A stretch of 64,000 bases of DNA from Nostoc sp. JL33 (lineage in GTDB: Bacteria; Cyanobacteriota; Cyanobacteriia; Cyanobacteriales; Nostocaceae): assembly GCF_017114985.1 (NCBI RefSeq), contig NZ_JABXKP010000045.1, positions 1 through 64,000 of the forward strand, in the 5' to 3' direction. This document shows, piece by piece, positions 1 through 64,000 of this stretch. The notes under the pieces are model-generated. The model was given only the letters and a program-made list of their open reading frames with translations, was not told the origin of the DNA and made no database searches. Numbering within the stretch: the first letter of the stretch is position 1; every line of letters starts with the position of its first letter. The position numbers were made by a program, and so were the translations under genes.

Positions 1-78
1 GTGGGGAGTGGGGAGTGGGGAGTGGGGAGTGGGGAGTTAGGAGTTAGGAGTTAGGAGTTAGGAGTGGGGTGGGGAGTA
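1..78. repeat. Short tandem heptamer repeats (STRR)
   Basis: The window opens with tandem 7-mers of the GTGGGGA type that grade into GAGTTAG-type units. Such short tandemly repeated repetitive sequences are typical of Nostoc-type intergenic DNA. The array is probably cut by the window edge. No coding potential is seen. Confidence 0.85.
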
Positions 79-83
79 AGAAT

Positions 84-153
84 TTTAGATTTTAGATTTT
101 GGATTAAAGAATTGAAATTTAATCCAAAATCTAAAATCCAAAATCCAAAATTG
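84..153. repeat. A/T-rich inverted repeat downstream of cysE
   Basis: ATTTTAGATTTTGGATT on one side is mirrored by AATCCAAAATCTAAAAT on the other, so the region can form a long A/T-rich hairpin. It lies just past the 3' end of the leftward cysE gene and may help end its transcript. The same ATTTTAGA word recurs at other gene ends in the window (about 2590 and 23885), so it is a dispersed repeat family rather than a unique terminator. Confidence 0.6.
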
Positions 154-172
154 AATTGCCCCATGCCCAAAA

Positions 173-898
173 TTAAATTCCGGCACCATCAAGAAAATCT
201 TCAATCATGCCATCAGAATTTTTGCTCTTAGGTTTGTCGGTTGGTTCCTCGCCAAGCTCAGTTGGGGACAAACTTGATTCTTCCAACTGCTCGAACTGTT
301 TCTCTAGAGACTTGACGCGTTCAAATAAAGCGCGGATTACTTCAGCTTCTACGTCGCGTACTTTATCATGATCCAGAACATTGGTAGCCAAGTTGTTCTG
401 ACGAGTCACGCGCCCTGGAATCCCGACTACAGTAGTGTTACTGGGCACATCTCGCAGCACTACAGAACCGGCTCCAATACGGACGCGATCGCCTATTTGA
501 ATATTTCCCAAGACCTTCGCACCCGTTCCTACAACTACATGAGAGCCTAAAGTAGGATGGCGTTTGCCGGTTTCTTTCCCAGTCCCGCCAAGGGTGACAC
601 CTTGATAAATTAGGGCATAATCACCCACTATCGCTGTCTCACCAATCACTACTCCCATACCGTGGTCAATAAAAACACCCTGACCAATTAATGCCCCAGG
701 ATGGATTTCAATTCCGGTTAAAAAGCGACTAATATGAGAGATAAATCGAGGTATAAAGGGAATTCCCATTTTATGCAGCCAGTGTGCCAATCGATGAAAC
801 ACTAGGGCATGAAGTCCAGGGTAACAGAACAATACTTCTAGCCAGTTACGGGCTGCTGGGTCACGCTCAAAAATGGTTCGCAAATCAGTTAGTAGCAT
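173..898 (-). CDS. cysE: Serine O-acetyltransferase
   Basis: This enzyme transfers acetyl from acetyl-CoA to L-serine, giving O-acetylserine, the substrate of CysK. The 241-residue protein has the short helical N-terminal part of the family (residues 1-60, with [16 protein letters not shown]), followed by left-handed beta-helix hexapeptide repeats (about 60-165: [32 protein letters not shown]) and the [11 protein letters not shown] segment with the catalytic-region histidine. The C-terminal 65 residues are charged and variable. It is divergent from an Rrf2 regulator and cysK, so both steps of cysteine synthesis flank one regulator. The ATG start fits the family N-terminus. Product assignment is secure. 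Confidence 0.95.
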
Positions 899-1129
899 AC
901 TCTGTTGGGATTTTTGTTGTTAGGTGAGGCTCTGAAAACAGAAACTCAGGATAATTCCCACAAAAGGATCAGCTCATTCATGGGAATTGTGTAAGATAAT
1001 AATCTACGGTAAATCGATAGAGTAAAGTGTTTTCCTGGGTAGTAAGTGGGATGCTATCACATTCCACACTTGGAAAAAATTAATTTCGCATAAACTGCGA
1101 TAAGTCCCCCAATTCACCGTAGTATTATA

Positions 1130-1597
1130 TTGAGTACAGTCTTGAATAGCCAAAACTACGCTCTCTTGGATCTGTCTTCCAAAGTGGAATACGCGCTGCT
1201 GGCACTCTTAGAACTGGCAAGCCACCACGGAAAAAAACTTCCTCTAACCATGAGCGAGATCACCGCCAAGCAACCCATACCTGAACGCTATCTGGAACAA
1301 ATTTTGACGAACCTCCGGCGTGCTGGTGTCGTGCAGAGTCAACGCGGCTCTAAAGGAGGTTTCGTTTTAGTTCGTGAACCTTGGCAGATTACAATACTTG
1401 AAATTGTCACTTTGGTAGAAGGCGAGCGGAAAGAGAAAGATACCTCTGACTCTCCGACTCTGGAAAAGACTCTGGTTTATGAAGTTTGGGAGCAAGCTAA
1501 CGCTGCCTCAATTGAAGTTTTGGGTAGCTATACACTCCAAAACTTGTGCGACGAAAGAGAAACTCGCGCACAGCAGAGTCCGATGTATTATATTTAG
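1130..1597 (+). CDS. Rrf2-family transcriptional regulator, CymR-like by context
   Basis: The 155-residue protein carries the Rrf2 winged helix: SSKVEYALLALLELA, then the recognition region IPERYLEQILTNLRRAGVVQSQRGSKGGF (given here as key segments PERYLEQIL and RGSKGGF). The three-cysteine iron-sulfur cluster of IscR/NsrR is absent; only one Cys is seen near residue 143, as in the cysteine regulator CymR. It ends 18 bases before cysK and is divergent from cysE, so control of cysteine synthesis is the natural inference. The TTG start at 1130 is uncertain; another TTG at 1166 would begin directly at the family N-terminus. Confidence 0.85.
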   Translation: MSTVLNSQNYALLDLSSKVEYALLALLELASHHGKKLPLTMSEITAKQPIPERYLEQILTNLRRAGVVQSQRGSKGGFVLVREPWQITILEIVTLVEGERKEKDTSDSPTLEKTLVYEVWEQANAASIEVLGSYTLQNLCDERETRAQQSPMYYI

Positions 1598-1615
1598 ACA
1601 CGACGGAGTACCCAC

Positions 1616-2578
1616 ATGCGGATAGCGAAAGATATCACAGAGTTAATCGGACGAACTCCTTTAGTTCAATTAAATAAGATTCCCCAAGCTTCGGGAGCGG
1701 TTGCTCAGATTGTGGTGAAGCTAGAAAGCATGAACCCAGCATCTTCTGTAAAAGACCGGATTGGCGCGAGTATGGTGGAAGCGGCAGAAGAAGCAGGCTT
1801 GATTCACCCCGGAAAAACCGTTTTAGTAGAGCCGACTTCTGGAAATACAGGAATTGCGCTGGCGATGGTGGCGGCCGCTAAGGGTTATCATCTTATTCTA
1901 ACGATGCCTGACACAATGAGCCAGGAAAGACGATTGATGCTCAAAGCTTATGGCGCTCAACTAGAGTTAACGCCAGGGGTAGAAGGGATGCGAGGAGCGA
2001 TCGGTCGTGCAGAGCAGATTTTAGCTCAAACGCCCAATGCTTATATGTTGCAGCAGTTCCGTAACCCCGCTAACACGAAAGTTCACGCCGAAACCACAGC
2101 AGAAGAAATTTGGGATGACACCGATGGAGAGGTGGATATTCTTGTGGCGGGAGTCGGTACTGGTGGGACGATTACGGGAGTTTCAGAAGTTATTAAAGCG
2201 CGGAAGCCGAGTTTTCAAGCGATCGCAGTTGAACCAAGCAGCAGTCCGGTGTTAGCAGGTGGTAAATCGGGGCCTCACAAAATTCAGGGTATCGGCGCGG
2301 GATTTATCCCAGCAATTTACCGTCCAGAACTGGTAGATGAAGTGATTCAGGTAGCAGATGAGGAGGCGATCGCTTACAGCCGTCGCCTAGCAAAAGAAGA
2401 AGGATTACTATCGGGGATTTCTACTGGCGCTGCTTTATATGCGGCTATTCAAGTGGCACAACGTCCAGAAAATGCCGGTCGCCTAATCGTCATGATACAG
2501 CCTAGCTTCGGCGAACGCTACCTCAGTACCTCACTGTTCAAAGACCCAGAGGAAAATGAGTGGTTGAGTAAAGTTTGA
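1616..2578 (+). CDS. cysK: Cysteine synthase A (O-acetylserine sulfhydrylase)
   Basis: A PLP enzyme joining O-acetylserine and sulfide to make L-cysteine. The 320-residue protein has the PLP lysine in [11 protein letters not shown] (K46), the phosphate- and substrate-binding PTSGNTG loop (73-79), the glycine-rich [10 protein letters not shown] loop (about 177-186) and a C-terminal [10 protein letters not shown] segment typical of CysK. It sits 18 bases after the Rrf2 regulator, with a GGAG ribosome-binding motif about 10 bases before ATG, so the two are probably one transcript. Length and motifs match the family throughout. Confidence 0.96.
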
Positions 2579-2589
2579 TCCAATATACT

Positions 2590-2628
2590 AATTTTAGATT
2601 TTAGATCAAAAATCTAAAATCTAAAATT
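2590..2628. terminator. Perfect A/T-rich hairpin between convergent genes
   Basis: AATTTTAGATTTTAGAT (2590-2606) and its exact complement (2612-2628) form a 17-bp stem with a 5-base loop. It lies 11 bases after cysK and just before the end of the leftward cadmium transporter gene, where a bidirectional terminator would be expected. The A/T-rich stem means it may instead be a dispersed repeat of the ATTTTAGA family. Confidence 0.55.
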
Positions 2629-2635
2629 GGCTTGG

Positions 2636-3346
2636 TTATTTATTATAAGTTTCGCCAATTTTATCGGCACTTTGATTATTTTTCACCAAAATCATCAAAC
2701 AGAAACAACTAGCAGCTAGCTTTATTAAGCTTAAAGCTTCACTTTTTAATACAATAAAAGCGCCTAATCCTATCAGGACAAAAGGCACAAGATTATTAAG
2801 GTAACGAGTTAATACATCAGCTATAACTCTGTTGTTAATTAATTTGTATGCAGCGTAGCACCAAACTCCTAACAATAAAAAGAATATTCCGATAATTAAC
2901 AAAAAGCTCTCTAAGTTACTGCTAGCAAATAAAGGCACGTAGATGCTAATATTATCGCTACCATTGGCAATTGTAACGGCTGCCACACTATAAGCTTGGG
3001 GAGAAAAAAAACTAGTAATTGTTGATGCTTCAGCTTCTTCTGTTACAGCTACGACTTCTTTTGATGAATCTTCTTCCCGATTCACTAAGCTACTGATACC
3101 TATGGACATTGGTAGTAAACCAAGTAATCCAATCCAGCTTTTTGATAAAACTAATCCACCAAATAAACCAGGAAGACTAAGGATTAATAGAACCGTAAAA
3201 CCGAGAAACTGACCAGCTATTATATGCCGGGGGCGAAAACTAGCATTTATTTGAGAAAAAAACAACAATAGAATCACAATATCATCAATGTTAGTGGCAA
3301 TGAACGCGATCGCCCCTGTAGTAATTGCAGTAACTAACTCGTTCAT
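2636..3346 (-). CDS. CadD-type cadmium resistance transporter (copy 1)
   Basis: The 236-residue integral membrane protein matches the CadD family. It has an N-terminal helix with ATNIDDIVILLLFFSQ (about 18-33), the RPRHIIAGQFLGF loop, GLLGLLPMSIGI, a hydrophilic acidic loop (about 88-108), and the conserved VTIANGSDNISIYVPLFA segment. Acidic residues inside the helices (NIDD, SDN) are the likely metal-handling sites. It is divergent from a second CadD gene 293 bases away; the two are clearly paralogous but not near-identical. Cadmium export is known for the family; the exact substrate here is inference. Confidence 0.85.
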   Translation of the reverse strand: MNELVTAITTGAIAFIATNIDDIVILLLFFSQINASFRPRHIIAGQFLGFTVLLILSLPGLFGGLVLSKSWIGLLGLLPMSIGISSLVNREEDSSKEVVAVTEEAEASTITSFFSPQAYSVAAVTIANGSDNISIYVPLFASSNLESFLLIIGIFFLLLGVWCYAAYKLINNRVIADVLTRYLNNLVPFVLIGLGAFIVLKSEALSLIKLAASCFCLMILVKNNQSADKIGETYNK

Positions 3347-3639
3347 ATTTTAAGAGAAACATAGATTTGCTTTTATCTTGTAGCAGCTACCGCGTTCGCA
3401 TTAGCAAAGCCTCTGGTAGAGAAGCATCCCAAAGAGAAGAATGCAAAGAAATTCAACAACAGATACACGCCCTAAATTATCTGTGTTTATCTGCAATGCC
3501 AAACGCTAAATCTTAATTTTTGCAATAAATCTGGTGAATCGTTGAAATTCCTTGAATAATTACTTGTCTATTTTAAAGCTTAGTTGTGCCAGAAGGTTAA
3601 TTTGGTATGGTGATAAATCGTAGGTTCTAAAAATCCAGC

Positions 3640-4302
3640 ATGAGTAAGTTAGGGACAGCCTTCAGTGAAGGGATAATTGCCTTCATAGCCACTAACATAG
3701 ATGACATCATTATTTTATTAATATTTTTTTCACAGGTAGATGTTAATTTTCGACGGCGGCATATCTTACTTGGTCAGTATCTCGGTTTTACAGCCATTAT
3801 CATCGCTAGCTTACCAGGATTTTTTGGTGGATTGGTCGTCCAGCGAGAATGGATAGGATTGTTAGGATTGCTACCAATAGCAATTGGTCTTCAGCAACTA
3901 GTATCTAGAAAAGAAGAAACTACAACAGTTCAGACAGTCAGTAGTGATTTTACGCAGTCCACACCTAGTAACCCTGTATTGTCTTTTATTTTGAGTATTT
4001 TGCACCCCCAAACCTATAAAGTAGCGGCAGTAACGATCGCTAATGGTGGTGACAATATTAGTATATATATCCCTTTATTCGCTGGTCACGATCTTAGCAG
4101 CTTGGGAGTAATTTTAAGTATATTTTTTGTCATGGTAGGGGTTTGGTGTGCGATCGCTTATTTTTTAAGCCGTCAACCTAGCATTGCTGATATTTTAAGT
4201 CGCTACGGTCAAGCTGTCGTACCTTTTGTGTTAATTGGCTTGGGTCTGTTCATTATGTATGAACGAGGTACATTTACTCTACTACCTTGGGTGAGGAGTT
4301 AA
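3640..4302 (+). CDS. CadD-type cadmium resistance transporter (copy 2)
   Basis: The 220-residue membrane protein has the same plan as copy 1: FIATNIDDIIILLIFFSQ near the N-terminus, RRRHILLGQYLGF, GLLGLLPIAIGL, a short polar loop, and the VTIANGGDNISIYIPLF signature. The two genes diverge from a shared 293-base gap (3347-3639), which could hold a common operator. Their sequences differ at many positions, so this is an old duplication or two acquisitions, not a recent copy. Metal specificity cannot be read from the sequence. Confidence 0.85.
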   Translation: MSKLGTAFSEGIIAFIATNIDDIIILLIFFSQVDVNFRRRHILLGQYLGFTAIIIASLPGFFGGLVVQREWIGLLGLLPIAIGLQQLVSRKEETTTVQTVSSDFTQSTPSNPVLSFILSILHPQTYKVAAVTIANGGDNISIYIPLFAGHDLSSLGVILSIFFVMVGVWCAIAYFLSRQPSIADILSRYGQAVVPFVLIGLGLFIMYERGTFTLLPWVRS

Positions 4303-4345
4303 TCAATGTTGGATGCTGGATTTAAAATTGAAAATCTCAAATTGC

Positions 4346-5164
4346 TCACACCTGATGAACTAATTTCCAACTTACCATCATCAAAATCGCATAAATGATA
4401 AACCGTAGTGGTCGTTGCGGAGCTACTTGGCAGATTTTAGCACCTAGTAACACCCCTGGCACAGAGCCTAGCCAGATAGGCAGTACCAAACTCCAATCAA
4501 CTGTTCCCAAGCTGAGATGACCGAGGGCTGTAAACAGCAGTAAAATTGCTGCGTGTGAAATATCAGTACCCACTAACTTGCGTGCATCAAGGCGGAAAAA
4601 CCCAATCAGCACTAGGGCAAACATTGAACCTGATGAGACGCTTGTTAGACCAACCAAACAGCCTAAAATTGCTCCCACAGTGATTGTTAGGAAGCGACCA
4701 AAATTATTTTCTAAGTCGAACTTTGGCAGTTCGGGTAAATTAAACTTGGGGAAAAAAGTCAATAACAACAATTGCACTAGTGCTAACACTGTGACTAACA
4801 AAATCATCGCGCCAAGCAAACGAAGCAAGATGTTATCCAGGTTATATTCACCTGTACGTTTAATGAAGTGCAAAATCCCCACCCCGAACAGTGAACCTGG
4901 AACACTCCCAAATGCCAGCCATTTGACAACTTCTGTGTCAAGAGTTTTCTGTTCCCAATGCTTAACGCTACCAACAATTTTCATCAATGTGGCAGCCACA
5001 ACATCAGAACTCACAGCGATGGAAGGTGGAACCTGAAAAACAAAAATTAACATTGGGGTGATGAGAGAGGCTCCGCCAATTCCCGTCAAACCAACGATGA
5101 TGCCAACAAAAAAGCTTAAGAGCGGTAGTAATAAATAGTGCATACTCTTCGGGTGTTTCAACAA
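4346..5164 (-). CDS. TauE/SafE-family sulfite/anion exporter
   Basis: The 272-residue permease has about eight hydrophobic segments. The family signature appears twice in the expected inverted arrangement: GIIVGLTGIGGASLITPML (about 20-38) and GCLVGLTSVSSGSMFALVL (about 168-186). The family moves sulfite, sulfoacetate or related anions across the inner membrane. Nearness to cysE/cysK suggests a sulfur role, but that is inference. ATG at 5164 gives MLKHPKS before a second ATG at 5143 (MHYLLLPLL), which is the more usual family N-terminus and may be the true start. Confidence 0.82.
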   Translation of the reverse strand: MLKHPKSMHYLLLPLLSFFVGIIVGLTGIGGASLITPMLIFVFQVPPSIAVSSDVVAATLMKIVGSVKHWEQKTLDTEVVKWLAFGSVPGSLFGVGILHFIKRTGEYNLDNILLRLLGAMILLVTVLALVQLLLLTFFPKFNLPELPKFDLENNFGRFLTITVGAILGCLVGLTSVSSGSMFALVLIGFFRLDARKLVGTDISHAAILLLFTALGHLSLGTVDWSLVLPIWLGSVPGVLLGAKICQVAPQRPLRFIIYAILMMVSWKLVHQV

Positions 5165-5949
5165 TTGAGTTATCAGTTATCATCCTGTTGAGTCTCCCAC
5201 TTCTATAAGTGAGGCGTCGGTTAGGGTTTAATATCCCCAAAGGAAGCCTTGATAACTGTTCACTGACTTAACTACGAGCAGCTAGAAGCGAAAGTTAGCT
5301 AAAGCTTCACCGCTAGAGAGCAGCCAAACTATAGCCCAGTGATAGACGGAGCTAGTGATGGCAAGTTATTGTGTTTCTCAAGGGATGAGTGACACAAAGG
5401 TTATCCAGCTAAAGGTTAGGGCAGAGGATTCCTGGACAACTTAAAACCTGTCTGGAACTTTTTGTCAGCATGACAACAGGCATTTAGCTGAAACAGGCTT
5501 TGATAACTGCTTATGGGTCAGTTGCTCTGCTAAACTCAACTTCTAACTGGTTTTTTTGCGGTTTTACATGTAAAAGCACGTAAGGCGATGCACTTACCGT
5601 ATTTTACTTGTAAGCATGAGCAAACGTCCAGCGTATTCGCGTTGTATATCGTTAAATTCTCTGGATAATACACCGCAGTCGGTTAAACTTCTGAGGACTG
5701 GTTGCTAAAAAAATTACTTACAAGTTAAGAACCATAGGGATAATTCAAAACCTTGTAGAAAAGATATATCGCGTCTCTACGTCTGGATTGATACTAAGCT
5801 GTTCCACATTTAACTTGCTCCCATTAGGGCGGGCTTTCCGGCCCACCCCACAAGATTTTAATTAAATTTAGATATGTAAACTAGATGTGGAACAGCTTAC
5901 AATTTGGTAACGCCGTGAAAGTGATTACAATACTCAAAGTCAAATCCGA
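5165..5949. other. Long gene-poor region with palindromes
   Basis: No gene of convincing length is seen. A small hairpin (CTCCCACTT/AAGTGAG) lies near 5190. Between 5560 and 5730 there are three related palindromic words: TTTTACATGTAAAA (5562-5575, perfect), TTTTACTTGTAA (5602-5613) and TTACTTACAAGTTAA (5714-5728). The rest reads as decayed sequence with stops in all frames. Confidence 0.5.
5562..5728. promoter_or_regulatory. Cluster of palindromic TTTTACATGTAAAA-like sites
   Basis: One perfect 14-bp palindrome and two near relatives built around TTAC..GTAA are spaced about 35-110 bases apart. They lie 0.5 kb upstream of a TetR-family gene and just before an alcohol dehydrogenase relic. They could be operators of the TetR protein for the lost target gene. 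This is inference from symmetry and position only. Confidence 0.3.
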
Positions 5950-6100
5950 TTCCCTAGTCTAAATTTTGTTTGGCAAAGGTCAAATCGCCAAAATTGCTGC
6001 TGAAATTTCTGCTAATGCCAAAATCCTGATTACTTACGGTGGGGGTAGCATCAAAACTAACGGTGTTTATGACTAGGTGAAGTCTGCGTTGGCTTGCTTT
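5950..6100 (+). pseudogene. Relic of an iron-containing (YqhD-type) alcohol dehydrogenase
   Basis: Starting at 5963 a reading frame gives ILFGKGQIAKIAAEIS and then ILITYGGGSIKTNGVYD, which is the N-terminal NAD(P)-binding part of YqhD/butanol-dehydrogenase-like iron alcohol dehydrogenases. An in-frame TAG (6074-6076) replaces the codon before VKSALA, and upstream the frame is already broken by a stop at 5960-5962. Only about 45 of the roughly 390 expected codons remain. The intact ancestor was probably the target or partner of the TetR gene just downstream. Confidence 0.75.
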
Positions 6101-6247
6101 ACCGCGCAAGCAGTTAGCGCTAGGAGTCATAACTAACCTTATTGCAAGAAAAGCTAATAATTTGTATTTAATAATTAATTCAAATATATTGACTGTGAGG
6201 AATTGATCATGATAGTCTAAATCAGGCCATTCGGTCGGAAAAAATTG

Positions 6248-6835
6248 ATGTCTAAAGGCGAAGAAACAAAAAGCAGAATTCTCTACCAAGCAGCCGAACT
6301 GTTTAATCAACAGGGTTATGCAGGCTCATCGATGTCAGATATCATGCGTGTCACTGGATTGCAGAAAGGAGGAATTTACAATCACTTTCAAAGCAAGGAT
6401 GATCTGGCGCTACAGGCTTTTGACTTTGCGATCGCTCGCATCAAACAGCATACTAGATTTGCATTACGAAGCAAACGCCACGCAGTAGAACGCCTGCAAG
6501 CAATCATTGGCGTATTTAGTAGCTTCGCAGAAAATCCACCTATCAAGGGAGGGTGTCCACTACTGAATACTGCTGTGGAGAGTGATGATGCTCATCCGGC
6601 GTTGCGAGAACGTGCTCAACAGGCGATGAACTCTTGGCTGCATCTGATTCGTCGAATTATTGAAACGGGAATTGAAAAGGGTGAAATTCGCCCGGAAATT
6701 AGTGCTGATGAAATCGCTACCATCATAATTGCAACGCTGGAAGGAGCCATAATGATGAGCAAGCTTTATGGAGATTCAATTCACATGCATAGGGTAATTA
6801 ATCACCTGAATCAATATTTGGAAACTCACCTTTAA
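6248..6835 (+). CDS. TetR/AcrR-family transcriptional regulator
   Basis: The 195-residue protein has the TetR helix-turn-helix at its N-terminus: SRILYQAAELFNQQGY, then SMSDIMRVTGLQKGGIYNHF (about 30-50), followed by an all-helical ligand domain with GGCPLLNTAVE near residue 100, typical of the TetR_C_11-like group. The ATG at 6248 is preferred to the TTG just before it. It is followed after 4 bases by a tautomerase gene and preceded by a decayed alcohol dehydrogenase, so it probably controlled an aldehyde or electrophile detoxification unit. The inducer is unknown. Confidence 0.88.
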   Translation: MSKGEETKSRILYQAAELFNQQGYAGSSMSDIMRVTGLQKGGIYNHFQSKDDLALQAFDFAIARIKQHTRFALRSKRHAVERLQAIIGVFSSFAENPPIKGGCPLLNTAVESDDAHPALRERAQQAMNSWLHLIRRIIETGIEKGEIRPEISADEIATIIIATLEGAIMMSKLYGDSIHMHRVINHLNQYLETHL

Positions 6836-6839
6836 ATGT

Positions 6840-7229
6840 ATGGTACAAATCAAGGTATATGGTTTAGCAGACAAATTAAATCCTCTTAAAACGGAGCTAT
6901 CAAATATAATCCATACCTCTGTTATTGAGGTTTTACAGCTTACGCCTGAAAAAAGATTTCACCGTTTTTTTCCACTGGATAAATCAGATTTTTACTATCC
7001 ATCTGATAGATCAGAGAATTATCTGATCGTTGAAATTAGTATGTTTGATGGACGCTCGGTGGAAACAAAAAAACAGTTGATTCGCCTGCTGATTAAAAAT
7101 ATTAATGCTCAGTTGAATATTTCTGTGTACGATATTGAAATCACAATTTTTGAAACGCCTAAATATAACTGGGGAATTAGAGGTTTACCTGGCGATGAGT
7201 TAATTGTAAACTACAAAGTAGAAGTTTAA
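6840..7229 (+). CDS. Tautomerase-family protein without Pro-1
   Basis: The 129-residue protein matches the tautomerase/MSAD-like family (single-chain proteins of two beta-alpha-beta halves). Recognisable parts are the N-terminal strand IKVYGLADKLNP, RFHRFFPLDKSDFYYP (about 41-56), EISMFDGRSVETKKQLI and the C-terminal FETPKYNWGIRGLPGDE. In active members the residue after Met is the catalytic base Pro-1; here the sequence begins Met-Val-Gln. The rest of the fold looks intact. It starts 4 bases after the TetR stop and is almost certainly co-transcribed with it. Activity, if any, may differ from classical tautomerisation. Confidence 0.82.
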   Translation: MVQIKVYGLADKLNPLKTELSNIIHTSVIEVLQLTPEKRFHRFFPLDKSDFYYPSDRSENYLIVEISMFDGRSVETKKQLIRLLIKNINAQLNISVYDIEITIFETPKYNWGIRGLPGDELIVNYKVEV

Positions 7230-7290
7230 AATTATTATGGGTAATCGGTTATTAGACAATTAATAATTACCCGTACTTAAAAGAAGTAAT

Positions 7291-7494
7291 TGAAGAAGAA
7301 TTCAGAAGTCAGAATTCAGGAGTCAGAATCAATCAGTCGGGGATTCAGACCCGCGACTGATTGTTCGCCTTTGGCGTCTCCCCTTGGGAGAAGACCACCA
7401 AATTGAAAATTTGGTGGGGGTGCAAAAACGCCGATTATTCATCCGCCAGTCGTACAGAATACCCAACTGAATTCTGACTCCTGACTCCTGAATT
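7291..7494. repeat. Palindrome-bordered interspersed repeat (GAATTCAGGAGTCAGAAT ends), copy 1
   Basis: The element is bordered by GAATTCAGGAGTCAGAAT (7312-7329) and the inverted ATTCTGACTCCTGACTCCTGAATT (7471-7494), with a middle containing CCACCAAATTGAAAATTTGGTGG, itself a hairpin. It fills the 328-base gap between the tautomerase and thioesterase genes. A fuller relative lies at 41777-41920 and a half copy near 23988-24087. It encodes no protein; it is a non-autonomous, MITE-like or REP-like repeat. Confidence 0.7.
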
Positions 7495-7557
7495 ATGTTC
7501 GATAATTTTAATATTTAGCATACCCATCAGTCTTAAAAACAATTTATCGAGATAAAA

Positions 7558-8007
7558 ATGCTAGTAAATAACAATTTGCATAGACCATTCGAGATAATAT
7601 TAGCAATTCCTGTAAGAACTTATGACATTGACTTTATGGGAATCGTTAGTAATATTGTGTATATCAGATGGCTAGAGGATTTACGTTTAAAGTTTTTAGA
7701 TGAACATTGGCAACTCAATCAACAAATTGAGCAAGGATATACACCGATTCTAGCTGGAACTGAAATTGAATATAAACGTCCGATAAAGATTATTGATCAA
7801 GTAATTGGACGTTTATGGCTGAGTAAATTAGGACGGCTGAAGTGGACTGTGCAAGCTGAAATTTTATCTAACAATGAGTTAGCAGCAGTGGCTACCCAGA
7901 AGGGTGGTTTTGTCAGTTTGCAAGATAATCGTCTTATTCCCATTCCAGAGGAATTACAGAAGAAATATTTAGAGGATCAAAAAGGGATTCTGAAAGACCA
8001 TTTATAA
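7558..8007 (+). CDS. Hot-dog acyl-CoA thioesterase (4HBT family)
   Basis: The 149-residue protein carries the 4-hydroxybenzoyl-CoA thioesterase signature: VRTYDIDFMGIVSNIVYIRWLED (key residues Tyr-x-Asp-x-Asp and Gly-x-x-x-Asn, about 20-42), then strands with EIEYKRPIKIIDQVIGRLW. The family hydrolyses acyl-CoA or acyl-ACP thioesters in the cytoplasm. In cyanobacteria one member is the DHNA-CoA thioesterase of phylloquinone synthesis, but this protein has no feature that proves that role. It is a single gene between a repeat and a convergent DsbA-like gene. Confidence 0.85.
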   Translation: MLVNNNLHRPFEIILAIPVRTYDIDFMGIVSNIVYIRWLEDLRLKFLDEHWQLNQQIEQGYTPILAGTEIEYKRPIKIIDQVIGRLWLSKLGRLKWTVQAEILSNNELAAVATQKGGFVSLQDNRLIPIPEELQKKYLEDQKGILKDHL

Positions 8008-8041
8008 AGTAATACGCTTGGGTTAAGACTAAATCACCAAT

Positions 8042-8854
8042 TTACTTAGCATCAGTCAATATGCTTTTGATGTCTGCTAGCTGCACCACTCCTGAAAAAG
8101 CTGGACTATTAATTATAAAGAAAGGTGTACCAGAAACAGCCAATTTCTCAGCTAGCTCGATATCTTTCTTAATTGCGGGAGTAGCAAGAGTAAGATCGCG
8201 TTTAAATTTACCCAAATCCAGATTTAGTTTTTTAGCAATATCTAAATATAACGCCTGACCCAGTTGCTTTTGATTAGTAAATAGCGCATCATGATATTGC
8301 CAAAATTTGCCCTGCTGATGTGCCGCCCAAGCTGCTGTCGCAGATGGCAATGCTTCAGCATGAATTGAAGTAAGAGGTAAATTCTTGTAAACTAATCTCA
8401 GTTTATCTGGATAATTTGCTAACAATTGTTTCAAGGTTTTATGCGCCTCAGCACAATAGGGACATTGAAAATCTGAAAATTCTATTAGCAAAGTTTTTGA
8501 TTTAGTTGAACCTGTGGTGGGAGAATCGCCAATTACTATTTGAGGATTCGTTTTTAAATCCTGTAAAAATGCTTGCTGTGCTTGGTTTACTTTCTGTTGT
8601 TGTTGCTGCTGATAGGCTTGAACAGATTCAATAATTGCCTCTGGGTGTTCGCGGATAATTTGTAATACTTGCTGTTCCAACTGCGGATCAATCTTACTGT
8701 TAGCTTGTGCAGGAAATGACCAGGTGACAACCAAACATAGCAAACCTATTGCTGTCCAAGTACGTAGATGCTGAAAGAAGGCACTAAAACAATTAAAGAA
8801 TATATCCATACAAAAACTCATAAATAAATACTTCTTCAAGGGGATTCTATACAT
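8042..8854 (-). CDS. DsbA-like periplasmic thiol-disulfide oxidoreductase
   Basis: The 270-residue protein has a signal peptide or anchor (core AIGLLCLVVTW, cleavage likely after AQA, about residue 51), a glutamine-rich helix (QAYQQQQQQKV), and a thioredoxin domain with the active-site CPYC in EFSDFQCPYCAEAH and the cis-proline loop SGTPFF. It should form or rearrange disulfides in the periplasm or thylakoid lumen. Its start lies 13 bases after the UbiA gene ends, so the two are probably co-transcribed. The leader upstream of the signal core is long, so internal ATGs at 8821 or 8809 may be the true start. Confidence 0.85.
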   Translation of the reverse strand: MYRIPLKKYLFMSFCMDIFFNCFSAFFQHLRTWTAIGLLCLVVTWSFPAQANSKIDPQLEQQVLQIIREHPEAIIESVQAYQQQQQQKVNQAQQAFLQDLKTNPQIVIGDSPTTGSTKSKTLLIEFSDFQCPYCAEAHKTLKQLLANYPDKLRLVYKNLPLTSIHAEALPSATAAWAAHQQGKFWQYHDALFTNQKQLGQALYLDIAKKLNLDLGKFKRDLTLATPAIKKDIELAEKLAVSGTPFFIINSPAFSGVVQLADIKSILTDAK

Positions 8855-8867
8855 TACTTTTTACTTA

Positions 8868-9758
8868 TTAAAAAGATCCAGCAATCATCCCAGCAAGTAA
8901 AATAAAACCAATCCACACGTTTTGCCGGAACATCTCACCATAAACAGGATTAGGTAAATCTTGCTTTCTTAATCGCAGAGACTGCCAAACCCATCCGATA
9001 GTAGCAAGTGCAAGGCTAATCCAGAAAGCTAAGTGCAGATGTATGAGTACACCTAACCAAGCCAATAACAAGATTGTGCCAGCAAAGAAAATTCCAATAG
9101 CTACGGGGGCATAATTCCCAAAAAATAGGGCGCTAGAATTAACACCAATGCGGCGATCGTCTTCCTTGTCGCTCATAGCATAAACTGTATCAAATCCCAA
9201 TGTCCACAATATAGTCGCACCCCAAAGTAACCAAGTTGGTTGGGAGATAGTTTGTGTGACTGCACTCCAGCTAATCAATACCCCAAAACCCCAAGCGATA
9301 GAAAGCACCAGTTGTGGTACGGGAAACACCCGTTTTGCACCTGGATAGAGCAGAATTACAGGCACAGCTGCCACAGATAACCAGAAACTCAGGGGGTTAA
9401 GATAAAAGGCCAGGACTGCTGCACATGCTAGCGATACGATCGCGACTACAATCCCAACTTTCAAAGACAGGGCGCGAGAAGCCAGGGGGCGATCGCGTGT
9501 TCTCTCCACTTGTGGATCAATATCCCGATCCCACAAATCATTGACAACACACCCCGCCGCACTCGTGGCCAGAGTACCCAATATAATCACACCAACCAGA
9601 GGTAAAGGCGGTTTCCCAGAAGCTGCCAAAAACACAGCCCAAAGAGCAGGAATCATTAAAATTAACCGTCCTTCTGGTTTATGCCAGCGCAAAAGCCGGA
9701 TAATCACAAGCCAAATTGGTTTGTGGGGGTGTTCTGGCGTTGTTAACATAGTATTCAT
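8868..9758 (-). CDS. 4-hydroxybenzoate polyprenyl (solanesyl) transferase, UbiA family
   Basis: This membrane enzyme attaches a prenyl tail to 4-hydroxybenzoate, the early step of plastoquinone synthesis in cyanobacteria. It has the first Asp-rich motif NDLWDRDID and the second SDKEDDRRIG, PEGRLILMIPALWAVFLA at the N-terminus and about eight helices. An open frame extends 17 codons upstream, but those are made of ATTGGGC-type repeats (giving MSNSQCPVCPMPNAQSP), so ATG at 9758 or 9749 (MLTTPEHP) is the more likely start. It is followed by the DsbA-like gene. Confidence 0.9.
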   Translation of the reverse strand: MNTMLTTPEHPHKPIWLVIIRLLRWHKPEGRLILMIPALWAVFLAASGKPPLPLVGVIILGTLATSAAGCVVNDLWDRDIDPQVERTRDRPLASRALSLKVGIVVAIVSLACAAVLAFYLNPLSFWLSVAAVPVILLYPGAKRVFPVPQLVLSIAWGFGVLISWSAVTQTISQPTWLLWGATILWTLGFDTVYAMSDKEDDRRIGVNSSALFFGNYAPVAIGIFFAGTILLLAWLGVLIHLHLAFWISLALATIGWVWQSLRLRKQDLPNPVYGEMFRQNVWIGFILLAGMIAGSF

Positions 9759-10102
9759 TGGGGATTGGGCATTGGGCATTGGGCAAACAGGGCATTGGGA
9801 ATTGGACATTGGGAATTAGTTATTTCTTCCATGCCCTATGCGCCATGCCCCATGCCCTAATTCACACATCTTTATATTTATAGAATAACGTTATTTGTTA
9901 TTTGTAAAAACATAACCTCAAGTGGTAACTTTAAATATTTTTAAATAGTCACTACGGTTAGAAACATTAGGGTGAATATACTTAGCTCAGTTACCCTCGA
10001 CCTACGGTTAATCTCAGAGCAAGTATGTTGCAACAAATATCAGTGCCAGCTACCCCGACATACCACCGTTTGCCATCATTTCTTATAAAGAGAGAAAACT
10101 AG
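9759..10102. other. Divergent intergenic region with heptamer repeats
   Basis: The left third is CATTGGG- and GCCCCAT-type heptamer repeats (9759-9860). The rest, upstream of the exopolyphosphatase gene, is A/T-rich and presumably holds promoters for both divergent genes; I could not pick a convincing -10/-35 pair. No small gene is seen. Confidence 0.5.
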
Positions 10103-11758
10103 ATGCTGAATTTAGTAGCTTCGGCTAGCGGGGAGAGTGTTCCAACTCAACCACCTAACCAACATCGGATTATTGCTGCCATTGACCTGGGAACAAATTC
10201 TCTACACATGGTAGTAGTCAAGATTGACCCCACACTACCAGCTTTCAGCATTATCGCCAAAGAAAAAGAAACCGTGAGACTTGGCGATCGCAATCTAACT
10301 ACTGGGGAACTCAAACCGGAGATCATTAAAACGGCGATCGCTGCTTTAAGACGCTTCCAAGAAGTTGCCAAAACTATCAACGCTGAAACTATCATCGCTG
10401 TGGCAACTAGTGCTGTACGGGAAGCCCCCAATGGTAAAGATTTTTTGCAGATAGTAGAAACGGAGTTGGGTTTAAGCGTTGACTTGATTTCTGGTCAAGA
10501 AGAAGCGCGACGAATCTACCTTGGCGTTCTGTCGGGGATGGAATTTAACAACCAGCCTCACATGATTGTTGATATTGGCGGTGGTTCCACAGAATTGATT
10601 TTAGGCGACAGTAACGAACCGCGCACTCTTACTAGTACCAAAGTCGGTGCAGTACGACTCACTAGCGAGTTAATCACCACTGACCCGATCAGCAACACGG
10701 AGTTTCAGCAGCTGCAAGCCTATGCACGCGGGATGTTAGAACGTTCCGTGGATGAAGTATTAGCAAACCTTCAGCTTGGGGAATCTCCGCGTTTGGTGGG
10801 TACCTCTGGCACGATTGAAACCCTGGCGATGATTGATGCACGAGAAAAGTCGGGTGTTATTCCTTCCACTCTCAATGGCTACCAGTTTAGTCTTAAAGAC
10901 TTGCGAGAGTTGGTAAATCGCTTGCGGAAGCTGAGTAACTCCGAAACGGCTGCCATACCTGGGATGCCAGAGAAGCGGGCGGAAGTTATACTGGCTGGCG
11001 CAGTCATATTACAGGAAGTAATGACCCTTTTGGGTAGTGAATCGGTTACAGTTTGTGAGCGTTCTCTCAGGGAAGGCGTAATCGTAGATTGGATGTTAAC
11101 CCACGGTTTAATTGAAGATAAGCTACGTTACCAAAGTTCAGTTCGAGAACGGAATGTTCTAAAACTTGCTAATAAGTACCATGTCAATTTAGAATATAGC
11201 GATCGCGTGGCAAAATTTACCGAGAGTTTATTTGACCAAACTCAAGGTACCCTACACCACTGGGGATCTGACGAGCGACAACTGCTGTGGGCAGCTGCAA
11301 TATTACATAATTGCGGTCATTATGTGAGTCATTCGTCTCACCACAAGCACTCTTACTATCTAATTCGCAATGGTGAATTACTCGGTTATACAGAAACCGA
11401 GATTGAAATCATTGCCAATTTAGCGCGTTATCATCGCAAATCGCCGCCCAAGAAAAAACATGAAGAGTACCAGAATTTGCTGACTAAACACCAGCGACAA
11501 ATGGTTAGTCAATTGAGTGCAATTTTAAGATTGGCAGTGGCATTGGATAGACGAAAAATTGGTGCGATCGCTCAAGTGCAATGTGAGTATTATGAACAAT
11601 TTCGGCAGGTAAACTTGCTAATCTTTCCATCTAAATCTGATGATGACTGTGCTTTAGAACTCTGGAGTTTAGATTACAAGAAAGGAGTATTTGAGGAAGA
11701 ATTTGGAGTGAAATTAGTAGCGAGTTTAGAAAAATCTAGCGTTGCTAACTTATCTTAG
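10103..11758 (+). CDS. ppx: Exopolyphosphatase / pppGpp phosphohydrolase (Ppx/GppA)
   Basis: The 551-residue protein has the ASKHA-fold phosphatase domain (about 20-320), with AAIDLGTNSLHMVVVKID for phosphate 1, TSAVREAPNG, the phosphate-2 loop DIGGGSTELILG, and GTSGTIETLA. A helical C-terminal HD-like domain (about 330-550) carries LHNCGHYVSHSSHHKHSYY and ARYHRKS. Family members remove phosphate from polyphosphate ends or convert pppGpp to ppGpp. A 20-residue N-terminal extension precedes the core. The two-domain architecture is that of long bacterial and cyanobacterial PPX. Which substrate dominates cannot be told from sequence. Confidence 0.93.
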   Translation: MLNLVASASGESVPTQPPNQHRIIAAIDLGTNSLHMVVVKIDPTLPAFSIIAKEKETVRLGDRNLTTGELKPEIIKTAIAALRRFQEVAKTINAETIIAVATSAVREAPNGKDFLQIVETELGLSVDLISGQEEARRIYLGVLSGMEFNNQPHMIVDIGGGSTELILGDSNEPRTLTSTKVGAVRLTSELITTDPISNTEFQQLQAYARGMLERSVDEVLANLQLGESPRLVGTSGTIETLAMIDAREKSGVIPSTLNGYQFSLKDLRELVNRLRKLSNSETAAIPGMPEKRAEVILAGAVILQEVMTLLGSESVTVCERSLREGVIVDWMLTHGLIEDKLRYQSSVRERNVLKLANKYHVNLEYSDRVAKFTESLFDQTQGTLHHWGSDERQLLWAAAILHNCGHYVSHSSHHKHSYYLIRNGELLGYTETEIEIIANLARYHRKSPPKKKHEEYQNLLTKHQRQMVSQLSAILRLAVALDRRKIGAIAQVQCEYYEQFRQVNLLIFPSKSDDDCALELWSLDYKKGVFEEEFGVKLVASLEKSSVANLS

Positions 11759-11765
11759 AAAGTAG

Positions 11766-11791
11766 GGTGCGTTAACGCAGTGTAACGCACC
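11766..11791. terminator. GGTGCGTTA palindrome after ppx
   Basis: GGTGCGTTA and TAACGCACC form a hairpin 8 bases after the ppx stop. A near-identical palindrome lies at 47745-47771, also just past the end of a gene. It is therefore a dispersed REP-like palindrome that probably serves as a transcript end. Confidence 0.55.
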
Positions 11792-12172
11792 TGTACATAG
11801 TTTGTAGTCTATGATTGTGATAATTTATCACCTTGAGAAATTAGGCTCAATCAATATAAAAGCTTGAGGTAAAAATCAAATAAATTTATGCGGGAGGTGT
11901 TAAATGGGCTATAATTAGCAAAAAATACCTTATTAGAGAACAAGACTTTTTATCTAAATATGCTTTCAAAATTAAAGTCAACCTCTTAGCTAATTTTTGC
12001 ATCATACTTAAGGATCAATTTATAAACTGTCCTAAGAAGCATTTAAAAATAAAAATTAGTAATTATAATATAGTTAACAATCTATTTAATGTAGGTTATG
12101 TTGCTATTGGATATCTAAGCCGGGAAAACTTAGATATCCTTATATAAAATTTCAATAAAGCAGGCTCAATTG
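11792..12172. other. A/T-rich intergenic stretch
   Basis: No gene or recognisable site is seen between the ppx terminator palindrome and the decayed toxin-antitoxin copy. A short inverted repeat (TTGGATATCTAAGC..CTTAGATATCC) lies at about 12107-12139. Confidence 0.4.
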
Positions 12173-12378
12173 CTCGGTTCTCCAGAAATAGTGACTTTGA
12201 AAATTGAACCTCCCCAAACCGAACATCCTTGGATGAAATTTGCGGGTATGTTCAAAGATGAACCGTAATTTGAGGAGATGCTGGCATATATAGAAGCTGA
12301 ACGCAGTCAAATTGGCTTGGAGAATGAGACAAAGTGAGTGTTGTGTGGATATTAGATACACATCACTTATCTTTTCGG
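12173..12378 (+). pseudogene. Decayed duplicate of the adjacent antitoxin-toxin pair
   Basis: A frame from 12173 gives IVTLKIEPPQTEHPWMKFA and then GMFKDEP, a TAA at 12266-12268 where the intact neighbour has Gln, then FEEMLAYIEAER and a shortened tail ending ENETK at the TGA of 12335-12337. It is followed by about 40 bases matching the start of the PIN toxin gene, already carrying a stop. The copy lacks the first half of the antitoxin and nearly all of the toxin. It matches the intact pair at 12439-13235 too closely to be chance, so it is the remnant of a tandem duplication. Confidence 0.82.
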
Positions 12379-12438
12379 TTACGACTTAATTATTGATTAA
12401 TGTTATTATAAATATTCAACTTGAAAAATCAAAATATT

Positions 12439-12819
12439 ATGAATATAGCTGTAAAAACTACCTCTGCGACAACTGCACCTAAGTTAACTTATGATGTGCT
12501 GATTGAAAATCAAGCAGATGGTACAGTTAAAGCAACATTGCTAGGTTTACCAGACTGCCAAGGTTTAGGAAATACGGAAACGGAAGCAATAGAGAAACTC
12601 AGTCAAAGTTTGCAAACTCGGTTAGAAACAGCCAAAATTGTGACTTTAGAAATTGAAGCGCCCAAAGTAGAAAACCCTTGGATGAAATTTGCGGGTATGT
12701 TCAAAGATGATCCGCAATTTGACGAGATGCTGGCATATATAGAAGCTGATCGCCGTGAACTTGACGCAAAAATGGAGGAACATTATCGGCAACTTGATGC
12801 GGAGAATGAAACTAAGTGA
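12439..12819 (+). CDS. HicB-like antitoxin paired with a PIN toxin
   Basis: The protein of 126 residues has two parts. Residues 15-75 (LTYDVLIENQADGTVKATL, LPDCQGLGNTETEAIEKL) resemble the HicB partial RNase-H-like fold. The C-terminal tail (WMKFAGMFKDDPQFDEMLAYI, then charged helix) is the type that wraps PIN-domain toxins in cyanobacterial pairs. Its stop overlaps the toxin start by 4 bases (GTGA), as in most toxin-antitoxin operons. ATG at 12439 is preferred to the TTG at 12421. It should bind and silence the toxin and probably repress its own promoter. A dead copy lies immediately upstream. Confidence 0.78.
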   Translation: MNIAVKTTSATTAPKLTYDVLIENQADGTVKATLLGLPDCQGLGNTETEAIEKLSQSLQTRLETAKIVTLEIEAPKVENPWMKFAGMFKDDPQFDEMLAYIEADRRELDAKMEEHYRQLDAENETK

Positions 12820-13235
12820 TATGGATACTTGATACAGATCACGTCTCACTTTTTCAACAAAGGCATCCAGTTGTCACGCAGCGTATCAATGCAGTCAATC
12901 GTGAAGACATTGCTGTAACAATAATTACAGTTGAAGAACAACTGCGTGGGAGGTTTAATGTAATCAGAAAGGCTTCCTCATCTGATACATTGGTATTAGC
13001 TTATGCAAACCTACAGGCTACCTTAGAGTTTTTCAAAAATGTGCGATCGCTAGGATTTGACCAGTATGCTATCAATTGTTATGAAGATTTGATTCGTCAA
13101 AGAATTCGCATTGGTACTCAAGATTTACGCATTGCGGCAATTACGCTGTCAGTGAATGGGATTTTAGTAACCCGCAACCGCAAGGATTTTGAAAAAGTGC
13201 CTAATTTGCGTTTTGAAGATTGGACTATATCTTAA
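12816..13235 (+). CDS. VapC-like PIN-domain ribonuclease toxin
   Basis: The 139-residue PIN domain shows the acidic active-site set: Asp in WILDTDHVSLF (about residue 6), Glu in TVEEQLRGRF (about 40), Asp in GTQDLRIAAI (about 100) and Asp in TRNRKDFEKVPNL (about 119). The family cleaves RNA in a metal-dependent way when released from its antitoxin. The start is GTG, overlapping the antitoxin stop by 4 bases, so translation is coupled. All four acidic residues are present, so the toxin looks active. Confidence 0.88.
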   Translation: MIWILDTDHVSLFQQRHPVVTQRINAVNREDIAVTIITVEEQLRGRFNVIRKASSSDTLVLAYANLQATLEFFKNVRSLGFDQYAINCYEDLIRQRIRIGTQDLRIAAITLSVNGILVTRNRKDFEKVPNLRFEDWTIS

Positions 13236-13376
13236 TACGATTCAGTTAAGGCTAAAACTCTGTTGTCAAAGCCAAATTTTTTAAGGAAACGTAAAGGACG
13301 CAAAGGAACAGAAGGAAGAAATGCTTAACTGAACCGTCTTGGACTATATCTTAATTCTTATCAAGGTTAATTTAAC

Positions 13377-13757
13377 CTATTTGTTTATAGTTAAAAACTT
13401 CAGAGTAATATTATTAGCTTCCCAGTATTCTTTGGCTGAATTTAAAATATCCAATGCTATTTGGTACTGTGTAGGGTCAGCTTGAGCAAAGATATCAGCA
13501 TGATCATACAATATGACGTATCTCTCAGCCGGACACCATGTTAAATCGGTGATACATTCATCAAAAGCATCCCAGTTTGCACTAAAGTATGTAGGAAATT
13601 GGATTGCTTCAGCAGCTTTACTTAAAAATGTTTCTTTGCTATTAATTTTTTTACCATCAAGATAAAAAACTTTAGTTCCTGGTTCTGCGGGTATTTGTTC
13701 CACTGTTTCACGTATGCCTTGTTTTGCGTCTATTGAAACATTTAGAAATTCACTCAT
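13377..13757 (-). CDS. Barstar-family (barnase inhibitor) protein
   Basis: The 126-residue protein has the barstar core: FYLDGKKINSKETFLSKAAEAI, then FPTYFSANWDAFDECITDL with the Asn-Trp-Asp-Ala motif of the inhibitor helix, and YVILYDHADIFA. Barstars bind and block barnase-like ribonucleases. No barnase gene is adjacent, so the partner is not visible. ATG at 13757 has a clear ribosome site, AAGGAGA, 6 bases upstream, and is preferred to a GTG at 13778. The gene follows the vWA-PP2C-kinase operon by 59 bases on the same strand and may be its fourth member. Confidence 0.85.
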   Translation of the reverse strand: MSEFLNVSIDAKQGIRETVEQIPAEPGTKVFYLDGKKINSKETFLSKAAEAIQFPTYFSANWDAFDECITDLTWCPAERYVILYDHADIFAQADPTQYQIALDILNSAKEYWEANNITLKFLTINK

Positions 13758-13816
13758 GTATTTCTCCTTACTTATCACGACTACTAGATGAATTTTTGAA
13801 GGCTATTGTTAAAATG

Positions 13817-16108
13817 CTATAGTCTAGGGTTTTTGTGACCCCGCCAGGAGTCAAACCAAAGCAAAGCAATAGCAACGCAATACCAAAAAAAAGCAAACCA
13901 AGCAAGGAAAGCAGACCAACCAAGCAAACAAAAAAATAATCCAATCCCAACAATAACCACTACCAAAACGTTCACATCAGAATTTAAAGTAGTTGTAGTG
14001 GTATGTGTTGCCGATGGTTGGGTTATTACGGGTTGAATATGAGGTGTAGAAGCTGCTGGTTGAGAAATATTAGATTGAGTTGGCTTAATTAGTGATGAAG
14101 TAGCTGTATTGCTTGATGATGCAAGCTGCCAAATATTGATAGTTTTGTCAAAGCTTGCACTGGCAAGGATTTTGCCATCTGGGCTAAAAGCTACGGAATA
14201 AACATAGGAGGAATGCCCCTTAAGGGTGTAGATTTCTCTTGCCGTGCCTACATCCCATAGTTTGATAGTATTGTCAAAGCTTGCACTGGCAAGGGTTTTG
14301 CCATCTGGACTGAAGGCAACTGAACGAACCCAGTCGGAATGCCCTTGGAGAGTGCGGATTTGCCCTCCTGTTGTGACATCCCAGAGTTTGATAGTCTTGT
14401 CATCACTCCCACTGGCAAGGATTTTGCCATCTGGGCTAAAGGCAACCAAACGAACCCAGTCGGAATGTGCTTGGAAAGTGCGGATTTGCCGTCCTGTTGT
14501 GACATCCCAGAGTTTGATAGTCGTGTCATTACTCCCACTGGCAAGGATTTTGCCATCTGGGCTGAAAGCTACGGAATTAACGTTGGAGGAATGCACTTGC
14601 AGAGTGCGGATTTGCCGTCCTGTTGTGACATCCCACAGTTTGATAGTCCTGTCACAACTCCCACTGGCAAGGATTTTGCCATCTGGGCTAAAGGCAACCG
14701 AAAGAACCCAGGCGGAATGTGCTTGGAGAGTGCGTATTTGCCCTCTTGTTGTCACATCCCACAGTTTGATATTCGTGTCATCACTCCCACTGGCAAGGAT
14801 TTTGCCATCTGGGCTGAAAGCTACGGAATAAACGTTTGAGAAATGCCCCTGAAGGGTGTAAATTTCTCTTCCCGTGCCGACATCCCACAACTTGATAGTA
14901 TTGTCATTACTCCCACTTGCAAGAGTTTTGCCATTTGGACTGAAAGCTACCGAATTAACAGAGTTGGAATGCCCTTGTAAGGTATGGATTTGCCCTCCTA
15001 TTGCGACATTTTCTAAAGTTTTATCTGCGGCAAAAGCTTTAGGTTGTGATGTTGATACAGCAAAAGCAGATTGTTGTTTTGGTCTAGCAAAGCCAGGAAA
15101 TATATCAATATGAAGTTTTGTAAAGCGATCGCACCAATAACACTTACCATAAGTTTGGCTGTAGTAGTGGCTGTCTACCTTTCCACAGATAGTTAACTCA
15201 TTAACAGCAAGTCTGAGCGCCTTTACCCAATCCTCAGCAGTTGGGCGTAAGTTAGGATTTTGATAACCATCATTAAAGCATTTGAGAAAACATCGCTGAA
15301 CCTCTGGGTGAACAATCTCAAGAGGAATTGTCCTTTCTACAGGTTGAATCAAATTGTTTGGTGCATACAGCCAAAAACCGTGACGGATAAGTTCATTAGG
15401 TAGTGGTGTGTCTCCCGTACCTGTCCACTTTCCCGCAAAAGGAGTTTGACCACCAAACAACAACTGATAGATAATCACTGCTAACCGGAAGCGATCGTGT
15501 ACTTCCGTTTGATCAATGCTATCAAAATCTTTGCCAATGAGTTCCGGTGGTGTAAAGCCATCTGAACCAACTGAACAACGATAAACCTTATTATTTTTCG
15601 GATTCCGAACCTGAAAAGAATCAGTATCAATAATTGAAGGTAAGGCGCGATCGTTAACAAGAATATTTTGCGGCTTGATGTCACCCAAAACATAGTCAGA
15701 AATGTGAATTGCTTCAATAATTGAGGCGATATTCAGCGCCGTTGTGTGGAGAAAACGCCAATCAACCTCAAGTTTTAGCCGCTTCCGAAGTTGGGGGTTG
15801 TATATATCAATAAGTTCTTTGCCTTCCTTAATTTCCGGCATCAAAAAGCCCACACAATCACCCTGAGCATCTTTCAGTAACGACTTAGGCCAAGCAAAAG
15901 AAATATGATTGAGATGAGAGTTTGGCTCTTTGGGGCGGTGCGCTATCATCACCGCCAACTTTTGCACACGCTCAGGTTTTTGGTCATGATAAATTTTTGC
16001 TAAGTAACCATTGCGATTAGTTTGCCAAACCTTCGCTTCACCACTATTTTTAGGTTCACCCAACAGAGTAATCGATTGACCCGTACTGGCACAGGTGAAA
16101 ACTGTCAT
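13817..16108 (-). CDS. Ser/Thr protein kinase fused to a seven-bladed WD40 propeller and membrane anchor
   Basis: The 763-residue protein starts with a divergent kinase domain (about 1-300). It has LAKIYHD as the probable Lys strand, VLGDIKPQNILV as the catalytic loop (Gly-Asp in place of Arg-Asp, Asp and Asn kept, about 140), and IDTDSFQV in place of DFG. A Cys cluster follows (CGK..CYWC, about 307-327), possibly a small zinc site. Seven 42-residue WD40 repeats (about 370-665, ending TIKLWDV) make a full propeller. A Thr/Ser-rich linker and one or two hydrophobic helices (about 710-755) end the chain. It lies 6 bases after PP2C, in one operon with vWA. Its targets are unknown. Confidence 0.9.
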   Translation of the reverse strand: MTVFTCASTGQSITLLGEPKNSGEAKVWQTNRNGYLAKIYHDQKPERVQKLAVMIAHRPKEPNSHLNHISFAWPKSLLKDAQGDCVGFLMPEIKEGKELIDIYNPQLRKRLKLEVDWRFLHTTALNIASIIEAIHISDYVLGDIKPQNILVNDRALPSIIDTDSFQVRNPKNNKVYRCSVGSDGFTPPELIGKDFDSIDQTEVHDRFRLAVIIYQLLFGGQTPFAGKWTGTGDTPLPNELIRHGFWLYAPNNLIQPVERTIPLEIVHPEVQRCFLKCFNDGYQNPNLRPTAEDWVKALRLAVNELTICGKVDSHYYSQTYGKCYWCDRFTKLHIDIFPGFARPKQQSAFAVSTSQPKAFAADKTLENVAIGGQIHTLQGHSNSVNSVAFSPNGKTLASGSNDNTIKLWDVGTGREIYTLQGHFSNVYSVAFSPDGKILASGSDDTNIKLWDVTTRGQIRTLQAHSAWVLSVAFSPDGKILASGSCDRTIKLWDVTTGRQIRTLQVHSSNVNSVAFSPDGKILASGSNDTTIKLWDVTTGRQIRTFQAHSDWVRLVAFSPDGKILASGSDDKTIKLWDVTTGGQIRTLQGHSDWVRSVAFSPDGKTLASASFDNTIKLWDVGTAREIYTLKGHSSYVYSVAFSPDGKILASASFDKTINIWQLASSSNTATSSLIKPTQSNISQPAASTPHIQPVITQPSATHTTTTTLNSDVNVLVVVIVGIGLFFCLLGWSAFLAWFAFFWYCVAIALLWFDSWRGHKNPRL
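14115..14998 (-). repeat. Seven 126-bp WD40-coding tandem repeats
   Basis: Seven DNA repeats of 126 bp each encode one WD40 blade of the kinase. Blades 3-6 are strikingly alike at DNA level (the words for KILASGS and TIKLWDVTTG recur almost unchanged), which points to recent amplification or gene conversion between blades. The variation is concentrated at the tips (HSNSV, HFSNV, HSAWV, HSDWV, HSSYV). Confidence 0.85.
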
Positions 16109-16114
16109 CGAATT

Positions 16115-16903
16115 TTACTCTCTATCAAAGAAGCACAAAAGTAAGGTTTTATCATCGTCAGTGCGAGAATTTAGCCGTTCAGAGTTGAGGAATTCCATCA
16201 GATATTTATCTTTCTCCTCTTCATTAACAGGTTCGTGCAAGTATTCCTCCAAAGGTTTAAAGAAAGGTGAGAAGGGTTTCCAGTCGCTCAAGCGAATTGC
16301 TACTTTCTCTAGTCCATCAGTGGAAGCACAAATAAACTCTTGTTTTTCGGAAATAACTTTTACCTGCATTTCTTTTACTGCATTTGCTGAAGTGATAAAA
16401 GTCGTTTCATTAGCAAACTCACCTTTATCTGGCTGAAACAACAGTTGATATTCTGACTCTTGGGAACGCCTTACAATAAATCCATCGCCAATTTGCATAG
16501 CTGCAACCCAGTCAGGAGTTGCTACGAAAACCAACAATGTACAAGCTAAATCATTGACAGAATAATTTTCTTTCTCTGCTTTTTTGCCTAACTCAGCAAT
16601 TACCTTATTTACAGTTTTAGTAAATAATCTCTCGGCTTCTGGTTGCGAAAGTGCTTGAGAAACTTTTTGCCACCAATGTTGACGCTTGCGAAGATATTCA
16701 CTAATTTTTGAGAGATATTTAAGTGCCGTTTCTACCGCCAACTCAGAACCAACATCAGAATATTTAGCACTACCAGCACCATCAGCAACCGCGCCTACAA
16801 TCACATCCTTAAAGGTGCAATATTTCCCATAATCTTGACAAACTATACCCTGGTTTTCATGACTTGTTCCGATCGCAGAACCCGCAACAGCTTTCCAATT
16901 CAC
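16115..16903 (-). CDS. PP2C-family Ser/Thr protein phosphatase
   Basis: The 262-residue protein has the PP2C metal-binding elements: SHENQGIVCQDYG (first Asp), VGAVADGAGSAKYSDVGSE (second Asp-Gly), CASTDGLEKVA and TDDDKTLLLCF near the C-terminus (final acidic site). It belongs to the short, stand-alone PP2C_2-like group often found next to vWA and kinase genes. It lies between the vWA gene (11 bases upstream) and the kinase gene (6 bases downstream), and should reverse the kinase's phosphorylation. All metal ligands that can be recognised are present. Confidence 0.9.
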   Translation of the reverse strand: MNWKAVAGSAIGTSHENQGIVCQDYGKYCTFKDVIVGAVADGAGSAKYSDVGSELAVETALKYLSKISEYLRKRQHWWQKVSQALSQPEAERLFTKTVNKVIAELGKKAEKENYSVNDLACTLLVFVATPDWVAAMQIGDGFIVRRSQESEYQLLFQPDKGEFANETTFITSANAVKEMQVKVISEKQEFICASTDGLEKVAIRLSDWKPFSPFFKPLEEYLHEPVNEEEKDKYLMEFLNSERLNSRTDDDKTLLLCFFDRE

Positions 16904-16914
16904 AAAATTTCCTC

Positions 16915-17574
16915 CTAACTGCTAATTTGACCCCATCCCATAGACGGTAAAGCTACAGCTTGCCCCACTTTGCCACTAGAAACTCGTTTCATCGAAGCAG
17001 AAAGCCAGACGAACAAATCACGAAAATTTAAGCCATTTAGCGTAACTGGTGGACGTTCAGGTGGAGAAATTTGTTTAAGGATATTCATATCAGCACCCTG
17101 TACACCAACCGCAAAAAATGACAGTCGGCTTTGTGCTTCTGCTTGTCTCAATCTTTGCGCTGCTGAATTCCATGAATCAGTTGGCGCTCCATCTGTAATC
17201 AAAAACACCCACGGGCGATAATAGAGAATACCGTTGTCTTTATAAGTCTGTTTCCGGCTTTCTAGAAAATCCAAGGCATACTCAATCGCCCCACCCATTG
17301 GGGTAACACCATCTACTTCTAATCTAGGCGGTGTAAATTGGTCAATCGTTACAAAGTCTTGCGTGAGTTTAACTATGGGGCCAAATGTAATCATGGCTAC
17401 TTCCACACTCAGCGATGCTTGGGAATCTTTTAGTACATCTTCTTTGAAAGCAGCAAGTCCTTGATTTAACTCTTGGATAGGCTGACCTGACATAGAGCCA
17501 GAAGTATCGAGTAAGAGAATTACAGGGCAACGATTTTCTGGATTTTCAACGAATTCAGGCAATCCTACAGGCAT
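16915..17574 (-). CDS. TerY-like von Willebrand factor A domain protein
   Basis: The 219-residue protein is a single vWA domain. Its metal-ion-dependent adhesion site is complete: LLLDTSGSMSG (Asp23-x-Ser25-x-Ser27), DGVTPMGGAI (Thr about 93) and FLITDGAPTDSW (Asp about 131). The family of small TerY-like vWA proteins is known from tellurium/stress clusters and from vWA-phosphatase-kinase triads. It is the first gene of the operon, followed by PP2C and the kinase. It probably serves as a metal-dependent scaffold or phosphorylation target; this is inference from triads described elsewhere. Confidence 0.9.
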   Translation of the reverse strand: MPVGLPEFVENPENRCPVILLLDTSGSMSGQPIQELNQGLAAFKEDVLKDSQASLSVEVAMITFGPIVKLTQDFVTIDQFTPPRLEVDGVTPMGGAIEYALDFLESRKQTYKDNGILYYRPWVFLITDGAPTDSWNSAAQRLRQAEAQSRLSFFAVGVQGADMNILKQISPPERPPVTLNGLNFRDLFVWLSASMKRVSSGKVGQAVALPSMGWGQISS

Positions 17575-17648
17575 TCGACGCTCCTAAATTGAGTCAACTG
17601 GTCTGAGAGATCAATCACCTACATTATTCGCTAAAACACACACTTTTA

Positions 17649-17678
17649 CAGTAGTATTTTTACGTATAAATACTACTG
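17649..17678. promoter_or_regulatory. Inverted repeat upstream of the vWA-PP2C-kinase operon
   Basis: CAGTAGTATTT (17649-17659) and its exact complement AAATACTACTG (17668-17678) are separated by 8 bases, 75 bases upstream of the vWA start. The symmetry and spacing suit a dimeric regulator, and the place suits an operator. It could also be a transcript-end hairpin from the other side, but no gene ends nearby. Confidence 0.45.
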
Positions 17679-17774
17679 TCTATTTGCCTGATTGAAAGCG
17701 TTTGTACTTGTTAGCTGATAAGTACTCGAACAGAATTAATTACACAATGACAGTAAATATTTTTGTCTAGCTAC

Positions 17775-17928
17775 TTATAGCGCTTCTCGGTTGAGTCCAA
17801 TACAGACCTAACAAGAACAGCCCCTTCCCTACAAGGTAAGGGGAGTAAGATTCAAAGCCTCTCTCCTTTTAGGAGAGAGGTTTGGAGAGAGGTCAGAGTC
17901 TATTGCATACAAATGAAAAGCGCTATAA
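17775..17928. repeat. MITE-like repeat with TTATAGCGCTT ends, copy 1
   Basis: The element runs from TTATAGCGCTTCTCGG to the inverted GAAAAGCGCTATAA and contains an internal CTCTCTCC/GGAGAGAG hairpin and pyrimidine/purine-rich tracts. A related copy is at about 27551-27671, sharing the CTCGGTTGA edge. It carries no coding sequence. The rest of 17575-18099 shows no gene. Confidence 0.6.
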
Positions 17929-18099
17929 AGCTTCTTAAATCTACCTATCTCATTAAAATCTTCAGCCTCCTGTAACCTTGGCTACACCTGAGTATTCTTT
18001 TCTTTTCTTCCAGAGGCTATGCGATCGCAAAACTACATAATTCGGTAAAATTGGGTAAAGCAATTTTTGCGCTTGTTAAACAAAGGCATTAGCAAACCC

Positions 18100-19167
18100 A
18101 TGCAACTGAAACTCAGTGCATCTAAACTTCCCTTCGCCCCCCTCCTGTTAATTGCCCCCTTTTTCCTATGGGGGACGGCAATGGTAGCCATGAAAGGAGT
18201 GATACCCCACACCACACCGCTATTCATGGCGGGAGTGCGTTTGATACCAGCAGGGGTGTTAATTCTGATTGCAGCAGCATTCATGGGTAAACCTCAGCCG
18301 AAGGGTTGGGCTGCATGGCTGTGGATTGCCTTATTTGCCCTGATAGATGGGACGCTGTTTCAAGGCTTTTTGGCAGAGGGATTAGTCAGAACCAGTGCGG
18401 GGTTAGGGTCTGTGATGATTGACTCGCAACCCTTGGCTGTTGCCTTGCTGTCGTTGTGGCTATTCCAAGAACACATTGGTTTTTGGGGATGGCTGGGTCT
18501 AGGTTTGGGAGTCACAGGCATTAGTTTAATTGGCTTACCTGATGAGTGGATTTTACATTTTCTCGACTCAGGCGCAAATATCACAGTTGGCAACTGGCAA
18601 GATTTGTTTGCTAGTGGCGAGTGGTTAATGCTGTTAGCAGCGCTATCAATGGCAGTGGGAACAGTGTTGATTCGGTTTGTCTGCCGACATGCTGACCCAG
18701 TAAGCGCTACGGGATGGCACATGATTTTAGGTGGATTGCCACTATGGGGAATTTCATCAGTTGTGGAATCCCAGCAGTGGGAGAATTTAGGAACATCTGA
18801 TTTAGTGGCTTTGAGTTATGCTACCGTATTTGGCAGTGCGATCGCCTACGGATTATTCTTCTACTTTGCCTCTAGCGGCAGTCTCACTAGTCTTAGTTCC
18901 CTCACCTTCCTCACACCCGTATTTGCCCTACTATTCGGCAATCTCTTCCTCTCGGAAGTCCTCAGCCCGTTGCAGTGGGTCGGTGTTTTCCTCACTTTAA
19001 TCAGTATCTATCTGATTAACCAACGTGATACTTTAGCAGGACAAAACGACACAGTTACTGTCGGCGAAATTGCTAATACACAGCAACCTGTCTTAGAACC
19101 ATCTGCTAAAAAATTGAATCCCATAACCCTAGCAGTCAGAGAATCTGAACCAGAAATTGTGCCATAA
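18100..19167 (+). CDS. EamA-family (DMT) transporter
   Basis: The 355-residue membrane protein has about ten hydrophobic segments in two EamA halves: LLLIAPFFLWGTAMVAMKG at the start of the first, and GLFFYFASSGSLTSLSSLTFLTP in the second, the latter a hallmark of the family. A hydrophilic 45-residue tail follows. DMT permeases export metabolites or amino acids; the substrate cannot be read here. The ATG at 18100 begins just before the first helix and is preferred over an upstream TTG at 18067. Confidence 0.88.
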   Translation: MQLKLSASKLPFAPLLLIAPFFLWGTAMVAMKGVIPHTTPLFMAGVRLIPAGVLILIAAAFMGKPQPKGWAAWLWIALFALIDGTLFQGFLAEGLVRTSAGLGSVMIDSQPLAVALLSLWLFQEHIGFWGWLGLGLGVTGISLIGLPDEWILHFLDSGANITVGNWQDLFASGEWLMLLAALSMAVGTVLIRFVCRHADPVSATGWHMILGGLPLWGISSVVESQQWENLGTSDLVALSYATVFGSAIAYGLFFYFASSGSLTSLSSLTFLTPVFALLFGNLFLSEVLSPLQWVGVFLTLISIYLINQRDTLAGQNDTVTVGEIANTQQPVLEPSAKKLNPITLAVRESEPEIVP

Positions 19168-19252
19168 GTAGTAAGTCTCTTTAATTTTGAATTATGAATT
19201 GTTATTGTGGTATCGAAGACTTCAAAAGCACGTTCAGGCTGAAACTTGCAAT

Positions 19253-20395
19253 ATGAGGCTACGCCCTTCCTCAATCTTGATATTTACCTGTTTTTCTTGC
19301 CTGGGTTTTTACCCAAATCCTGCAAGTACAGCTACACCTAACCTAGCACCTGAAATTTTAGAACTTGCACAAGCCAGTTCAACAGTTTCTGCTAGTCCGG
19401 CTGTTTTGAGTCTCGGTAGTCAAGGGTCAGATGTGCAGAGACTACAAACTCAATTAAAGCAGTTGGGATACTACAGTGGCGTGGTCGATGGACAGTACAA
19501 CGCCAGTACGGAAATCGCTGTAGCTAAATTCCAGAAAGCAAAGGGTTTAAAAGTAGATGGCATTACGGGTCTAGGGACTAGAGGGAGACTCCAAGCAGCA
19601 ATGGAGGCCAAAAATCAGATTATCACCTCTCCAATAGTCACCTCTTTTGCTCCGACTTCCAAATCAACTGCAACACCCAAGCCAATCGAGAGAGGTTTTG
19701 CCTGGTGGTTAATATTTGCCATCGGAGTTCTAGGAAGTATTGGCGCACTTATTTACCTGCTGAGGTGGTTTCGTCAGGTCAAACAAGTGCAAAAGTCTGA
19801 AATATCAAATACTAAAAGTTTGAGTGAAGCTAAGATAGACCCGATGACACCATCCTCACCAGAGACTGTAACTAGTCCACAAACAGCTACGCCAGCAGTC
19901 ACCACACGATTACTGCTACCAGAAAAAACCTCGCGGCTTGCTAAACTCAATATCGTTGACGAATTAATTCAAGACTTACACAGTTCTGACCCAGCGAAGC
20001 GGCGCAAGGCTATTTGGGATTTGGGTCAGCAGGGAGATTCGCGGGCAATTCAGCCTATGGTTGACCTGATGATTGATGCTGATTCTCAAGAAAGCAGCTT
20101 AATTTTGGCAGCTTTGGCAGAAATTGGCATCCGCACACTCAAACCGATGAACCGTGCTTTAGCAGTTTCAATCCAAGATGAAAGTCCACAAGTGCGGCAA
20201 AATGCGATCCGTGACCTGACGCGCGTTTATGACATGATGGGTCAAATGAGTCAAATGTTGTGCCATGCGCTGGAAGACCCAGATGCTGAAGTGCAAGCAA
20301 CTGCACGATATGCTTTGACTCAGATGAATCGAATGCGTGGCTTGCCAGAACAACAGAGTCTACCGGAAGATTCGCACAACGATTCACCACAATAA
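19253..20395 (+). CDS. Peptidoglycan-binding and HEAT-repeat membrane protein
   Basis: The 380-residue protein begins with a signal peptide or lipoprotein-like leader (SILIFTCFSCLGFYPNP). A PG_binding_1 domain follows at about 58-105 (LGSQGSDVQRLQTQLKQLGYY, TEIAVAKFQKAKGL, DGITGLGTR). One transmembrane helix (WWLIFAIGVLGSIGALIYLL, about 155-174) comes next, then a disordered linker and a C-terminal domain with HEAT-like repeats (DPAKRRKAIWDLGQQGDSRAI, DPDAEVQATARYAL). It would link the cell wall to a cytoplasmic scaffold. ATG at 19253 is chosen because the 22 codons above it are not family-like. Confidence 0.82.
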   Translation: MRLRPSSILIFTCFSCLGFYPNPASTATPNLAPEILELAQASSTVSASPAVLSLGSQGSDVQRLQTQLKQLGYYSGVVDGQYNASTEIAVAKFQKAKGLKVDGITGLGTRGRLQAAMEAKNQIITSPIVTSFAPTSKSTATPKPIERGFAWWLIFAIGVLGSIGALIYLLRWFRQVKQVQKSEISNTKSLSEAKIDPMTPSSPETVTSPQTATPAVTTRLLLPEKTSRLAKLNIVDELIQDLHSSDPAKRRKAIWDLGQQGDSRAIQPMVDLMIDADSQESSLILAALAEIGIRTLKPMNRALAVSIQDESPQVRQNAIRDLTRVYDMMGQMSQMLCHALEDPDAEVQATARYALTQMNRMRGLPEQQSLPEDSHNDSPQ

Positions 20396-20397
20396 AT

Positions 20398-20853
20398 CTA
20401 AAAATTTTTCAACTGGATTTGGATATTGGTGTTCGGGCCTGCGACTAAAAATGCCGCTTCGCTAAATTTGGGCGCACTTGTGCGAATTTCTGGGTTGCTG
20501 GAAAATCCAAAGCCTTCCTTTGGTATACCAAAAATATTGCTATTGAGAGTGCCGTCATTATTTTGATCGTGGAAGACAGCAACGGCATAACTACCTGCTT
20601 TCAAGTTCTCAAAGGTAATGTTTAAGGGAGTCTCAGTAATCTTACTACACTGCTTTTGTAAGGCGCGATCGCGATCGCTAGGAAATCCTTCGCTGCTTGC
20701 AAATATACTGGCACAGACTTGTCCTTGTTTATTCTTCAAGCCATCAATTTCCACGGTGAGTTTGCCGTTAAAATTTGCCTTGGCACTACATGACCATGCC
20801 AGATTTCCCAGAACTGCCAATAGCAGTATACTAACTCTCAATCCTTTAACCAT
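20398..20853 (-). CDS. DUF2141 secreted protein
   Basis: The 151-residue protein has a signal peptide (LRVSILLLAVLGNLAWSCSA) and a beta-sandwich domain of the DUF2141 type, with GQVCASIFASSEGFPSD, NLKAGSYAVAVFHDQNNDGTLN, and IFGIPKEGFGFSSNPEI. The last two segments are the family signature. The function of the family is not known; it is exported to the periplasm or surface. It converges on the HEAT protein gene with only 2 bases between the stops. Confidence 0.85.
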   Translation of the reverse strand: MVKGLRVSILLLAVLGNLAWSCSAKANFNGKLTVEIDGLKNKQGQVCASIFASSEGFPSDRDRALQKQCSKITETPLNITFENLKAGSYAVAVFHDQNNDGTLNSNIFGIPKEGFGFSSNPEIRTSAPKFSEAAFLVAGPNTNIQIQLKNF

Positions 20854-21243
20854 AAAATTTTCATAGGATAAAATAAGTTACAAAAACCAGTGTTCATCAA
20901 GAACACTAAAAAGGCAGCGATCGCAAAATAAATACGTTAGTGAGTCGTAAGCAATTTATACAACATATTCTAACTACCGTACAATGACTGTTTTTCTTTT
21001 TAAATGTTGAGAAAAGTGACGGACTGTAGAGATAAACTCAAGGCGGAGGTGAAGATCATTCATCTCTGCGAAAAAATTGTATTAAAAGTAACGCAGATTT
21101 CCAATATCTATCCTGAAATAGCAGCTTGGTCGAGCTATTTACAAAAGAGTTTCTTGCTGACTATAACAAGCGATCGCAATTTTGCCATAACCTATAAAGA
21201 AATCTACCGCACCCCCATCAACAATTAACTACCACTGGGAATC
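20854..21243. other. Intergenic stretch without a convincing gene
   Basis: A 74-codon open frame lies at 21004-21228 on the plus strand, but it has no ribosome site, no domain I recognise and a composition like the decayed DNA around it. I do not call it a gene. Confidence 0.4.
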
Positions 21244-21489
21244 TAGAGACCACCGATTTGGATCGTGACATTTAAACCGTAGTCTTTGTAGATATCCGTG
21301 GCGGTTCCCTGGTAAAATCTGCCGTGTTCTGCTTATGCTATCCAGTTTGTACTAAAGCTAACTTTATCCAACCGAGAATTGCTATTTGACGGTTGGTTGC
21401 TGTTAGTACAAGCAGCAATAACGCTACTATCAATCCAGATAGAACCGTATTGAATAAAATTGCGGCGACTAAGGCGATGAATCGCTGTT
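21244..21489 (-). pseudogene. Relic of an ABC transporter substrate-binding protein (NMT1/SsuA type)
   Basis: Reading leftward, one frame gives RRNFIQYGSIWIDSSVIAACTNSN, a twin-arginine/lipoprotein-like leader ending in Ala-Ala-Cys, then LDKVSFSTNWIA, a TAA (21333-21335) where a Glu codon is expected, then AEHGRFYQGTATDIYKDYGL and NVTIQIGG. The family pattern is NW..EAEHGGFYQA...YKKYGLDV, so this is the N-terminus of an NMT1/THI5-like solute-binding protein. It stops at a TAG at 21244 and the remaining 250 residues are gone. No transporter genes remain nearby. (Motif strings shown are shortened.). Confidence 0.78.
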
Positions 21490-21617
21490 CATGAGGGTGA
21501 TGACAGATTCATAAAACAGTATAATTCTCTGTTTTAACTGTCTTTGCTCGAATTCGCATCTAGCCGACTACCAGCAGGATGCTTACCCGATAGCATTCCT
21601 TGAACATTTTGAATTGC

Positions 21618-22100
21618 TTATCTGCTGTTGTAGCTGAATCTAAATGTACATTCTAGAATCAACTTTTGATTGACTAGCGAATAAGGCTGAATTTCTAGAG
21701 CACTTTGAAAAGCTCGGATCGCTTGACTATACTCTCCTAGTGCCGCATAACACAAGCCCATACCGTGAAGCGCTCCAAAATGTATTGGATTTATCTGCAC
21801 AACCATCTGACAATCTAGCAGAGATTTTTGATAATCACCAATACTGTAATAGAGGAAAGCACGGCGATTCCAAGCTTCGGCAAAATCTGGCTGCTCTTTT
21901 ATTAGTGCCGTCAGGGCTGTTTGGGCTTGAGTAATTTCACCTGCATCCAGTAACTTTTGACTGCGATCAATTATTTCCAGCCCATAGATTCCCTTTTGCT
22001 GAAACCAGATTCGCCAGATTTTTCTAGTTGCCTTTTCCCGGACTGTGGCATCCGGGTTTTTCAATTCTTCAAGTAAGGAATTAATAGATAAAGAATCCAT
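21618..22100 (-). CDS. Tetratricopeptide repeat protein
   Basis: The 160-residue protein has about two and a half TPR units: AQTALTALIKEQPDFAEAWN, RRAFLYYSIGDYQKSLLDCQ, INPIHFGALHGMGLCYAALG and EYSQAIRAFQSALEIQPY. The first 40 residues (LLEELKNPDATVREKATRKIW) look like a single HEAT-type helix pair. Such proteins act as protein-binding scaffolds; no partner can be named. It is a single gene followed by decayed DNA on both sides. Confidence 0.85.
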   Translation of the reverse strand: MDSLSINSLLEELKNPDATVREKATRKIWRIWFQQKGIYGLEIIDRSQKLLDAGEITQAQTALTALIKEQPDFAEAWNRRAFLYYSIGDYQKSLLDCQMVVQINPIHFGALHGMGLCYAALGEYSQAIRAFQSALEIQPYSLVNQKLILECTFRFSYNSR

Positions 22101-22461
22101 GAATTTGAGATCAGTGAATATACCTTTGTATTAACTTTCTCACAAAATATATGGATTAAATCATTTTTAAAGTCATCTTTAAATTTGCGGTGATTAATTG
22201 CTAATTATGAATTTACTGTGTTCTTTCTTGTATTCAGTAATATGACTAATACCATACTCGACATCTAGAATCATAAATAGTTAGTCATTAAGATACCATT
22301 TAAAAGAAAAACTCGCTAAAGGTAGTTGACAGAACCATAGTGACTAATAATCCATAAAAACTAATGACTATGCCAAAACAAAACGAGGTTTCCAGGAGCA
22401 AGCCAAAAAATAGCGTTGTTTAATTTTTTTATTTAATCCACGTTCACTTTTTGGCATACTA

Positions 22462-22524
22462 AATGTGCCCCTATATACCGCCACCATTGATGACCATTTG
22501 GATGAACAGGGCTATATTATTCCG
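22462..22524 (+). pseudogene. Short relic of uracil phosphoribosyltransferase (upp) 3' end
   Basis: One frame gives NVPLYTATIDDHLDEQGYI followed by IP, then loses the GLGDAGDR tail expected in the family. The pattern Tyr-Thr-Ala-x-Ile-Asp-x-x-Leu-x-x-x-Gly-Tyr-Ile-Pro is that of the C-terminal part of uracil phosphoribosyltransferase. Only about 21 codons remain, with stops before and after. The rest of the 22101-22559 gap shows no gene. Confidence 0.55.
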
Positions 22525-22559
22525 ATTAACAACTTTTACCTTCCTCAAATTTGGGTAGT

Positions 22560-23885
22560 TCACCCCTCAAGTAACTGACGTGCAAAAGCGATCGCCTCTG
22601 TTGATGTTGAGACTTTCCCCTCAGCTTGTGCTACACCAATTTCTGTCAACAGTTGGCCGATGATTGACGAAGCTGGAATATCTAATGCTATAATCAACTC
22701 CTTCCCGCTTACTAGTGGAGTGGGATGAGCGACCAGATCATCAGGGTTCAGGTAGCGGTTGATCAAAGGTGCCAAGACTTGGTAGCCTCTTGCTTTGGTT
22801 TCCTCTGTTGTAGCGACTGCTGAGTGTAGTGGCTTGTCACCAGACATCGCCTCTACCAAATTATTAAGTGCTACAGCTAGCACTGCCGTAGCGGGAAACA
22901 CCATATCTGCGTCATGGAACAAAAAGTATTGTTCTCGTAAGGACATATCGACTACTTGAAACTGCGGTAACATATCGACTACTTGAAACTGCGGTAACAG
23001 TTTGAGGGCAGTGGTTACACCCCGGATTTCGGCACGACTATAAGTTAGTTTCTGTAGCTCTATTTCTGCTAATTCTGGATCTGGGTTGACAAGACAAGCA
23101 AGTTTGGCAATACCTAACCAAGTGGTTTTGATACTATCGCGGACATACTCTTGCAGTTGTGTCCCTAATTGTGGCCAATTTTGGGTGAGTAAGGCAGCTG
23201 CATTGTCAACTGTTGCAAGTTTGAGCAAGCTTTCACGGGTGGCATTTTTGAAGAAAGGGGCAAGTAAACCATCTTCCCAAGCACTTGTAATCCAAGGAGT
23301 AGCCTGAGAATTGCTGAGGAGATAGCCAATTTCTACCCTAACTCGTTCGGCTGCAACTTTGCTGATATGTGATGCCAAAGAACGAATTGCGGCTTGGGTA
23401 ACTGGCTCAATCCTAAAACCTAGTTGGGCGGCTTGGCGATAAGCTCGCATTAACCGCAAAGGGTCATCTTCTAGGTTCTGTGGTGATACCATTCGCAAAA
23501 TCCCCTGTTGTAAGTCTACATAACCTTGCAGAGGATCCATAATTTCTTGTGTATGGGGATTATAAGCGATCGCATTTACTGTAAAATCTCGTCTGTGCAA
23601 ATCAACTTCTAAACTATTTCCTTCCTGTTGGGCAAAGTCAGCTGTAGCGTGGGGAAAAACCACGCGGGCAATTTGTCGTTTGGCATCGAGTAACACAAAA
23701 CCAGCTTTATAATGATGAGCGATCGCTCTGGCTACCTTTACCGCCTTAGATGGTATAACAAAATCTAGATCCAGATATTCACGAGTTCTGCCAAGGATCG
23801 CATCTCGGACAGCGCCACCTACCATGTAAGCGGGTTGTGGCAGGAATTCCAAGCTAAAAGGCCAATTTTCGGGAGCTAATACCAT
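22560..23885 (-). CDS. CCA tRNA nucleotidyltransferase / poly(A) polymerase family
   Basis: The 441-residue class II nucleotidyltransferase has the Gly-Gly motif and catalytic Asp pair (GGAVRDAILGR, LDLDFVIP), the HRRDFTVNAIAYNP nucleotide-recognition element, and the DDPLRLMRAYRQAAQLGFRI helix. It should add or repair the 3' CCA end of tRNAs. Cyanobacteria often split CC- and A-adding between two enzymes, so the exact specificity is open. An in-frame duplication of nine residues (LPQFQVVDM twice, about 297-314) comes from a 27-bp tandem repeat at 22943-22996. Confidence 0.9.
   Translation of the reverse strand: MVLAPENWPFSLEFLPQPAYMVGGAVRDAILGRTREYLDLDFVIPSKAVKVARAIAHHYKAGFVLLDAKRQIARVVFPHATADFAQQEGNSLEVDLHRRDFTVNAIAYNPHTQEIMDPLQGYVDLQQGILRMVSPQNLEDDPLRLMRAYRQAAQLGFRIEPVTQAAIRSLASHISKVAAERVRVEIGYLLSNSQATPWITSAWEDGLLAPFFKNATRESLLKLATVDNAAALLTQNWPQLGTQLQEYVRDSIKTTWLGIAKLACLVNPDPELAEIELQKLTYSRAEIRGVTTALKLLPQFQVVDMLPQFQVVDMSLREQYFLFHDADMVFPATAVLAVALNNLVEAMSGDKPLHSAVATTEETKARGYQVLAPLINRYLNPDDLVAHPTPLVSGKELIIALDIPASSIIGQLLTEIGVAQAEGKVSTSTEAIAFARQLLEG
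22943..22996 (-). repeat. 27-bp perfect tandem duplication inside the tRNA nucleotidyltransferase gene
   Basis: The unit starting ACATATCGACTACTTGAA is present twice, head to tail, with no mismatch. It keeps the frame and adds nine residues in the C-terminal helical region. Identity of the two copies suggests a very recent slippage event. Confidence 0.9.
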
Positions 23886-23987
23886 TTTGGATTTTAGATT
23901 TTAGATTTTAGATTGTGTACTCCTACGGTGAAGCAAGCTACGAGTAGCATCTTGTAGAGAAATAGAGGCTACGCTCTCAGTGGCGGA

Positions 23988-24087
23988 TCTGAATCCCCCA
24001 CGCTATTGATTTTCACAGAAGGCGGACTTTCCTTGCTTTGCTCCTGAATTCTGACTTCTGACTTCTGAATTCTGAATTCTTCTTCAA
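23988..24087. repeat. Half copy of the GAATTC...GACTCC palindromic repeat
   Basis: The sequence CCCCCACGCT near 23997 and CTCCTGAATTCTGACTTCTGA to CTTCTTCAA near 24041-24087 match the right half of the element at 41777-41920. The left arm is missing or too decayed to place. It lies in the gap between the nucleotidyltransferase gene and ycf34. Confidence 0.55.
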
Positions 24088-24177
24088 GCATTGTAATAAA
24101 AATCAACCTAGCAACTCATGAATAACAGTTGGGCTTAAGCTAGATTAACAATAAAGGCCCCTGGAGTTGGTTCTATT

Positions 24178-24426
24178 ATGTGTATTTGCGTGAACTGCCA
24201 CTATGTAGACAGATGTGTTACCTATCATGCCGTAGAAGGGCAGCACCAACAGCCTCACTTGACCGAAACACCAAATTTTGATCCCAATGAACCTTCGATC
24301 AATGTCAACATTCGGACTCAAGAGGATGTAATTGAAATGGAATGGGATGTTGTTGGTTGTCTGAGCTTTAAGCGGGAAACGGGTAAGTGGTCGAAGTTGC
24401 GTCCTGGTGAATTAGTGCCGACTTGA
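24178..24426 (+). CDS. ycf34: Ycf34-family protein
   Basis: The 82-residue protein begins MCICVNCHYVDRC, the Ycf34 signature with four cysteines in the first 13 residues, then CVTYHAVEGQH and the family's C-terminal WDVVGCLSFKRETGKWSKLRPGELVPT (shown by key words VGCLSFKRETGKW). Ycf34 is encoded in cyanobacteria and red-algal plastids; the Synechocystis protein was reported to bind an iron-sulfur cluster and affect photosynthetic electron transport. It is monocistronic with a strong terminator. A decayed second copy is at 26302-26376. Confidence 0.92.
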   Translation: MCICVNCHYVDRCVTYHAVEGQHQQPHLTETPNFDPNEPSINVNIRTQEDVIEMEWDVVGCLSFKRETGKWSKLRPGELVPT

Positions 24427-24454
24427 TAGAAAATGATTGGTGTATCTTTAAGGT

Positions 24455-24480
24455 GACTACTGCACTAAACAGCAGTAGTC
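24455..24480 (+). terminator. Rho-independent terminator of ycf34
   Basis: GACTACTGC (24455-24463) pairs perfectly with GCAGTAGTC (24472-24480) across an 8-base loop, followed by GTAAATATTTTTCTT with a T-run. It begins 29 bases after the ycf34 stop. The remaining sequence to 24733 holds no gene. Confidence 0.8.
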
Positions 24481-24733
24481 GTAAATATTTTTCTTATGAA
24501 CTATAAGGGCAACTTTACCCGCATCTCTCCCAAGTCAGAAATGCGGGTAAAAAGTTTGTACTCTCCTTTGCCTTCTTCTGCCCCGTCTGATACTGGTAGG
24601 CATCAGCCATTCCTGCATTAACTTTGAATTAATCTTTGCTTAAAGATAGCTTAATCATTAGGCATAGATAATGACAAAGTGAAAAAAAATACAATATCCC
24701 TCAGTAAATATTGTCTCTATTAGAAATACTGAT

Positions 24734-26134
24734 ATGCTCAAGAGAAATCTAATTGTGTTCTTGTTAGCGTCATTTTTTGCTGCCCCCGCCGCCAACGCAG
24801 AGGTTAAGCTGGTCGCAATTGGAAGCCTGAGTGGTAACATCAGCGATCTCTCCAGCAAAACCTCCGCTCCGCTCGAAAGTGGTGTTCCGGGAAACCTCCT
24901 CGGTGGTTTTGGGTCAGGACTAGCCTACGCTGGCCGTAACACCTTCATCGCTATCCCAGATCGGGGGCCGAATGCCAAGGCATACAATAGCGCTGTGGAT
25001 GACACAACATCCTATATTAACCGCTTCCAAACCATCCGTCTGAAACTCGAACCAAGCCGCTTTGGTTCAGCGTTACCTTTTACTCTTACTCCTTCTCTAA
25101 TTGACACAACCCTGCTATCGAGCAAGAAACCTCTCTACTACGGTACTGGGGTGGGGCTGGGAGTGCCTAGCGGTGTCCCTGCACTGAATGCCAAGAATAC
25201 CTACTATTTCACTGGGCGCTCAGACAACTTCGACCCCACCCAGATATCGACCAATCCGAATAATGCCCGCTTCGATCCTGAAGGCGTGCGTGTATCCAAT
25301 GACGGTGAGTCCATCTTTATCTCCGATGAATACGGCCCCTATGTGTACCAATTCAACCGCCAGACAGGTAAGCGCATCAAGGTCTTTACGCTCGACAGCA
25401 AGTTCGCAGTCAAAAACCTAAATCCTGTTGGTGATACAGAGATTAGCAGTAACACGTCTGGACGTGTTGCAAACAAGGGTATGGAAGGTCTGGCGATTAC
25501 CCCTGATGGCAAGACTCTAGTCGGCATCATGCAGAGTCCGTTGCTCCAGGACGGCGGTACTAATGGCGCTTACACCAGAATTGTTAAGATCGACATTGCA
25601 ACAGGTGCCACCCAGGAATACGCCTATAAGCTAGATAATATCGGCACCGCAGCTAAACCGAAATACCCGACAGTAAGTGAGATTTTGGCGATCAGCGATC
25701 GCGAATTCCTGGTAGACGAACGAGATGGCAAGGGGTTAGGCGACGGCTCTCAGGCTGCCTTCAAGAAGATATACCGTATCGATCTGACCAATGCTCAAGA
25801 AGTAAGCAATATCACCGGGGAAAAGAACCTTGCTGGTAAGGCAGTTAGCAAGACCCTGTTCCTTGATGTAGTAGCTACGCTCATTAAGAATGGGATTAAA
25901 ACAGAGGACATACCTGCCAAGCTTGAAGGTTTGGCTTTCGGATCAGATGTGGTTATCAACGGTGTAATCAAGCATACGCTTTTCATCAGCAACGATAACG
26001 ACTTCATTGGTAGCATAACGCCGGACACTTACCATCCAGCAGGTATTGACAACCCAAACAAGTTTTTCGTCTTTGCAATTGACACTACTGATATCCCAGG
26101 CTTCGTACCCCAGAAGATTAAAGGGCGGTATTGA
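24734..26134 (+). CDS. Secreted esterase-like phytase family protein
   Basis: The 466-residue protein has a signal peptide (LIVFLLASFFAAPAANA) and a beta-propeller of the esterase-like activity of phytase family. Diagnostic segments are LLGGFGSGLAYAGRNTFIAIPDRGPN, FDPEGVRVSNDGESIFISDEYGPY, KGMEGLAITPDGKTLVGIMQSP and KLEGLAFGSDVV (shown as key words). The family hydrolyses phosphate or carboxyl esters outside the cell. It is a single gene; codon use looks somewhat richer in C/G at third positions than its neighbours, which may hint at transfer. Substrate is unknown. Confidence 0.85.
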   Translation: MLKRNLIVFLLASFFAAPAANAEVKLVAIGSLSGNISDLSSKTSAPLESGVPGNLLGGFGSGLAYAGRNTFIAIPDRGPNAKAYNSAVDDTTSYINRFQTIRLKLEPSRFGSALPFTLTPSLIDTTLLSSKKPLYYGTGVGLGVPSGVPALNAKNTYYFTGRSDNFDPTQISTNPNNARFDPEGVRVSNDGESIFISDEYGPYVYQFNRQTGKRIKVFTLDSKFAVKNLNPVGDTEISSNTSGRVANKGMEGLAITPDGKTLVGIMQSPLLQDGGTNGAYTRIVKIDIATGATQEYAYKLDNIGTAAKPKYPTVSEILAISDREFLVDERDGKGLGDGSQAAFKKIYRIDLTNAQEVSNITGEKNLAGKAVSKTLFLDVVATLIKNGIKTEDIPAKLEGLAFGSDVVINGVIKHTLFISNDNDFIGSITPDTYHPAGIDNPNKFFVFAIDTTDIPGFVPQKIKGRY

Positions 26135-26301
26135 TATCCGGCGTTCCGGGAAAGAGAATGGTAGAAGTATCTCTTGTGGGATTGGGCATCTTCCCATTGG
26201 TGTCAAGTTAAGAAAATTAGAGTCTTGTCAAATGGGTTAAAACTCAACATATAGCAATCCTATGTCCAGATCCCCGATTTCTTAAAGAAGTCGGGGATCT
26301 A

Positions 26302-26376
26302 AATTTGGAAAATTTTGATCCGAATGAACTTTCTATCAATGTCAACATTCGGACGCAAGATGATGTGATTGAATAG
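26302..26376 (+). pseudogene. Decayed second copy of ycf34
   Basis: The frame NFDPNELSINVNIRTQDDVIE, ended by TAG at 26374-26376, matches residues 33-53 of the intact Ycf34 at 24178-24426 with only a few changes (Pro to Leu, Glu to Asp). The cysteine-rich start and the C-terminal half are gone. The copy lies 1.9 kb downstream of the intact gene, so an old local duplication flanking the phytase-like gene is likely. Confidence 0.82.
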
Positions 26377-26448
26377 ATGAATCAAGTCAACTCTAAAAAA
26401 TCAATATTTTAATTAACACAGTCTATAGAATCTCCATCTTTACCCAGA

Positions 26449-26583
26449 ACAGATGAATCTAGAAAAATTCGTCAGACATTTCTGAGATTATCTGAAATCT
26501 TTCATCCTGATAAGGTAAAAGACAGCGAGACACAAAGGTATGATACAGATGGGGATAACGATGGGCGGCAAGAGAATTTTTAA
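26449..26583 (+). pseudogene. Relic of a J-domain-containing protein
   Basis: The frame gives SRKIRQTFLRLSEIFHPDKV and KDSETQRY, ended by TAA at 26581-26583. His-Pro-Asp inside LSEIFHPDKV is the J-domain signature and KDSETQ is the usual continuation in cyanobacterial members, after which the frame drifts (DTDGDNDG). About 40 codons survive. The coiled-coil gene follows 85 bases later. Confidence 0.6.
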
Positions 26584-26667
26584 GCGTTGCACAATTAACA
26601 AAAGTTATTCTTAGGAAGGCGATAAGGCGATCGCAGAAGATAAAGAAGCTAGCCAAGAAAAAACAGC

Positions 26668-27327
26668 ATGACCAACGCACAGCGACTAGACCATGTAGAA
26701 GATGAACTCGAAACCGTTAAGCGATTGCTAGTGTCTACTGCTAGCTACGCAGAATCATCAAGCAGGCGGCTTGACGAGTTGAGCATAAAACAAGACCTTA
26801 CCCAATCTCACCTTGACGAGTTGAGCATAAAACAAGACCGTACCCAATTTCACCTTGACGAGTTGAGCATAAAACAAGACCGTACCCAATCTCACCTTGA
26901 TGAGTTGAGCATAAAACAAGACCGTACCCAATCTCACCTTGACCAGTTGACCGTAAAACAAGACCGTACCCAATCTCACCTTGACGAGTTGACCGTAAAA
27001 CAAGACCGTACCCAATCTCACCTTGACCAGCTAGGGGTAAGTGTTGACCAGATAGGGGGAAAGGTTGACCAAGTTTCTGATAAGGTTGATAGTTTTATCA
27101 CTCACACGCAACGCCTATTTACAAAGACAGGCAGTGAGATAGAGGAAACAAAGGCACGAACTGAGCGATTAGAAGCACTCATGCTAAAGCTTGATCGAAA
27201 CTATGAGGAACAAAAATCTCAGTTTCAGGAGTTTAAACTCACTACGGGTGCTGCTTTAGAGCGAATTGACCGAGTTTTAGACTATCTATTGAGACAGCAA
27301 GGCGGTAATCCAAATCCCCCATCTTAG
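26668..27327 (+). CDS. Coiled-coil protein with 14-residue tandem repeats
   Basis: The 219-residue protein is hydrophilic and helical throughout. Residues 35-118 are six copies of a 14-residue unit (LDELSIKQDRTQSH and variants), i.e. two heptads each, encoded by 42-bp DNA repeats at 26770-27021. The flanks (LDHVEDELETVKRLL and VDQIGGKVDQVSDKVDSFITH) also keep heptad spacing, and the C-terminal half continues as coiled coil. No catalytic motif or membrane segment is visible. Similar variable-length coiled-coil proteins are common in Nostocales and of unknown role. Repeat number probably differs between strains. Confidence 0.8.
   Translation: MTNAQRLDHVEDELETVKRLLVSTASYAESSSRRLDELSIKQDLTQSHLDELSIKQDRTQFHLDELSIKQDRTQSHLDELSIKQDRTQSHLDQLTVKQDRTQSHLDELTVKQDRTQSHLDQLGVSVDQIGGKVDQVSDKVDSFITHTQRLFTKTGSEIEETKARTERLEALMLKLDRNYEEQKSQFQEFKLTTGAALERIDRVLDYLLRQQGGNPNPPS
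26770..27021 (+). repeat. Six 42-bp tandem repeats
   Basis: Six consecutive 42-bp units, beginning CTTGACGAGTTGAGC, with a degenerate seventh to about 27040. Units 2-4 are almost identical; units 5-6 carry ACCGTAAAA in place of AGCATAAAA. All changes keep the frame and heptad register. Confidence 0.9.
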
Positions 27328-27720
27328 TTGCGATCGCTAGGGAGAAAATGAACAGCATTGGCTCTCAGAAACGTTGCAGCAAGACTGTTTGACTGATTGC
27401 TACTCAACTTATTTATTATTTAATTATTTGCGATCGCCTTCTGATTTTGCTTTCATCAGCAAAACATTTAAAAATCTTAAAATTAAGCGTGTTTGCCCTG
27501 AGACTTCTGTGCATAGCACAACAAAAGAAGTCTAGTCTATTCAATTAATAACCGCTATGTTATGGCGTTTCCTAATCACATCAGGTACATCTTAGCCCCC
27601 TCCTCGCTTGCTCTTAGGGGGTTGGGGGTGGGGTTCAGTACCTCATTCAACCGAGAACCACTATGTTATATGCTTAAATAAATCACGTTAACTCTATAAA
27701 AATAGATATTTTAAGTAACT
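27328..27720. other. Intergenic region with a MITE-like repeat (copy 2 of the 17775 family)
   Basis: From about 27551 to 27671 the sequence has a GC-rich core (CCCCCTC..GGGGGTTGGGGGTGGGG) edged by TTCAACCGAGAAC, the inverse of the CTCGGTTGA edge at 17785. No gene is seen in the stretch. Confidence 0.5.
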
Positions 27721-28380
27721 TTGACAACAAAACTAGAAAACTTTGCAATAAATAAATACGCCTTGGCACTACACACCACCACTCCCGAATTGGGTTTGGC
27801 AATTAGTAATTTTGCTGGTGAAACTCGCTCTCAAGTTTGGAATTTGGGGCGTGATTTATCTAGCTTAATACATCAATATTTAATTGAATTTGTCAAACCA
27901 CAAACTTGGGCAGATTTTTCCTTTATCGCAGTTGCAAAAGGCCCTGGCGGTTTTACGGGAACTCGGATTGGCGTTGTCACTGCTCGGACTTTGGGGCAAC
28001 AATTAGATATCCCTGTATTTGCGATTTCAACTTTGGCTGCGGTAGCTTGGTCAGAACTAGGCAAAAGTCAAAATCCCAAAACTTTTGCTGTGGAAATGCC
28101 AGCACAACGAGGTCAAGTTTTTGCTGCTATTTATCAGTTTGAGCCAGATACTTCTAAACTAAGAGCGTGTTTGTCAGATAGAGTATTCACACCAGAAGCA
28201 TGGCAGGAAACTTTAGCGAATTGGAACACTAATTATCAGTTGATTCAAGCCCAATCTGGGTTAGCAGCAACGGTGACAAGTATTTTGGAATTAGCTAATC
28301 TTGATTGGCAAGAGGGCAAGTGTCCTAATTGGTCAGAGGCTTTACCATATTATGGGCAACATCCAGTAGAGGGTGCATAA
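27721..28380 (+). CDS. tsaB: tRNA threonylcarbamoyladenosine biosynthesis protein TsaB
   Basis: TsaB is the regulatory partner of TsaD in making t6A37 of ANN-decoding tRNAs. The 219-residue protein has the family's ASKHA-type N-terminus (YALALHTTTPELGLAIS), the signature FIAVAKGPGGFTGTRIG and VVTARTLGQQLDIP, and the shorter C-terminal half typical of TsaB rather than TsaD. The start is TTG; the first ten residues are variable. A 150-base open stretch after the stop (to 28528) encodes a hydrophobic peptide I cannot identify. Confidence 0.9.
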   Translation: MTTKLENFAINKYALALHTTTPELGLAISNFAGETRSQVWNLGRDLSSLIHQYLIEFVKPQTWADFSFIAVAKGPGGFTGTRIGVVTARTLGQQLDIPVFAISTLAAVAWSELGKSQNPKTFAVEMPAQRGQVFAAIYQFEPDTSKLRACLSDRVFTPEAWQETLANWNTNYQLIQAQSGLAATVTSILELANLDWQEGKCPNWSEALPYYGQHPVEGA

Positions 28381-28528
28381 CTTTTATTACTTTAATATAC
28401 TTGAGTAATGGTTGGTGCATACCCTTACTAGGAACAAGTCTTCTAGTTAATAAACTAATTAGGTTAGCTGAAGCACCTAAAGAACTTAATTTAGGAGCAT
28501 TAGCTATTTTACCAATGATGGCATTATT

Positions 28529-29509
28529 CTAAAACAGCCACAGCCAAAGTGGGAGAGTAACCAGCAATACTATAGCCCCAGCAGCTAAGGCAGTAACAGC
28601 CAGATCGCGATCGAGATTGAATGTCTCAGCAATTACCAGTGTGGCGAAAGCTGGAGGCATGGCCATTTGTAAGACGATTACCTTTGCGATCGCTCCAGTT
28701 AATCCAAACAGTGGTAAAATACTCCCCAATATCAAGGGAACTAGCAGCATTTTGATTCCCAAGCTCATCCCTGCTTGTGGTAGGCTACCCCAAGACTTGA
28801 GTAGTGCCAGTCGCATTCCAATTAACATCAAAGATAAAGCTACGACACTCCAAGCAAATTTCTCTAACCAGAATTCCGCAACTGTGGGAATTGTCACCTG
28901 GCGAAACAGCAAGCCAAATCCGAAACCCCACAGTGCAGGATTAATTAAGATCGCCCTAGCAGTCTGCCAATGATTATGTACACCGCCACCAAAACGCACT
29001 GCTAGTAACACACCCAAGCCATAAGTTCCTGGGAATGAACCTAGCAAATCGTAAAATAGCGCCCAAGCAAAGTATTCCTTGCCTACCATTGCTAAGGTAA
29101 TGGGAAAGCCAAGATAACCTGTATTACCTAACATTGCTGCTAATATCAAGCTAGCCTGAGTTGATTGTTGGGGGACGGTATTTTTAAAATAGGCTTGTCC
29201 TTTAATTCCTAGCCAAGCTAAAAATCCTCCTAGTAAAATCGCTAGGTAAGCGATCGCAGGTGCAATCCAAATTTGCCCCGACAAGCTAGATTGATGCAAA
29301 AACGACACTATGCTGATGGGTACTCCCACCCAAAACAGAAACTGTCCCAAACGTGTAGGAACTGTCACAGTTAGTTTGCGTCCCAGAATAAAACCTACCA
29401 GGACTAATCCTCCCAGCTTGACGTATAGTTCTAAAAGGTTTGTCAAGATTACGCCTAAAAACCACAGATGTAAAATGCTAGCTGTTACGTCTACTTTTGT
29501 CCAGTGCAA
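28529..29509 (-). CDS. AEC-family (auxin efflux carrier-like) transporter
   Basis: The 326-residue protein has about ten transmembrane helices. The family core is visible in LLELYVKLGGLVLVGFILGR, LILAAMLGNTGYLGFPI (conserved Gly-Asn-Thr-Gly), and LQMAMPPAFATLVIAETFNLD near the C-terminus. AEC proteins export small organic anions; the substrate is unknown. TTG at 29509 is doubtful. A TTG at 29446 (start LTNLLELYVK), preceded by TTTTAGGCG, fits the family N-terminus better and would give 305 residues. It is divergent from the VanY-type gene. Confidence 0.85.
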   Translation of the reverse strand: MHWTKVDVTASILHLWFLGVILTNLLELYVKLGGLVLVGFILGRKLTVTVPTRLGQFLFWVGVPISIVSFLHQSSLSGQIWIAPAIAYLAILLGGFLAWLGIKGQAYFKNTVPQQSTQASLILAAMLGNTGYLGFPITLAMVGKEYFAWALFYDLLGSFPGTYGLGVLLAVRFGGGVHNHWQTARAILINPALWGFGFGLLFRQVTIPTVAEFWLEKFAWSVVALSLMLIGMRLALLKSWGSLPQAGMSLGIKMLLVPLILGSILPLFGLTGAIAKVIVLQMAMPPAFATLVIAETFNLDRDLAVTALAAGAIVLLVTLPLWLWLF

Positions 29510-29548
29510 AATCTGTTATAGCTATCCCACAAAAACAGGAGTTTACCC

Positions 29549-30346
29549 TTGAATAAGGCTGGGTTTTCTGGAAGACCGCAAAACTCATCGAATGACCTTG
29601 GTGATGATATTCCAGTCGCTGTACGCGATACCCCTGATGCAACAGCGAAAATTTGGTTGCAACCCCGAATTGTCCTGATTGCGGGAGTAACGGGATTTGT
29701 CCTGCTGGCTTTAATTAGCGGTTTTTTGTTTTTCGTCACTGCATCCAAAAAAACCGCCGATTCTCAACCCTTGGTCACTAGTTCTACAGCTACACCGACT
29801 ACAGAATCTGGTAATGTCAATACTGTGTTAGGGCATTTTCCATACCCAGAAGCTCCTGAATCAGAACTAGTAACCATCTCCGCAAATAGGGGCATTAGAA
29901 TGCGAAAAGCTGCTGCCCAAAAGTTTGAGGAGATGGTAGCAGCAGCCCGGAGTACAGGTGTAATTTTAGTACCAATTTCTGGCTTTCGCTCAGTCAAAGA
30001 CCAAGAGCAGTTATTTTTTGCTGTCGGTGCCCAACGAAATCAGACGCCAGCACAACGAGCCGCCCTCAGCGCTCCTCCTGGTCATAGCGAACATCACACA
30101 GGTTATGCTGTGGATGTTGGAGACGGAGCAGTACCAGCAACTAATCTCCAAACTAACTTTGACAATACCAAGGCTTATCGGTGGCTGCAAGCAAATGCAG
30201 CACGTTTCAGCTTTGAAATGTCATTTCCTAAAGATAATGTTCAAGGTGTGAGTTATGAGCCTTGGCACTGGCGTTTCGTCGGCGATCGCGATAGTTTGGA
30301 AATGTTCTACAAAGCCAGAAATTTGAAACCCGCTAAGATACCTTAA
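29549..30346 (+). CDS. VanY-type D-alanyl-D-alanine carboxypeptidase (M15)
   Basis: The 265-residue protein has one N-terminal transmembrane anchor (IVLIAGVTGFVLLALISGFLFF, about 41-62, cited by position), a Ser/Thr-rich linker and an M15B peptidase domain. Zinc ligands and catalytic residues sit in PPGHSEHHTGYAVDVGD (about 172-188) and EPWHWRFVGD (about 235-244); VPISGFRSVKDQEQLF is the usual preceding motif. It trims D-Ala from peptidoglycan stem peptides in the periplasm. The start is TTG. It is divergent from the AEC gene with only 39 bases between starts. Confidence 0.9.
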   Translation: MNKAGFSGRPQNSSNDLGDDIPVAVRDTPDATAKIWLQPRIVLIAGVTGFVLLALISGFLFFVTASKKTADSQPLVTSSTATPTTESGNVNTVLGHFPYPEAPESELVTISANRGIRMRKAAAQKFEEMVAAARSTGVILVPISGFRSVKDQEQLFFAVGAQRNQTPAQRAALSAPPGHSEHHTGYAVDVGDGAVPATNLQTNFDNTKAYRWLQANAARFSFEMSFPKDNVQGVSYEPWHWRFVGDRDSLEMFYKARNLKPAKIP

Positions 30347-30380
30347 TAAAAGTTAATCTAGGGATTACTATCTTTTTATA

Positions 30381-30521
30381 AAGGAGCAGTTATTTGATGA
30401 TTGGCAATTAAAATCGCGGGAAATTTATATGGTTTATCCGAGCGATCGCCATGTTTTGCCCAATTTTAGAGCCTGGGTGGAGTTTGTCTATCAAAAGGTT
30501 AAAATCGAGAAATATGAGTAA
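30381..30521 (+). pseudogene. Relic of a LysR-family regulator (C-terminus)
   Basis: The frame LFDDWQLKSREIYMVYPSDR, then HVLPNFRAWVEFV, ended by TAA at 30519-30521, is the typical end of a LysR substrate-binding domain (family pattern L.DW......I..VYP..R....K.RAFV.F). About 45 codons survive; upstream only a few frame-shifted codons remain. Confidence 0.72.
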
Positions 30522-30539
30522 ATAAATTGAAATGAGTTT

Positions 30540-32347
30540 ATGAAGGAATGGGAGATAGAAGCACAACAAACAAGCACTTCTGCAAAACGTTTGGAGGTAT
30601 TAGCTCAAACAAGTATTACAGCAAAAACACTAGTTGCAAAAAATCCCTCTGCACCAACTCAGCTTTTGCAAAAATTAGCTAATGATTCCGATATTGAAGT
30701 TCGCAAAGCTGTAGCTTCTAATCCCAACACCCCTCACGAATTATTGTTGGAATTAGGTAAAGCTTTCCCCAATGAGCTATTAAATAATCCTGTTTTTGAT
30801 TTATTACTATTAGGAAATACCTGTTTACAAAGAAGGATACCTGTAGATAGCTATCATGAACTACTCAAAAAAGAAGATATTTCGACATCTTTGTTAGAAA
30901 TTCTGACTCGTAATGGAGATCAAGAGATAGCAGAAGCCGCAAAACTTCATGTCAAATTTGCAGGAGAAATAACCGATGGATGGCAAGGAATTGCTGAAGA
31001 GGCATTAAAAAATATTTATTATTGGGAGGAAATAGAGAGTTTCAAAAACTTATCGGAATTACTTGATTTACTTCCAGATGTCATCATAAACCGTATAGAT
31101 GTTCGCCAAAGAATAGCCACCAATACACCAGTCCCTATGGTAGAAAAGCTAGCTGCTATTGGTCCAATTGATAAAATTAGACTACGTGATATTGTTGCTT
31201 TAAACTCTAGTACACCCAAGGAGTTGGTTGAAGAAATTGTCATAGATTTGGCTACAAAGGGAAGCGAGCGGATTTGCGAGAATTTAGCTCAAAACCCAAA
31301 TACTCCTACTCGCGTTTTGCAAGCATTATCCAATAGCAAATTTGACTGTGTTCTTCAACATCTAGCATTAAATCCGAATACACCAGATACTACGCTTGAA
31401 GATTTAGCAACTGATAAACATCACATTTGTCAAGCGGTAGCTATTAATCCTAAAACTCCCATATACCTACTAGAACAGTTAGCTACGTATGAGTACTGGG
31501 AAATTCGTTCTAGTGTAGCCCAGAATCCTAATACTCCCATTGCTCTACTCGAACAACTTGCCAAGGATAAATCTTCTGAGGTTTACTTAGGTGTAATTAA
31601 GAATCCAAACGCTCCTGTTAATTTATTAATTCAAGCATTTAATCAGAGCGAGAATGATGGTTTAATTCGCTATACTTTAGCTCAAAACCCCAGCACACCT
31701 CTTAATATTCTTGAAGAATTAGCTAGTAGTGCAAGCAATCCATATATTCTTGCTAAGTTAGCTAGTAACCCTAGCAGTTCTTCATCCATACTTCGACTTT
31801 TAGCTAGTCGTTGCTATAGCGAGGATGATAAAAGATATTATTTTGACGATGTTCTTCGTTCTGTGATAATTCACCCTCATACTCCCTTGGATATACTTGA
31901 AAAACTAGCCACTGAAAAATGTTATGAAATTCGTTGTACTGTTGCTAGTAACCCTAATATACCTATACTTTACTTCAACAGCTAGCCTCAGATGAAGATG
32001 AGGCTGTTCGCAGAATTGCTTATGAAAATATTCGTAAACTCAGGAATCAATTCCGAGCAGCTACCAGCAAAGCTAATTATAGTTTGGAAAAGAAAAAAGC
32101 AATTTTAAATAGGTTAGCTAAGATTCACGAAAAACCATGTCCAGCTCGTTTAGCTGTTTTTCTCAGCGATTATGCCGAAGAATCAGTTCTAGTATCAAAC
32201 AGTTCTTCTTTATCTTGGCTGGAAAGATATGCGATCGCTCAAAATATAAATACTCCTGTTGATGTTTTGGAAGATTTAGAAAAAGATGGTAATAGAATTG
32301 TTCGTGCTGCTGCAAAATTCAATCACACACGAAAATTCAAAGACTGA
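30540..32347 (+). pseudogene. Leucine-rich-repeat-variant (LRV) protein, broken by one frameshift
   Basis: The first frame (30540-31985) gives 481 residues, mostly LRV/HEAT-like repeats of about 24 residues with the motif VAxNPNTPxxLLxxLA. At about 31968-31972 the frame ends prematurely (NIPILYFNS, TAG). In the -1 frame the protein goes on without a break: LLQQLASDEDEAVRRIAYEN, then KANYSLEKKKAILNRLAKIH to TAA at 32345-32347. One missing base (probably a T in ATACTTTAC) explains it. No classical slippery heptamer is seen, so a mutation or sequencing error is more likely than programmed shifting. Function is unknown; such repeats bind proteins or nucleic acid. Confidence 0.85.
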
Positions 32348-32736
32348 CAATTTTAGGTTTTGAAGTTTGAAGTCGATAGTGAACTATTAAATTTTCAGCA
32401 ACATATTTGTAATTCCGTGGTCACTCAAAGTTCTTATATTGATGAACAGGACTTACACAATCAAAACTTGAAACCTCGTTCGCGTAGCGTGCGCGAAGCG
32501 CAGTCCCCCCTAACCCCCCTTAAAAAGCGGGGAACTTGAAAGCCCCCTTTTTAAGGGGGTTGGGGGATCTATAAATGCGTAAGTCCTGAAGAAGATATTT
32601 TTAGCGACTTCTGATGTTATTGAATCGCTATTTGGAAAATACAAACAATTTTCTGCACGTTGCCCAAGACTAGGCAGAACTGACGGCACCGCCAACGCAC
32701 TGGCTCCTTTTGAATTTTGACTTCCGCCTCCTTCTT
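32348..32736. other. Intergenic region with dispersed repeats
   Basis: It contains a TCGCGTAGCGTGCGCGAAGCG palindrome-like stretch (about 32480-32500) and paired tracts CCCCCCTAACCCCCCTT and AAGGGGGTTGGGGG (about 32505-32568) that can fold on each other. Both are interspersed repeats of this genome. No gene is seen. Confidence 0.55.
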
Positions 32737-34578
32737 TTAGTCTCCAGTTACATGTCCTGAATTGGGGGTTTTAGCTTCTGATGGATCAGGCTGAGATTTT
32801 TTATACTTACCTGGATACTTATGCTGAAAATAAGCTTCCAATACTTGTAAAACCATCGGCCCACAGATAGTACCACCATGCTCGCCAGTATTTTCCCCAA
32901 AGGCCACAACCGCAATTTCCGGCTTATTACTAGGCGCATAAGCACCAAACCAAGTATGATTTGGGCGACCACCACCAGCTTCAGCAGTGCCACTCTTTCC
33001 AGACGCTGGGGGAATTGTGGGCACGTTCAAGCTCTTACCTGTACCCTCACTCACCACCTTCCGCAGTCCCTCACGGAGAACTTTGATAGTTTCCGGCTTC
33101 ATATTTAAGGATGAGCGCCAACTTTTTGCTTCTTCGTTGTCTTTGAGTAAATGCGGCTGAACTCGATACCCACCATTAGCAGGGACAGAAAACATAATCG
33201 CCGATTGCAGAGGTGTGACTTGCAAAGCCCCTTGACCAATTGACATATTAATGGTATCACCGACAGTCCAAGGCGTTTTCAAAACTCTCTGCTTCCATGT
33301 TTCATCTGGAACCAAGCCTTTTGATTCTTCGTTGGGAAATTCAATGCCAGTTTTTTGACCAAATCCGTATTTGCGACTCCATTCGATTAAAGTTGGGCCA
33401 CCGACTTTTCTACCAACTTGATAGAAGAAAGTATCACTACTCATAGCGATCGCTCTGGGAAATCCTAATGGCCCGAATCCGGCGTGGTTCCACTCACCAA
33501 AAGTCACTCCCCCAACAGTCAACGAACCAAAGGTCTGTAATATTGAGTCTGGAGAGAATTTACCCGATTCCAGTCCAGCTGTCGTAGTGACGATTTTGAA
33601 GGTACTGGCAGGTGGAAAGGCACTCAGGGCACGATTGATCAAGGGATGCTCTTTACCTTGCACGCTTTCCCAATCTTTCTGGGAGAGTTTTTGTTTGGAG
33701 AAAATATTTGGGTCAAAGGTGGGGTAAGATACCATTGCTAAAACTGCACCATTCTTTGGATCAATTGCGGCGATCGCGCCTCGGTGATTTCCCAAAGCTT
33801 TTTCTGCTGCCTTTTGCACATCCAAATCTATCGTCAGGTGCAAATCGTTACCAGCTTTTGCCTGTTTCTCTCCCAAAACCCGGATTGGTCTACCCGCACC
33901 ATCTACTTCCACACGCTGACCGCCCCATTCGCCCCGTAGAGTTTTCTCATAAGCCTTTTCCACCCCCATCTGACCGATTACATCTCCCAGTCGGTAGCCT
34001 GACTGCTTCTTATCGTTTAACTGGTCGGCAGTTAACTCCCGCGTATAACCTAGTACATGCGCTAATTGCTTGCCGTGGGGATAATAACGCACAGAATCTG
34101 TATTGATTTCCACTTCCGGGAGTTCATTTTTATACTCCTTTAATGCCGTGATTTCTGCTTCATTTAGATCACGAGCAACCCGGATGAGTGAAGAAGAATT
34201 AGCACCTGCTTGTTCTAATTTCTTTTCCATCTCATCTTGCGAAATGTTGAGAATTTGCGCTAGACGCGGGCCGACTACAGACCAGGAAGGCTTAGTATGT
34301 GCCATCGGCCACAAATATACAGAGCTAGGATAACGAGTACTGGCTAAAAGTTTGCCATTCCGGTCAAAAATATTGCCCCGTTCCGGTTGTTTGAGAATCA
34401 TCCGAATTCGGTTCGCCTCGGCTCTTTGGCGGAGTTTTGGCCCTTCAACAATTTGCAAATATGCCAAACGTGCCTCAATCCCAACGGTCATTAATAGGGT
34501 AAATACGATTAAAAATATTGATTGGGAACCATGTCCAACTGTACGTGTATCTTTTTTGTTGCCAAATGATGGGAACAT
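32737..34578 (-). CDS. mrdA: Penicillin-binding protein 2 (transpeptidase)
   Basis: The 613-residue class B PBP cross-links peptidoglycan during cell elongation. It has a short cytoplasmic start, one transmembrane helix (SIFLIVFTLLMTVGI, about 20-35), the dimerisation/pedestal domain with RGNIFDRNGKLLA, and a transpeptidase domain with SxxK in PPASTFKIV (about 322), SSDTF as the SxN site and KSGTAEAGG as KTG (about 530). A C-terminal hydrophilic tail follows. Codons upstream of ATG 34578 come from a TTCAAAATT-type repeat and are left out. Symbol by similarity to MrdA/PbpA. Confidence 0.9.
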   Translation of the reverse strand: MFPSFGNKKDTRTVGHGSQSIFLIVFTLLMTVGIEARLAYLQIVEGPKLRQRAEANRIRMILKQPERGNIFDRNGKLLASTRYPSSVYLWPMAHTKPSWSVVGPRLAQILNISQDEMEKKLEQAGANSSSLIRVARDLNEAEITALKEYKNELPEVEINTDSVRYYPHGKQLAHVLGYTRELTADQLNDKKQSGYRLGDVIGQMGVEKAYEKTLRGEWGGQRVEVDGAGRPIRVLGEKQAKAGNDLHLTIDLDVQKAAEKALGNHRGAIAAIDPKNGAVLAMVSYPTFDPNIFSKQKLSQKDWESVQGKEHPLINRALSAFPPASTFKIVTTTAGLESGKFSPDSILQTFGSLTVGGVTFGEWNHAGFGPLGFPRAIAMSSDTFFYQVGRKVGGPTLIEWSRKYGFGQKTGIEFPNEESKGLVPDETWKQRVLKTPWTVGDTINMSIGQGALQVTPLQSAIMFSVPANGGYRVQPHLLKDNEEAKSWRSSLNMKPETIKVLREGLRKVVSEGTGKSLNVPTIPPASGKSGTAEAGGGRPNHTWFGAYAPSNKPEIAVVAFGENTGEHGGTICGPMVLQVLEAYFQHKYPGKYKKSQPDPSEAKTPNSGHVTGD

Positions 34579-34872
34579 AAACAATTCAAAATTCAAAATG
34601 AATAAACGCAATCCTACTAGCTAGCTTTGAGCTATTGCTAACATGTAATTTTAATACATGTTAGGTTAATCACAGAATGTCTAAGTAGCAGCACAAGTAT
34701 ATACAGTTGCCGTAAGATCATCCTCAGTAATGGGTATAAAGGAATCGGGCGAGTATATTCTTGAACAATTGTTTTTGGCGGATACAATAAACCAAAGTGT
34801 CAAATCTAGTCTGCCCCATAGACTAGATCAATTGACAAAATCACGTAAAATCAGGGCATTCTACTGAGGATT

Positions 34873-36000
34873 ATGGCTCAAATTGTCATGCAGGATCAAA
34901 GGGGGATAACAACTTTTCAGCCACTTGATGTTGAACTGCGTAACGTCTTCAAGTTTTTTAACCAAGAGCCAGCAGTACATGGAATCGATTTGGATGTCAG
35001 ACAAGGAGAATTTTTTAGTATTTTAGGCCCCTCCGGTTGTGGTAAAACAACAACACTGCGCTTAATTGCTGGGTTTGAAATCGCTGACGCTGGCAAAGTG
35101 TTGATTCAAGGTCAGTCTATGACTAATGTGCCGCCTTACCGCCGACCGGTCAATACTGTGTTTCAAAGTTACGCTCTTTTTAACCACCTGAATGTCTGGG
35201 ATAACATCGCCTTTGGACTGAGGTTAAAAAAAATACCCAAATCGCAAATTGAAGCTAGAGTCCAAGAAGCTTTAAAACTCGTGAAAATGGAAAGTTTGCG
35301 ATCGCGCTTTCCCAATCAACTTTCTGGTGGTCAACAGCAACGTGTAGCTTTAGCAAGGGCTTTAGTCAACCGTCCCACCGTCGTACTATTGGATGAACCT
35401 TTAGGGGCGTTAGATTTAAAACTGCGTAAAGAAATGCAGGTTGAGTTATCAAATTTACACAAAGGCTTGGGAGTGACCTTTGTAATGGTGACACACGACC
35501 AAGAAGAAGCATTGTCTTTGAGCGATCGCATTGCCGTGATGAACCAAGGTAAAATTGAACAAGTTGGCACTCCCAGCCAAATTTACGAACGTCCCTGCAC
35601 AGCTTTTGTTGCTGATTTTATTGGCGATACTAATTTATTCAGTGGTGAAATTGTCGGGGTAGACTCCTCTAATGTGCAAATTTCGACCAAAACGGGACTC
35701 TCAATTGTCATTAGTCGCGCTGAAGATACACCATCTGAATTATCACAAGCGGTGGTAGTGAGTGTGCGCCCAGAAAAAATACAGCTTTCGCTTTATCCAC
35801 CCAATTTGCCAGCTAACTGCTTTGAAGGACGGCTTGTGAATGTTATGTATTTGGGCACACACGTTAATTATGTTGTGGAATTAACAAATGGCATTAGCAT
35901 AAATGTGCTACAACCTAATACTTTTGGGGGTTTACCAGACCGCGACACGCCCATCTACGCTTGGTGGGCAGAAAATGATTGTTTAGCTATTAGTCAATAG
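34873..36000 (+). CDS. ABC transporter ATP-binding protein, PotA/spermidine-putrescine type
   Basis: The 375-residue protein has Walker [10 protein letters not shown] (about 52-60), Q-loop FQSYALF, signature [15 protein letters not shown] (about 148-162), Walker [13 protein letters not shown] (about 170-181), the H-loop VTHDQEEAL, and a C-terminal TOBE domain (about 300-370). The long form with TOBE is that of PotA/FbpC-type importers. The permease and binding-protein genes are not in the window, so the ATPase is an orphan here. Polyamine transport is the closest family match, but other solutes are possible. Confidence 0.9.
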
Positions 36001-36055
36001 TTATAAGATTCAGTAATGGAATAATAGCTTGGCCCCATAGTAAGAATATCAACCC

Positions 36056-36508
36056 ATGTCAATTTTGAAAAGAGTTCCTTGGGTGTCCCTGGCGCTAGTA
36101 CTGCTTAGTTACAGTACTTTGGGCTGGCTAATATCTGAAACACATGCTCCTCTGTTTGTCTGGCTGGTAACTGTAGTTGCTATCTTGCTTTTAATAGTAA
36201 CTTTGACCGCTCCTTGGCCGAAGATGACATATTACTACAGTATTTTGCTTAAATCAAATACTAGGTCTTTCGGCGTTGCGGTCTTAGCAGCTTTCTTATT
36301 TTTTATTATGATTGCCTGGTTTGGGGTATTTCTTGATACCTTACTTATCATTTCAGCGACTATATTAGTCAGGATAGACTTTCAAAGAGTGGGTCTTAGG
36401 GAAGGGCTAGCCTTTTCTACTGCGTCTATCTTTTCATTGGGAGGTTTAGCTTTGGGTGCGCTAATTTACAAGTTAATCTATTCCCAAATTTTGCTAACAG
36501 GTCACTGA
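36056..36508 (+). CDS. Conserved cyanobacterial membrane protein
   Basis: The 150-residue protein has four or five predicted transmembrane segments (VPWVSLALVLLSYSTLGWL, LFVWLVTVVAILLLIVTL, FGVAVLAAFLFFIMIAWFGV, LLIISATILV, FSLGGLALGALIYKLIY). No catalytic motif or named domain is recognised. ATG start at 36056 is 55 bases after the PotA-type gene and could be co-transcribed with it. The function is unknown. Confidence 0.7.
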   Translation: MSILKRVPWVSLALVLLSYSTLGWLISETHAPLFVWLVTVVAILLLIVTLTAPWPKMTYYYSILLKSNTRSFGVAVLAAFLFFIMIAWFGVFLDTLLIISATILVRIDFQRVGLREGLAFSTASIFSLGGLALGALIYKLIYSQILLTGH

Positions 36509-36656
36509 ACCAAGCCGTTCGCCTCCGCCCTCGTAGAGAAGTGCGGGTTGCACCAACGCTTCAGAAGCAGTATTGCTTACCCGCAACTTTCTTTTCGGCT
36601 CAGATTCGCAAATTTTTAGAAAGTCGGTAATCTTGTTTTTTAATACTTGCTTGGGT

Positions 36657-37463
36657 TCAATATGGCAGCTGTTCAAACAGCAGTAGAGAGAGGAAAAAAT
36701 CGATGATAAAAATTGATATCCAACTAGTAACAACTGCTTTTGTTGCAGATTCTCCTACTTCCTTTGCTCCTCCCTTAGTAGTTAACCCCCAACTACAGCC
36801 AATGACAGCAATCAACACTCCAAAAATAAACCCTTTTAGCAAAATAATAAACAAATCTGACGGTTCTAACAAATTTCTGACTGATTCTAAAAATGTTTCA
36901 GGAATAATTTGGTAAAACTCTGATGCGGCAAAAAGCCCGCCGATCATACCAGTAACTAAAGCGAAAATCGTCATCAAAGGCATCATCAAACAACAAGCAA
37001 TTACTCTAGGAAGTACTAGATAATCAATTGGATCAGTTTTGAGCATATAAAGTGCGTCAATTTGCTCTGTGACTCGCATTGCACCTATTTCTGCTGCAAA
37101 AGCAGAACCCACTTGTGCCGCCATAATACTAGCGGTCAAAATTGGAGCCAATTCTCTACAAAAAGCTAAGGCAAAAGCGCCTCCCACAGCATTGACAGAT
37201 CCAAATCGGGCTAATTCTCTGGCTATCTGAATAGTAAAAATCATTCCTGCAAAACCGCTCACAAGGAGAACTGGAGAGATAGAAACTGGCCCAGCAGTCA
37301 CCATATGTTGCAGAATCTTGCGGTAGTAGGTTTTCCCTTGAATTAAATGTAGCCACACTTGACCGAAAAGCAGTACTGCTGCAAAACAGCGTACAATCCC
37401 AGATTGCTCAAAATTTGTTTTTATTCGCAATTTTATCGTCCTTAAGACTGACTTTTGTTGCAC
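36657..37463 (-). CDS. MlaE-family lipid ABC transporter permease
   Basis: The 268-residue permease matches MlaE (YrbE): GPVSISPVLLVSGFAGMIFTIQIAREL near the first helices, SAFAAEIGAMRVTEQIDALYML (the family EIGxMKVxEQIDAL motif) and SWGLTTKGGAKEVGESATKAVVTS near the end (cited as short signatures). MlaE permeases move phospholipids between inner and outer membranes with an MlaF ATPase and an MlaD protein, or in cyanobacteria and plastids the TGD system. Partner genes are not adjacent. The start is GTG. Confidence 0.88.
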   Translation of the reverse strand: MQQKSVLRTIKLRIKTNFEQSGIVRCFAAVLLFGQVWLHLIQGKTYYRKILQHMVTAGPVSISPVLLVSGFAGMIFTIQIARELARFGSVNAVGGAFALAFCRELAPILTASIMAAQVGSAFAAEIGAMRVTEQIDALYMLKTDPIDYLVLPRVIACCLMMPLMTIFALVTGMIGGLFAASEFYQIIPETFLESVRNLLEPSDLFIILLKGFIFGVLIAVIGCSWGLTTKGGAKEVGESATKAVVTSWISIFIIDFFLSLLLFEQLPY

Positions 37464-37882
37464 ATATCTTATATCAATTCTCCAAAAGGAGACTAATTAA
37501 GACTACAGATACAAATGGTGGAAACCCAGCCAGATGTAATCTGACTTTCTCAATTACATAGAGTATTACGAATTGGTATTAGGGTATGATGTTGACTTTG
37601 TGAGAAATTAGTTCAAAATTGTTCATGTACTTTTTACGTCGTTATTTGAGGCAGAAAATAAAGTTCTTCTCTTTGAGAGCATAGACTAAGCATTGTTTTG
37701 CTTGGTATCAATGCAAATACCGCCGTCCCGTCGGAATATGGGAACGTCAAAAAGTTGACTTTTACGCATTCATTGACCTTACTACAATCTATGTCTGGAT
37801 TCACAAAATATTATTAGTGGGATAGGTTCATGCAATTTTTTATAAAACAAGTTGGTGTAGAAATTGATTTCATCAAATAAAT
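37464..37882. other. Intergenic stretch
   Basis: No gene is seen. A short CCGTCCCGTCGG-type stretch lies near 37720. The region presumably carries the promoter of the leftward MlaE gene. Confidence 0.4.
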
Positions 37883-37930
37883 CCTTGGGTTAATATCGTT
37901 TCTGCAAGAGTAAATGATATTAACCCAAGG
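37883..37930 (-). terminator. Perfect 15-bp hairpin after the response regulator gene
   Basis: CCTTGGGTTAATATC (37883-37897) and its exact complement (37916-37930) enclose an 18-base loop, 33 bases past the stop of the leftward response regulator gene. On the minus strand the stem is followed by ATTTATTTGATG, only a weak T-run. A transcript-end or mRNA-stabilising hairpin is likely. Confidence 0.6.
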
Positions 37931-37962
37931 ATATGAATGAAAATAAAATGTTTTGATTTTGA

Positions 37963-38637
37963 CTATTCCCGAAGTACGTAGCCCACACCACGCACCGTAT
38001 GAATCAAGCGTTTTTCATTATTTTCCTCTAGTTTTAGCCGCAAGTAGCGGATGTATACTTCGATAATATTGGAATTACCCATAAAGTCGTAACCCCAAAC
38101 TTTTTGTAGAATTTGGTCTTTAGTAAATACCTGACGGGGATGCGAGAGGATATATTCCAATAAGTCAAATTCTTTAGCCGTTAACTCAATTGCCCGCTTA
38201 CCCCGGTAAACTTGGCGAGTCCGGTGATTTAAACTCAAGTCTTCAAACTGAAAAATATCCTGGTCTGTTTCTTGAGTGCGGCGTAGATGAGCGCGGATTC
38301 TAGCTAGCAGTTCCTCTATACTAAATGGTTTGACTACATAATCATCTGCTCCTGCATCCAAACCTGCCACGCGATCGTTAACTTCATCTTTTGCCGTCAG
38401 TAAAATTACTGCTATGGAGATACCAGTTGCCCGCAACCGACGACAGATTTCCAAGCCTGACATCCCTGGAAGCATCCAATCAAGAATGATTAAATCTGGC
38501 GATAACTCCCGTGCTAACGTTAAACCAGCGATGCCATCATGTGCGACGCTTATATTATAACCTTCGCTACTTAGTTCTAGTTCGACAAATCGCGCCAGTT
38601 TAACTTCATCTTCCACCAAGAGGATATTTGCTGTCAT
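37963..38637 (-). CDS. OmpR-family response regulator
   Basis: The 224-residue protein has a receiver domain (ILLVEDEVKLARFVE, phosphoacceptor Asp53 in LIILDWMLPGMSG, Thr in LLTAKD, Lys in VVKPFS) and an OmpR/PhoB winged-helix domain (about 130-224: LTAKEFDLLEYIL, RQVFTKDQILQKVWGYDF, VYIRYLRLKLE, IHTVRGVGYVLRE). It follows the histidine kinase gene on the same strand after 180 bases and is the obvious partner. The target regulon cannot be read from the sequence. Confidence 0.92.
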   Translation of the reverse strand: MTANILLVEDEVKLARFVELELSSEGYNISVAHDGIAGLTLARELSPDLIILDWMLPGMSGLEICRRLRATGISIAVILLTAKDEVNDRVAGLDAGADDYVVKPFSIEELLARIRAHLRRTQETDQDIFQFEDLSLNHRTRQVYRGKRAIELTAKEFDLLEYILSHPRQVFTKDQILQKVWGYDFMGNSNIIEVYIRYLRLKLEENNEKRLIHTVRGVGYVLRE

Positions 38638-38749
38638 ATTTGTGATTTTAAAGCGGATAGGGTGACATCAAAGTGCTACTTTAACTTGACTTTGACCAGA
38701 AATAAAAAGATACAGAGCAAGTAAATTTATTTATGGGCTTGGTAAATTT

Positions 38750-38777
38750 TTGACTTTTGACTTTTGACTTTTGACTT
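38750..38777. repeat. TTTGACT heptamer tandem repeat
   Basis: About four head-to-tail copies of TTTTGAC/TTTGACT lie between the histidine kinase and response regulator genes, followed by a GCGTAGCGTCTCGCAGAGA-type palindromic remnant. Both are interspersed repeats of this genome. Confidence 0.8.
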
Positions 38778-38817
38778 CCCCATTCGCGTAGCGTCTCGCA
38801 GAGAAGGGGCTGACTAG

Positions 38818-40236
38818 CTATGTAAGTAGAGTAATGGTAAACACACTCCCTTCTCCTAATTTTGATTGCACAGATACACTACCACCCATACCCTCTACAA
38901 GTGTCTTGACAATGGATAAACCCAAACCACAACCGCCAGTAGCATGAGAGCGGGATTCATCTACGCGGTAAAATCGCTCGAAAATACGTGTTTGGTGTTG
39001 TAAAGGAATACCATAACCTTTGTCACAAACTTGAATAATCGCTTTGTTATGAAACTGATTTAACTTTAAAAGTATAGGCGTGCTAGCTTCAGAATACTTA
39101 ATAGCATTATCAATCAAATTGAGCAATATTTGTTTAAAACGGCTGTAGTCTACTTTCACTCCAATAGGATAAGTTACTGACTCGATTGTAATTAAGCGAT
39201 CGCTATATTTTTGCGCCATCACCACGACTTCTTCAACTAAGTCATTCAACACATAAGATTTCATCTGAAAATTCAAATAACCACTATCTGCTCGTGCTAA
39301 ATCAAGCAAATCTTGTAGCAACCGGATGGTACGTTCGGCTTCTGAGGCAGCAGTTTCTAAAGCTTCTTGTTGAATTTCGGTTAAGTTATTCTGCCGTCGC
39401 AACACGCTTTGTAAGTAACCATGTACAATCGTTAATGGTGTGCGTAATTCGTGAGAAACATTACTCACAAATTCTCGTTCTTGCTCCCAAGATTGCGAGA
39501 GGCGCGATAACAACATGGTTAAAGTTTGAGCTAATTCTTTGACTTCACTGGGTGCATTATCAACATATAGTTGTGCTTTTCCTAAATCTTCTATTGAAAT
39601 AACAGAAGTCATCTGACTTAGCTGGCGCAGTGGTTGCAGAGAACGCCTAATATAAAATGCACTTATAGTTATTATTACAATAACTGCCAAAATACAGCTA
39701 ATATTCAAACTTTGCAGCATTGCCATAAACATTGTCTGCTCACGAGTAATATCATGTACTACAAATAGCTTACCCAGATACTTACCCTGCACTCGCAAAA
39801 AACCACTACTGATAATAAAGTACCTTTGATTAACTTTGTAAATTTGTGGTTTAATCTGCATATTACTAAGGGACATTAACTCAGTCACCGTAGAGTTAGA
39901 TAACAAATCCAAAGTAGCAGATTTTATAATAATTTTATTATCAGGACTTTTTAGCCATAAAAATATGTTGGTATTTGCCAAGTTATTAATCGCTTTTTGC
40001 AATCCAGTTTCTGGTTGCATCATTTCACTGTAAAGTTGCACATCACGCGGCAAGCGCTCAGTGATTTCTTCTATATTATGCTTACGATTATCAATCAAAA
40101 TTTGCTGCATTTTCCAACTAGTCCATGCAGCAAAACTACCTAATATTAAAGTTGAAAATGTAGCAATACCAATGGTTAGGCGTAATTGCAATGAAAAAGG
40201 ATCAAGATTTAGCCAAATCTTTGTGGGTTGCTTCAC
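38818..40236 (-). CDS. Membrane sensor histidine kinase
   Basis: The 472-residue kinase has two transmembrane helices (about 20-37 and 180-203) flanking a 140-residue extracytoplasmic sensor domain. A HAMP-like linker (RSLQPLRQLSQM) follows, then the HisKA dimerisation box with the phospho-His in FVSNVSHELRTPLTIVHGY (about 260) and the ATP-binding domain: N box LIDNAIKYSE, CDKGYGIP, IFERFYRVDESRS, and GCGLGLSIVKTLVEG. The start is GTG, 45 bases after the DUF4079 gene, so kinase and membrane protein are probably co-transcribed. The signal is unknown. Confidence 0.92.
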   Translation of the reverse strand: MKQPTKIWLNLDPFSLQLRLTIGIATFSTLILGSFAAWTSWKMQQILIDNRKHNIEEITERLPRDVQLYSEMMQPETGLQKAINNLANTNIFLWLKSPDNKIIIKSATLDLLSNSTVTELMSLSNMQIKPQIYKVNQRYFIISSGFLRVQGKYLGKLFVVHDITREQTMFMAMLQSLNISCILAVIVIITISAFYIRRSLQPLRQLSQMTSVISIEDLGKAQLYVDNAPSEVKELAQTLTMLLSRLSQSWEQEREFVSNVSHELRTPLTIVHGYLQSVLRRQNNLTEIQQEALETAASEAERTIRLLQDLLDLARADSGYLNFQMKSYVLNDLVEEVVVMAQKYSDRLITIESVTYPIGVKVDYSRFKQILLNLIDNAIKYSEASTPILLKLNQFHNKAIIQVCDKGYGIPLQHQTRIFERFYRVDESRSHATGGCGLGLSIVKTLVEGMGGSVSVQSKLGEGSVFTITLLT

Positions 40237-40281
40237 TTTTAGTTTTGTCTAGGGGATTGGAAATATTCTTAGTTTTATTCA

Positions 40282-41016
40282 TTATTGATTTTTAGGTAGA
40301 GATTGTGGCTGGATTGTACAAGATTTAGTATCACATTTTTGCTCATAAAGCATATTGATATAGCGTTCCTGCCAAGTGAGGGGAACTTCTAACAATGCTC
40401 GCGTTCCTGTTATCCCCTGTCCGATAAATAGTAATAGAGCAAGGGAACTAATAGTAATGTGAACCTTACGCCAGCGATTGGTCTTATCTTTATAAATTTC
40501 TGGCAAAATGGAGAGTGAAATAATCATCAGTAGAGCAGAGGTTAGCCCATAATAATAGTGAGAAGTATACCATTGGTCAGTTTTACGGTAGATCCCATCT
40601 TGACATCCAAGCACCACTAATCCCATTCCTGTGAGGGTTGCAAATATGGCACGCCAGTTTTTCTGCTTTGCCTGATAGAGTAAATACAGAGAAGCGATCG
40701 CAGCCACAAACAATAATCCGAGAAATACTACCTTAAATGGTGCTTTCATCCAAAGGTGATTTTCTAAAATATTACCAAAAATATCGTAGGCAAACGCTAT
40801 TAATACAATACCTACAACTGCTCCCGTTAGCCAGCGACCCAACTGGGTATGCTCTTGTCCTACAGTGGCGGGAATTTTACTCTTACCTATGGCCAAAGTT
40901 TGCAATCGGCGTTGACGGACTTGTAAAGCGCGGTTGACAATGACGCCAATTAAGGGAAATACTACGAGTACAGCGATCGCTGGATGTAACAACAAGATAG
41001 CGTCTCTAAATTCCAT
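40282..41016 (-). CDS. DUF4079 membrane protein
   Basis: The 244-residue protein has six or so transmembrane helices. It starts with FRDAILLLHPAIAVLVVFPLIG and contains GRWLTGAVVGIVLIAFAYDIFG, KVHITISSLALLLFIGQGITGTRALLEVP near the end; these are DUF4079 features (quoted by key segments). The family is found in cyanobacteria and plants, and its paired His residues in helices recall cytochrome-b561-like heme proteins. It is immediately upstream of the histidine kinase gene, which suggests that it senses or handles a redox signal for that system; this is inference. Confidence 0.82.
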   Translation of the reverse strand: MEFRDAILLLHPAIAVLVVFPLIGVIVNRALQVRQRRLQTLAIGKSKIPATVGQEHTQLGRWLTGAVVGIVLIAFAYDIFGNILENHLWMKAPFKVVFLGLLFVAAIASLYLLYQAKQKNWRAIFATLTGMGLVVLGCQDGIYRKTDQWYTSHYYYGLTSALLMIISLSILPEIYKDKTNRWRKVHITISSLALLLFIGQGITGTRALLEVPLTWQERYINMLYEQKCDTKSCTIQPQSLPKNQ

Positions 41017-41220
41017 ATCTGACCTTTCATCAAAAGTTACAAATTAGTTTTTATCGAACAGAATTCAGGAGTTTGGAGCAAAGCCAACGACTTTGACAAA
41101 GAGTGCTAGCCTTAACCCAAGCGTATTGGTCTTTAGACGAATGAGTGTTATTAGCCTCAGAATAAATTCTGAGGCGGGCTAGATGAGAATGAAATAGCCC
41201 TACCTACTTCTAACTAAGGA

Positions 41221-41601
41221 TTACTTGACCTCATCAGCCTCAAACTTTGTTACTTTACCTTTCTTAACCGCAACTATTACATCAAAGGTAGAACAGTAAG
41301 AAAAGGTCACATTATTGGCTTTGTTGTAAAGATTAACCACCATACCTGCACCACCGGGTTGAACACCTAGCGGTTCAAGATCGCCAAAAAAGAAACGACG
41401 TAGTTCATCACCACCACCAAACTGGCCCTTATGCTTGGTGACCAAATCAATCTTTTGCTGAGTAGTCAAACCTGTAGCATCTTTCTTTTCTGCGGCTGAT
41501 GCTTGCACCAGTGAAGGACTTACAATTTTAAGTGGAACATCCCAGACTGTTAGCATACCAACAAGAGCAACACCTGTGAGCAGAGAAGAAGCAATTTTCA
41601 T
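41221..41601 (-). CDS. Secreted hypothetical protein
   Basis: The 126-residue protein has a signal peptide (ASSLLTGVALVGMLTVWDV, cleavage perhaps after VQASA at about residue 36) and a small domain with GQFGGGDELRRFFFGDLEPLG and VTFSYCSTFDVIVAVKKGKV. I recognise no family. It lies 205 bases upstream of the DUF4079 - kinase - regulator group on the same strand and may belong to that system as a periplasmic part. One Cys remains in the mature part. Confidence 0.6.
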   Translation of the reverse strand: MKIASSLLTGVALVGMLTVWDVPLKIVSPSLVQASAAEKKDATGLTTQQKIDLVTKHKGQFGGGDELRRFFFGDLEPLGVQPGGAGMVVNLYNKANNVTFSYCSTFDVIVAVKKGKVTKFEADEVK

Positions 41602-41776
41602 TTGTTTTTCCTTGTGTTGAAGTTTCCCGATGAACTAAAGCATCTCATCTGCTACTGAAGCTCAAGTGAAACCAATCTAGTAATTGTCTGAATTTATTCC
41701 TTAGAAAAATTTAGTTTAGACTCAGCAGATTCTCAGGAAACTCTGATATTTTCAATCTCAGCCTGCTTTAACGAAA

Positions 41777-41920
41777 GAATTCAGGAGTCAGGAGCCAGAA
41801 TTCTCCAATTGAATTCTGTGCGAAAAAGTAGATAGCGTAGCGTTAGCGAGTATTTTCGAGTCGCGTCTGAATAACTGGGTTTAAGTCCCCCACGCTCAAG
41901 ATTGCTGACTCCTGAATTCT
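41777..41920. repeat. Palindrome-bordered interspersed repeat (GAATTCAGGAGTCA ends), copy 3
   Basis: GAATTCAGGAGTCAGGAGCC opens and TGACTCCTGAATTC closes the element. Inside are a GCGTAGCGTTAGCGAG-type palindrome and GTCCCCCACGCTCAAG. It shares both edges with 7291-7494 and its right half with 23988-24087. It fills most of the 411-base gap before the DMT gene and has no coding capacity. Confidence 0.7.
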
Positions 41921-42012
41921 TCTTCAATCAAGTGTTTTCTCAGATTCATCTCACCTTAAATTACCCAAGTTAGCTGAGTATATTAAAGAGTATTTTTTGC
42001 AGCAGTATTATT

Positions 42013-43041
42013 ATGAGCAGACCGAGAAGATGGCATTCTTTTTTCTATAAAATTCCCGGTCAAAGCTATCTCTGGCTAGCAATTTTGATTTTTGGAGCTT
42101 CGAGTGCAGTTACCCGCAAGTTGACACAAATTGGCGCTCAACATTTCATGGATGGTCGAAATCCGATTTCTCTATGTAATGTTTTATTCGTAGGAAATCT
42201 ATGTGCCTTGATAGTTATGTTACCTATTTATAGGCGACAGTGGAACAAAAAGGCTTTGCAGCAATTGTCAAAGACAGATTGGTTGGCGCTGATAGCGATC
42301 GCTATTTTATCAGGAGCGCTTGTCCCTGGCTTAATTTTCCAGGCATTAGCATTAACAGGGGTCAACAATATTATTTTGATTGGACGCTTGGAACCACCTC
42401 TGGCTATAGCTTTATCAGTCTGGTTACTGAGGGAACGGGTAAATCGTTGGGAAGTTGTAGGAGCGATCGCTGCATTTGTCGGGGTTGCCCTAACTATTTT
42501 TTTGCAACCCTCAGAGACGACTACGATCAACATGGGTGTTTTAAAATTAGGTATTGGGGAATTATTGGCGGCGATCGCAGCTGTAGCTTCAGTAGTTTCA
42601 ACGATTATTGTTAAAGGATGGCTTTCCGATATCCCAGTGGGAATCTTTAGTATCTTTCGTACTGCTCTAGGAACTGTAATATTTTTCTTTACTGCTTTAG
42701 TTCTCTATGGCAGCGACCACTTTATGGATGTATTTTCACCTTTCCTGTGGCAGTGGATGCTTGTTTATGCTGCTGTAATTGTGGTTTTAGGTCAATCATT
42801 TTGGCTCAAGGGCTTGAGAGCTTCTACCGTGTCAATGGCTTCTTTAGCTGGCTCTTTTACTCCAATTGTGGGAATTTTGGCAGCTTATTTAGTATTGGGT
42901 GAAGTCCCTACCTTTGCTCAATATATCGGTGGTAGTTTGATTTTAGTTGGCATATTCCTTAGCCAAGTTGGTATTCGCTTTCAGATTTCTCGTAAAGTTG
43001 CAGCTCAATTAGAACAAGGTATGGGATTTAAAGGGATCTGA
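42013..43041 (+). CDS. EamA-family (DMT) transporter
   Basis: The 342-residue protein has ten transmembrane helices in two EamA halves: SYLWLAILIFGASSAVTRKL at the start, NNIILIGRLEPPLAIALSVWLLRERVNRWEVVGA in the first half and KGLRASTVSMASLAGSFTPIVGILAAYLVLGEVPT in the second (key segments). The EP-P and G-V-P loops are typical of the family. Its substrate is unknown. It is monocistronic and differs clearly from the other DMT gene at 18100-19167. Confidence 0.86.
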   Translation: MSRPRRWHSFFYKIPGQSYLWLAILIFGASSAVTRKLTQIGAQHFMDGRNPISLCNVLFVGNLCALIVMLPIYRRQWNKKALQQLSKTDWLALIAIAILSGALVPGLIFQALALTGVNNIILIGRLEPPLAIALSVWLLRERVNRWEVVGAIAAFVGVALTIFLQPSETTTINMGVLKLGIGELLAAIAAVASVVSTIIVKGWLSDIPVGIFSIFRTALGTVIFFFTALVLYGSDHFMDVFSPFLWQWMLVYAAVIVVLGQSFWLKGLRASTVSMASLAGSFTPIVGILAAYLVLGEVPTFAQYIGGSLILVGIFLSQVGIRFQISRKVAAQLEQGMGFKGI

Positions 43042-43043
43042 AA

Positions 43044-43109
43044 AGTAGAGACGCGATTAATCGCGTCTGTACAGGAGTATTGAGTAGAGACGCGATTAAT
43101 CGCGTCTGT
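43044..43109. repeat. Two copies of the GACGCGATTAATCGCGTC palindrome
   Basis: GTAGAGACGCGATTAATCGC continues to GTCTGT at 43045-43070 and again at 43084-43109. The 18-bp core GACGCGATTAATCGCGTC is a perfect palindrome. Related copies lie at 53426-53450 (inside the helicase gene) and 59680-59703. It is a common dispersed palindrome of Nostocales; just after the DMT stop it may act as a terminator. Confidence 0.8.
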
Positions 43110-43128
43110 GAAATTATATGCAGCTTTT

Positions 43129-43233
43129 TTAATTCTTCTGGGTGGAAAACACGCGCCAGATAATAAAGACCGTAAAACCTAGATAGGTAAATACTGTCAG
43201 CCATTCTTGCCAGCTATCAAATTCATTATTCAT
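43129..43233 (-). CDS. Small single-helix membrane protein (34 residues)
   Basis: The frame reads MNNEFDSWQEWLTVFTYLGF, then TVFIIWRVFSTQKN. A charged, amphipathic start is followed by one hydrophobic helix and a basic end, like many photosynthetic or respiratory small subunits. It matches none of the small photosystem, cytochrome b6f or NDH subunits I know. There is no clear ribosome site. The composition is not that of the repeats around it, so I consider a real small gene possible. Confidence 0.45.
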   Translation of the reverse strand: MNNEFDSWQEWLTVFTYLGFTVFIIWRVFSTQKN

Positions 43234-43314
43234 CAGCAAAAGCCAGAAAATCAATATTTTTAAATCCTACACGCTGAAGTTGCCAGTGGCTGGGAGCATC
43301 CCAATTTTGCAAGA

Positions 43315-43436
43315 ACATGTTTGTCATTGCGAAATGTTGCGACAGCGTAGTGAAGCAATCGCAAGATATGGGATTGCTTCTCTTCGAGACGCTACGCGAA
43401 CACTCCACTACGTTGCGCTCGCAATGACAATTTATA
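43315..43436. repeat. REP-like inverted repeat with TTGTCATTGCGA ends
   Basis: TTTGTCATTGCGA (about 43320) is mirrored by TCGCAATGACAA (about 43421-43432). Between them are GAAGCAATCGCAAG and GACGCTACGCGAACACTCC repeats. Such elements are widespread in bacterial intergenic DNA. An open frame on the minus strand through it is only repeat-derived. Confidence 0.7.
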
Positions 43437-43635
43437 ACCTGGGTTTGATATAACTTGCACATTTGGGATGCTCCCCAGTCGCTTGCTGTATTTTGGGAGA
43501 TAAAGGTTACTCAAAAATTTTTAGCGAATTTTCCGGAATCGATAACAGCAAAGTGGTATCACTTATTAGAGCATCGATATTATACTGAACCTCTATAACT
43601 AACCTTCGGGGAATATAGCCCCATTGTTTACGCTC

Positions 43636-43664
43636 AAAAGCCTGGTCACTAAGACTGGGCTTTT
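43636..43664. terminator. Hairpin with AAAAGCC/GGCTTTT arms
   Basis: AAAAGCCTGGTC and GACTGGGCTTTT form an imperfect stem around ACTAA with U-runs on both strands. No gene ends just before it on the plus strand, so it may end an unrecognised small RNA from about 43540. A second small GGGG/CCCC hairpin lies at about 43607-43622. The remaining gap to 43874 holds nothing else I can support. Confidence 0.4.
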
Positions 43665-43874
43665 GATGTTTATACCAAGATGAGTACGGGAAAAACGAAC
43701 CACAGAGGCACAGAGAACACAGAGAAATAAGAGTTTGAGAGAGTTTTGTCTAAGTTAGGGTCAGAGCAATCGCAGCACTTGTTTAAACTGTCTGCGTATC
43801 AAATAAAACTTTTTTCTTGAAACTTTTAAGAGATTTTATCGGTCTGGTTTTCCAAATTATCCAAAAATCAGCCA

Positions 43875-45296
43875 ATGTTATCTTCTGCTCAAGGTATTCC
43901 CGGATTACCCGATTTGACGCATCCAATTGAGCTTGTCCAATTTGGAACCCAGGCGCTCAAAGCTTCACTGTTATTAGTATTTTTGGTCGTAGCTTTGGGT
44001 GTTGCGTACCTTGCCGCCGTAGGCATCGCACTGATCAGTTTTTCTCTCCGTCGAAGCAAGCCGGAACAAGTAATATTGATCGGCGAATGGGCTGTTGGTT
44101 ATTCTCAACTATTGCGAGGATTACAACATTTAACCCTGGTATTAATTCTATTAGTACCGGGATTTTTTCTCTGTTCAACTTTAAGCAATCGCTACCACTA
44201 CTGGGAACAAGCAAGGGTGGCTCAAGTTGCTGAAAGTGTTGCAGGCGAAAAGCTCGAACAATTTGCGCCGCAAGTGCGCTACTCTATTCGAGAGCCATAC
44301 TCTTATAACACTCAAGTCAATGGCAAGATTGTCAAGGTAAATGAGACACGAGAAATTAACCGCTTCTTGACGTTGGCTGGTTCGCAAATTCAAGTCAAGC
44401 TTGACCAAAGCGTAGATGTTCCAGGCCGTAGCTCAGTTTATCAGGCAAATTATACTGCTGACTATAAAGTAGTTAACCAACTCAAGGATATTAATAATTT
44501 TTTCTTTGAAGTACCGCCTCCTAACGGTTACACACTTCTTGCTAGCTACAAAGTTGAACGTGATGGTACTAGGTTACAACAAACCAATCCGGGAGACTAT
44601 GGCTTTCCCTTCCAGCTACAACCAGGGGAAGAAACCACTTTTCGAGTCACCTATCAGGCTGAAGGAGGGCCTCGCTGGGTTTATAGCGCAACGGGACAGT
44701 TGCTTTCTAATTTTAGCCTCATAGCAATTGCTAACTTTGCTCCGGCTGATTTTGCTAGTGGTGTTGTACCGAATGAGATTAAAGTTAACGGACGCAGTAC
44801 ACAATTTACTTGGAAATTTGACGATAATGTTTCAGTCAAAAATCCATTTGGAGTGTTTACCAACACCGAACCTATTCGTCATACGGGCGTAATTCCGCGT
44901 CTTTTATTGCTAGCACCAGCAATATTTTTGTGGTGGATATTGTTGTTATATTTGTCACTGCCAATGAGTTTTAAAAATATTGCGATCGCTGCTAGTATTT
45001 TCTTTGCTTGTCTATTGACTTTGACCTATCTAGCTCGCGTCATGAATGCTGAGTTGGCTTGGACTTTAATTTCCATCATCTTACTAATTTTAACATGGGG
45101 ATTGGGAGCAAGCCGCAGTGCTTCCCTTGCTGCTATTATCTGCACTATTGCTGGAGCCGTATTACCCATCTTTGGATTATTAGTACCGTTCAGTGGACTC
45201 ACCCTTAGCCTAGCGGGTTTGCTTTCAGCCGTTTGGCTAGCAGTTCGTCACTGGTATGGCTGGTACAGTTTGCACCCAGAAGACCAAAGATTGTAG
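43875..45296 (+). CDS. Large conserved cyanobacterial membrane protein
   Basis: The 473-residue protein has two N-terminal transmembrane helices (about 35-58 and 80-98), a 230-residue extracytoplasmic domain rich in beta-strand patterns (YSIREPYSYNTQVNGKIVKV, PPPNGYTLLASYKVERDGT, QLQPGEETTFRVTYQAEGG), and six hydrophobic helices from about 335 to 465. The layout, a big periplasmic beta domain followed by a helical bundle, recalls CreD-like inner membrane proteins, but I see no decisive signature. No operon partner is evident apart from a small ORF 37 bases downstream. Confidence 0.7.
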   Translation: MLSSAQGIPGLPDLTHPIELVQFGTQALKASLLLVFLVVALGVAYLAAVGIALISFSLRRSKPEQVILIGEWAVGYSQLLRGLQHLTLVLILLVPGFFLCSTLSNRYHYWEQARVAQVAESVAGEKLEQFAPQVRYSIREPYSYNTQVNGKIVKVNETREINRFLTLAGSQIQVKLDQSVDVPGRSSVYQANYTADYKVVNQLKDINNFFFEVPPPNGYTLLASYKVERDGTRLQQTNPGDYGFPFQLQPGEETTFRVTYQAEGGPRWVYSATGQLLSNFSLIAIANFAPADFASGVVPNEIKVNGRSTQFTWKFDDNVSVKNPFGVFTNTEPIRHTGVIPRLLLLAPAIFLWWILLLYLSLPMSFKNIAIAASIFFACLLTLTYLARVMNAELAWTLISIILLILTWGLGASRSASLAAIICTIAGAVLPIFGLLVPFSGLTLSLAGLLSAVWLAVRHWYGWYSLHPEDQRL

Positions 45297-45333
45297 GGCT
45301 GTAGAAAAACGCTAAATATTAAGTAATTCCGCT

Positions 45334-45474
45334 ATGATTAGCGAAGTTTTAGCTAGAACAGCATTTATGGATAACGATTTACTAGCTTTCTGTGTGGGTG
45401 CTGGGTTACTCATTCTCTATCTCATTTTTTCTGCATTAACTGAAATGGGAACTAAACTACCCTGGAAGAAATAA
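45334..45474 (+). CDS. Small single-helix membrane protein (46 or 35 residues)
   Basis: From ATG 45334 the frame gives MISEVLARTAF and then MDNDLLAFCVGAGLLILYLIF, SALTEMGTKLPWKK. A second ATG at 45367 would give a 35-residue protein with a neater N-terminus. One hydrophobic helix is followed by a short positive tail. It lies 37 bases after the large membrane protein gene and may be its partner. No known small subunit matches. Confidence 0.45.
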   Translation: MISEVLARTAFMDNDLLAFCVGAGLLILYLIFSALTEMGTKLPWKK

Positions 45475-45526
45475 GCTGATGGGACTTAAAAAATTTACAT
45501 TTTTCAACCTGATTGGCTTGGAAAAA

Positions 45527-45690
45527 GGATTGACACTCCCCCGTTTATAAAACGGGGGATTCTTGGTTCCCTGACTCGCCATTAAACAGCAGGTTTGCAC
45601 CAACCGCCCAAGAGGGCAAATCTCCCCAAGCGTAGCTTCCGGTGTGCCCCACCGTAGTTAATCCACGTTTCAGAATATTGATACTGGCGT
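45527..45690 (-). ncRNA. Candidate omega-RNA at the 3' end of tnpB
   Basis: In this family the guide RNA scaffold overlaps the end of tnpB and the right end of the element, and the guide comes from the flanking DNA. Here that region includes the last 45 codons of tnpB and the CCCCCGTTT hairpin, with the guide expected to read leftward from about 45530. The boundaries are inferred from family knowledge, not seen directly. Confidence 0.3.
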
Positions 45691-46771
45691 TCACATCTCT
45701 ATCTTCTACATAGTTGCACTGAGGGCAAACATGAGTCCTCGTAGATAGAGACTTTTTAACTTTAGTGCCACAGTTAGAACAGTTTTGACTTGTATTGTGG
45801 GGAGGCACGGCAACCGTTACCTTTCCATATTTATGCCCAAAATATTCTAACCATTGGCGAAAAGTTGACCAACCAGCATCAGATATTGATTTAGCTAGAT
45901 GTCGGTTACAAACAAGCCCCTTCACATTTAAGTCTTCGTAGGCTACCAAATCGTTAGATTGGATGACGGAGTACGCTAGTCTCTTGCAATACTCTTTTCG
46001 CTGCCTACTTACTCTCAAATGCTTACGTGCATACCTAACTCTAGCTTTGTGGTAGTTGGTCGATTGTGGCTTTTTATCTTTTTTCTTGGCTAAGTCGTAC
46101 TTCTTGGATTTTTTGCGATTAGCGCGGTTTAACTGTTTCTCAGACGAACGATAAAACTGGGGCGATAGTTCAACATTACCTTTGTTATCAGCAATGAAAT
46201 ACTTTAATCCCAAGTCAATACCTACCACTTGACCAGTGGGTTGAGTTTCAATATGAAGGTCAACACTTATCGCAAACTGAGCGTAATACCCATCAGCGCG
46301 ACGCACTAGACGGACTCGCTTAATTTGCTTAATGTCGTAGTGGTTAAGGTCATAAGTCCCTTTTAACTTTAATCGGCCTATACCTTTCTTGTCTGAAAAA
46401 GTTATGGCTTTACGAGTAGTAGAGAGCTTCCACCCAGTTGTTTTGTATTCCACTGAACGACAGTGTTTTTTAAACTTAGGAAACCCCTTTTTACCCTTGG
46501 ACTTCTTTTTGCAGTTGTCGTAAAACCTACTAATTGCGCTCCATGCACGTTCTGCCGCAGATTGCCGAGCCATTGAATTGAGTTCATTCGCAAAGGGAAA
46601 TAAATCAGCAAGTACAGCACAATACTTATTCAAGTCGTATTTATTCAAGCCTTTAACATCCATCCATTGCCTTAAGCATTTGTTTTGGATGAATTGAGAT
46701 GTACGAATAGCGTCATCTATCGCTCTATATTGCTTGTCTTTTCCCTTGATTTTAAACTCGTAAATTATCAT
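45545..46771 (-). CDS. tnpB: TnpB RNA-guided endonuclease (IS1341 type)
   Basis: The protein of 408 residues is full length. It has an N-terminal helical domain, the RuvC-like nuclease with Asp in VVGIDLGLKYF (about 187), Glu in LVAYEDLNVKGL (about 275) and Asp in EDRDVNASINIL (about 356), and the zinc ribbon NCSNCGTKV...HVCPQCNYV (four cysteines, about 326-346). All catalytic residues are intact, so it is probably an active, RNA-guided DNA nuclease. ATG at 46771 begins the family motif (MIIYEFKIKG) and is preferred to an upstream start at 46786. Confidence 0.93.
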   Translation of the reverse strand: MIIYEFKIKGKDKQYRAIDDAIRTSQFIQNKCLRQWMDVKGLNKYDLNKYCAVLADLFPFANELNSMARQSAAERAWSAISRFYDNCKKKSKGKKGFPKFKKHCRSVEYKTTGWKLSTTRKAITFSDKKGIGRLKLKGTYDLNHYDIKQIKRVRLVRRADGYYAQFAISVDLHIETQPTGQVVGIDLGLKYFIADNKGNVELSPQFYRSSEKQLNRANRKKSKKYDLAKKKDKKPQSTNYHKARVRYARKHLRVSRQRKEYCKRLAYSVIQSNDLVAYEDLNVKGLVCNRHLAKSISDAGWSTFRQWLEYFGHKYGKVTVAVPPHNTSQNCSNCGTKVKKSLSTRTHVCPQCNYVEDRDVNASINILKRGLTTVGHTGSYAWGDLPSWAVGANLLFNGESGNQESPVL

Positions 46772-46954
46772 TTGGCTCTCCTGCAAAGACGCACTCGCAT
46801 TCGACCAACCAACTACATTATTATCCTATCACGATTAGCATAAGAATGCTGAATAAATTCAGCAATTCGCTTATATCCCCCGGATAAATCCGGGGGTTTT
46901 ACGCATCACGACTCATAAACATCCTTTAGGCTGAGTTAATATACTTATTGTTCG

Positions 46955-47077
46955 ATGGAGTGCCAAATGCGCGATCCACAGAAGAACCAGATTAAAATTG
47001 AGCCAGCAACCCTCGTTTTGATTGTTTCTATCCTAATACTCTTGCCTCTACTCTTTGTTGGTTTTTTATCGCAGTGA
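46955..47077 (+). CDS. Small single-helix membrane protein (40 or 36 residues)
   Basis: The frame reads MECQMRDPQKNQIKIEPATL, then VLIVSILILLPLLFVGFLSQ and TGA. A polar 18-residue start is followed by one strongly hydrophobic helix that ends the protein. A second ATG at 46967 gives 36 residues. It begins about 60 bases outside the tnpB element. I do not recognise it as a known photosystem or cytochrome subunit. Confidence 0.45.
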   Translation: MECQMRDPQKNQIKIEPATLVLIVSILILLPLLFVGFLSQ

Positions 47078-47190
47078 TAGCTAGTGAGGAATAGTTAACA
47101 GATATATTCTCCCGACGTTTTTCACCAAATGCGAACAAGTCGCACTTTGTATTGCTGTGCGATCTTAACCCAAGCTGCTGAATTGTTAAT

Positions 47191-47351
47191 GCATCGACTG
47201 GTAATGGCATTGCATCGACTGGTAATGGCATTGCATCGACTGGTAATGGCATTGCATCGACTGGTAATGGCATTGCATCGACTGGTAATGGCATTGCATC
47301 GACTGGTAATGGCATTGCATCGACTGGTAATGGCATTGCATCGACTTGCAA
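47191..47351. repeat. 21-bp minisatellite, about 7.5 copies
   Basis: Seven exact copies of GCATCGACTGGTAATGGCAT plus T (21 bp) and a partial eighth. Because 21 is a multiple of 3, all frames stay open, giving artificial seven-residue peptide repeats on both strands (for example VDAMPLP leftward); no ribosome site or family supports a protein. Complete identity of the units means recent amplification. Confidence 0.92.
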
Positions 47352-47409
47352 AAATTAACCTACCCTTGAATTTTTAGGATAACTAAAAAGAGTAAGTAAA
47401 TTAGGACTT

Positions 47410-47545
47410 ATATCATGTCCCGGCAATTAAGCATAATACCCGGAACCCCAAAGAGCCAAAGCTACGCTTCGTCTCCCCTCCCCGCTTGCGGGGAGGGGTT
47501 GGGGGTGGGGTTCTTTTATTATGGGTAATTTGGCGGACATGATAT
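47410..47545. mobile_element. MITE-like element with ATATCATGTCC ends, copy 1
   Basis: ATATCATGTCC (47410-47420) and GGACATGATAT (47535-47545) are perfect 11-bp terminal inverted repeats. The inside contains CCAAAGCTACGCTTCGTCTCC, a CCCCTCCCCGC/GCGGGGAGGGG hairpin and GGGGTTGGGGGTGGGG. Copy 2, at 51793-51939, has the same plan in the other orientation of its core. At 136 bp it has no coding capacity. A full-length transposase source is not in the window. Confidence 0.75.
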
Positions 47546-47785
47546 TACGCAATAACTCTCTGAAACTCTTATTCCTTTACGTCCTTCTCTGCCAGACGCT
47601 GCGCGTAACTTCCTTCTGCATAGGAGTATGCGGTTCGTTTTTTCATGATTTTGTGTAAGTCCTGTAAATGTAAGAGATCAATTTTCCTTTAATTTTCAAA
47701 CAATGTTAGCGCGATGCCGTAGGCGTAGCCCGCCTTTTGTATCAGGTGCGTTACACTACTGTTAACGCACCTAATTACACCAAAA
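47546..47785. other. Intergenic region with a terminator-like palindrome
   Basis: GGTGCGTTA/TAACGCACC arms at 47745-47771 lie just after the stop of the leftward aminotransferase gene and match the palindrome after ppx (11766-11791). The stretch to the left holds GCGATGCCGTAGGCGTAGCC-type palindromic repeat remnants. No gene is seen. Confidence 0.55.
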
Positions 47786-48934
47786 CTACTTAGGCAAAAC
47801 CTGTCGTAGTGCTGCTACAAGTTGGTCAACGCTTTCCTTACGACTATTAAAGCCCATCAATCCCACGCGCCAAACTTTACCAGCGAGTTCGCCAAGACCA
47901 CCGCCAATTTCAATATTATGTTCATTGAGTAACTGCCGAGCGATCGCTTTACCATCTACCCCTGTTGGAATGCAGACAGTGGTAAGCGTTGGTAGTCTAT
48001 ACTCTTGCTCAACGTGCATACTCAATCCTAAATTCTCCAACTCTTGCCAGAGATATTCTACGTTCTTTTGATGCCGTTGCCAGGAGTTTGCTAATCCCTC
48101 TTCTGCAAGCAAACGTAATGCTTCCCGCAATGCATAGTATAAATTAATCGGTGCTGTGTGGTGATAAGTGCGTTCAGCGCCCCAATACTTGCCCAGTAAC
48201 AACATATCCAAATACCAATTTGCAACCTTTGTTTGACGCTGTTGCAATTTCTCAACGGCACGCGGACTCATTGTAAAAGGCGAAGCACCAGGCGGACAAC
48301 CCAACCCTTTTTGGCTACAACTATAGGCTAAGTCAACTCCCCAAGTATCCAAAAACAAGGGGACACCACCCAAACTTGTGACTGAATCCACTAGCAACAA
48401 AGTGCCAAATTCATCACACAAATCAGCGACACCTTCCAATGGTTGACGTGCGCCGGTGGAGGTTTCGGCATGAACTAGAGCTAAAATAGTTGGACGATGA
48501 GTTTTTAAAGCAGTTTGCAGTTCATCCAGGTTAAAGACTTGTCCCCAAGGTTTGGTAATGGTTCGCACATCCGCACCATAACGTCCAGCCATATCCACGA
48601 GGCGATTACCGAAGTAACCAGCTACACCAATTAAAACCACATCACCGGGTTCTACAGCATTGGCGATGGTTGCTTCCATTGCGGCTGTTCCCGTACCACT
48701 GACTGCAATCGTGAGTGGGTTTTCTGTTTGCCATACGTAGCGTAGCAACGACTGAATTTCATCCATGAGTGCGAGAAAAGCTGGGTCAAGATGCCCAACT
48801 GGGGAAGTATTCATTGCTTGGAGAACTGTAGGATGGGCATTTGATGGCCCAGGCCCTAACAGTAAACGCGATGGCATTTCTAGCGGTGTGAGTTGCAAGC
48901 GCCCAGAGTCGTTGATTGAAATTGTTTGCGTCAT
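47786..48934 (-). CDS. Alanine/serine-glyoxylate aminotransferase family protein
   Basis: The 382-residue fold-type I PLP enzyme has LLLGPGPSNAHPTVLQAM near the start, VSGTGTAAMEATIANAVEPGD (PLP phosphate region), LLVDSVTSLGGVP (Asp that holds the PLP ring), and the PLP lysine in AYSCSQKGLGCPPG. The end has GGGLGELAGKVWRVGLMG. The group includes serine-glyoxylate and alanine-glyoxylate aminotransferases used in photorespiratory glycolate metabolism, and is also the protein once annotated as the soluble hydrogenase 42-kDa subunit. Single gene; substrate pair not certain. Confidence 0.9.
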   Translation of the reverse strand: MTQTISINDSGRLQLTPLEMPSRLLLGPGPSNAHPTVLQAMNTSPVGHLDPAFLALMDEIQSLLRYVWQTENPLTIAVSGTGTAAMEATIANAVEPGDVVLIGVAGYFGNRLVDMAGRYGADVRTITKPWGQVFNLDELQTALKTHRPTILALVHAETSTGARQPLEGVADLCDEFGTLLLVDSVTSLGGVPLFLDTWGVDLAYSCSQKGLGCPPGASPFTMSPRAVEKLQQRQTKVANWYLDMLLLGKYWGAERTYHHTAPINLYYALREALRLLAEEGLANSWQRHQKNVEYLWQELENLGLSMHVEQEYRLPTLTTVCIPTGVDGKAIARQLLNEHNIEIGGGLGELAGKVWRVGLMGFNSRKESVDQLVAALRQVLPK

Positions 48935-49172
48935 AATCTGTCTTCGCCTAGACGATACTTAACGGATCATAGAGCGAACGCATCACCGATGTTTTAGTGA
49001 ATCTGTCATTTCCCAGAAGATGCGATGTCTGACGACAAGCCGCTTCTCTACGAACGCCAATAGCGTGTCGCAGACAGACGCACTCGCGTTTGCGTCTACG
49101 CGGCAAAGTATTATAGTAATTCAAGCAAATAAATGTGTGAGTATACTTATTCACTTACCTGGAGAGATAATT

Positions 49173-49562
49173 ATGGTTTTTGCTGGCAAACCACCAAATA
49201 ATTTAGGTGTTAACAACGGTAAACTAGCATCCTGCCCTAATTCCCCTAACTGCGTTTCTAGTCAGAGTGCAGATGCAACCCACAAAATTGCACCACTGAC
49301 TTTTACATCTACTCCTGAAGAAGCGATTACTAATCTCAAAAAGATTATTCAGTCCTTACCAAGAACCAAAATCATTACCGAAAGTAAAGATTATTTATAT
49401 GCAGAATTTAAAAGTGCTTTACTGGGATTTGTGGATGATGTAGAATTCTATCTAGACCGAAATGCTAATGTTATCCAAGTGCGTTCAGCCTCACGCTTAG
49501 GTCAAAGCGATTTGGGTGTCAATCGTCAACGAATAGAGACGATTAGAGCCAAGTTAAAGTAA
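49173..49562 (+). CDS. DUF1499 protein
   Basis: The 129-residue protein has the DUF1499 pattern: LASCPNSPNCVSSQSAD near the start, LKKIIQSLPRTKIITESKDYLYAEFKSALLGFVDDVEFYLD and IQVRSASRLGQSDLGVNRQRIETIR (cited by key words CPNSPNCVSSQ, VDDVEF, SASRLGQSDLGVNR). The role of the family is unknown. ATG at 49173 has GGAGAGA about 7 bases upstream. The open frame extends further up (to 49020), but those codons come from a dispersed palindromic repeat and are left out. Confidence 0.9.
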   Translation: MVFAGKPPNNLGVNNGKLASCPNSPNCVSSQSADATHKIAPLTFTSTPEEAITNLKKIIQSLPRTKIITESKDYLYAEFKSALLGFVDDVEFYLDRNANVIQVRSASRLGQSDLGVNRQRIETIRAKLK

Positions 49563-49576
49563 TTCGTAATTCGTAA

Positions 49577-50299
49577 TTGAATTACGAATTAGTTAAACTG
49601 GACTGGATAATATTTGCGATCGCAACATTTGTGAGACTTAATTTATTTAAAAACTTTGACTCCAGACCACGACTAATCATTGCTGTCGGACTCGCTCTAT
49701 TAGTTTCAGTAATCCTTCCGCGTTGGCTGCACTTACCCACTCGCATTCTCTGCGCTTGGAACTTTGGTGCTGACTTTTTCTTAGCCGTAACGTGGTGGAA
49801 GATGATTAAGGCTACCCCAGAAAAAATTCGCCGTTATGCTGAGGGTGAATATGAAGGACATTTGGCTATATTCATGCTGGTGATTGCTGCTGCTTGTGCT
49901 AGTGTTTTAGCCATTGTGTTTTTACTAACTGATAAAAAAGGGTTGTCAAAAATTCTGCTTAACCTACATGTCATACTTTCAATTATGACCATTGTCGGTT
50001 CCTGGTTACTAGTGCATACGATGTTTGCAGTGCAATATGCACACAGCTATTACAAATATATTATTCGTAATAATAGTGAAGAAATCACCGGAGGTTTAGA
50101 TTTCCCTGATAACGACCATCCAGACTATTGGGAATTTTTATATTATTCATTTGTAGTTGGTATGACTAGTCAAGTTTCAGATGTGGAGACGAGATCAGCC
50201 GAGATGAGGCGCTTGACTCTGTTACATAGCATATTATCCTTCTTTTTCAACACCACTATTTTAGCTATGACTATTAATATCGTTGCATCGCTGATTTAA
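49577..50299 (+). CDS. DUF1345 membrane protein
   Basis: The protein of up to 240 residues has five or six transmembrane helices and the DUF1345 signature regions: WNFGADFFLAVTWWKMIKA, LHVILSIMTIVGSWLLVHTMFAVQYAHSYY and DYWEFLYYSFVVGMTSQVSDV (short signatures quoted). The TTG at 49577 lies in a TAATTGAATTACGAATT repeat and is doubtful; GTG at 49631 (MRLNLFKNF) would give 222 residues. It follows the DUF1499 gene by 14 bases. Function unknown. Confidence 0.85.
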   Translation: MNYELVKLDWIIFAIATFVRLNLFKNFDSRPRLIIAVGLALLVSVILPRWLHLPTRILCAWNFGADFFLAVTWWKMIKATPEKIRRYAEGEYEGHLAIFMLVIAAACASVLAIVFLLTDKKGLSKILLNLHVILSIMTIVGSWLLVHTMFAVQYAHSYYKYIIRNNSEEITGGLDFPDNDHPDYWEFLYYSFVVGMTSQVSDVETRSAEMRRLTLLHSILSFFFNTTILAMTINIVASLI

Positions 50300-50413
50300 A
50301 AATCGCTTGACTCAGCCAAAAGTATGATTATTTGCTTCTCTACTTCTAGAAAGAGGAAATTCTACTGCAAGTTTTTTAAGATGAGCTTAAGTTGAGATAA
50401 TCGGAGTAAGCTG

Positions 50414-50659
50414 ATGGCTGATAAAACAATTAATGAATTGCCTAATGAAATTACAGAACAGTTACCTGAACACGCACAGCAGATTTTTGTAGCAGCATTA
50501 AATGCTGCTCAAAGTAATGGTTTGAGTGAAGAGGGTGCGCTTGATGTTGCTTGGAATAGTGTAAAGAATGAATACGAACCAGGCAACGATGGCAAATGGC
50601 AGAGAAAGCCTGAAGACACTGCTATACATCATAAATCTGTTGTGTCTGGTGGGAATTAG
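50414..50659 (+). CDS. ChaB-family protein
   Basis: The 81-residue protein matches ChaB: LPEHAQQIFVAALNAAQ (about 18-34), AWNSVKNEYE and GKWQRKP. ChaB was first described as a putative regulator of the ChaA cation antiporter in E. coli; the biochemical role of the family is not known. ATG at 50414 is preceded by CGGAGTAAG, a fair ribosome site. A hairpin, GGAATTCCA../..TGGAATTCC, lies after the gene at about 50714-50751. Confidence 0.88.
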   Translation: MADKTINELPNEITEQLPEHAQQIFVAALNAAQSNGLSEEGALDVAWNSVKNEYEPGNDGKWQRKPEDTAIHHKSVVSGGN

Positions 50660-50713
50660 ATAAATTTAAGCTTGGCAGAGGTATCTTTTGTTAGAGGTAA
50701 GACAGAATTTAAA

Positions 50714-50752
50714 GGGAATTCCATTCTTACGAAGCGGGCATGGAATTCCTCT
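50714..50752 (+). terminator. Terminator hairpin after the ChaB gene
   Basis: GGGAATTCCAT and ATGGAATTCC face each other across CTTACGAAGCGGGC, followed by TCTTTCTTTTTTC, a good T-run. It begins 55 bases after the ChaB stop. Confidence 0.7.
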
Positions 50753-50839
50753 TTCTTTTTTCACAACTTTTGCAAGATAATATAAATTTTGAACAAACTA
50801 TAACTATTTAAATACTGGCTAGAAAAATATAGACAGAAT

Positions 50840-51424
50840 ATGCTAATTCAACAAGACGAAATAGCTATTCGTCTAATGCAAGATGAAATGGATGATTATG
50901 AGTTGATGGCAAGATGGTTAACTGATGCCCAAGTTTTGAAATTTTATGAAGGAAGAGATAATCCTTTTGATTTAGAAAGAATTATAGAAACGTACAAACC
51001 TATGATCAGTGGAGATGAGCCGGTTGTTCCGTGTCTGTTCTCCTATGAAAATATTCCCATTGGTTATTTGCAGTATTGTGCGCTCAATGACTTATCGCAA
51101 ACCGATAGACAATTGTATCATCTCGATCAAACTGATTATGTGTATGCAATTGATTTATTCATAGGCGAAACTGACTATTGGAACAAGGGAATTGGTACAA
51201 AAATCTTGTCAGCAGTTATCAGTTATCTTTTTGAACAGCGACAAGCTGATAAAATTGTCATAGATCCTCATGTTGACAATCTTCGCGCTATCCGTTGCTA
51301 TGAAAAATGTGGTTTTGTGAAAGTAAAGCTATTGCCCGCCCATGAGCTACATGAAGGGGAATACTCAGATTGTTGGCTGATGGCAATAGACCGAAAAAAC
51401 CATTGCACTCCTAATTTTCAATAG
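50840..51424 (+). CDS. GNAT-family N-acetyltransferase
   Basis: The 194-residue protein resembles the AAC(6')-type acetyltransferase_8 group: IRLMQDEMDDYELMARWLTD at the start, IPIGYLQYCALND, YAIDLFIGETDYWNKGIGTKIL with the acetyl-CoA loop (conserved Gly-Ile-Gly-Thr), and VDNLRAIRCYEKCGFVKV. It would acetylate an amine such as an aminoglycoside or an amino sugar. No resistance context is present, so it may be a chromosomal enzyme with another substrate. Confidence 0.88.
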   Translation: MLIQQDEIAIRLMQDEMDDYELMARWLTDAQVLKFYEGRDNPFDLERIIETYKPMISGDEPVVPCLFSYENIPIGYLQYCALNDLSQTDRQLYHLDQTDYVYAIDLFIGETDYWNKGIGTKILSAVISYLFEQRQADKIVIDPHVDNLRAIRCYEKCGFVKVKLLPAHELHEGEYSDCWLMAIDRKNHCTPNFQ

Positions 51425-51510
51425 TTTCTCAGTTAATGTCCGACAAGATACCGGCAGTCGCACACATGCCGAGACTATAGTCTAAGTTGGTCTAAAAGTA
51501 TCTCACTAAT

Positions 51511-51675
51511 TTAACTCGCGTGTTCCCAGTCACTAAGTAACTCATACTGTTGTGCTGTTTTCTTGCATTGGCGGAATGGTACTTTAGGAGTACCAATATT
51601 CATACCAGGAAAAGACTGTTTTTTAGTCTTGGTGGGTCTATTTTCTTGTGTCGTTGTCAACTGTTGGGTTTTCAT
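51511..51675 (-). CDS. Small hypothetical protein (54 residues)
   Basis: The frame reads MKTQQLTTTQENRPTKTKKQ, then SFPGMNIGTPKVPFRQCKKT and AQQYELLSDWEHAS. It is basic and polar at the start and has no membrane segment or known domain. It stands between the GNAT gene and MITE copy 2, with no clear ribosome site. The lack of repeat-like codons supports a real or recently real gene. Confidence 0.4.
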   Translation of the reverse strand: MKTQQLTTTQENRPTKTKKQSFPGMNIGTPKVPFRQCKKTAQQYELLSDWEHAS

Positions 51676-51792
51676 TGGTAAATAAATTACTGATTAAAAT
51701 CTCAGCACCAATCTATAACACCAATTTTCAAACGGCAACTTTCACTTTAAATAGCTTATTTCGTACAAATATTCACAATCCGATCGCTAGTA

Positions 51793-51939
51793 ATATCATG
51801 TCTGCTTGATTGCTTATTAAACCCGAATAACCCCACCCCGCCAAAGCTACGCTTTGTCTCCCCTCCCCGCAAGCGGGGAGGGGTTAGGGGTGGGGTGTAA
51901 TGACTGTGGTTAGCATAACTAATTATGGGGACATGATAT
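51793..51939. mobile_element. MITE-like element with ATATCATGTC ends, copy 2
   Basis: ATATCATGTC (51793-51802) and GACATGATAT (51930-51939) are the terminal inverted repeats. The core holds CCCCACCCCGCCAAAGCTACG, a CCCCTCCCCGC/GCGGGGAGGGG hairpin and GGGGTTAGGGGTGGGG, matching copy 1 at 47410-47545. It lies 15 bases after the stop of the leftward helicase gene. Confidence 0.75.
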
Positions 51940-51954
51940 AACTGTAAATTCCAA

Positions 51955-54384
51955 TCAATTTCTTAAAAGTTTTGATCCCGCTTGTTTGGTCATTACTGCT
52001 AAATTCATCACACATTCAGGGAATTGGCGCTTTAATGCCGGAAACACCGGACAAGGCGCTTGTTCTTGTAAATTATCCGGCTTACTCCAAGTAAAGGGGG
52101 CTTTGAGCGCTGCTGACATCCACACCAGACGCTTGGCTCGTGTCATCGCAACGTAGAGTAAACGGTACTCTTCAGATGTTTTCAAATGCTTTGCTTGTTC
52201 CCATGCTTGTGTAACATCTGGTATGGTAGATTCTCCGTGGAGAGCAGCCCGAATTTGGGCGCGGGCTACTTCTGATAAGGTAAAATCCCCTAAGAATTGG
52301 CTTTGAGGAGGAACCCAAAATCTCCCAGGAATCAAGTTTTCGTGGAGAAAAGGAAGAAACACATAGTCCCAATCTAGCCCTTTGGCTTTGTGCATGGTAA
52401 TAATGGTCAGTTGACCGCGACGAGTGTAACGCTCTTCCGAATCCTCGGTTTCCACTGGTTCAAATCGTTCGGAACTGACGATTTCACTTAAAGCTGACAG
52501 CATTCCACCCATCGAACTATTACCAGCTATCTGCTGGTTTACCCGTTCTGCGAGTTTGTCAGCAGTTGCCAATTCTGCCTGGTCGTAATTTAAGGTCAAG
52601 GCGAGAAAGGAAATTAGCTGGTATAGGGGCAATTCCAAGCGAGCGCGAAGTAAATTGCGACACAAGCGTGCAGCTTTTTGGACTGTTTCTGGCTGGGGTG
52701 CTGCTAGGGGGCCAGGATACAAAAATTCTTCTGGGAGACTAGCAAGGGCGTTGAGGTCTTGGGTAGGTATTAATTGGCGCTGTACTAATGCTTCTAGTGC
52801 GGCTTTGAGGTAATCGGGGGAGTGGGGGCGATCGCAAAATTGCAGTAATGCTAAAATTTCTTGGGGAACATGGGAACGGCGATCGCGTTCTCCCACATCG
52901 TAAAGTGTAATATTATGCTCTTTGCACACAGGTGTCAGAGCCTCTGCTAACCATCGTCCTTGGCGATTTTCTCGCACTAAAATCGCTGCACTATTTTGTG
53001 TTGGATCTTCGCCAAATAACTCGATTACTCTTTGAGATAACAATTCAACGGTGTGATGAATGTCACGCGGGGTATAAAGTTCCAGTCCTCGTCCTACTGG
53101 TGCGGGGTTGGCGTTATTTTGCGGATCACCAACTTCAACAGGGCGAATTGTCTGCAAGCGAAATGGTACTTGTCGGTTGTCAGAAATCTGTTGTCCGTTA
53201 TTCGTTTTTGCTAAGGATTGATTATTGATCCATTTGAGGGCAAAGTTAGCAGCTTCAATGATAATTCTAGTACTACGACCAGCTTGATCCATCGTTGCCA
53301 ATCGTTGGATGCGATCGCACTCTTCGCAAAATTGCCGAAAATAAATCGGATCAGCCGGGGTAAATGTGGAGTTAATCGCTTGGTTAGGGTCGCCAACTCT
53401 TACTAAATTGAGTCGGGAGTGAGGAGAGACCCGATTAATCGCGTCTCTACTAGGGAGTGAAGAGTTAGAAGTTAGGAGTGAAGAGTTAGGAGTTAGGAGT
53501 GAAGAATCATCTCCCCCATCACTTGCCAAAATTTCTAACAGCTGCGTCTGAAGAGGGCTAGAATCTTGGGCTTCGTCTTCAAAGACGGCGAATACTTGAT
53601 TTTGCTCAATGTGACGGGCGCTGTCGTTTTCTAAAACGCGCAGTGCGGCTAAAATCATATCGTCATAGTCGATGAAGTCACGCGATCGCATTAACTTTTG
53701 ATATTGCTCATACAATCCCGCCGCTACGCTCAAAATTGCATATTCATCTGTGGTTTGTTTACTCCATTCCCGCAATAATTCTGGCGATATCCCCGAACTT
53801 TTTGCTTCATGAATTACCGTATTAGCCAATTCCGGTAATACTTCTGTTCGCAACACCGATTGGCGACGCAATCTTTCTGTCTCTTCTCCGTCAAATTGAT
53901 GACCTTCTAATAACCGCAAATATATTCCAGGATTATTTGCAATCCATTGCTCTACAGCAGTTCGGATAAAGCGGTGACTTTGAGTTGGTGTAATTAATGT
54001 GACATTTTCTAACTGCAAACCTGACAAATCAGAATGGCGGCTGGCAATGTTCAACGCTAGACCATGTAGGGTATAGACAAAAAAGCCCATCTGAGGTAGC
54101 GATAAATCATCTCGTAAGAATTTGCGAATTTTCGCTTTAATATTGGCAGCAGCCGAGCGAGTAAAAGTCACAACTACCAAGTGGCGGCGGGAGGATGAAC
54201 GTTCATATTGACGTGCGATCGCGATCGCCGCCGCCGCCGCCATACCAGTAGATTTACCTGCACCAGGAACCGCAGAAATAGCCAAAGGGCCAGATTGCCA
54301 GTCAGCCATTTGTTGCTGTCCAGGGCGTAGATTGTTGCGAATTGCGAGAATCTTCTCTTGCAGGTTAGGAATAAGCGATCGCAC
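51955..54384 (-). CDS. UvrD/Rep-like superfamily 1 DNA helicase with an in-frame repeat insertion
   Basis: The 809-residue helicase has Walker A AVPGAGKSTGMA (about 38-49), motif Ia VTFTRSAAANI, Walker B AVFEDEAQDSSPLQ (about 263-276), motif III RVGDPNQAI, motif V ITMHKAKGLDWDYVFLP and motif VI LLYVAMTRAKR. It moves 3' to 5' on single-stranded DNA in repair or replication restart. Between Walker B and motif III lies an insert (about residues 290-324: SSLLTPNSSLLTSNSSLPSR and DAINRVSPHS) made of GAGTTAGGA heptamers and the GACGCGATTAATCGCGTC palindrome (53413-53512). All motifs remain in frame. The start is GTG. Confidence 0.88.
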   Translation of the reverse strand: MRSLIPNLQEKILAIRNNLRPGQQQMADWQSGPLAISAVPGAGKSTGMAAAAAIAIARQYERSSSRRHLVVVTFTRSAAANIKAKIRKFLRDDLSLPQMGFFVYTLHGLALNIASRHSDLSGLQLENVTLITPTQSHRFIRTAVEQWIANNPGIYLRLLEGHQFDGEETERLRRQSVLRTEVLPELANTVIHEAKSSGISPELLREWSKQTTDEYAILSVAAGLYEQYQKLMRSRDFIDYDDMILAALRVLENDSARHIEQNQVFAVFEDEAQDSSPLQTQLLEILASDGGDDSSLLTPNSSLLTSNSSLPSRDAINRVSPHSRLNLVRVGDPNQAINSTFTPADPIYFRQFCEECDRIQRLATMDQAGRSTRIIIEAANFALKWINNQSLAKTNNGQQISDNRQVPFRLQTIRPVEVGDPQNNANPAPVGRGLELYTPRDIHHTVELLSQRVIELFGEDPTQNSAAILVRENRQGRWLAEALTPVCKEHNITLYDVGERDRRSHVPQEILALLQFCDRPHSPDYLKAALEALVQRQLIPTQDLNALASLPEEFLYPGPLAAPQPETVQKAARLCRNLLRARLELPLYQLISFLALTLNYDQAELATADKLAERVNQQIAGNSSMGGMLSALSEIVSSERFEPVETEDSEERYTRRGQLTIITMHKAKGLDWDYVFLPFLHENLIPGRFWVPPQSQFLGDFTLSEVARAQIRAALHGESTIPDVTQAWEQAKHLKTSEEYRLLYVAMTRAKRLVWMSAALKAPFTWSKPDNLQEQAPCPVFPALKRQFPECVMNLAVMTKQAGSKLLRN
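53413..53512 (-). repeat. Dispersed repeats inserted within the helicase coding sequence
   Basis: A copy of the AGACGCGATTAATCGGGTCT palindrome (53426-53450, with one change) followed by about seven GGAGTTA/GAGTGAA heptamers. The same two repeat classes are otherwise seen only between genes in this window. The insertion length keeps the helicase frame open. Confidence 0.85.
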
Positions 54385-54763
54385 TTAGATATTCCATCTG
54401 TACAAAGTGGTCGGTAGTTCTGATTTTAGGCTGAAGTTTCACGCTTGGCAGACTTCATTCTCTAATAGACATCTGGTGAAAATTAATTCTGCGTTGCTTG
54501 AAATCCTTAGTACGGACAATTCATGAATTGTCCCTACGTCATTTTCACTCCTATGTCTACTGAATAAGAATAGCATTATTTGCGATCGCAACAAATTATA
54601 TAGTTTATATATACTACTTTAAATCCACTTCTACTTCCTATTTTGTCACCATTTAGATGTGTTTGCTCTGGGGAGGACACAACAACGTGTCCCCCTACTC
54701 AGCAGGAAAAGTATCCTGGAATCTGCCTTCTGACGTCAGTAGTTTCTGAAGTTGATCACGTTC
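54385..54763. other. Intergenic region with a perfect 20-bp palindrome
   Basis: GGACAATTCATGAATTGTCC (54514-54533) is a perfect palindrome, extended to GTAC..CTAC at its edges; it is a dispersed repeat rather than an operator. Nothing else is recognised. Confidence 0.6.
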
Positions 54764-55801
54764 TTATTTAATACTGACTCCTAGCGTATAGGAAAAATCA
54801 GGTTCAGAGTTAGTACCAAAGAAAGTTCCATTATTTTGAGGCAAGAAAGAATCTTTACTCACTGAAATGGAATACGTACCTGCACCCAGTAACCCGGTGA
54901 TTGATGAGGATTTTTGAGTAGTCACTAAAGTCCCATAATCCTTAAACAGTCCGATAACTGCCTTTCCCGATGTCACTGTGTTGATAGTGATGGTTGCTGA
55001 ATTTGGTAAATAAAATGTAAAAAAGTCAACATCGGGATTGCTCCCCGATTGAGGTGTTGCTACCTCGCCTGAAATATTTACTTTTGAGCCTGATGACAAG
55101 GTACCTAACCCTTCAGCATTCCCCAGTGTATTGTTTGTACTTTCTCCAGCATTTTCCCGCTCATAGAAAAGGAAGTCATCACTACGAAGTTGGAGATTGT
55201 TTTTCCCTTGCACAATACCGATGATCTCATCTGCCTGTCCCCCTTGCTGTGAGAATATTCGTGTGTTACCTCCAACAGCTTGCAAACGATAGTCCTGTGG
55301 AGTTCCTTTGAGTTGAATTCGATCTTGGCTAGAGTCGAAGTCAGTAATAGTAGCGAAGTCCCCAAAACCAGGATTTGTAACGTTGTTATCGTCGTAGAAA
55401 ACATTTAAAGCGTCGCCCAGGACAAATGTATCTGCCCCAGCCCCGCCAGTCAACGTATCAAGCTCCCCTAATCCAGGTGGAAGCAGACTACCAGGATAAA
55501 CACCGATGAGGATATCGTTTCCATTACCCCCATTGAGTAAGTCATTGCCCGGCCCGCCCTGGAGACTATCATTGCCGTCGCCACCATTGAGGGTATCATT
55601 ACCAAAATTACCATCTAGGGTGTCATTGCCTCCTCTTCCATTCAGAGTATTGTTAACACTATTACCAAAGACGAAATTGTTAAGATTGTTACCTGTGCCG
55701 TTGATCGGGTTAGTTCCGAGTAGCTTCAAGTTCTTCAAATTGGCACCCAGTGTATAGGTGACAGAAGACTGGATGCTATCCTTGCCAAAAGTAATTGCCA
55801 T
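54764..55801 (-). CDS. RTX-type calcium-binding protein with PPC-like domain
   Basis: The 345-residue protein has six or so nonapeptide GGxGxDxLx repeats (about 50-110: [35 protein letters not shown]), then [12 protein letters not shown], the usual closing unit of a hemolysin-type calcium roll, and [13 protein letters not shown]. Residues 225-345 ([32 protein letters not shown]) look like a pre-peptidase C-terminal (PPC)-type beta domain. Such proteins are secreted by type I systems without a signal peptide, and none is seen here. No protease or lipase domain is present, so its activity is unknown. Confidence 0.88.
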
Positions 55802-56330
55802 GTTATTTATCTCCTTAATTTCTCAATAATGATGATACGCACAAAGCCGATTTAAGTAATTGCCCCTTTTGACGAACTCCTAGAACAAGGCAAAATTACA
55901 GGCTAGTACCGCTTTGCAGAATTCTATTTCGTTAAGAAACTAAATCGAAAAACCAGGAATTTGTTTTTGGCTGAATAATTCTGCTTGTAAAATATGAAGA
56001 TACCGCAAAATCTAAAATCACACAAAGAATGCTTAATTTCTTAAGCATTTGGCTCTCATGATAAGTTAAGTAAGCGAGAATAAATCAAACTATGTTAAGT
56101 AATATTAAAAAATAGAGGTTGGCTCCTAGAGAGGGCTACCCTGCGGGAACGCTTCTCTACGAGAGGCTCCGCCAACGCCAACAGCCTTCAAAGTCGGGCT
56201 AAAGCCGATTACTACAAACCTTTAATTATTAACACCGTTCTACTTTCTTAACATCTGTTGAGATTATTGATCCAGTGCGTTCTCTTAAAAGTTATTACAA
56301 AATTTAGTTGAATTTTGTAATAAATCGAAT
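55802..56330. other. Intergenic region with palindromic repeat remnant
   Basis: From about 56118 to 56200 there is a CCCTGCGGGAACGCTTCTCT-type dispersed repeat and a GGCTCCGCCAACGCC stretch. Short TTCTTAAG palindromes are near 56036. The rest is A/T-rich with no gene. Confidence 0.5.
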
Positions 56331-57419
56331 TTATTCGTCAATCTGCCAGGAATCCTTAGTTAATTCTTCATCGAGAATTTTCTTAGGACGCACAATGATA
56401 ATAATTTGTCCTAGTAGAGGAATTTCCGGCTCAGTTTCAAACCACTGAAAATCTAATTCACCACCATTTTCAACGACAAAGTAATTGGAGACATCCCATT
56501 CTCGTTGGGCACGATCTATCACTACTACAACGGGTTCTATTCGGCTTTGATTTTGGATAGGGAAGCGATCGCTATTGGCGATAATTACCACTGGATCTTC
56601 TGCCGCCAACAGCACTTGCCAACCTGGTAACGGTACCCAAGCTTGCTCTCCAGAAAACTTCACCATGCGAAATGGTTCAATTTCTGTGACTATAGGCACA
56701 GCTTGCAAGTCTTGCCGTGACAATGGCAACTCGCCTACTACCGGGACGATTCGGGGTAATTGTTCTTCAGATTCCAGGCGGTAAAAAGGTAAAATTGGAG
56801 CTGGACGCTGGGGAACAGTAGTAAAATCAGTTAGTAGCTGTTCGATTTTTTTCCTTGCTTCTGGCGTGTGAGCAAAGCGTAAACCTTTGGCGATCAGACG
56901 CGATCGCTGTTGTAAATCTGTATTTTGGCGTGCCCGTTTCCAAACTTGGTAAGCAACTGCATCCCCAGGATGGGCAGAAAACCCTTCTGGTAAAAGGCGG
57001 AAATAGGAGAACTCTTTAATGGCTTTGGCCACTTCCCGCGCCTCATCGGCATCGACTTTCTGAAGGAAAATGAGTTCGGCGGCGCTGGCGCGTTCTTCTT
57101 GAGTAAGCAAACGCAGTTCATATAAAATATCACTGCCGCGTGTGGCATAGTGCGATCGCGTTGCTGAGGAAGCTCCAAACTTTTCCAAAGAATTGTAAAC
57201 TTGAGAACCAACAACCACCTGATTTTGTTGAATTGGCTCAAATCCAGTCGCCTCAAAAATTTCTTGGGGATTGTAACCGATTTTTAGCAACGAGGCGATC
57301 GCCATTCCCCATTCCACCCAGTTGCCTTGTTTTTGCCTGAGCTTTCGCAGTAATTCTTGTGCCACATCGTTAGTAGCATTTTCTTCGGGATTCTGAGCGT
57401 TGGGTGGTAGATCAGTCAT
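56331..57419 (-). CDS. raf1: Rubisco accumulation factor 1
   Basis: The 362-residue protein is the cyanobacterial Raf1, a dimeric chaperone that helps assemble RbcL into the Rubisco core. The N-terminal helical domain (about 20-200) shows ELLRKLRQKQGNWVEWG, the LLKIGYNPQEIFEATGFEP motif and YELRLLTQEERASAAELIF. The C-terminal beta domain (about 215-350) has LPFYRLESEEQLPRIVPVVG and SDRFPIQNQSRIEPVVVVID (shown as key segments). Length and both domains match the family. Rubisco genes are not in the window. Confidence 0.9.
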   Translation of the reverse strand: MTDLPPNAQNPEENATNDVAQELLRKLRQKQGNWVEWGMAIASLLKIGYNPQEIFEATGFEPIQQNQVVVGSQVYNSLEKFGASSATRSHYATRGSDILYELRLLTQEERASAAELIFLQKVDADEAREVAKAIKEFSYFRLLPEGFSAHPGDAVAYQVWKRARQNTDLQQRSRLIAKGLRFAHTPEARKKIEQLLTDFTTVPQRPAPILPFYRLESEEQLPRIVPVVGELPLSRQDLQAVPIVTEIEPFRMVKFSGEQAWVPLPGWQVLLAAEDPVVIIANSDRFPIQNQSRIEPVVVVIDRAQREWDVSNYFVVENGGELDFQWFETEPEIPLLGQIIIIVRPKKILDEELTKDSWQIDE

Positions 57420-57865
57420 AATCGCAGTGCAAGCTTCAACTTGAGAGGTTGATTAATACCTCATGAGCAAGTCCTATTCTAATCTATGAACTACCCAGAG
57501 CTACTGCCTTGAGTTCATCTGTGGAAACTTATCTCGACTTTAATTTTGAGATCGTCGGGGCGCACATGTGTGCATAAGTGTCAACTTAACGTAAAACTTA
57601 ACCTAAAACTTATGTCCCGCAAGGCACTTCAGTTTTTTGCTAATAGCTCAAGTAATCTTTGGATGACAAAATAATCTGAAAAATCTTTAGTCTACTTTTT
57701 CTCTCTTCAGATGTTTGAGCAGGTCGATATCCTCTGTAGCACTTATAATTAGCGTATTTAAAAATGCAAATTAAGTCCGTAAAAACCCGTGATAGATTTG
57801 AGCTATTCTCAACTAAGCTTGGTATGGAATATAACAAGATAGTGAATATTTAAAGGAAATATGTT
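57420..57865. other. Intergenic region between divergent raf1 and REC-GAF genes
   Basis: The region should hold both promoters. CTTAACGTAAAACTTAACCTAAAACTTA near 57586 is a short direct repeat of ACTTAAC words, cited by type. AAAGGAAAT upstream of 57866 is the likely ribosome site of the right-hand gene. No further gene is seen. Confidence 0.45.
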
Positions 57866-58822
57866 ATGGATAAGTCCAGTCGCGAAATTGAGAAACTCCA
57901 ATATCAAGTGATGACTCTCGAACGACCAAAAAAGCTGAAAATCCTGGTAGTTGACGATGAGCCAGATAATCTGGATCTGCTTTATCGCACCTTTCGACGC
58001 GACTTTAATGTTCTGAAAGCTGATAGTGGGGTGAACGCCCTACAAGTTTTGGCAGCAGAAGGGGAGGTAGCGGTGATTATCTCCGATCAACGGATGCCAG
58101 AAATGAAAGGAACTGAGTTTCTCAGCAAGACTGTACCTCAGTTTCCCGATACGGTAAGAATAATTCTCACCGGATTTACTGATATTGAAGACTTGGTAGA
58201 AGCGATTAATGCCGGGCAAGTCTACAAATATATCACCAAGCCTTGGGACCCAGGGGAACTGAAGGCAGTGGTGCAAAGAGCAGCAGAAACTTACGACTTG
58301 CTCAAGCAACGTACAGAAGAATTACGCCGTGCTCATGCTCAAATGGCGCTGCTGAGTGTTTTGGTACAGGTAACTCAAGCAGCTTCTAACTTAGAGGAAA
58401 CTCTCGCTCCCATTGCTAGGGCTGTGAGTCAGACTTTTGGAGCAGAAGGCTGTATCATACAACTTACAGATGGAAATACTCTGATTGCGACTCAAGGAAC
58501 TTACAGCGATACAGGTACAATAGAAAATTGGCTATCTCTTGACCCACTAACAAGGGAAGCGATCGCCACCGGGCAAATGCAAGTTTCCTTAAATGTACTT
58601 AAAGACACTAAATTAGTTGATGCTATTCACTACCAAAATACGGGTGTGCAAGCACATTTAGTTATCCCCATTAGCTACCGTAATCGACTTTTGGGCGTAT
58701 TGTCCCTACAGTGGAAACAACCCTGCACTTTGCGGGAAGATGAATTAGTGCTAATTAATTTATTAGCGCAACTGATGGCGATCGCTCTTACTAGTAGTAC
58801 TTACCATCAAACCATTGTGTAA
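57866..58822 (+). CDS. Response regulator with receiver and GAF domains
   Basis: The 318-residue protein has an N-terminal receiver domain (ILVVDDEPDNLDLLYRTF, phosphoacceptor Asp74 in IISDQRMPEMKG, Thr in ILTGFTD, Lys in YITKPWDPGE) of the RpfG/HupR-like type. A coiled coil (about 145-165) and a GAF domain (about 175-315: ASNLEETLAPIARAVSQTFG, HLVIPISYRNRLLGVLSLQW) follow. No DNA-binding or enzymatic output is present, so it likely works through protein contact or with a partner histidine kinase elsewhere. AAAGGA lies 9 bases before ATG. GAF ligand unknown; no bilin-binding Cys motif is evident. Confidence 0.9.
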   Translation: MDKSSREIEKLQYQVMTLERPKKLKILVVDDEPDNLDLLYRTFRRDFNVLKADSGVNALQVLAAEGEVAVIISDQRMPEMKGTEFLSKTVPQFPDTVRIILTGFTDIEDLVEAINAGQVYKYITKPWDPGELKAVVQRAAETYDLLKQRTEELRRAHAQMALLSVLVQVTQAASNLEETLAPIARAVSQTFGAEGCIIQLTDGNTLIATQGTYSDTGTIENWLSLDPLTREAIATGQMQVSLNVLKDTKLVDAIHYQNTGVQAHLVIPISYRNRLLGVLSLQWKQPCTLREDELVLINLLAQLMAIALTSSTYHQTIV

Positions 58823-58900
58823 TTCTCATTTGTCATTTGTCCTTTGTCAAAAACCAATGGCCAATGACTAATGCCCTGTTTGGCCCATGCCCCATGTCCA

Positions 58901-59596
58901 ATGACTAACGAAATTCAGACCATTTTTAACCGGATTGCTCCAGTTTATGACCAGTTGAACGATTGGTTGAGTCTGGGACAGCATCGAATATGGAAGGAAA
59001 TGGCAGTGAAATGGAGTGCAGCTAAATCGGGTGATACTGCACTTGATTTGTGTTGCGGTAGTGGTGATTTAGCCTTACGTTTGGCACGCCGTGTAGGAGC
59101 AACAGGACAGGTGTACGGAGTGGATTTTTCGCCAAACCTGCTAGAAATTGCTTCATTACGCTCACATTGGCAGTACCCCCAACCTGCTATTAACTGGATA
59201 GAAGCCGATGTGCTAAATTTACCCTTTGATGATGATCAATTTGATGCCGCAACAATGGGCTATGGTTTAAGAAATGTTAAAGATATTTCCCGCAGTCTCC
59301 AAGAGTTATACCGTGTTTTGAAGCCGGGTGCTAAAGCCGCAATTTTAGACTTTCATCGACCAAGTAATCTTCAGTTACGTAGCTTTCAGCAGTGGTATCT
59401 GGACGCTTTCGTAGTGCCAGTTGCCAATTATTTAGGCTTAAAAGAAGAATATGCTTACATCAGTCCCAGCTTAGACCGCTTTCCCATCGGGAAAGAGCAA
59501 ATAGAGTTAGCTCATCAAGTTGGTTTTGCTGTTGCCACACACTATCCCATTGCGAACGGTATGATGGGAGTGCTGGTAGTCAAGAAAAATGAGTGA
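58901..59596 (+). CDS. menG: 2-phytyl-1,4-naphthoquinone methyltransferase (UbiE/MenG family)
   Basis: This SAM-dependent enzyme does the last methylation of phylloquinone synthesis in cyanobacteria, supplying the photosystem I quinone. The 231-residue protein has FNRIAPVYDQLNDWLSLGQH at the start, the SAM motif ALDLCCGSGDLALRLA, GVDFSPNLLEIA, and the UbiE motif DAATMGYGLRNVKDISRSLQEL with RVLKPGAKAAILDFHRP. ATG at 58901 is used because the ten codons above it come from CCATGCCC-type repeats. The assignment to phylloquinone rather than ubiquinone rests on cyanobacteria lacking ubiquinone. Confidence 0.9.
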   Translation: MTNEIQTIFNRIAPVYDQLNDWLSLGQHRIWKEMAVKWSAAKSGDTALDLCCGSGDLALRLARRVGATGQVYGVDFSPNLLEIASLRSHWQYPQPAINWIEADVLNLPFDDDQFDAATMGYGLRNVKDISRSLQELYRVLKPGAKAAILDFHRPSNLQLRSFQQWYLDAFVVPVANYLGLKEEYAYISPSLDRFPIGKEQIELAHQVGFAVATHYPIANGMMGVLVVKKNE

Positions 59597-59676
59597 TGAG
59601 TTATAAGTTAGAAGTTATCAATTATCAGTAGTGATAAATTCTCATTTAAAATTTATCATTCCTAACTTCTGACTCT

Positions 59677-59705
59677 TGTACAGACGCGATTAATCGCATC
59701 TCTAA
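59677..59705. repeat. GACGCGATTAATCGC palindrome copy
   Basis: GTACAGACGCGATTAATCGC followed by ATCTCTAAC is another copy of the dispersed palindrome at 43044-43109. It lies between menG and the DUF445 gene, among TAACTTCT-type heptamers. Confidence 0.75.
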
Positions 59706-59730
59706 CTCCTAACTTTTTTAATTCTTCGCT

Positions 59731-60966
59731 GTGGACTGGTCTCATCTTTGGCTTTATGTGTCTCCCCCGGTACTGGGTGGAATTATTGGCTATTTCACAA
59801 ATGATATAGCGATAAAAATGTTGTTCCGTCCTTACCGAGCAATTTACATTGCTGGACAAAAAGTACCCTTCACCCCTGGATTGATTCCCCGCAACCAGGA
59901 ACGTCTGGCTTTGAACATTTCCAAGACAATCATGGGGTCACTATTGACACCAAAAGAATTGCAAAATCTGGCGCGGCGTTTGTTGCAAACAGAACGCGTG
60001 CAAGCAGCAATTCTCTGGTTGTTGCAGCTGGCGATTGAACAAATCAAAACGGATAAAAACGAGAAAAGTGCCAAAATTGTGGCGGGAATTTTGCGGGATT
60101 TACTAGGGGAATCCTTGCCACGGTTACTCAAGGTTTTAGCGCGACGTGAAGACTTTTTGGAAGCGCAGATCAATCAAATTTTTGACCAGATATTGCTGGA
60201 ATTTCAGCTGAGTGAAGAACAAGCCACGCGGCTTGCTGATTGGTTGTTGCAAGGAGTTATACCGCCAGATGTGCTCCGGCAGACGATAGTTGATTTTTTG
60301 ACCGATCGCACAATTCAAATTATTGATGAAGGCTTCCGCGAAAAAACCAGTGGGACTTATTGGGTAGTAGCAAATTTGTTTGGCTTACGTAATACTCTGA
60401 CGCGGCTACGGTCTTTTTGCTTGGATGAAAAAGAGGCTGCCAATACTCGTTTGCAGGAATTGACTCAAGATTTGAAAATGCGCGATCGCATTCGGAAATT
60501 ACTGCAAAATTTATCATTACAAAACTTGCCAATGGGTACGGTGCGCCAACTGCGAAAGACTACCCGCGAAAGTGTCCGCCATTACCTGCAAAACAGTGGC
60601 AGCGATTTTTTACAAGGATTAACTGATTCTGTTGATTGGGAAAATATTGCTGTAGTACTGCTGAATCGCCTTAGTACTTCACCTGTCGTCAGTACTTCTT
60701 TAGAAGTCATGAGCCAAGAGTTGGCTTTAATTTTAGATAAGTATTTGGAAAAAGATTTAGAAGTAATTGTGGCGCAAGTAATTCCGATTTTGTCGATAGA
60801 TCAAGTGATAGTTGACCGGGTGAAATCAACTTCCCCGGCTGATTTGGAAGCTGCAATTGAGGGAATTGTAAAAAATGAATTGCAAGCGATTGTGAATTTA
60901 GGCGGTGTTTTGGGCTTTGTTATAGGGTTATTGCAGACAGGGTTTTTAATATTAAGCCAATATTAG
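59731..60966 (+). CDS. DUF445 membrane protein
   Basis: The 411-residue protein starts with a helix ([20 protein letters not shown]), then [37 protein letters not shown], the strongest DUF445 signature (shown as key words [10 protein letters not shown] and PGLIPR). A long amphipathic helical middle follows (about 80-370), and a final membrane helix ([19 protein letters not shown]). This two-anchor layout with a central coiled region is that of the family. Function is unknown. The start is GTG, and an ATG is lacking at the family N-terminus. Confidence 0.88.
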
Positions 60967-61130
60967 TTTTTTCTGGCTGAATGTAAATTTTTATAAAATT
61001 ATAGTGACAAATTGCCCATATTCTGAAAAGAGTGAAATTGAGCGATGTCTACGACGGTCTCGTTTTTATTCAGAGCCACCCGGATTCATCCACAGCATAA
61101 TAATTACGAATTACGTTAGCGCAGCAGTAG

Positions 61131-61178
61131 CGAGTCCGCAACCGTCATTACGAATTACGAATTACGAATTACGAATTA
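61131..61178. repeat. AATTACG heptamer tandem repeats
   Basis: About four exact head-to-tail copies of GAATTAC lie at 61146-61178, with scattered units before them. They sit in the gap between the DUF445 and Rpn relic genes. The same heptamer occurs at 49561-49592. Confidence 0.8.
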
Positions 61179-61559
61179 TGTTGACTCACCTTCTATATCT
61201 GTTTGCAACAACTGTACATCTTCAATTGATAACCCAGTCAATTTTGCCACTTCCTCCAAAAGCATTTGGCTTTTGAGCAGATTAATCGCAACCCGCCGAA
61301 TCCCCTCTTGTAAGCCTTCGGCTCTACCTTCGGCTCTACCTTCGGCTTTAGCTTCAGCCTCAATCTCTTGATAAATTACAGATTCGCGCATAATATCTCT
61401 CCGTAATACTCTTTGAATTAACCCTTTCTCTAATACTAGACCAGCTAGAATTGCTGTGGCAGCTGCGACATTTCTCTGCAACCGTTGGTCAGGAATCCTG
61501 ATAATTTCCTGTGCTACTTGCTGTAATGTCCTTGCACGGTCATCTGTCTCACCCAACAC
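61176..61559 (-). pseudogene. C-terminal part of an Rpn-family (PD-(D/E)XK) nuclease/transposase
   Basis: The 127 remaining residues (TDDRARTLQQVAQEIIRIPD, LRRDIMRESVIYQEIEAEAK, LTGLSIEDVQLLQTDIE) match the C-terminal helical region of cyanobacterial Rpn-type proteins, including the RxDIMRESVIYQEI motif. The N-terminal nuclease domain is gone; only a few more family-like codons (FSFAVLG) extend above 61559. A short direct repeat encodes AEGRAEGRAEG. The remnant is unlikely to be active as a nuclease. Confidence 0.75.
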
Positions 61560-61595
61560 CGCGAATGAAAATTGGAATTTTGAAGAAGCGATCGC

Positions 61596-61760
61596 TTAAC
61601 TCAAAATCTGCGTCAAATCCAGTACAAACCCAGGCAATACATCCTCTCCTGATAAGCTGGTAGGCGATGTCTCCGACGGGCTACGCCTACGCAAAACCTC
61701 GACATCCTGGGTTTGATTTAGCAGGATTTCCACTCGCAATTTGCCAAAAACCTGAAAAGT
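61596..61760 (-). pseudogene. C-terminal relic of a Uma2-family endonuclease-like protein
   Basis: The leftward frame ends VEILLNQTQDVEVL, an insert RRRSPSETSP, and then TSLSGEDVLPGFVLDLTQIL and TAA (61596-61598). LSGEDVLPGFVL-L is the usual end of Uma2 (DUF820) proteins. The insert is a dispersed palindromic repeat (GTAGGCGTAGCCCGTCGGAG), which entered in frame before the gene decayed. Upstream there is a frame break and stop. Confidence 0.6.
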
Positions 61761-61830
61761 GGCAGTCTGATTTTCTAAATACCTATGACTTCATGCTAGA
61801 TGCGGAAAATCGATTTGTTTCATCAAAGAT

Positions 61831-63192
61831 TTATGTTTGACTCTTCAAGGGATGCTTTATCAGCAAAGGCTCAATATATGCTTCTAGAGTATCTTTAACT
61901 TTAGAAGGCTGACGAATTGGAGCGATCGCAGAATAATCAGGTTTTACTGTCCAGTCATAATGGCGAAGCAGTGTAGAAAGCACAATTTTCATTTCCATTT
62001 GGGCAAATTCCATGCCTAAACATCTGTGCGAACCATGACCAAAACCCATTAGTGCTAAAGGATGTTTCTTATCTTCTTCACGAGGTGGTGCAAAGCGATC
62101 GGGGTCAAAGCGATCTGGATCTGTGTACAGTTCTGGTAGACGGTGAGTCAACATCGGCGAGATAGTCACAAACCAACCAGCAGGAATGCGATAACCTGCA
62201 TACTCAATATCCTTAAGAACGCCACGATTATAGGCATACACTGGCGGATAAAGCCTTTCTGCTTCTTTTAAAACGTTGGTTAAATCTGGAAGTTGTTTGA
62301 GATGGGACAGATTAAGGGGATTATTTCCCACAACTGCTAATTGTTCTTGGCGCAGTCGCGATCGCCATTCTGGGTGATTACCTAGTTCAAATATTACCCA
62401 ACTGAGCAAGGAGGCTGTCGTCTCGTGTCCAGCAAACAGCAGTAGCAATGCCTCGTTGATTATCTGTGCTTCGCTCAATTTATTGCCGTCTTCATCAACA
62501 GCTGCTAGCAGCAATCCCAAAACATCTTTTGATTCTTCTAAGTTACCTTGCTCGATACGTTGGGCGATGGCTTGACGTAAGAAAGCCACTAACTTACCCC
62601 TAGCATTTTGACCGCGACCATATAACGTAAAAGGGACATTCCATTTCAATATCGCCATACTGCTATCTAGCAGTTGTGTAAACCATTGACTGGTTTGCTC
62701 AACTTCGCTCTTGTTCTGACTTCCCAAAAACAGGCGAGTCGCAACCATCAGGGTAAGCTGGCGGAAACTAGAATTTAAAGGAATCGTTCTCTGTCCCCAA
62801 TCTTTGAGGAAGTCTTGCACAATATTTTCGATGGTGTCGAAATATGTAGCGATCGCGTTTCCGTGAAATGCTGGATACATTAAGCGACGAGTTAAACGAT
62901 GTTCTTCCCCATCTTGTAATAAAATATTGTTGCCAAATGTTGGTTCTAAGAAATACCACCCTATGCGCGACGACATGTGTTCCGCCTGTTCCACCAGTAC
63001 CAGCCGATTAGCATCAGGGCCAATTAAATAAGCACGTTTACCCCCCATGACGCTCGTTTTAAAAACTGAACCATACTGCTGGAATCGTCGCCATAGATAC
63101 AACTCTGAACCCCGAAATATTTCCAAAGTCTCCCCCAAGATGGGTAAGCCATAGCTACCAGGCATTTCTTCGGCGGATTTTAGCTGCCGCAT
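61831..63192 (-). CDS. Cytochrome P450, CYP120-like
   Basis: The 453-residue P450 has the proline-rich start (PGSYGLPILGETLEIF), the I-helix oxygen-binding motif FAGHETT (about 251-257), the K-helix Glu-x-x-Arg in KEAERLYPPV, and the heme Cys in FGHGSHRCLGMEFA (about 383-396). Similarity in motif spacing is to CYP120, which includes the Synechocystis retinoic acid hydroxylase CYP120A1; the substrate here may be a retinoid or terpenoid but is not proven. It lacks an anchor, as in soluble bacterial P450s. It follows a Rieske oxygenase gene by 76 bases on the same strand. Confidence 0.92.
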   Translation of the reverse strand: MRQLKSAEEMPGSYGLPILGETLEIFRGSELYLWRRFQQYGSVFKTSVMGGKRAYLIGPDANRLVLVEQAEHMSSRIGWYFLEPTFGNNILLQDGEEHRLTRRLMYPAFHGNAIATYFDTIENIVQDFLKDWGQRTIPLNSSFRQLTLMVATRLFLGSQNKSEVEQTSQWFTQLLDSSMAILKWNVPFTLYGRGQNARGKLVAFLRQAIAQRIEQGNLEESKDVLGLLLAAVDEDGNKLSEAQIINEALLLLFAGHETTASLLSWVIFELGNHPEWRSRLRQEQLAVVGNNPLNLSHLKQLPDLTNVLKEAERLYPPVYAYNRGVLKDIEYAGYRIPAGWFVTISPMLTHRLPELYTDPDRFDPDRFAPPREEDKKHPLALMGFGHGSHRCLGMEFAQMEMKIVLSTLLRHYDWTVKPDYSAIAPIRQPSKVKDTLEAYIEPLLIKHPLKSQT

Positions 63193-63268
63193 ATTTGAGT
63201 ACCTCCAGCAGTAATCAGCTACAGTATCTACTTAATTGTAAAGCGTAGTTAGGTTTTGCAAAGCTAAA

Positions 63269-64000
63269 TTACCACTCGCGGTAGAGTTTTTCTGCATAGA
63301 ACATAATCTCTTCATTTGGCAATCTAATTTTTGGTTTTTGTCGAGGATACAAACTTTCAACTGCACCTGTATCTTGTTCAATAACTGTGGCTGCTGCTTG
63401 TAAAACTGAATTTCTAAACAGAAGTTTCATCAAAGGATTGACGACTTTGGCATACATCAAAATAAACGTCTTGGTGATTTTTCCTGTTTCCGGGTAGAGA
63501 ATATGAATTTGAGCAATATCACCAATAGGCGTTTGAGCAAAAAAAGCTGTAGTTGAAGGGAAAGCGTATTCGAGTGTGTTAGCAAGCGTTTTCGGGAAGA
63601 TTCCCAAAATAGGATTTTTGAGAATTTCTCCTAGCGTGTTGTTGGCTCTCGTCAGTTCTTGTTTGACTGTGGTATAGTATCCTTTTTCTTCAAAATAACT
63701 TACATGACAAGATGTAATTTTAAATAGTTCTTTATGAGTACCATTTTGGTGGTTATAATCATAGTTAACCATCAGATTACTCAAGAATTTTCCATGAATA
63801 CTTTTTTCGCCAGTTACTCCCATGAACTCGTATTCATCTACAATTCTCTGATGCAAATCTGGAATGGGCAATCTTGGCTCAAATCCCGCATAAGTCCAGA
63901 TACAATCATTGCTAATAATTAGCTCTAATGGTTTAGTGATTGCCTGAGTGTCCTTTTTTTCTCCTTGCTGTAATCTGCCTTTTCCATCAAATTCTAGTGC
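63269..64000 (-). CDS. Rieske-type (2Fe-2S) oxygenase, 5' end outside the window
   Basis: The open frame runs through the window edge, so the gene is partial; 243 residues are visible. The first visible residues, LEFDGKGRLQQ, continue the second half of a Rieske cluster motif (family form CPYHG-LEFD-G-G), and ELIISNDCIWTYAGFEPRLPIPD is typical of the linker to the catalytic domain. Later parts (IHGKFLSNLMVNYDYNHQNG with His ligands for the mononuclear iron) fit a VanA/PaO-like ring hydroxylase. The substrate is unknown. It sits just upstream of a P450 gene on the same strand, so both oxygenases may act in one pathway. Confidence 0.82.
   Translation of the reverse strand, partial: ALEFDGKGRLQQGEKKDTQAITKPLELIISNDCIWTYAGFEPRLPIPDLHQRIVDEYEFMGVTGEKSIHGKFLSNLMVNYDYNHQNGTHKELFKITSCHVSYFEEKGYYTTVKQELTRANNTLGEILKNPILGIFPKTLANTLEYAFPSTTAFFAQTPIGDIAQIHILYPETGKITKTFILMYAKVVNPLMKLLFRNSVLQAAATVIEQDTGAVESLYPRQKPKIRLPNEEIMFYAEKLYREW

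Follow-up and report, generated by a model that had tools for sequence, protein, structure and literature searches.

What does a bacterial gene cluster do when its Ser/Thr kinase carries a WD40 propeller, and which of its neighbours belong to the same circuit? These questions are raised by a stretch of 64,000 nucleotides from Nostoc sp. JL33 (the window). An initial annotation, made from the DNA letters, had described a vWA-PP2C-kinase circuit of TerY-P-like make-up, with a propeller, a Cys cluster and a membrane anchor added to the kinase and a barstar-like gene possibly tied to it. The features are listed in Table 1. Overall, we consider it reasonably probable that the locus encodes a membrane receptor kinase mounted on a fixed phospho-switch, with a WD40 sensor under diversifying selection.

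Table 1. Features of the triad locus, with positions in the window
Feature	Position	Strand	Details
vWA protein (YegL/TerY-like)	16915..17574	minus	219 aa; MIDAS D23-S25-S27-T91-D128 complete
PP2C phosphatase (PphC-like)	16115..16903	minus	262 aa; GTG start, AGGAGG ahead
Kinase ORF	16108-13817	minus	763 aa
Ser/Thr kinase domain	15200..16108	minus	residues 1-303 of the 763-aa protein
Kinase zinc ribbon	15113..15196	minus	residues 305-332; C308, H314, C323, C326
Seven-blade WD40 propeller	14120..15004	minus	residues 369-663; Pfam, blade spacing and AlphaFold2
C-terminal hydrophobic hairpin, probable membrane anchor	13841..13975	minus	residues 712-756
Barstar-like gene	13377..13757	minus	126 aa from ATG; ORF opens at GTG 13778

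Homology to the yegL-pphC-yegI triad

The ORF list confirmed three genes with gaps of 11 bases (vWA/PP2C) and 6 bases (PP2C/kinase). Their co-transcription is inferred solely from this spacing; promoter- and terminator-like matches in a scan of the locus were no better than the shuffled level. Pfam assigned the first ORF to VWA (43.9 bits), the second to PP2C_2 (200.8 bits) and the kinase part, taken alone, to Pkinase (38.6 bits). Profiles built from cyanobacterial relatives (123 vWA, 123 PP2C and 140 kinase rows, 105, 106 and 119 of them distinct, with some genes present twice and a paralogous clade included) matched E. coli YegL, PphC and YegI at 295, 216 and 230 bits, respectively. The YegI match spans residues 6-329 and includes the zinc ribbon. 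The gene order in E. coli K-12 is that of the window, with yegJ inserted. Because the profiles match all three proteins and the order is identical in E. coli, we assign the locus to the yegL-pphC-yegI (TerY-P-type) triad, a homology that we regard as virtually certain. The TerY-P-like make-up proposed at first therefore stands, sharpened by the profile matches to this E. coli triad.

The window and E. coli yegL-pphC(yegK)-yegI share the three families, their order, the zinc ribbon and a membrane kinase with a cognate PP2C. YegI differs in that Pfam detects no WD40 repeats in it; a helix-hairpin-helix family matches weakly (HHH_5, 20.1 bits, below the cut-off of that family), and no Pfam kinase match was obtained at E <= 1. 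A citing paper states that YegI is a membrane kinase with serine autophosphorylation and that PphC dephosphorylates it (PMC13232886); kinase/phosphatase antagonism in the window is likely by analogy with this pair. The TerY-P triad (Anantharaman 2012, as described in PMC11090510) comprises a TerY-like vWA protein, a PP2C and a kinase with a C-terminal zinc ribbon, all of which the window shares; the window differs by the WD40 propeller and hydrophobic hairpin behind the ribbon.

The active sites are well conserved. Scored over 101-106 distinct sequences, the MIDAS positions of the vWA protein are retained in 104-105 with one exception, at D128, and the PP2C metal aspartates likewise with one exception, at D41. 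These results agree with the predicted metal site and phosphatase. Kinase residues K38, D143, N148 and D161 are kept across relatives, which argues against loss of the ATP site, although the G-loop is non-canonical. C308, H314, C323 and C326 are invariant in 117 of 117 distinct kinase sequences with a residue there, and the ribbon also aligns in YegI. Judged by these alignments, the Cys cluster is an ordinary zinc ribbon of the core kinase; it is present as annotated, but its addition to the kinase is not supported, since it is invariant and core to the family.

AlphaFold2 modelled the 763-aa protein with a kinase fold followed by a closed propeller (369-663) and a pair of C-terminal helices (712-728 and 730-756), with a mean pLDDT of 87 (94.1 for residues 1-351) and a pTM of 0.53, too low to fix how kinase and propeller lie relative to each other. 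The helices are of middling confidence (pLDDT blocks 58-87), and hydropathy windows of the C-terminus start at 707 and 731, consistent with the anchor proposed earlier. A structure search with the kinase part returned general protein kinases only among the matches listed (TM about 0.5-0.6 by query length).

Conservation and genomic sites of the triad

The gene cluster is conserved in relatives. Of the named loci, 72 have 2 kb or more of upstream sequence; they come from the best 80 of 183, so that distant members are under-sampled. The order vWA-PP2C-kinase was found in 62 of these 72, some of which hold a broken gene (e.g. L131 and L146); eight lack both partners and two lack a detected PP2C. 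In a kinase search over 145 genomes of the class, 35 contained a match at E <= 1e-20.

In most loci compared, the triad lies either at an atpB-atpI-methyltransferase/apcE site or at an EamA/ppx site (names from reading the ORFs). No triad remnant was detected by tblastn at the atpB-atpI-methyltransferase/apcE site of the window genome. Two same-genus genomes have the triad at that site and remnants at the EamA/ppx site, comprising kinase, PIN and partner pieces in one (L193) and vWA and PIN pieces in the other (L194). This remnant pattern may reflect two old triad copies with differential loss rather than recent spread by a mobile element.

An exchangeable slot behind the zinc ribbon

The kinase-WD40 fusion had been thought uncommon. 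Among the best 80 of 183 loci, WD40 repeats were found in 33 of 78 kinase C-terminal parts (L131 and L164 omitted; several parts run off the contig end), so the fusion is a recurrent one. A rescan of 46 C-terminal parts, which additionally omits L107, L119 and L153, detected TPR in 12 and FGE-sulfatase, PDZ and DUF1036 in three each. Mapped on a kinase tree without L131 and L146, the WD40 label changes 13 times, with at least 10 changes forced by starred branches. These data would fit a constant phospho-switch whose sensor slot has been exchanged between WD40, TPR, PDZ, an FGE-sulfatase fold and bare hydrophobic helices.

Blade amplification and change at the WD40 hot spots

Pfam detected seven WD40 stretches in the kinase ORF, and the seven blades are spaced exactly 42 residues apart with DNA identity of up to 93%; together with the closed AlphaFold2 model, this substantiates the annotated propeller. 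The blades are freshly amplified. The best Foldseek matches to the propeller were WRAP-T (7big), PkwA (5yzv) and 2ymu.

WD40 proteins bind partners through positions R1-2, R1 and D-1 on the top face (Wu 2012, PMC3419727), which are blade positions 5, 7 and 23 in our numbering. Across 196 blade pairs from 21 triad-kinase proteins, pN/pS was 2.59 at these positions and 0.42 elsewhere, figures to be read with the caveat that blade pairs are not independent, that the pattern used to locate blades misses some, and that pS may be depressed by gene conversion among the blades, an effect that resembles selection. The hot positions exceeded the rest in all 21 proteins, and in 8 of 10 triad kinases at 90% blade identity. 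A first hot-spot set had consisted of four positions picked after seeing the data, and the analysis was repeated with the published three; by pN, the trio 5/7/23 ranks second among 8436 trios. Other WD40 proteins of the window genome were also most variable at R1-2, R1 and D-1 (5 of 5 with usable pairs), with a hot-spot pN/pS of 0.78 at higher pS. Because of this own-genome control, the placement of the hot spots is taken as general to WD40 proteins; what sets the triad kinases apart is just that pN surpasses pS there. The hot-spot codons vary in their first two bases; in codon 5, the first base is T in 98 of 125 blades and the second is C or G in 103 of 125. This pattern fits poorly with adenine-specific variation and makes a diversity-generating retroelement target look doubtful. 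On balance, the propeller is somewhat more likely than not to be a ligand sensor under diversifying selection.

The main competing reading, which we consider rather unlikely, is an ordinary housekeeping stress switch with the WD40 part as a passive scaffold and the hot-spot variety as drift on fresh duplicate blades. The variety in the control proteins is compatible with it, as are the abundance of WD40 repeats in the window genome (at least 150 repeat matches; 150 of 192 candidates scored) and the report that hot-spot variety is general in highly repetitive WD40 proteins (PMC5587647). A kinase match was also found in all 60 sampled genomes of the family, mostly to a second, paralogous clade. 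Unlike a housekeeping gene, however, the clade of the window type has a patchy distribution and is in places decayed. Drift is further disfavoured because it would give pN close to pS, whereas at the three binding positions pN is above pS and the rest of the blade is constrained.

Both the triad and WD40 kinases are already known separately; what is new is the selected sensor on the triad. PkwA, whose propeller is among the best structural matches, resembles the window kinase in joining a Ser/Thr kinase to a seven-blade WD40 propeller. Many cyanobacterial STKs with WD40(7), alike in domain make-up, appear in a 2007 survey, in whose main text the terms PP2C, vWA and von Willebrand have 0 occurrences (PMC2176072). 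The WRAP propellers of Nostoc STAND proteins share recently amplified WD40 blades with fast turnover, which their authors connect with a probable function in the innate immunity of prokaryotes (PMC9218822). They sit on STAND ATPases, whereas the propeller of the window sits on a kinase/PP2C/vWA triad.

Relation to defence modules

The likeness to immune receptors in sensor turnover raises the possibility that the locus is a TerY-P module for defence against phages. A defence role is reported for TerY-P-like modules whose kinase has an OB fold (PMC11090510), and kinase-PP2C-vWA genes have been described alongside GTPase conflict systems (PMC7159879). However, the window vWA protein had no match to the PADLOC TerY model (PDLC02224) at E <= 1, and E. 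coli YegL matched it at 0.032 only. PADLOC returned for the locus only weak kinase-level matches and one match to the WD40 part (HEAT-ARM_XIII). The nearest neighbours past the barstar/VapC pair read as Ppx-like and EamA-like genes, and no tellurite (ter) or restriction genes were noticed by eye among the adjacent ORFs. We judge a defence module unlikely.

The barstar-like neighbour

The barstar ORF (Pfam Barstar, 93.8 bits) most likely starts at ATG 13757, which has TAAGGAG ahead, and its gap to the kinase is consequently 59 bases rather than 38. Of 22 Nostocaceae-type loci, 14 have a barstar downstream of the kinase, 7 of these copies being broken or partial, although barstars are rare, with 15 in 60 genomes and at most one each. 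The compared copies longer than 80 aa are 72-93% identical to that of the window, and 13 of the 22 loci have, further along on the opposite strand, a downstream gene for a VapC-type RNase toxin (two partial or broken). Within Nostoc and Komarekiella (L103, L107 and L111), the barstar and the triad genes have similar dS. In four wider comparisons (L120, L124, L125 and L128), in contrast, barstar dS is only 0.23-0.39, while the kinase domain has 0.66-0.90 and the vWA gene 1.1-1.5.

At two loci the barstar is uninterrupted beside a decayed triad: in G191 (L186) the triad is broken, and in G289 (L184) only the vWA gene is left. The reverse is seen at L108, L109, L111 and L122, which have whole triad ORFs and a broken barstar. 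The 53 loci L130-L182, of which many extend several kb beyond the kinase, gave no barstar match, and the window genome gave no barnase-family (PF00545) match. A unit of four genes, with a barstar that acts against an RNase and is itself controlled by the phospho-switch, is accordingly improbable despite the recurrent neighbourhood. Because the barstar survives dead triads, is broken or missing beside whole ones and has shallower dS in the wider comparisons, the suggested link to the circuit is not supported, and we do not count this recurrent Nostocaceae neighbour as part of it.

Proposed mechanism and meaning

For the receptor kinase favoured here, we propose that the C-terminal hairpin would hold the protein on the membrane, with kinase and propeller in the cytoplasm. 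The top face of the propeller would bind a peptide or protein, and ligand binding may alter autophosphorylation or substrate phosphorylation. The PP2C would reset the phosphorylated state, and the vWA protein may hold a peptide of the kinase or its substrate through the MIDAS metal site. In the WD40 versions, newly amplified blades would be selected for new ligand contacts.

A bolder and more tentative extension, which we hold to be possible but doubtful, is that filamentous cyanobacteria use the YegL-PphC-YegI switch as a chassis for immune-receptor-like recognition. On the membrane kinase, single blades would repeatedly be amplified into new propellers, with positive selection acting on the ligand face. 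Sister strains would thereby respond to different molecules, possibly of phage or kin, through one constant kinase/phosphatase/vWA output.

YegI/PphC is cited as an E. coli pair whose expression had not been seen to be promoted by any condition (PMC13232886). The cyanobacterial versions provide a handle on this pair, with an exchangeable sensor and fast-changing binding residues that can be read from sequence. If the propeller face is indeed positively selected, the ligand would vary between strains, pointing to a role in recognition, and such a varying ligand would offer a direct route to searching for that role.

Identity of the vWA-PP2C-kinase triad

The window's triad, consisting of a vWA, a PP2C and a kinase gene, is tightly packed, with gaps of 11 bases (vWA/PP2C) and 6 bases (PP2C/kinase).

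Genes of the triad and its neighbourhood
Gene	Position	Strand	Assignment
vWA gene	17574-16915	minus	Pfam VWA; full MIDAS
PP2C gene	16903-16115	minus	Pfam PP2C_2; metal-binding aspartates
Kinase gene	16108-13817	minus	Pfam Pkinase and seven WD40 stretches
Gene after the kinase			Pfam Barstar
VapC-type PIN toxin gene	12816-13235	plus	convergent to barstar
Small gene	12421-12819	plus	precedes and overlaps the VapC-type gene

The vWA MIDAS site and the PP2C metal-binding aspartates show one exception each among 101-106 distinct sequences. In the kinase, K38 is kept in 118/118 distinct sequences, and the catalytic D143, N148 and D161 are each present in 118/119; K145 is more variable (99/119) and the glycine loop is atypical. 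The kinase's cysteine cluster (C308/H314/C323/C326) is a zinc ribbon, retained in all 117 distinct sequences that have a residue there.

In E. coli, profiles built on the cyanobacterial relatives scored 295 bits against YegL, 216 bits against PphC and 230 bits against YegI, the last over residues 6-329 with the zinc ribbon included. The K-12 gene order is the same as the window's, with yegJ between pphC and yegI; a Pfam search with YegI itself found no kinase match at E <= 1. Because all three proteins are matched and the order is shared, we identify the triad, on sequence comparison, as the cyanobacterial form of yegL-pphC-yegI. This is the set known as the TerY-P triad, which the available portion of PMC11090510 describes as a TerY-like vWA, a PP2C and a zinc-ribbon kinase. 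Kinase, PP2C and vWA genes are also reported together near GTPase conflict systems (PMC7159879, in part). The PADLOC TerY defence model was not matched by the window system.

Distribution of the triad

A kinase match at E <= 1e-10 was found in 150/291 genomes of the order; in the family, each of the 60 genomes sampled has a match. The kinases form two clades with ~40% identity between them: the window's own, which is patchy, and a second, of which nearly every sampled family member has one. The window's genome carries a second, paralogous vWA-PP2C-kinase triad on contig 67 (locus L063) that looks like the core copy; its kinase domain is 40% identical, and a WD40 pattern search of this kinase gave no match.

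Among the best 80 of 183 relatives from the named collection, 8 had too little upstream sequence. The other 72 loci have 2 kb or more upstream: the order vWA-PP2C-kinase is kept in 62, 2 have a vWA without a detected PP2C and 8 have neither. Both gaps are at most 50 bases in 33 of the 62, and some of the 62 contain a broken gene (L131, L146, L163, L172). Kinases without an upstream vWA or PP2C are at L133, L136, L138, L142, L166, L171, L173 and L174. The genomes holding L138 and L173 also hold complete triads (L139 and L177, respectively), as though several kinases could share a single phosphatase and vWA. Sphaerospermopsis kisseleviana NIES-73 has two triads (L121, L129) ~10 kb apart on one chromosome, with differing kinase C-termini.

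In the loci compared, window-type triads lie mostly at one of two sites, with a few loci flanked otherwise. The first site has atpB-atpI-methyltransferase on one side and apcE on the other; the second, where the window triad sits, is flanked by an EamA transporter and ppx. A tblastn search found no triad remnant at the first site of the window genome, and two genomes (G265, G168) have a triad at the first site and broken pieces at the second. This distribution fits two old triad copies with differential loss. At the empty first site of the window genome (L192, contig 52), two short repeats of the methyltransferase gene start lie at ~10739-11669, between the methyltransferase gene and a ComB-like gene.

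WD40 fusions in a variable, putative sensor slot

Pfam WD40 was found in 33/78 of the kinase C-terminal parts behind the zinc ribbon (best 80 of 183 relatives). A rescan of 46 parts without a strong match to the window propeller revealed TPR (12), FGE-sulfatase (3), PDZ (3) and DUF1036 (3) domains. On a quick kinase-domain tree of 87 rows, which does not distinguish gain from loss, the WD40 label requires 13 changes (at least 10 by starred branches; shuffled mean 25.3), or 12 when outgroup and truncated rows are omitted. WD40 fusion is thus common among triad kinases and exchange of the slot frequent. Cyanobacterial WD40 kinases had been described by 2007 at the latest (PMC2176072), and WD40 genes of cyanobacteria are reported often to have kinases next to them or fused to them (PMC5587647).

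The window propeller has seven blades spaced exactly 42 residues apart, with DNA identity of up to 93%. The predicted structure has a mean pLDDT of 87, with ten-residue blocks at 92-98 over residues 381-660, and confidence between domains is lower than within them (pTM 0.53). The closest solved structures are the WRAP-T designs, PkwA and the highly repetitive propeller 2ymu.

Diversification at the binding positions

Wu and colleagues assigned each blade three binding positions on its top face, R1-2, R1 and D-1 (PMC3419727); applied here, their rule gives blade positions 5, 7 and 23. We compared blades within the window kinase and the kinases of 20 named loci (21 proteins in all), grouping pairs by DNA identity. 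At >= 80% identity (196 pairs), pN/pS was 2.59 at these hot spots vs 0.42 elsewhere, the hot spots exceeded the rest of the blade in 21/21 proteins, and the pN of this trio was reached by 2/8436 trios, itself included. These figures come from blade pairs that overlap and so are not independent, with a possible contribution from gene conversion, and from a blade pattern by which some blades are missed. The ratios were 2.45 vs 0.57 at 90% identity (46 pairs; hot spots higher in 8/10 proteins) and 2.18 vs 0.42 at 70% (296 pairs; 21/21).

As a control, 15 stretches covering further WD40 genes from the window's genome were used, of which 7 yielded at least three blades. These 7 contained no blade pairs at >= 80% identity; at 70% (22 pairs), the hot spots led in 5/5 proteins, with pN/pS 0.78 vs 0.25 elsewhere. 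Since the control leads at the same positions, change at the hot spots is a general WD40 feature, and repetitive WD40 proteins are reported to place change there as well (PMC5587647). What sets the triad kinases apart is fresh blade amplification and a pN that exceeds pS. Close strains differ in their sets of binding residues, although L108 and L109 have the first two in common.

Separately, the third base of blade codons 7 and 23 is T or G in 120/125 and 122/125 blades, the first two bases being widely variable; that of codon 4 is C in 97/125. Several other blade codons have a likewise very constant third base (21 triad kinases).

Barstar and VapC-type neighbours

In the range L103-L129, 22 Nostocaceae-type loci extend 1 kb or more past the kinase. 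A whole or partial barstar lies downstream in 14 of these, 7 of them unbroken and 7 split or partial (L108, L109, L111, L112, L115, L122, L129). Three further loci (L105, L106, L110) hold barstar DNA remnants. As 60 family genomes contain only 15 barstars, this linkage can hardly be due to chance. In 13/22 loci a VapC-type gene lies beyond the triad on the opposite strand (two partial or broken). The VapC assignment is based on an NCBIfam match of 59.8 bits, under its cut-off, and on PDB 6nkl; a family search with its small partner gave no convincing match.

In G191 (L186) a one-piece barstar adjoins a shattered triad, and in G289 (L184) a triad reduced to the vWA alone is accompanied by three barstar ORFs, two of them 101 aa long. 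Other loci show the reverse, whole triad ORFs with a broken barstar. That barstars persist where the triad is lost or shattered suggests selection on the barstar itself. With L187 (G235), L184 and L186 make three such loci, the barstars being partly multi-copy.

In comparisons of the window with L120, L124, L125 and L128, the barstar has a dS of 0.23-0.39, against 1.1-1.5 for vWA, 0.69-0.86 for PP2C and 0.66-0.90 for the kinase domain. This lower value suggests that the barstar passed between the wider groups at a time when their triads had already diverged. For the Nostoc and Komarekiella loci (L103, L107, L111), barstar dS is 0.10-0.21, near that of the other genes. A barnase-family search of the window's genome gave no match. 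We treat the barstar as a linked passenger of the triad.

Proposed mechanism

YegI is membrane-bound, autophosphorylates on serine and is dephosphorylated by PphC (as cited in PMC13232886, in part). By homology with these two proteins, the most likely circuit is one in which kinase autophosphorylation at the membrane would be opposed by PP2C dephosphorylation. The vWA protein would serve as a metal-dependent peptide holder, and the pattern of diversification makes a putative role as a sensor of protein or peptide the most likely one for the propeller. The triad has been published before, and so, separately, have WD40 kinases and fast-evolving WD40 propellers. In the open-licence literature on TerY and WD40 kinases we found no work joining them; a HEPN-domain paper contains both terms, apart.
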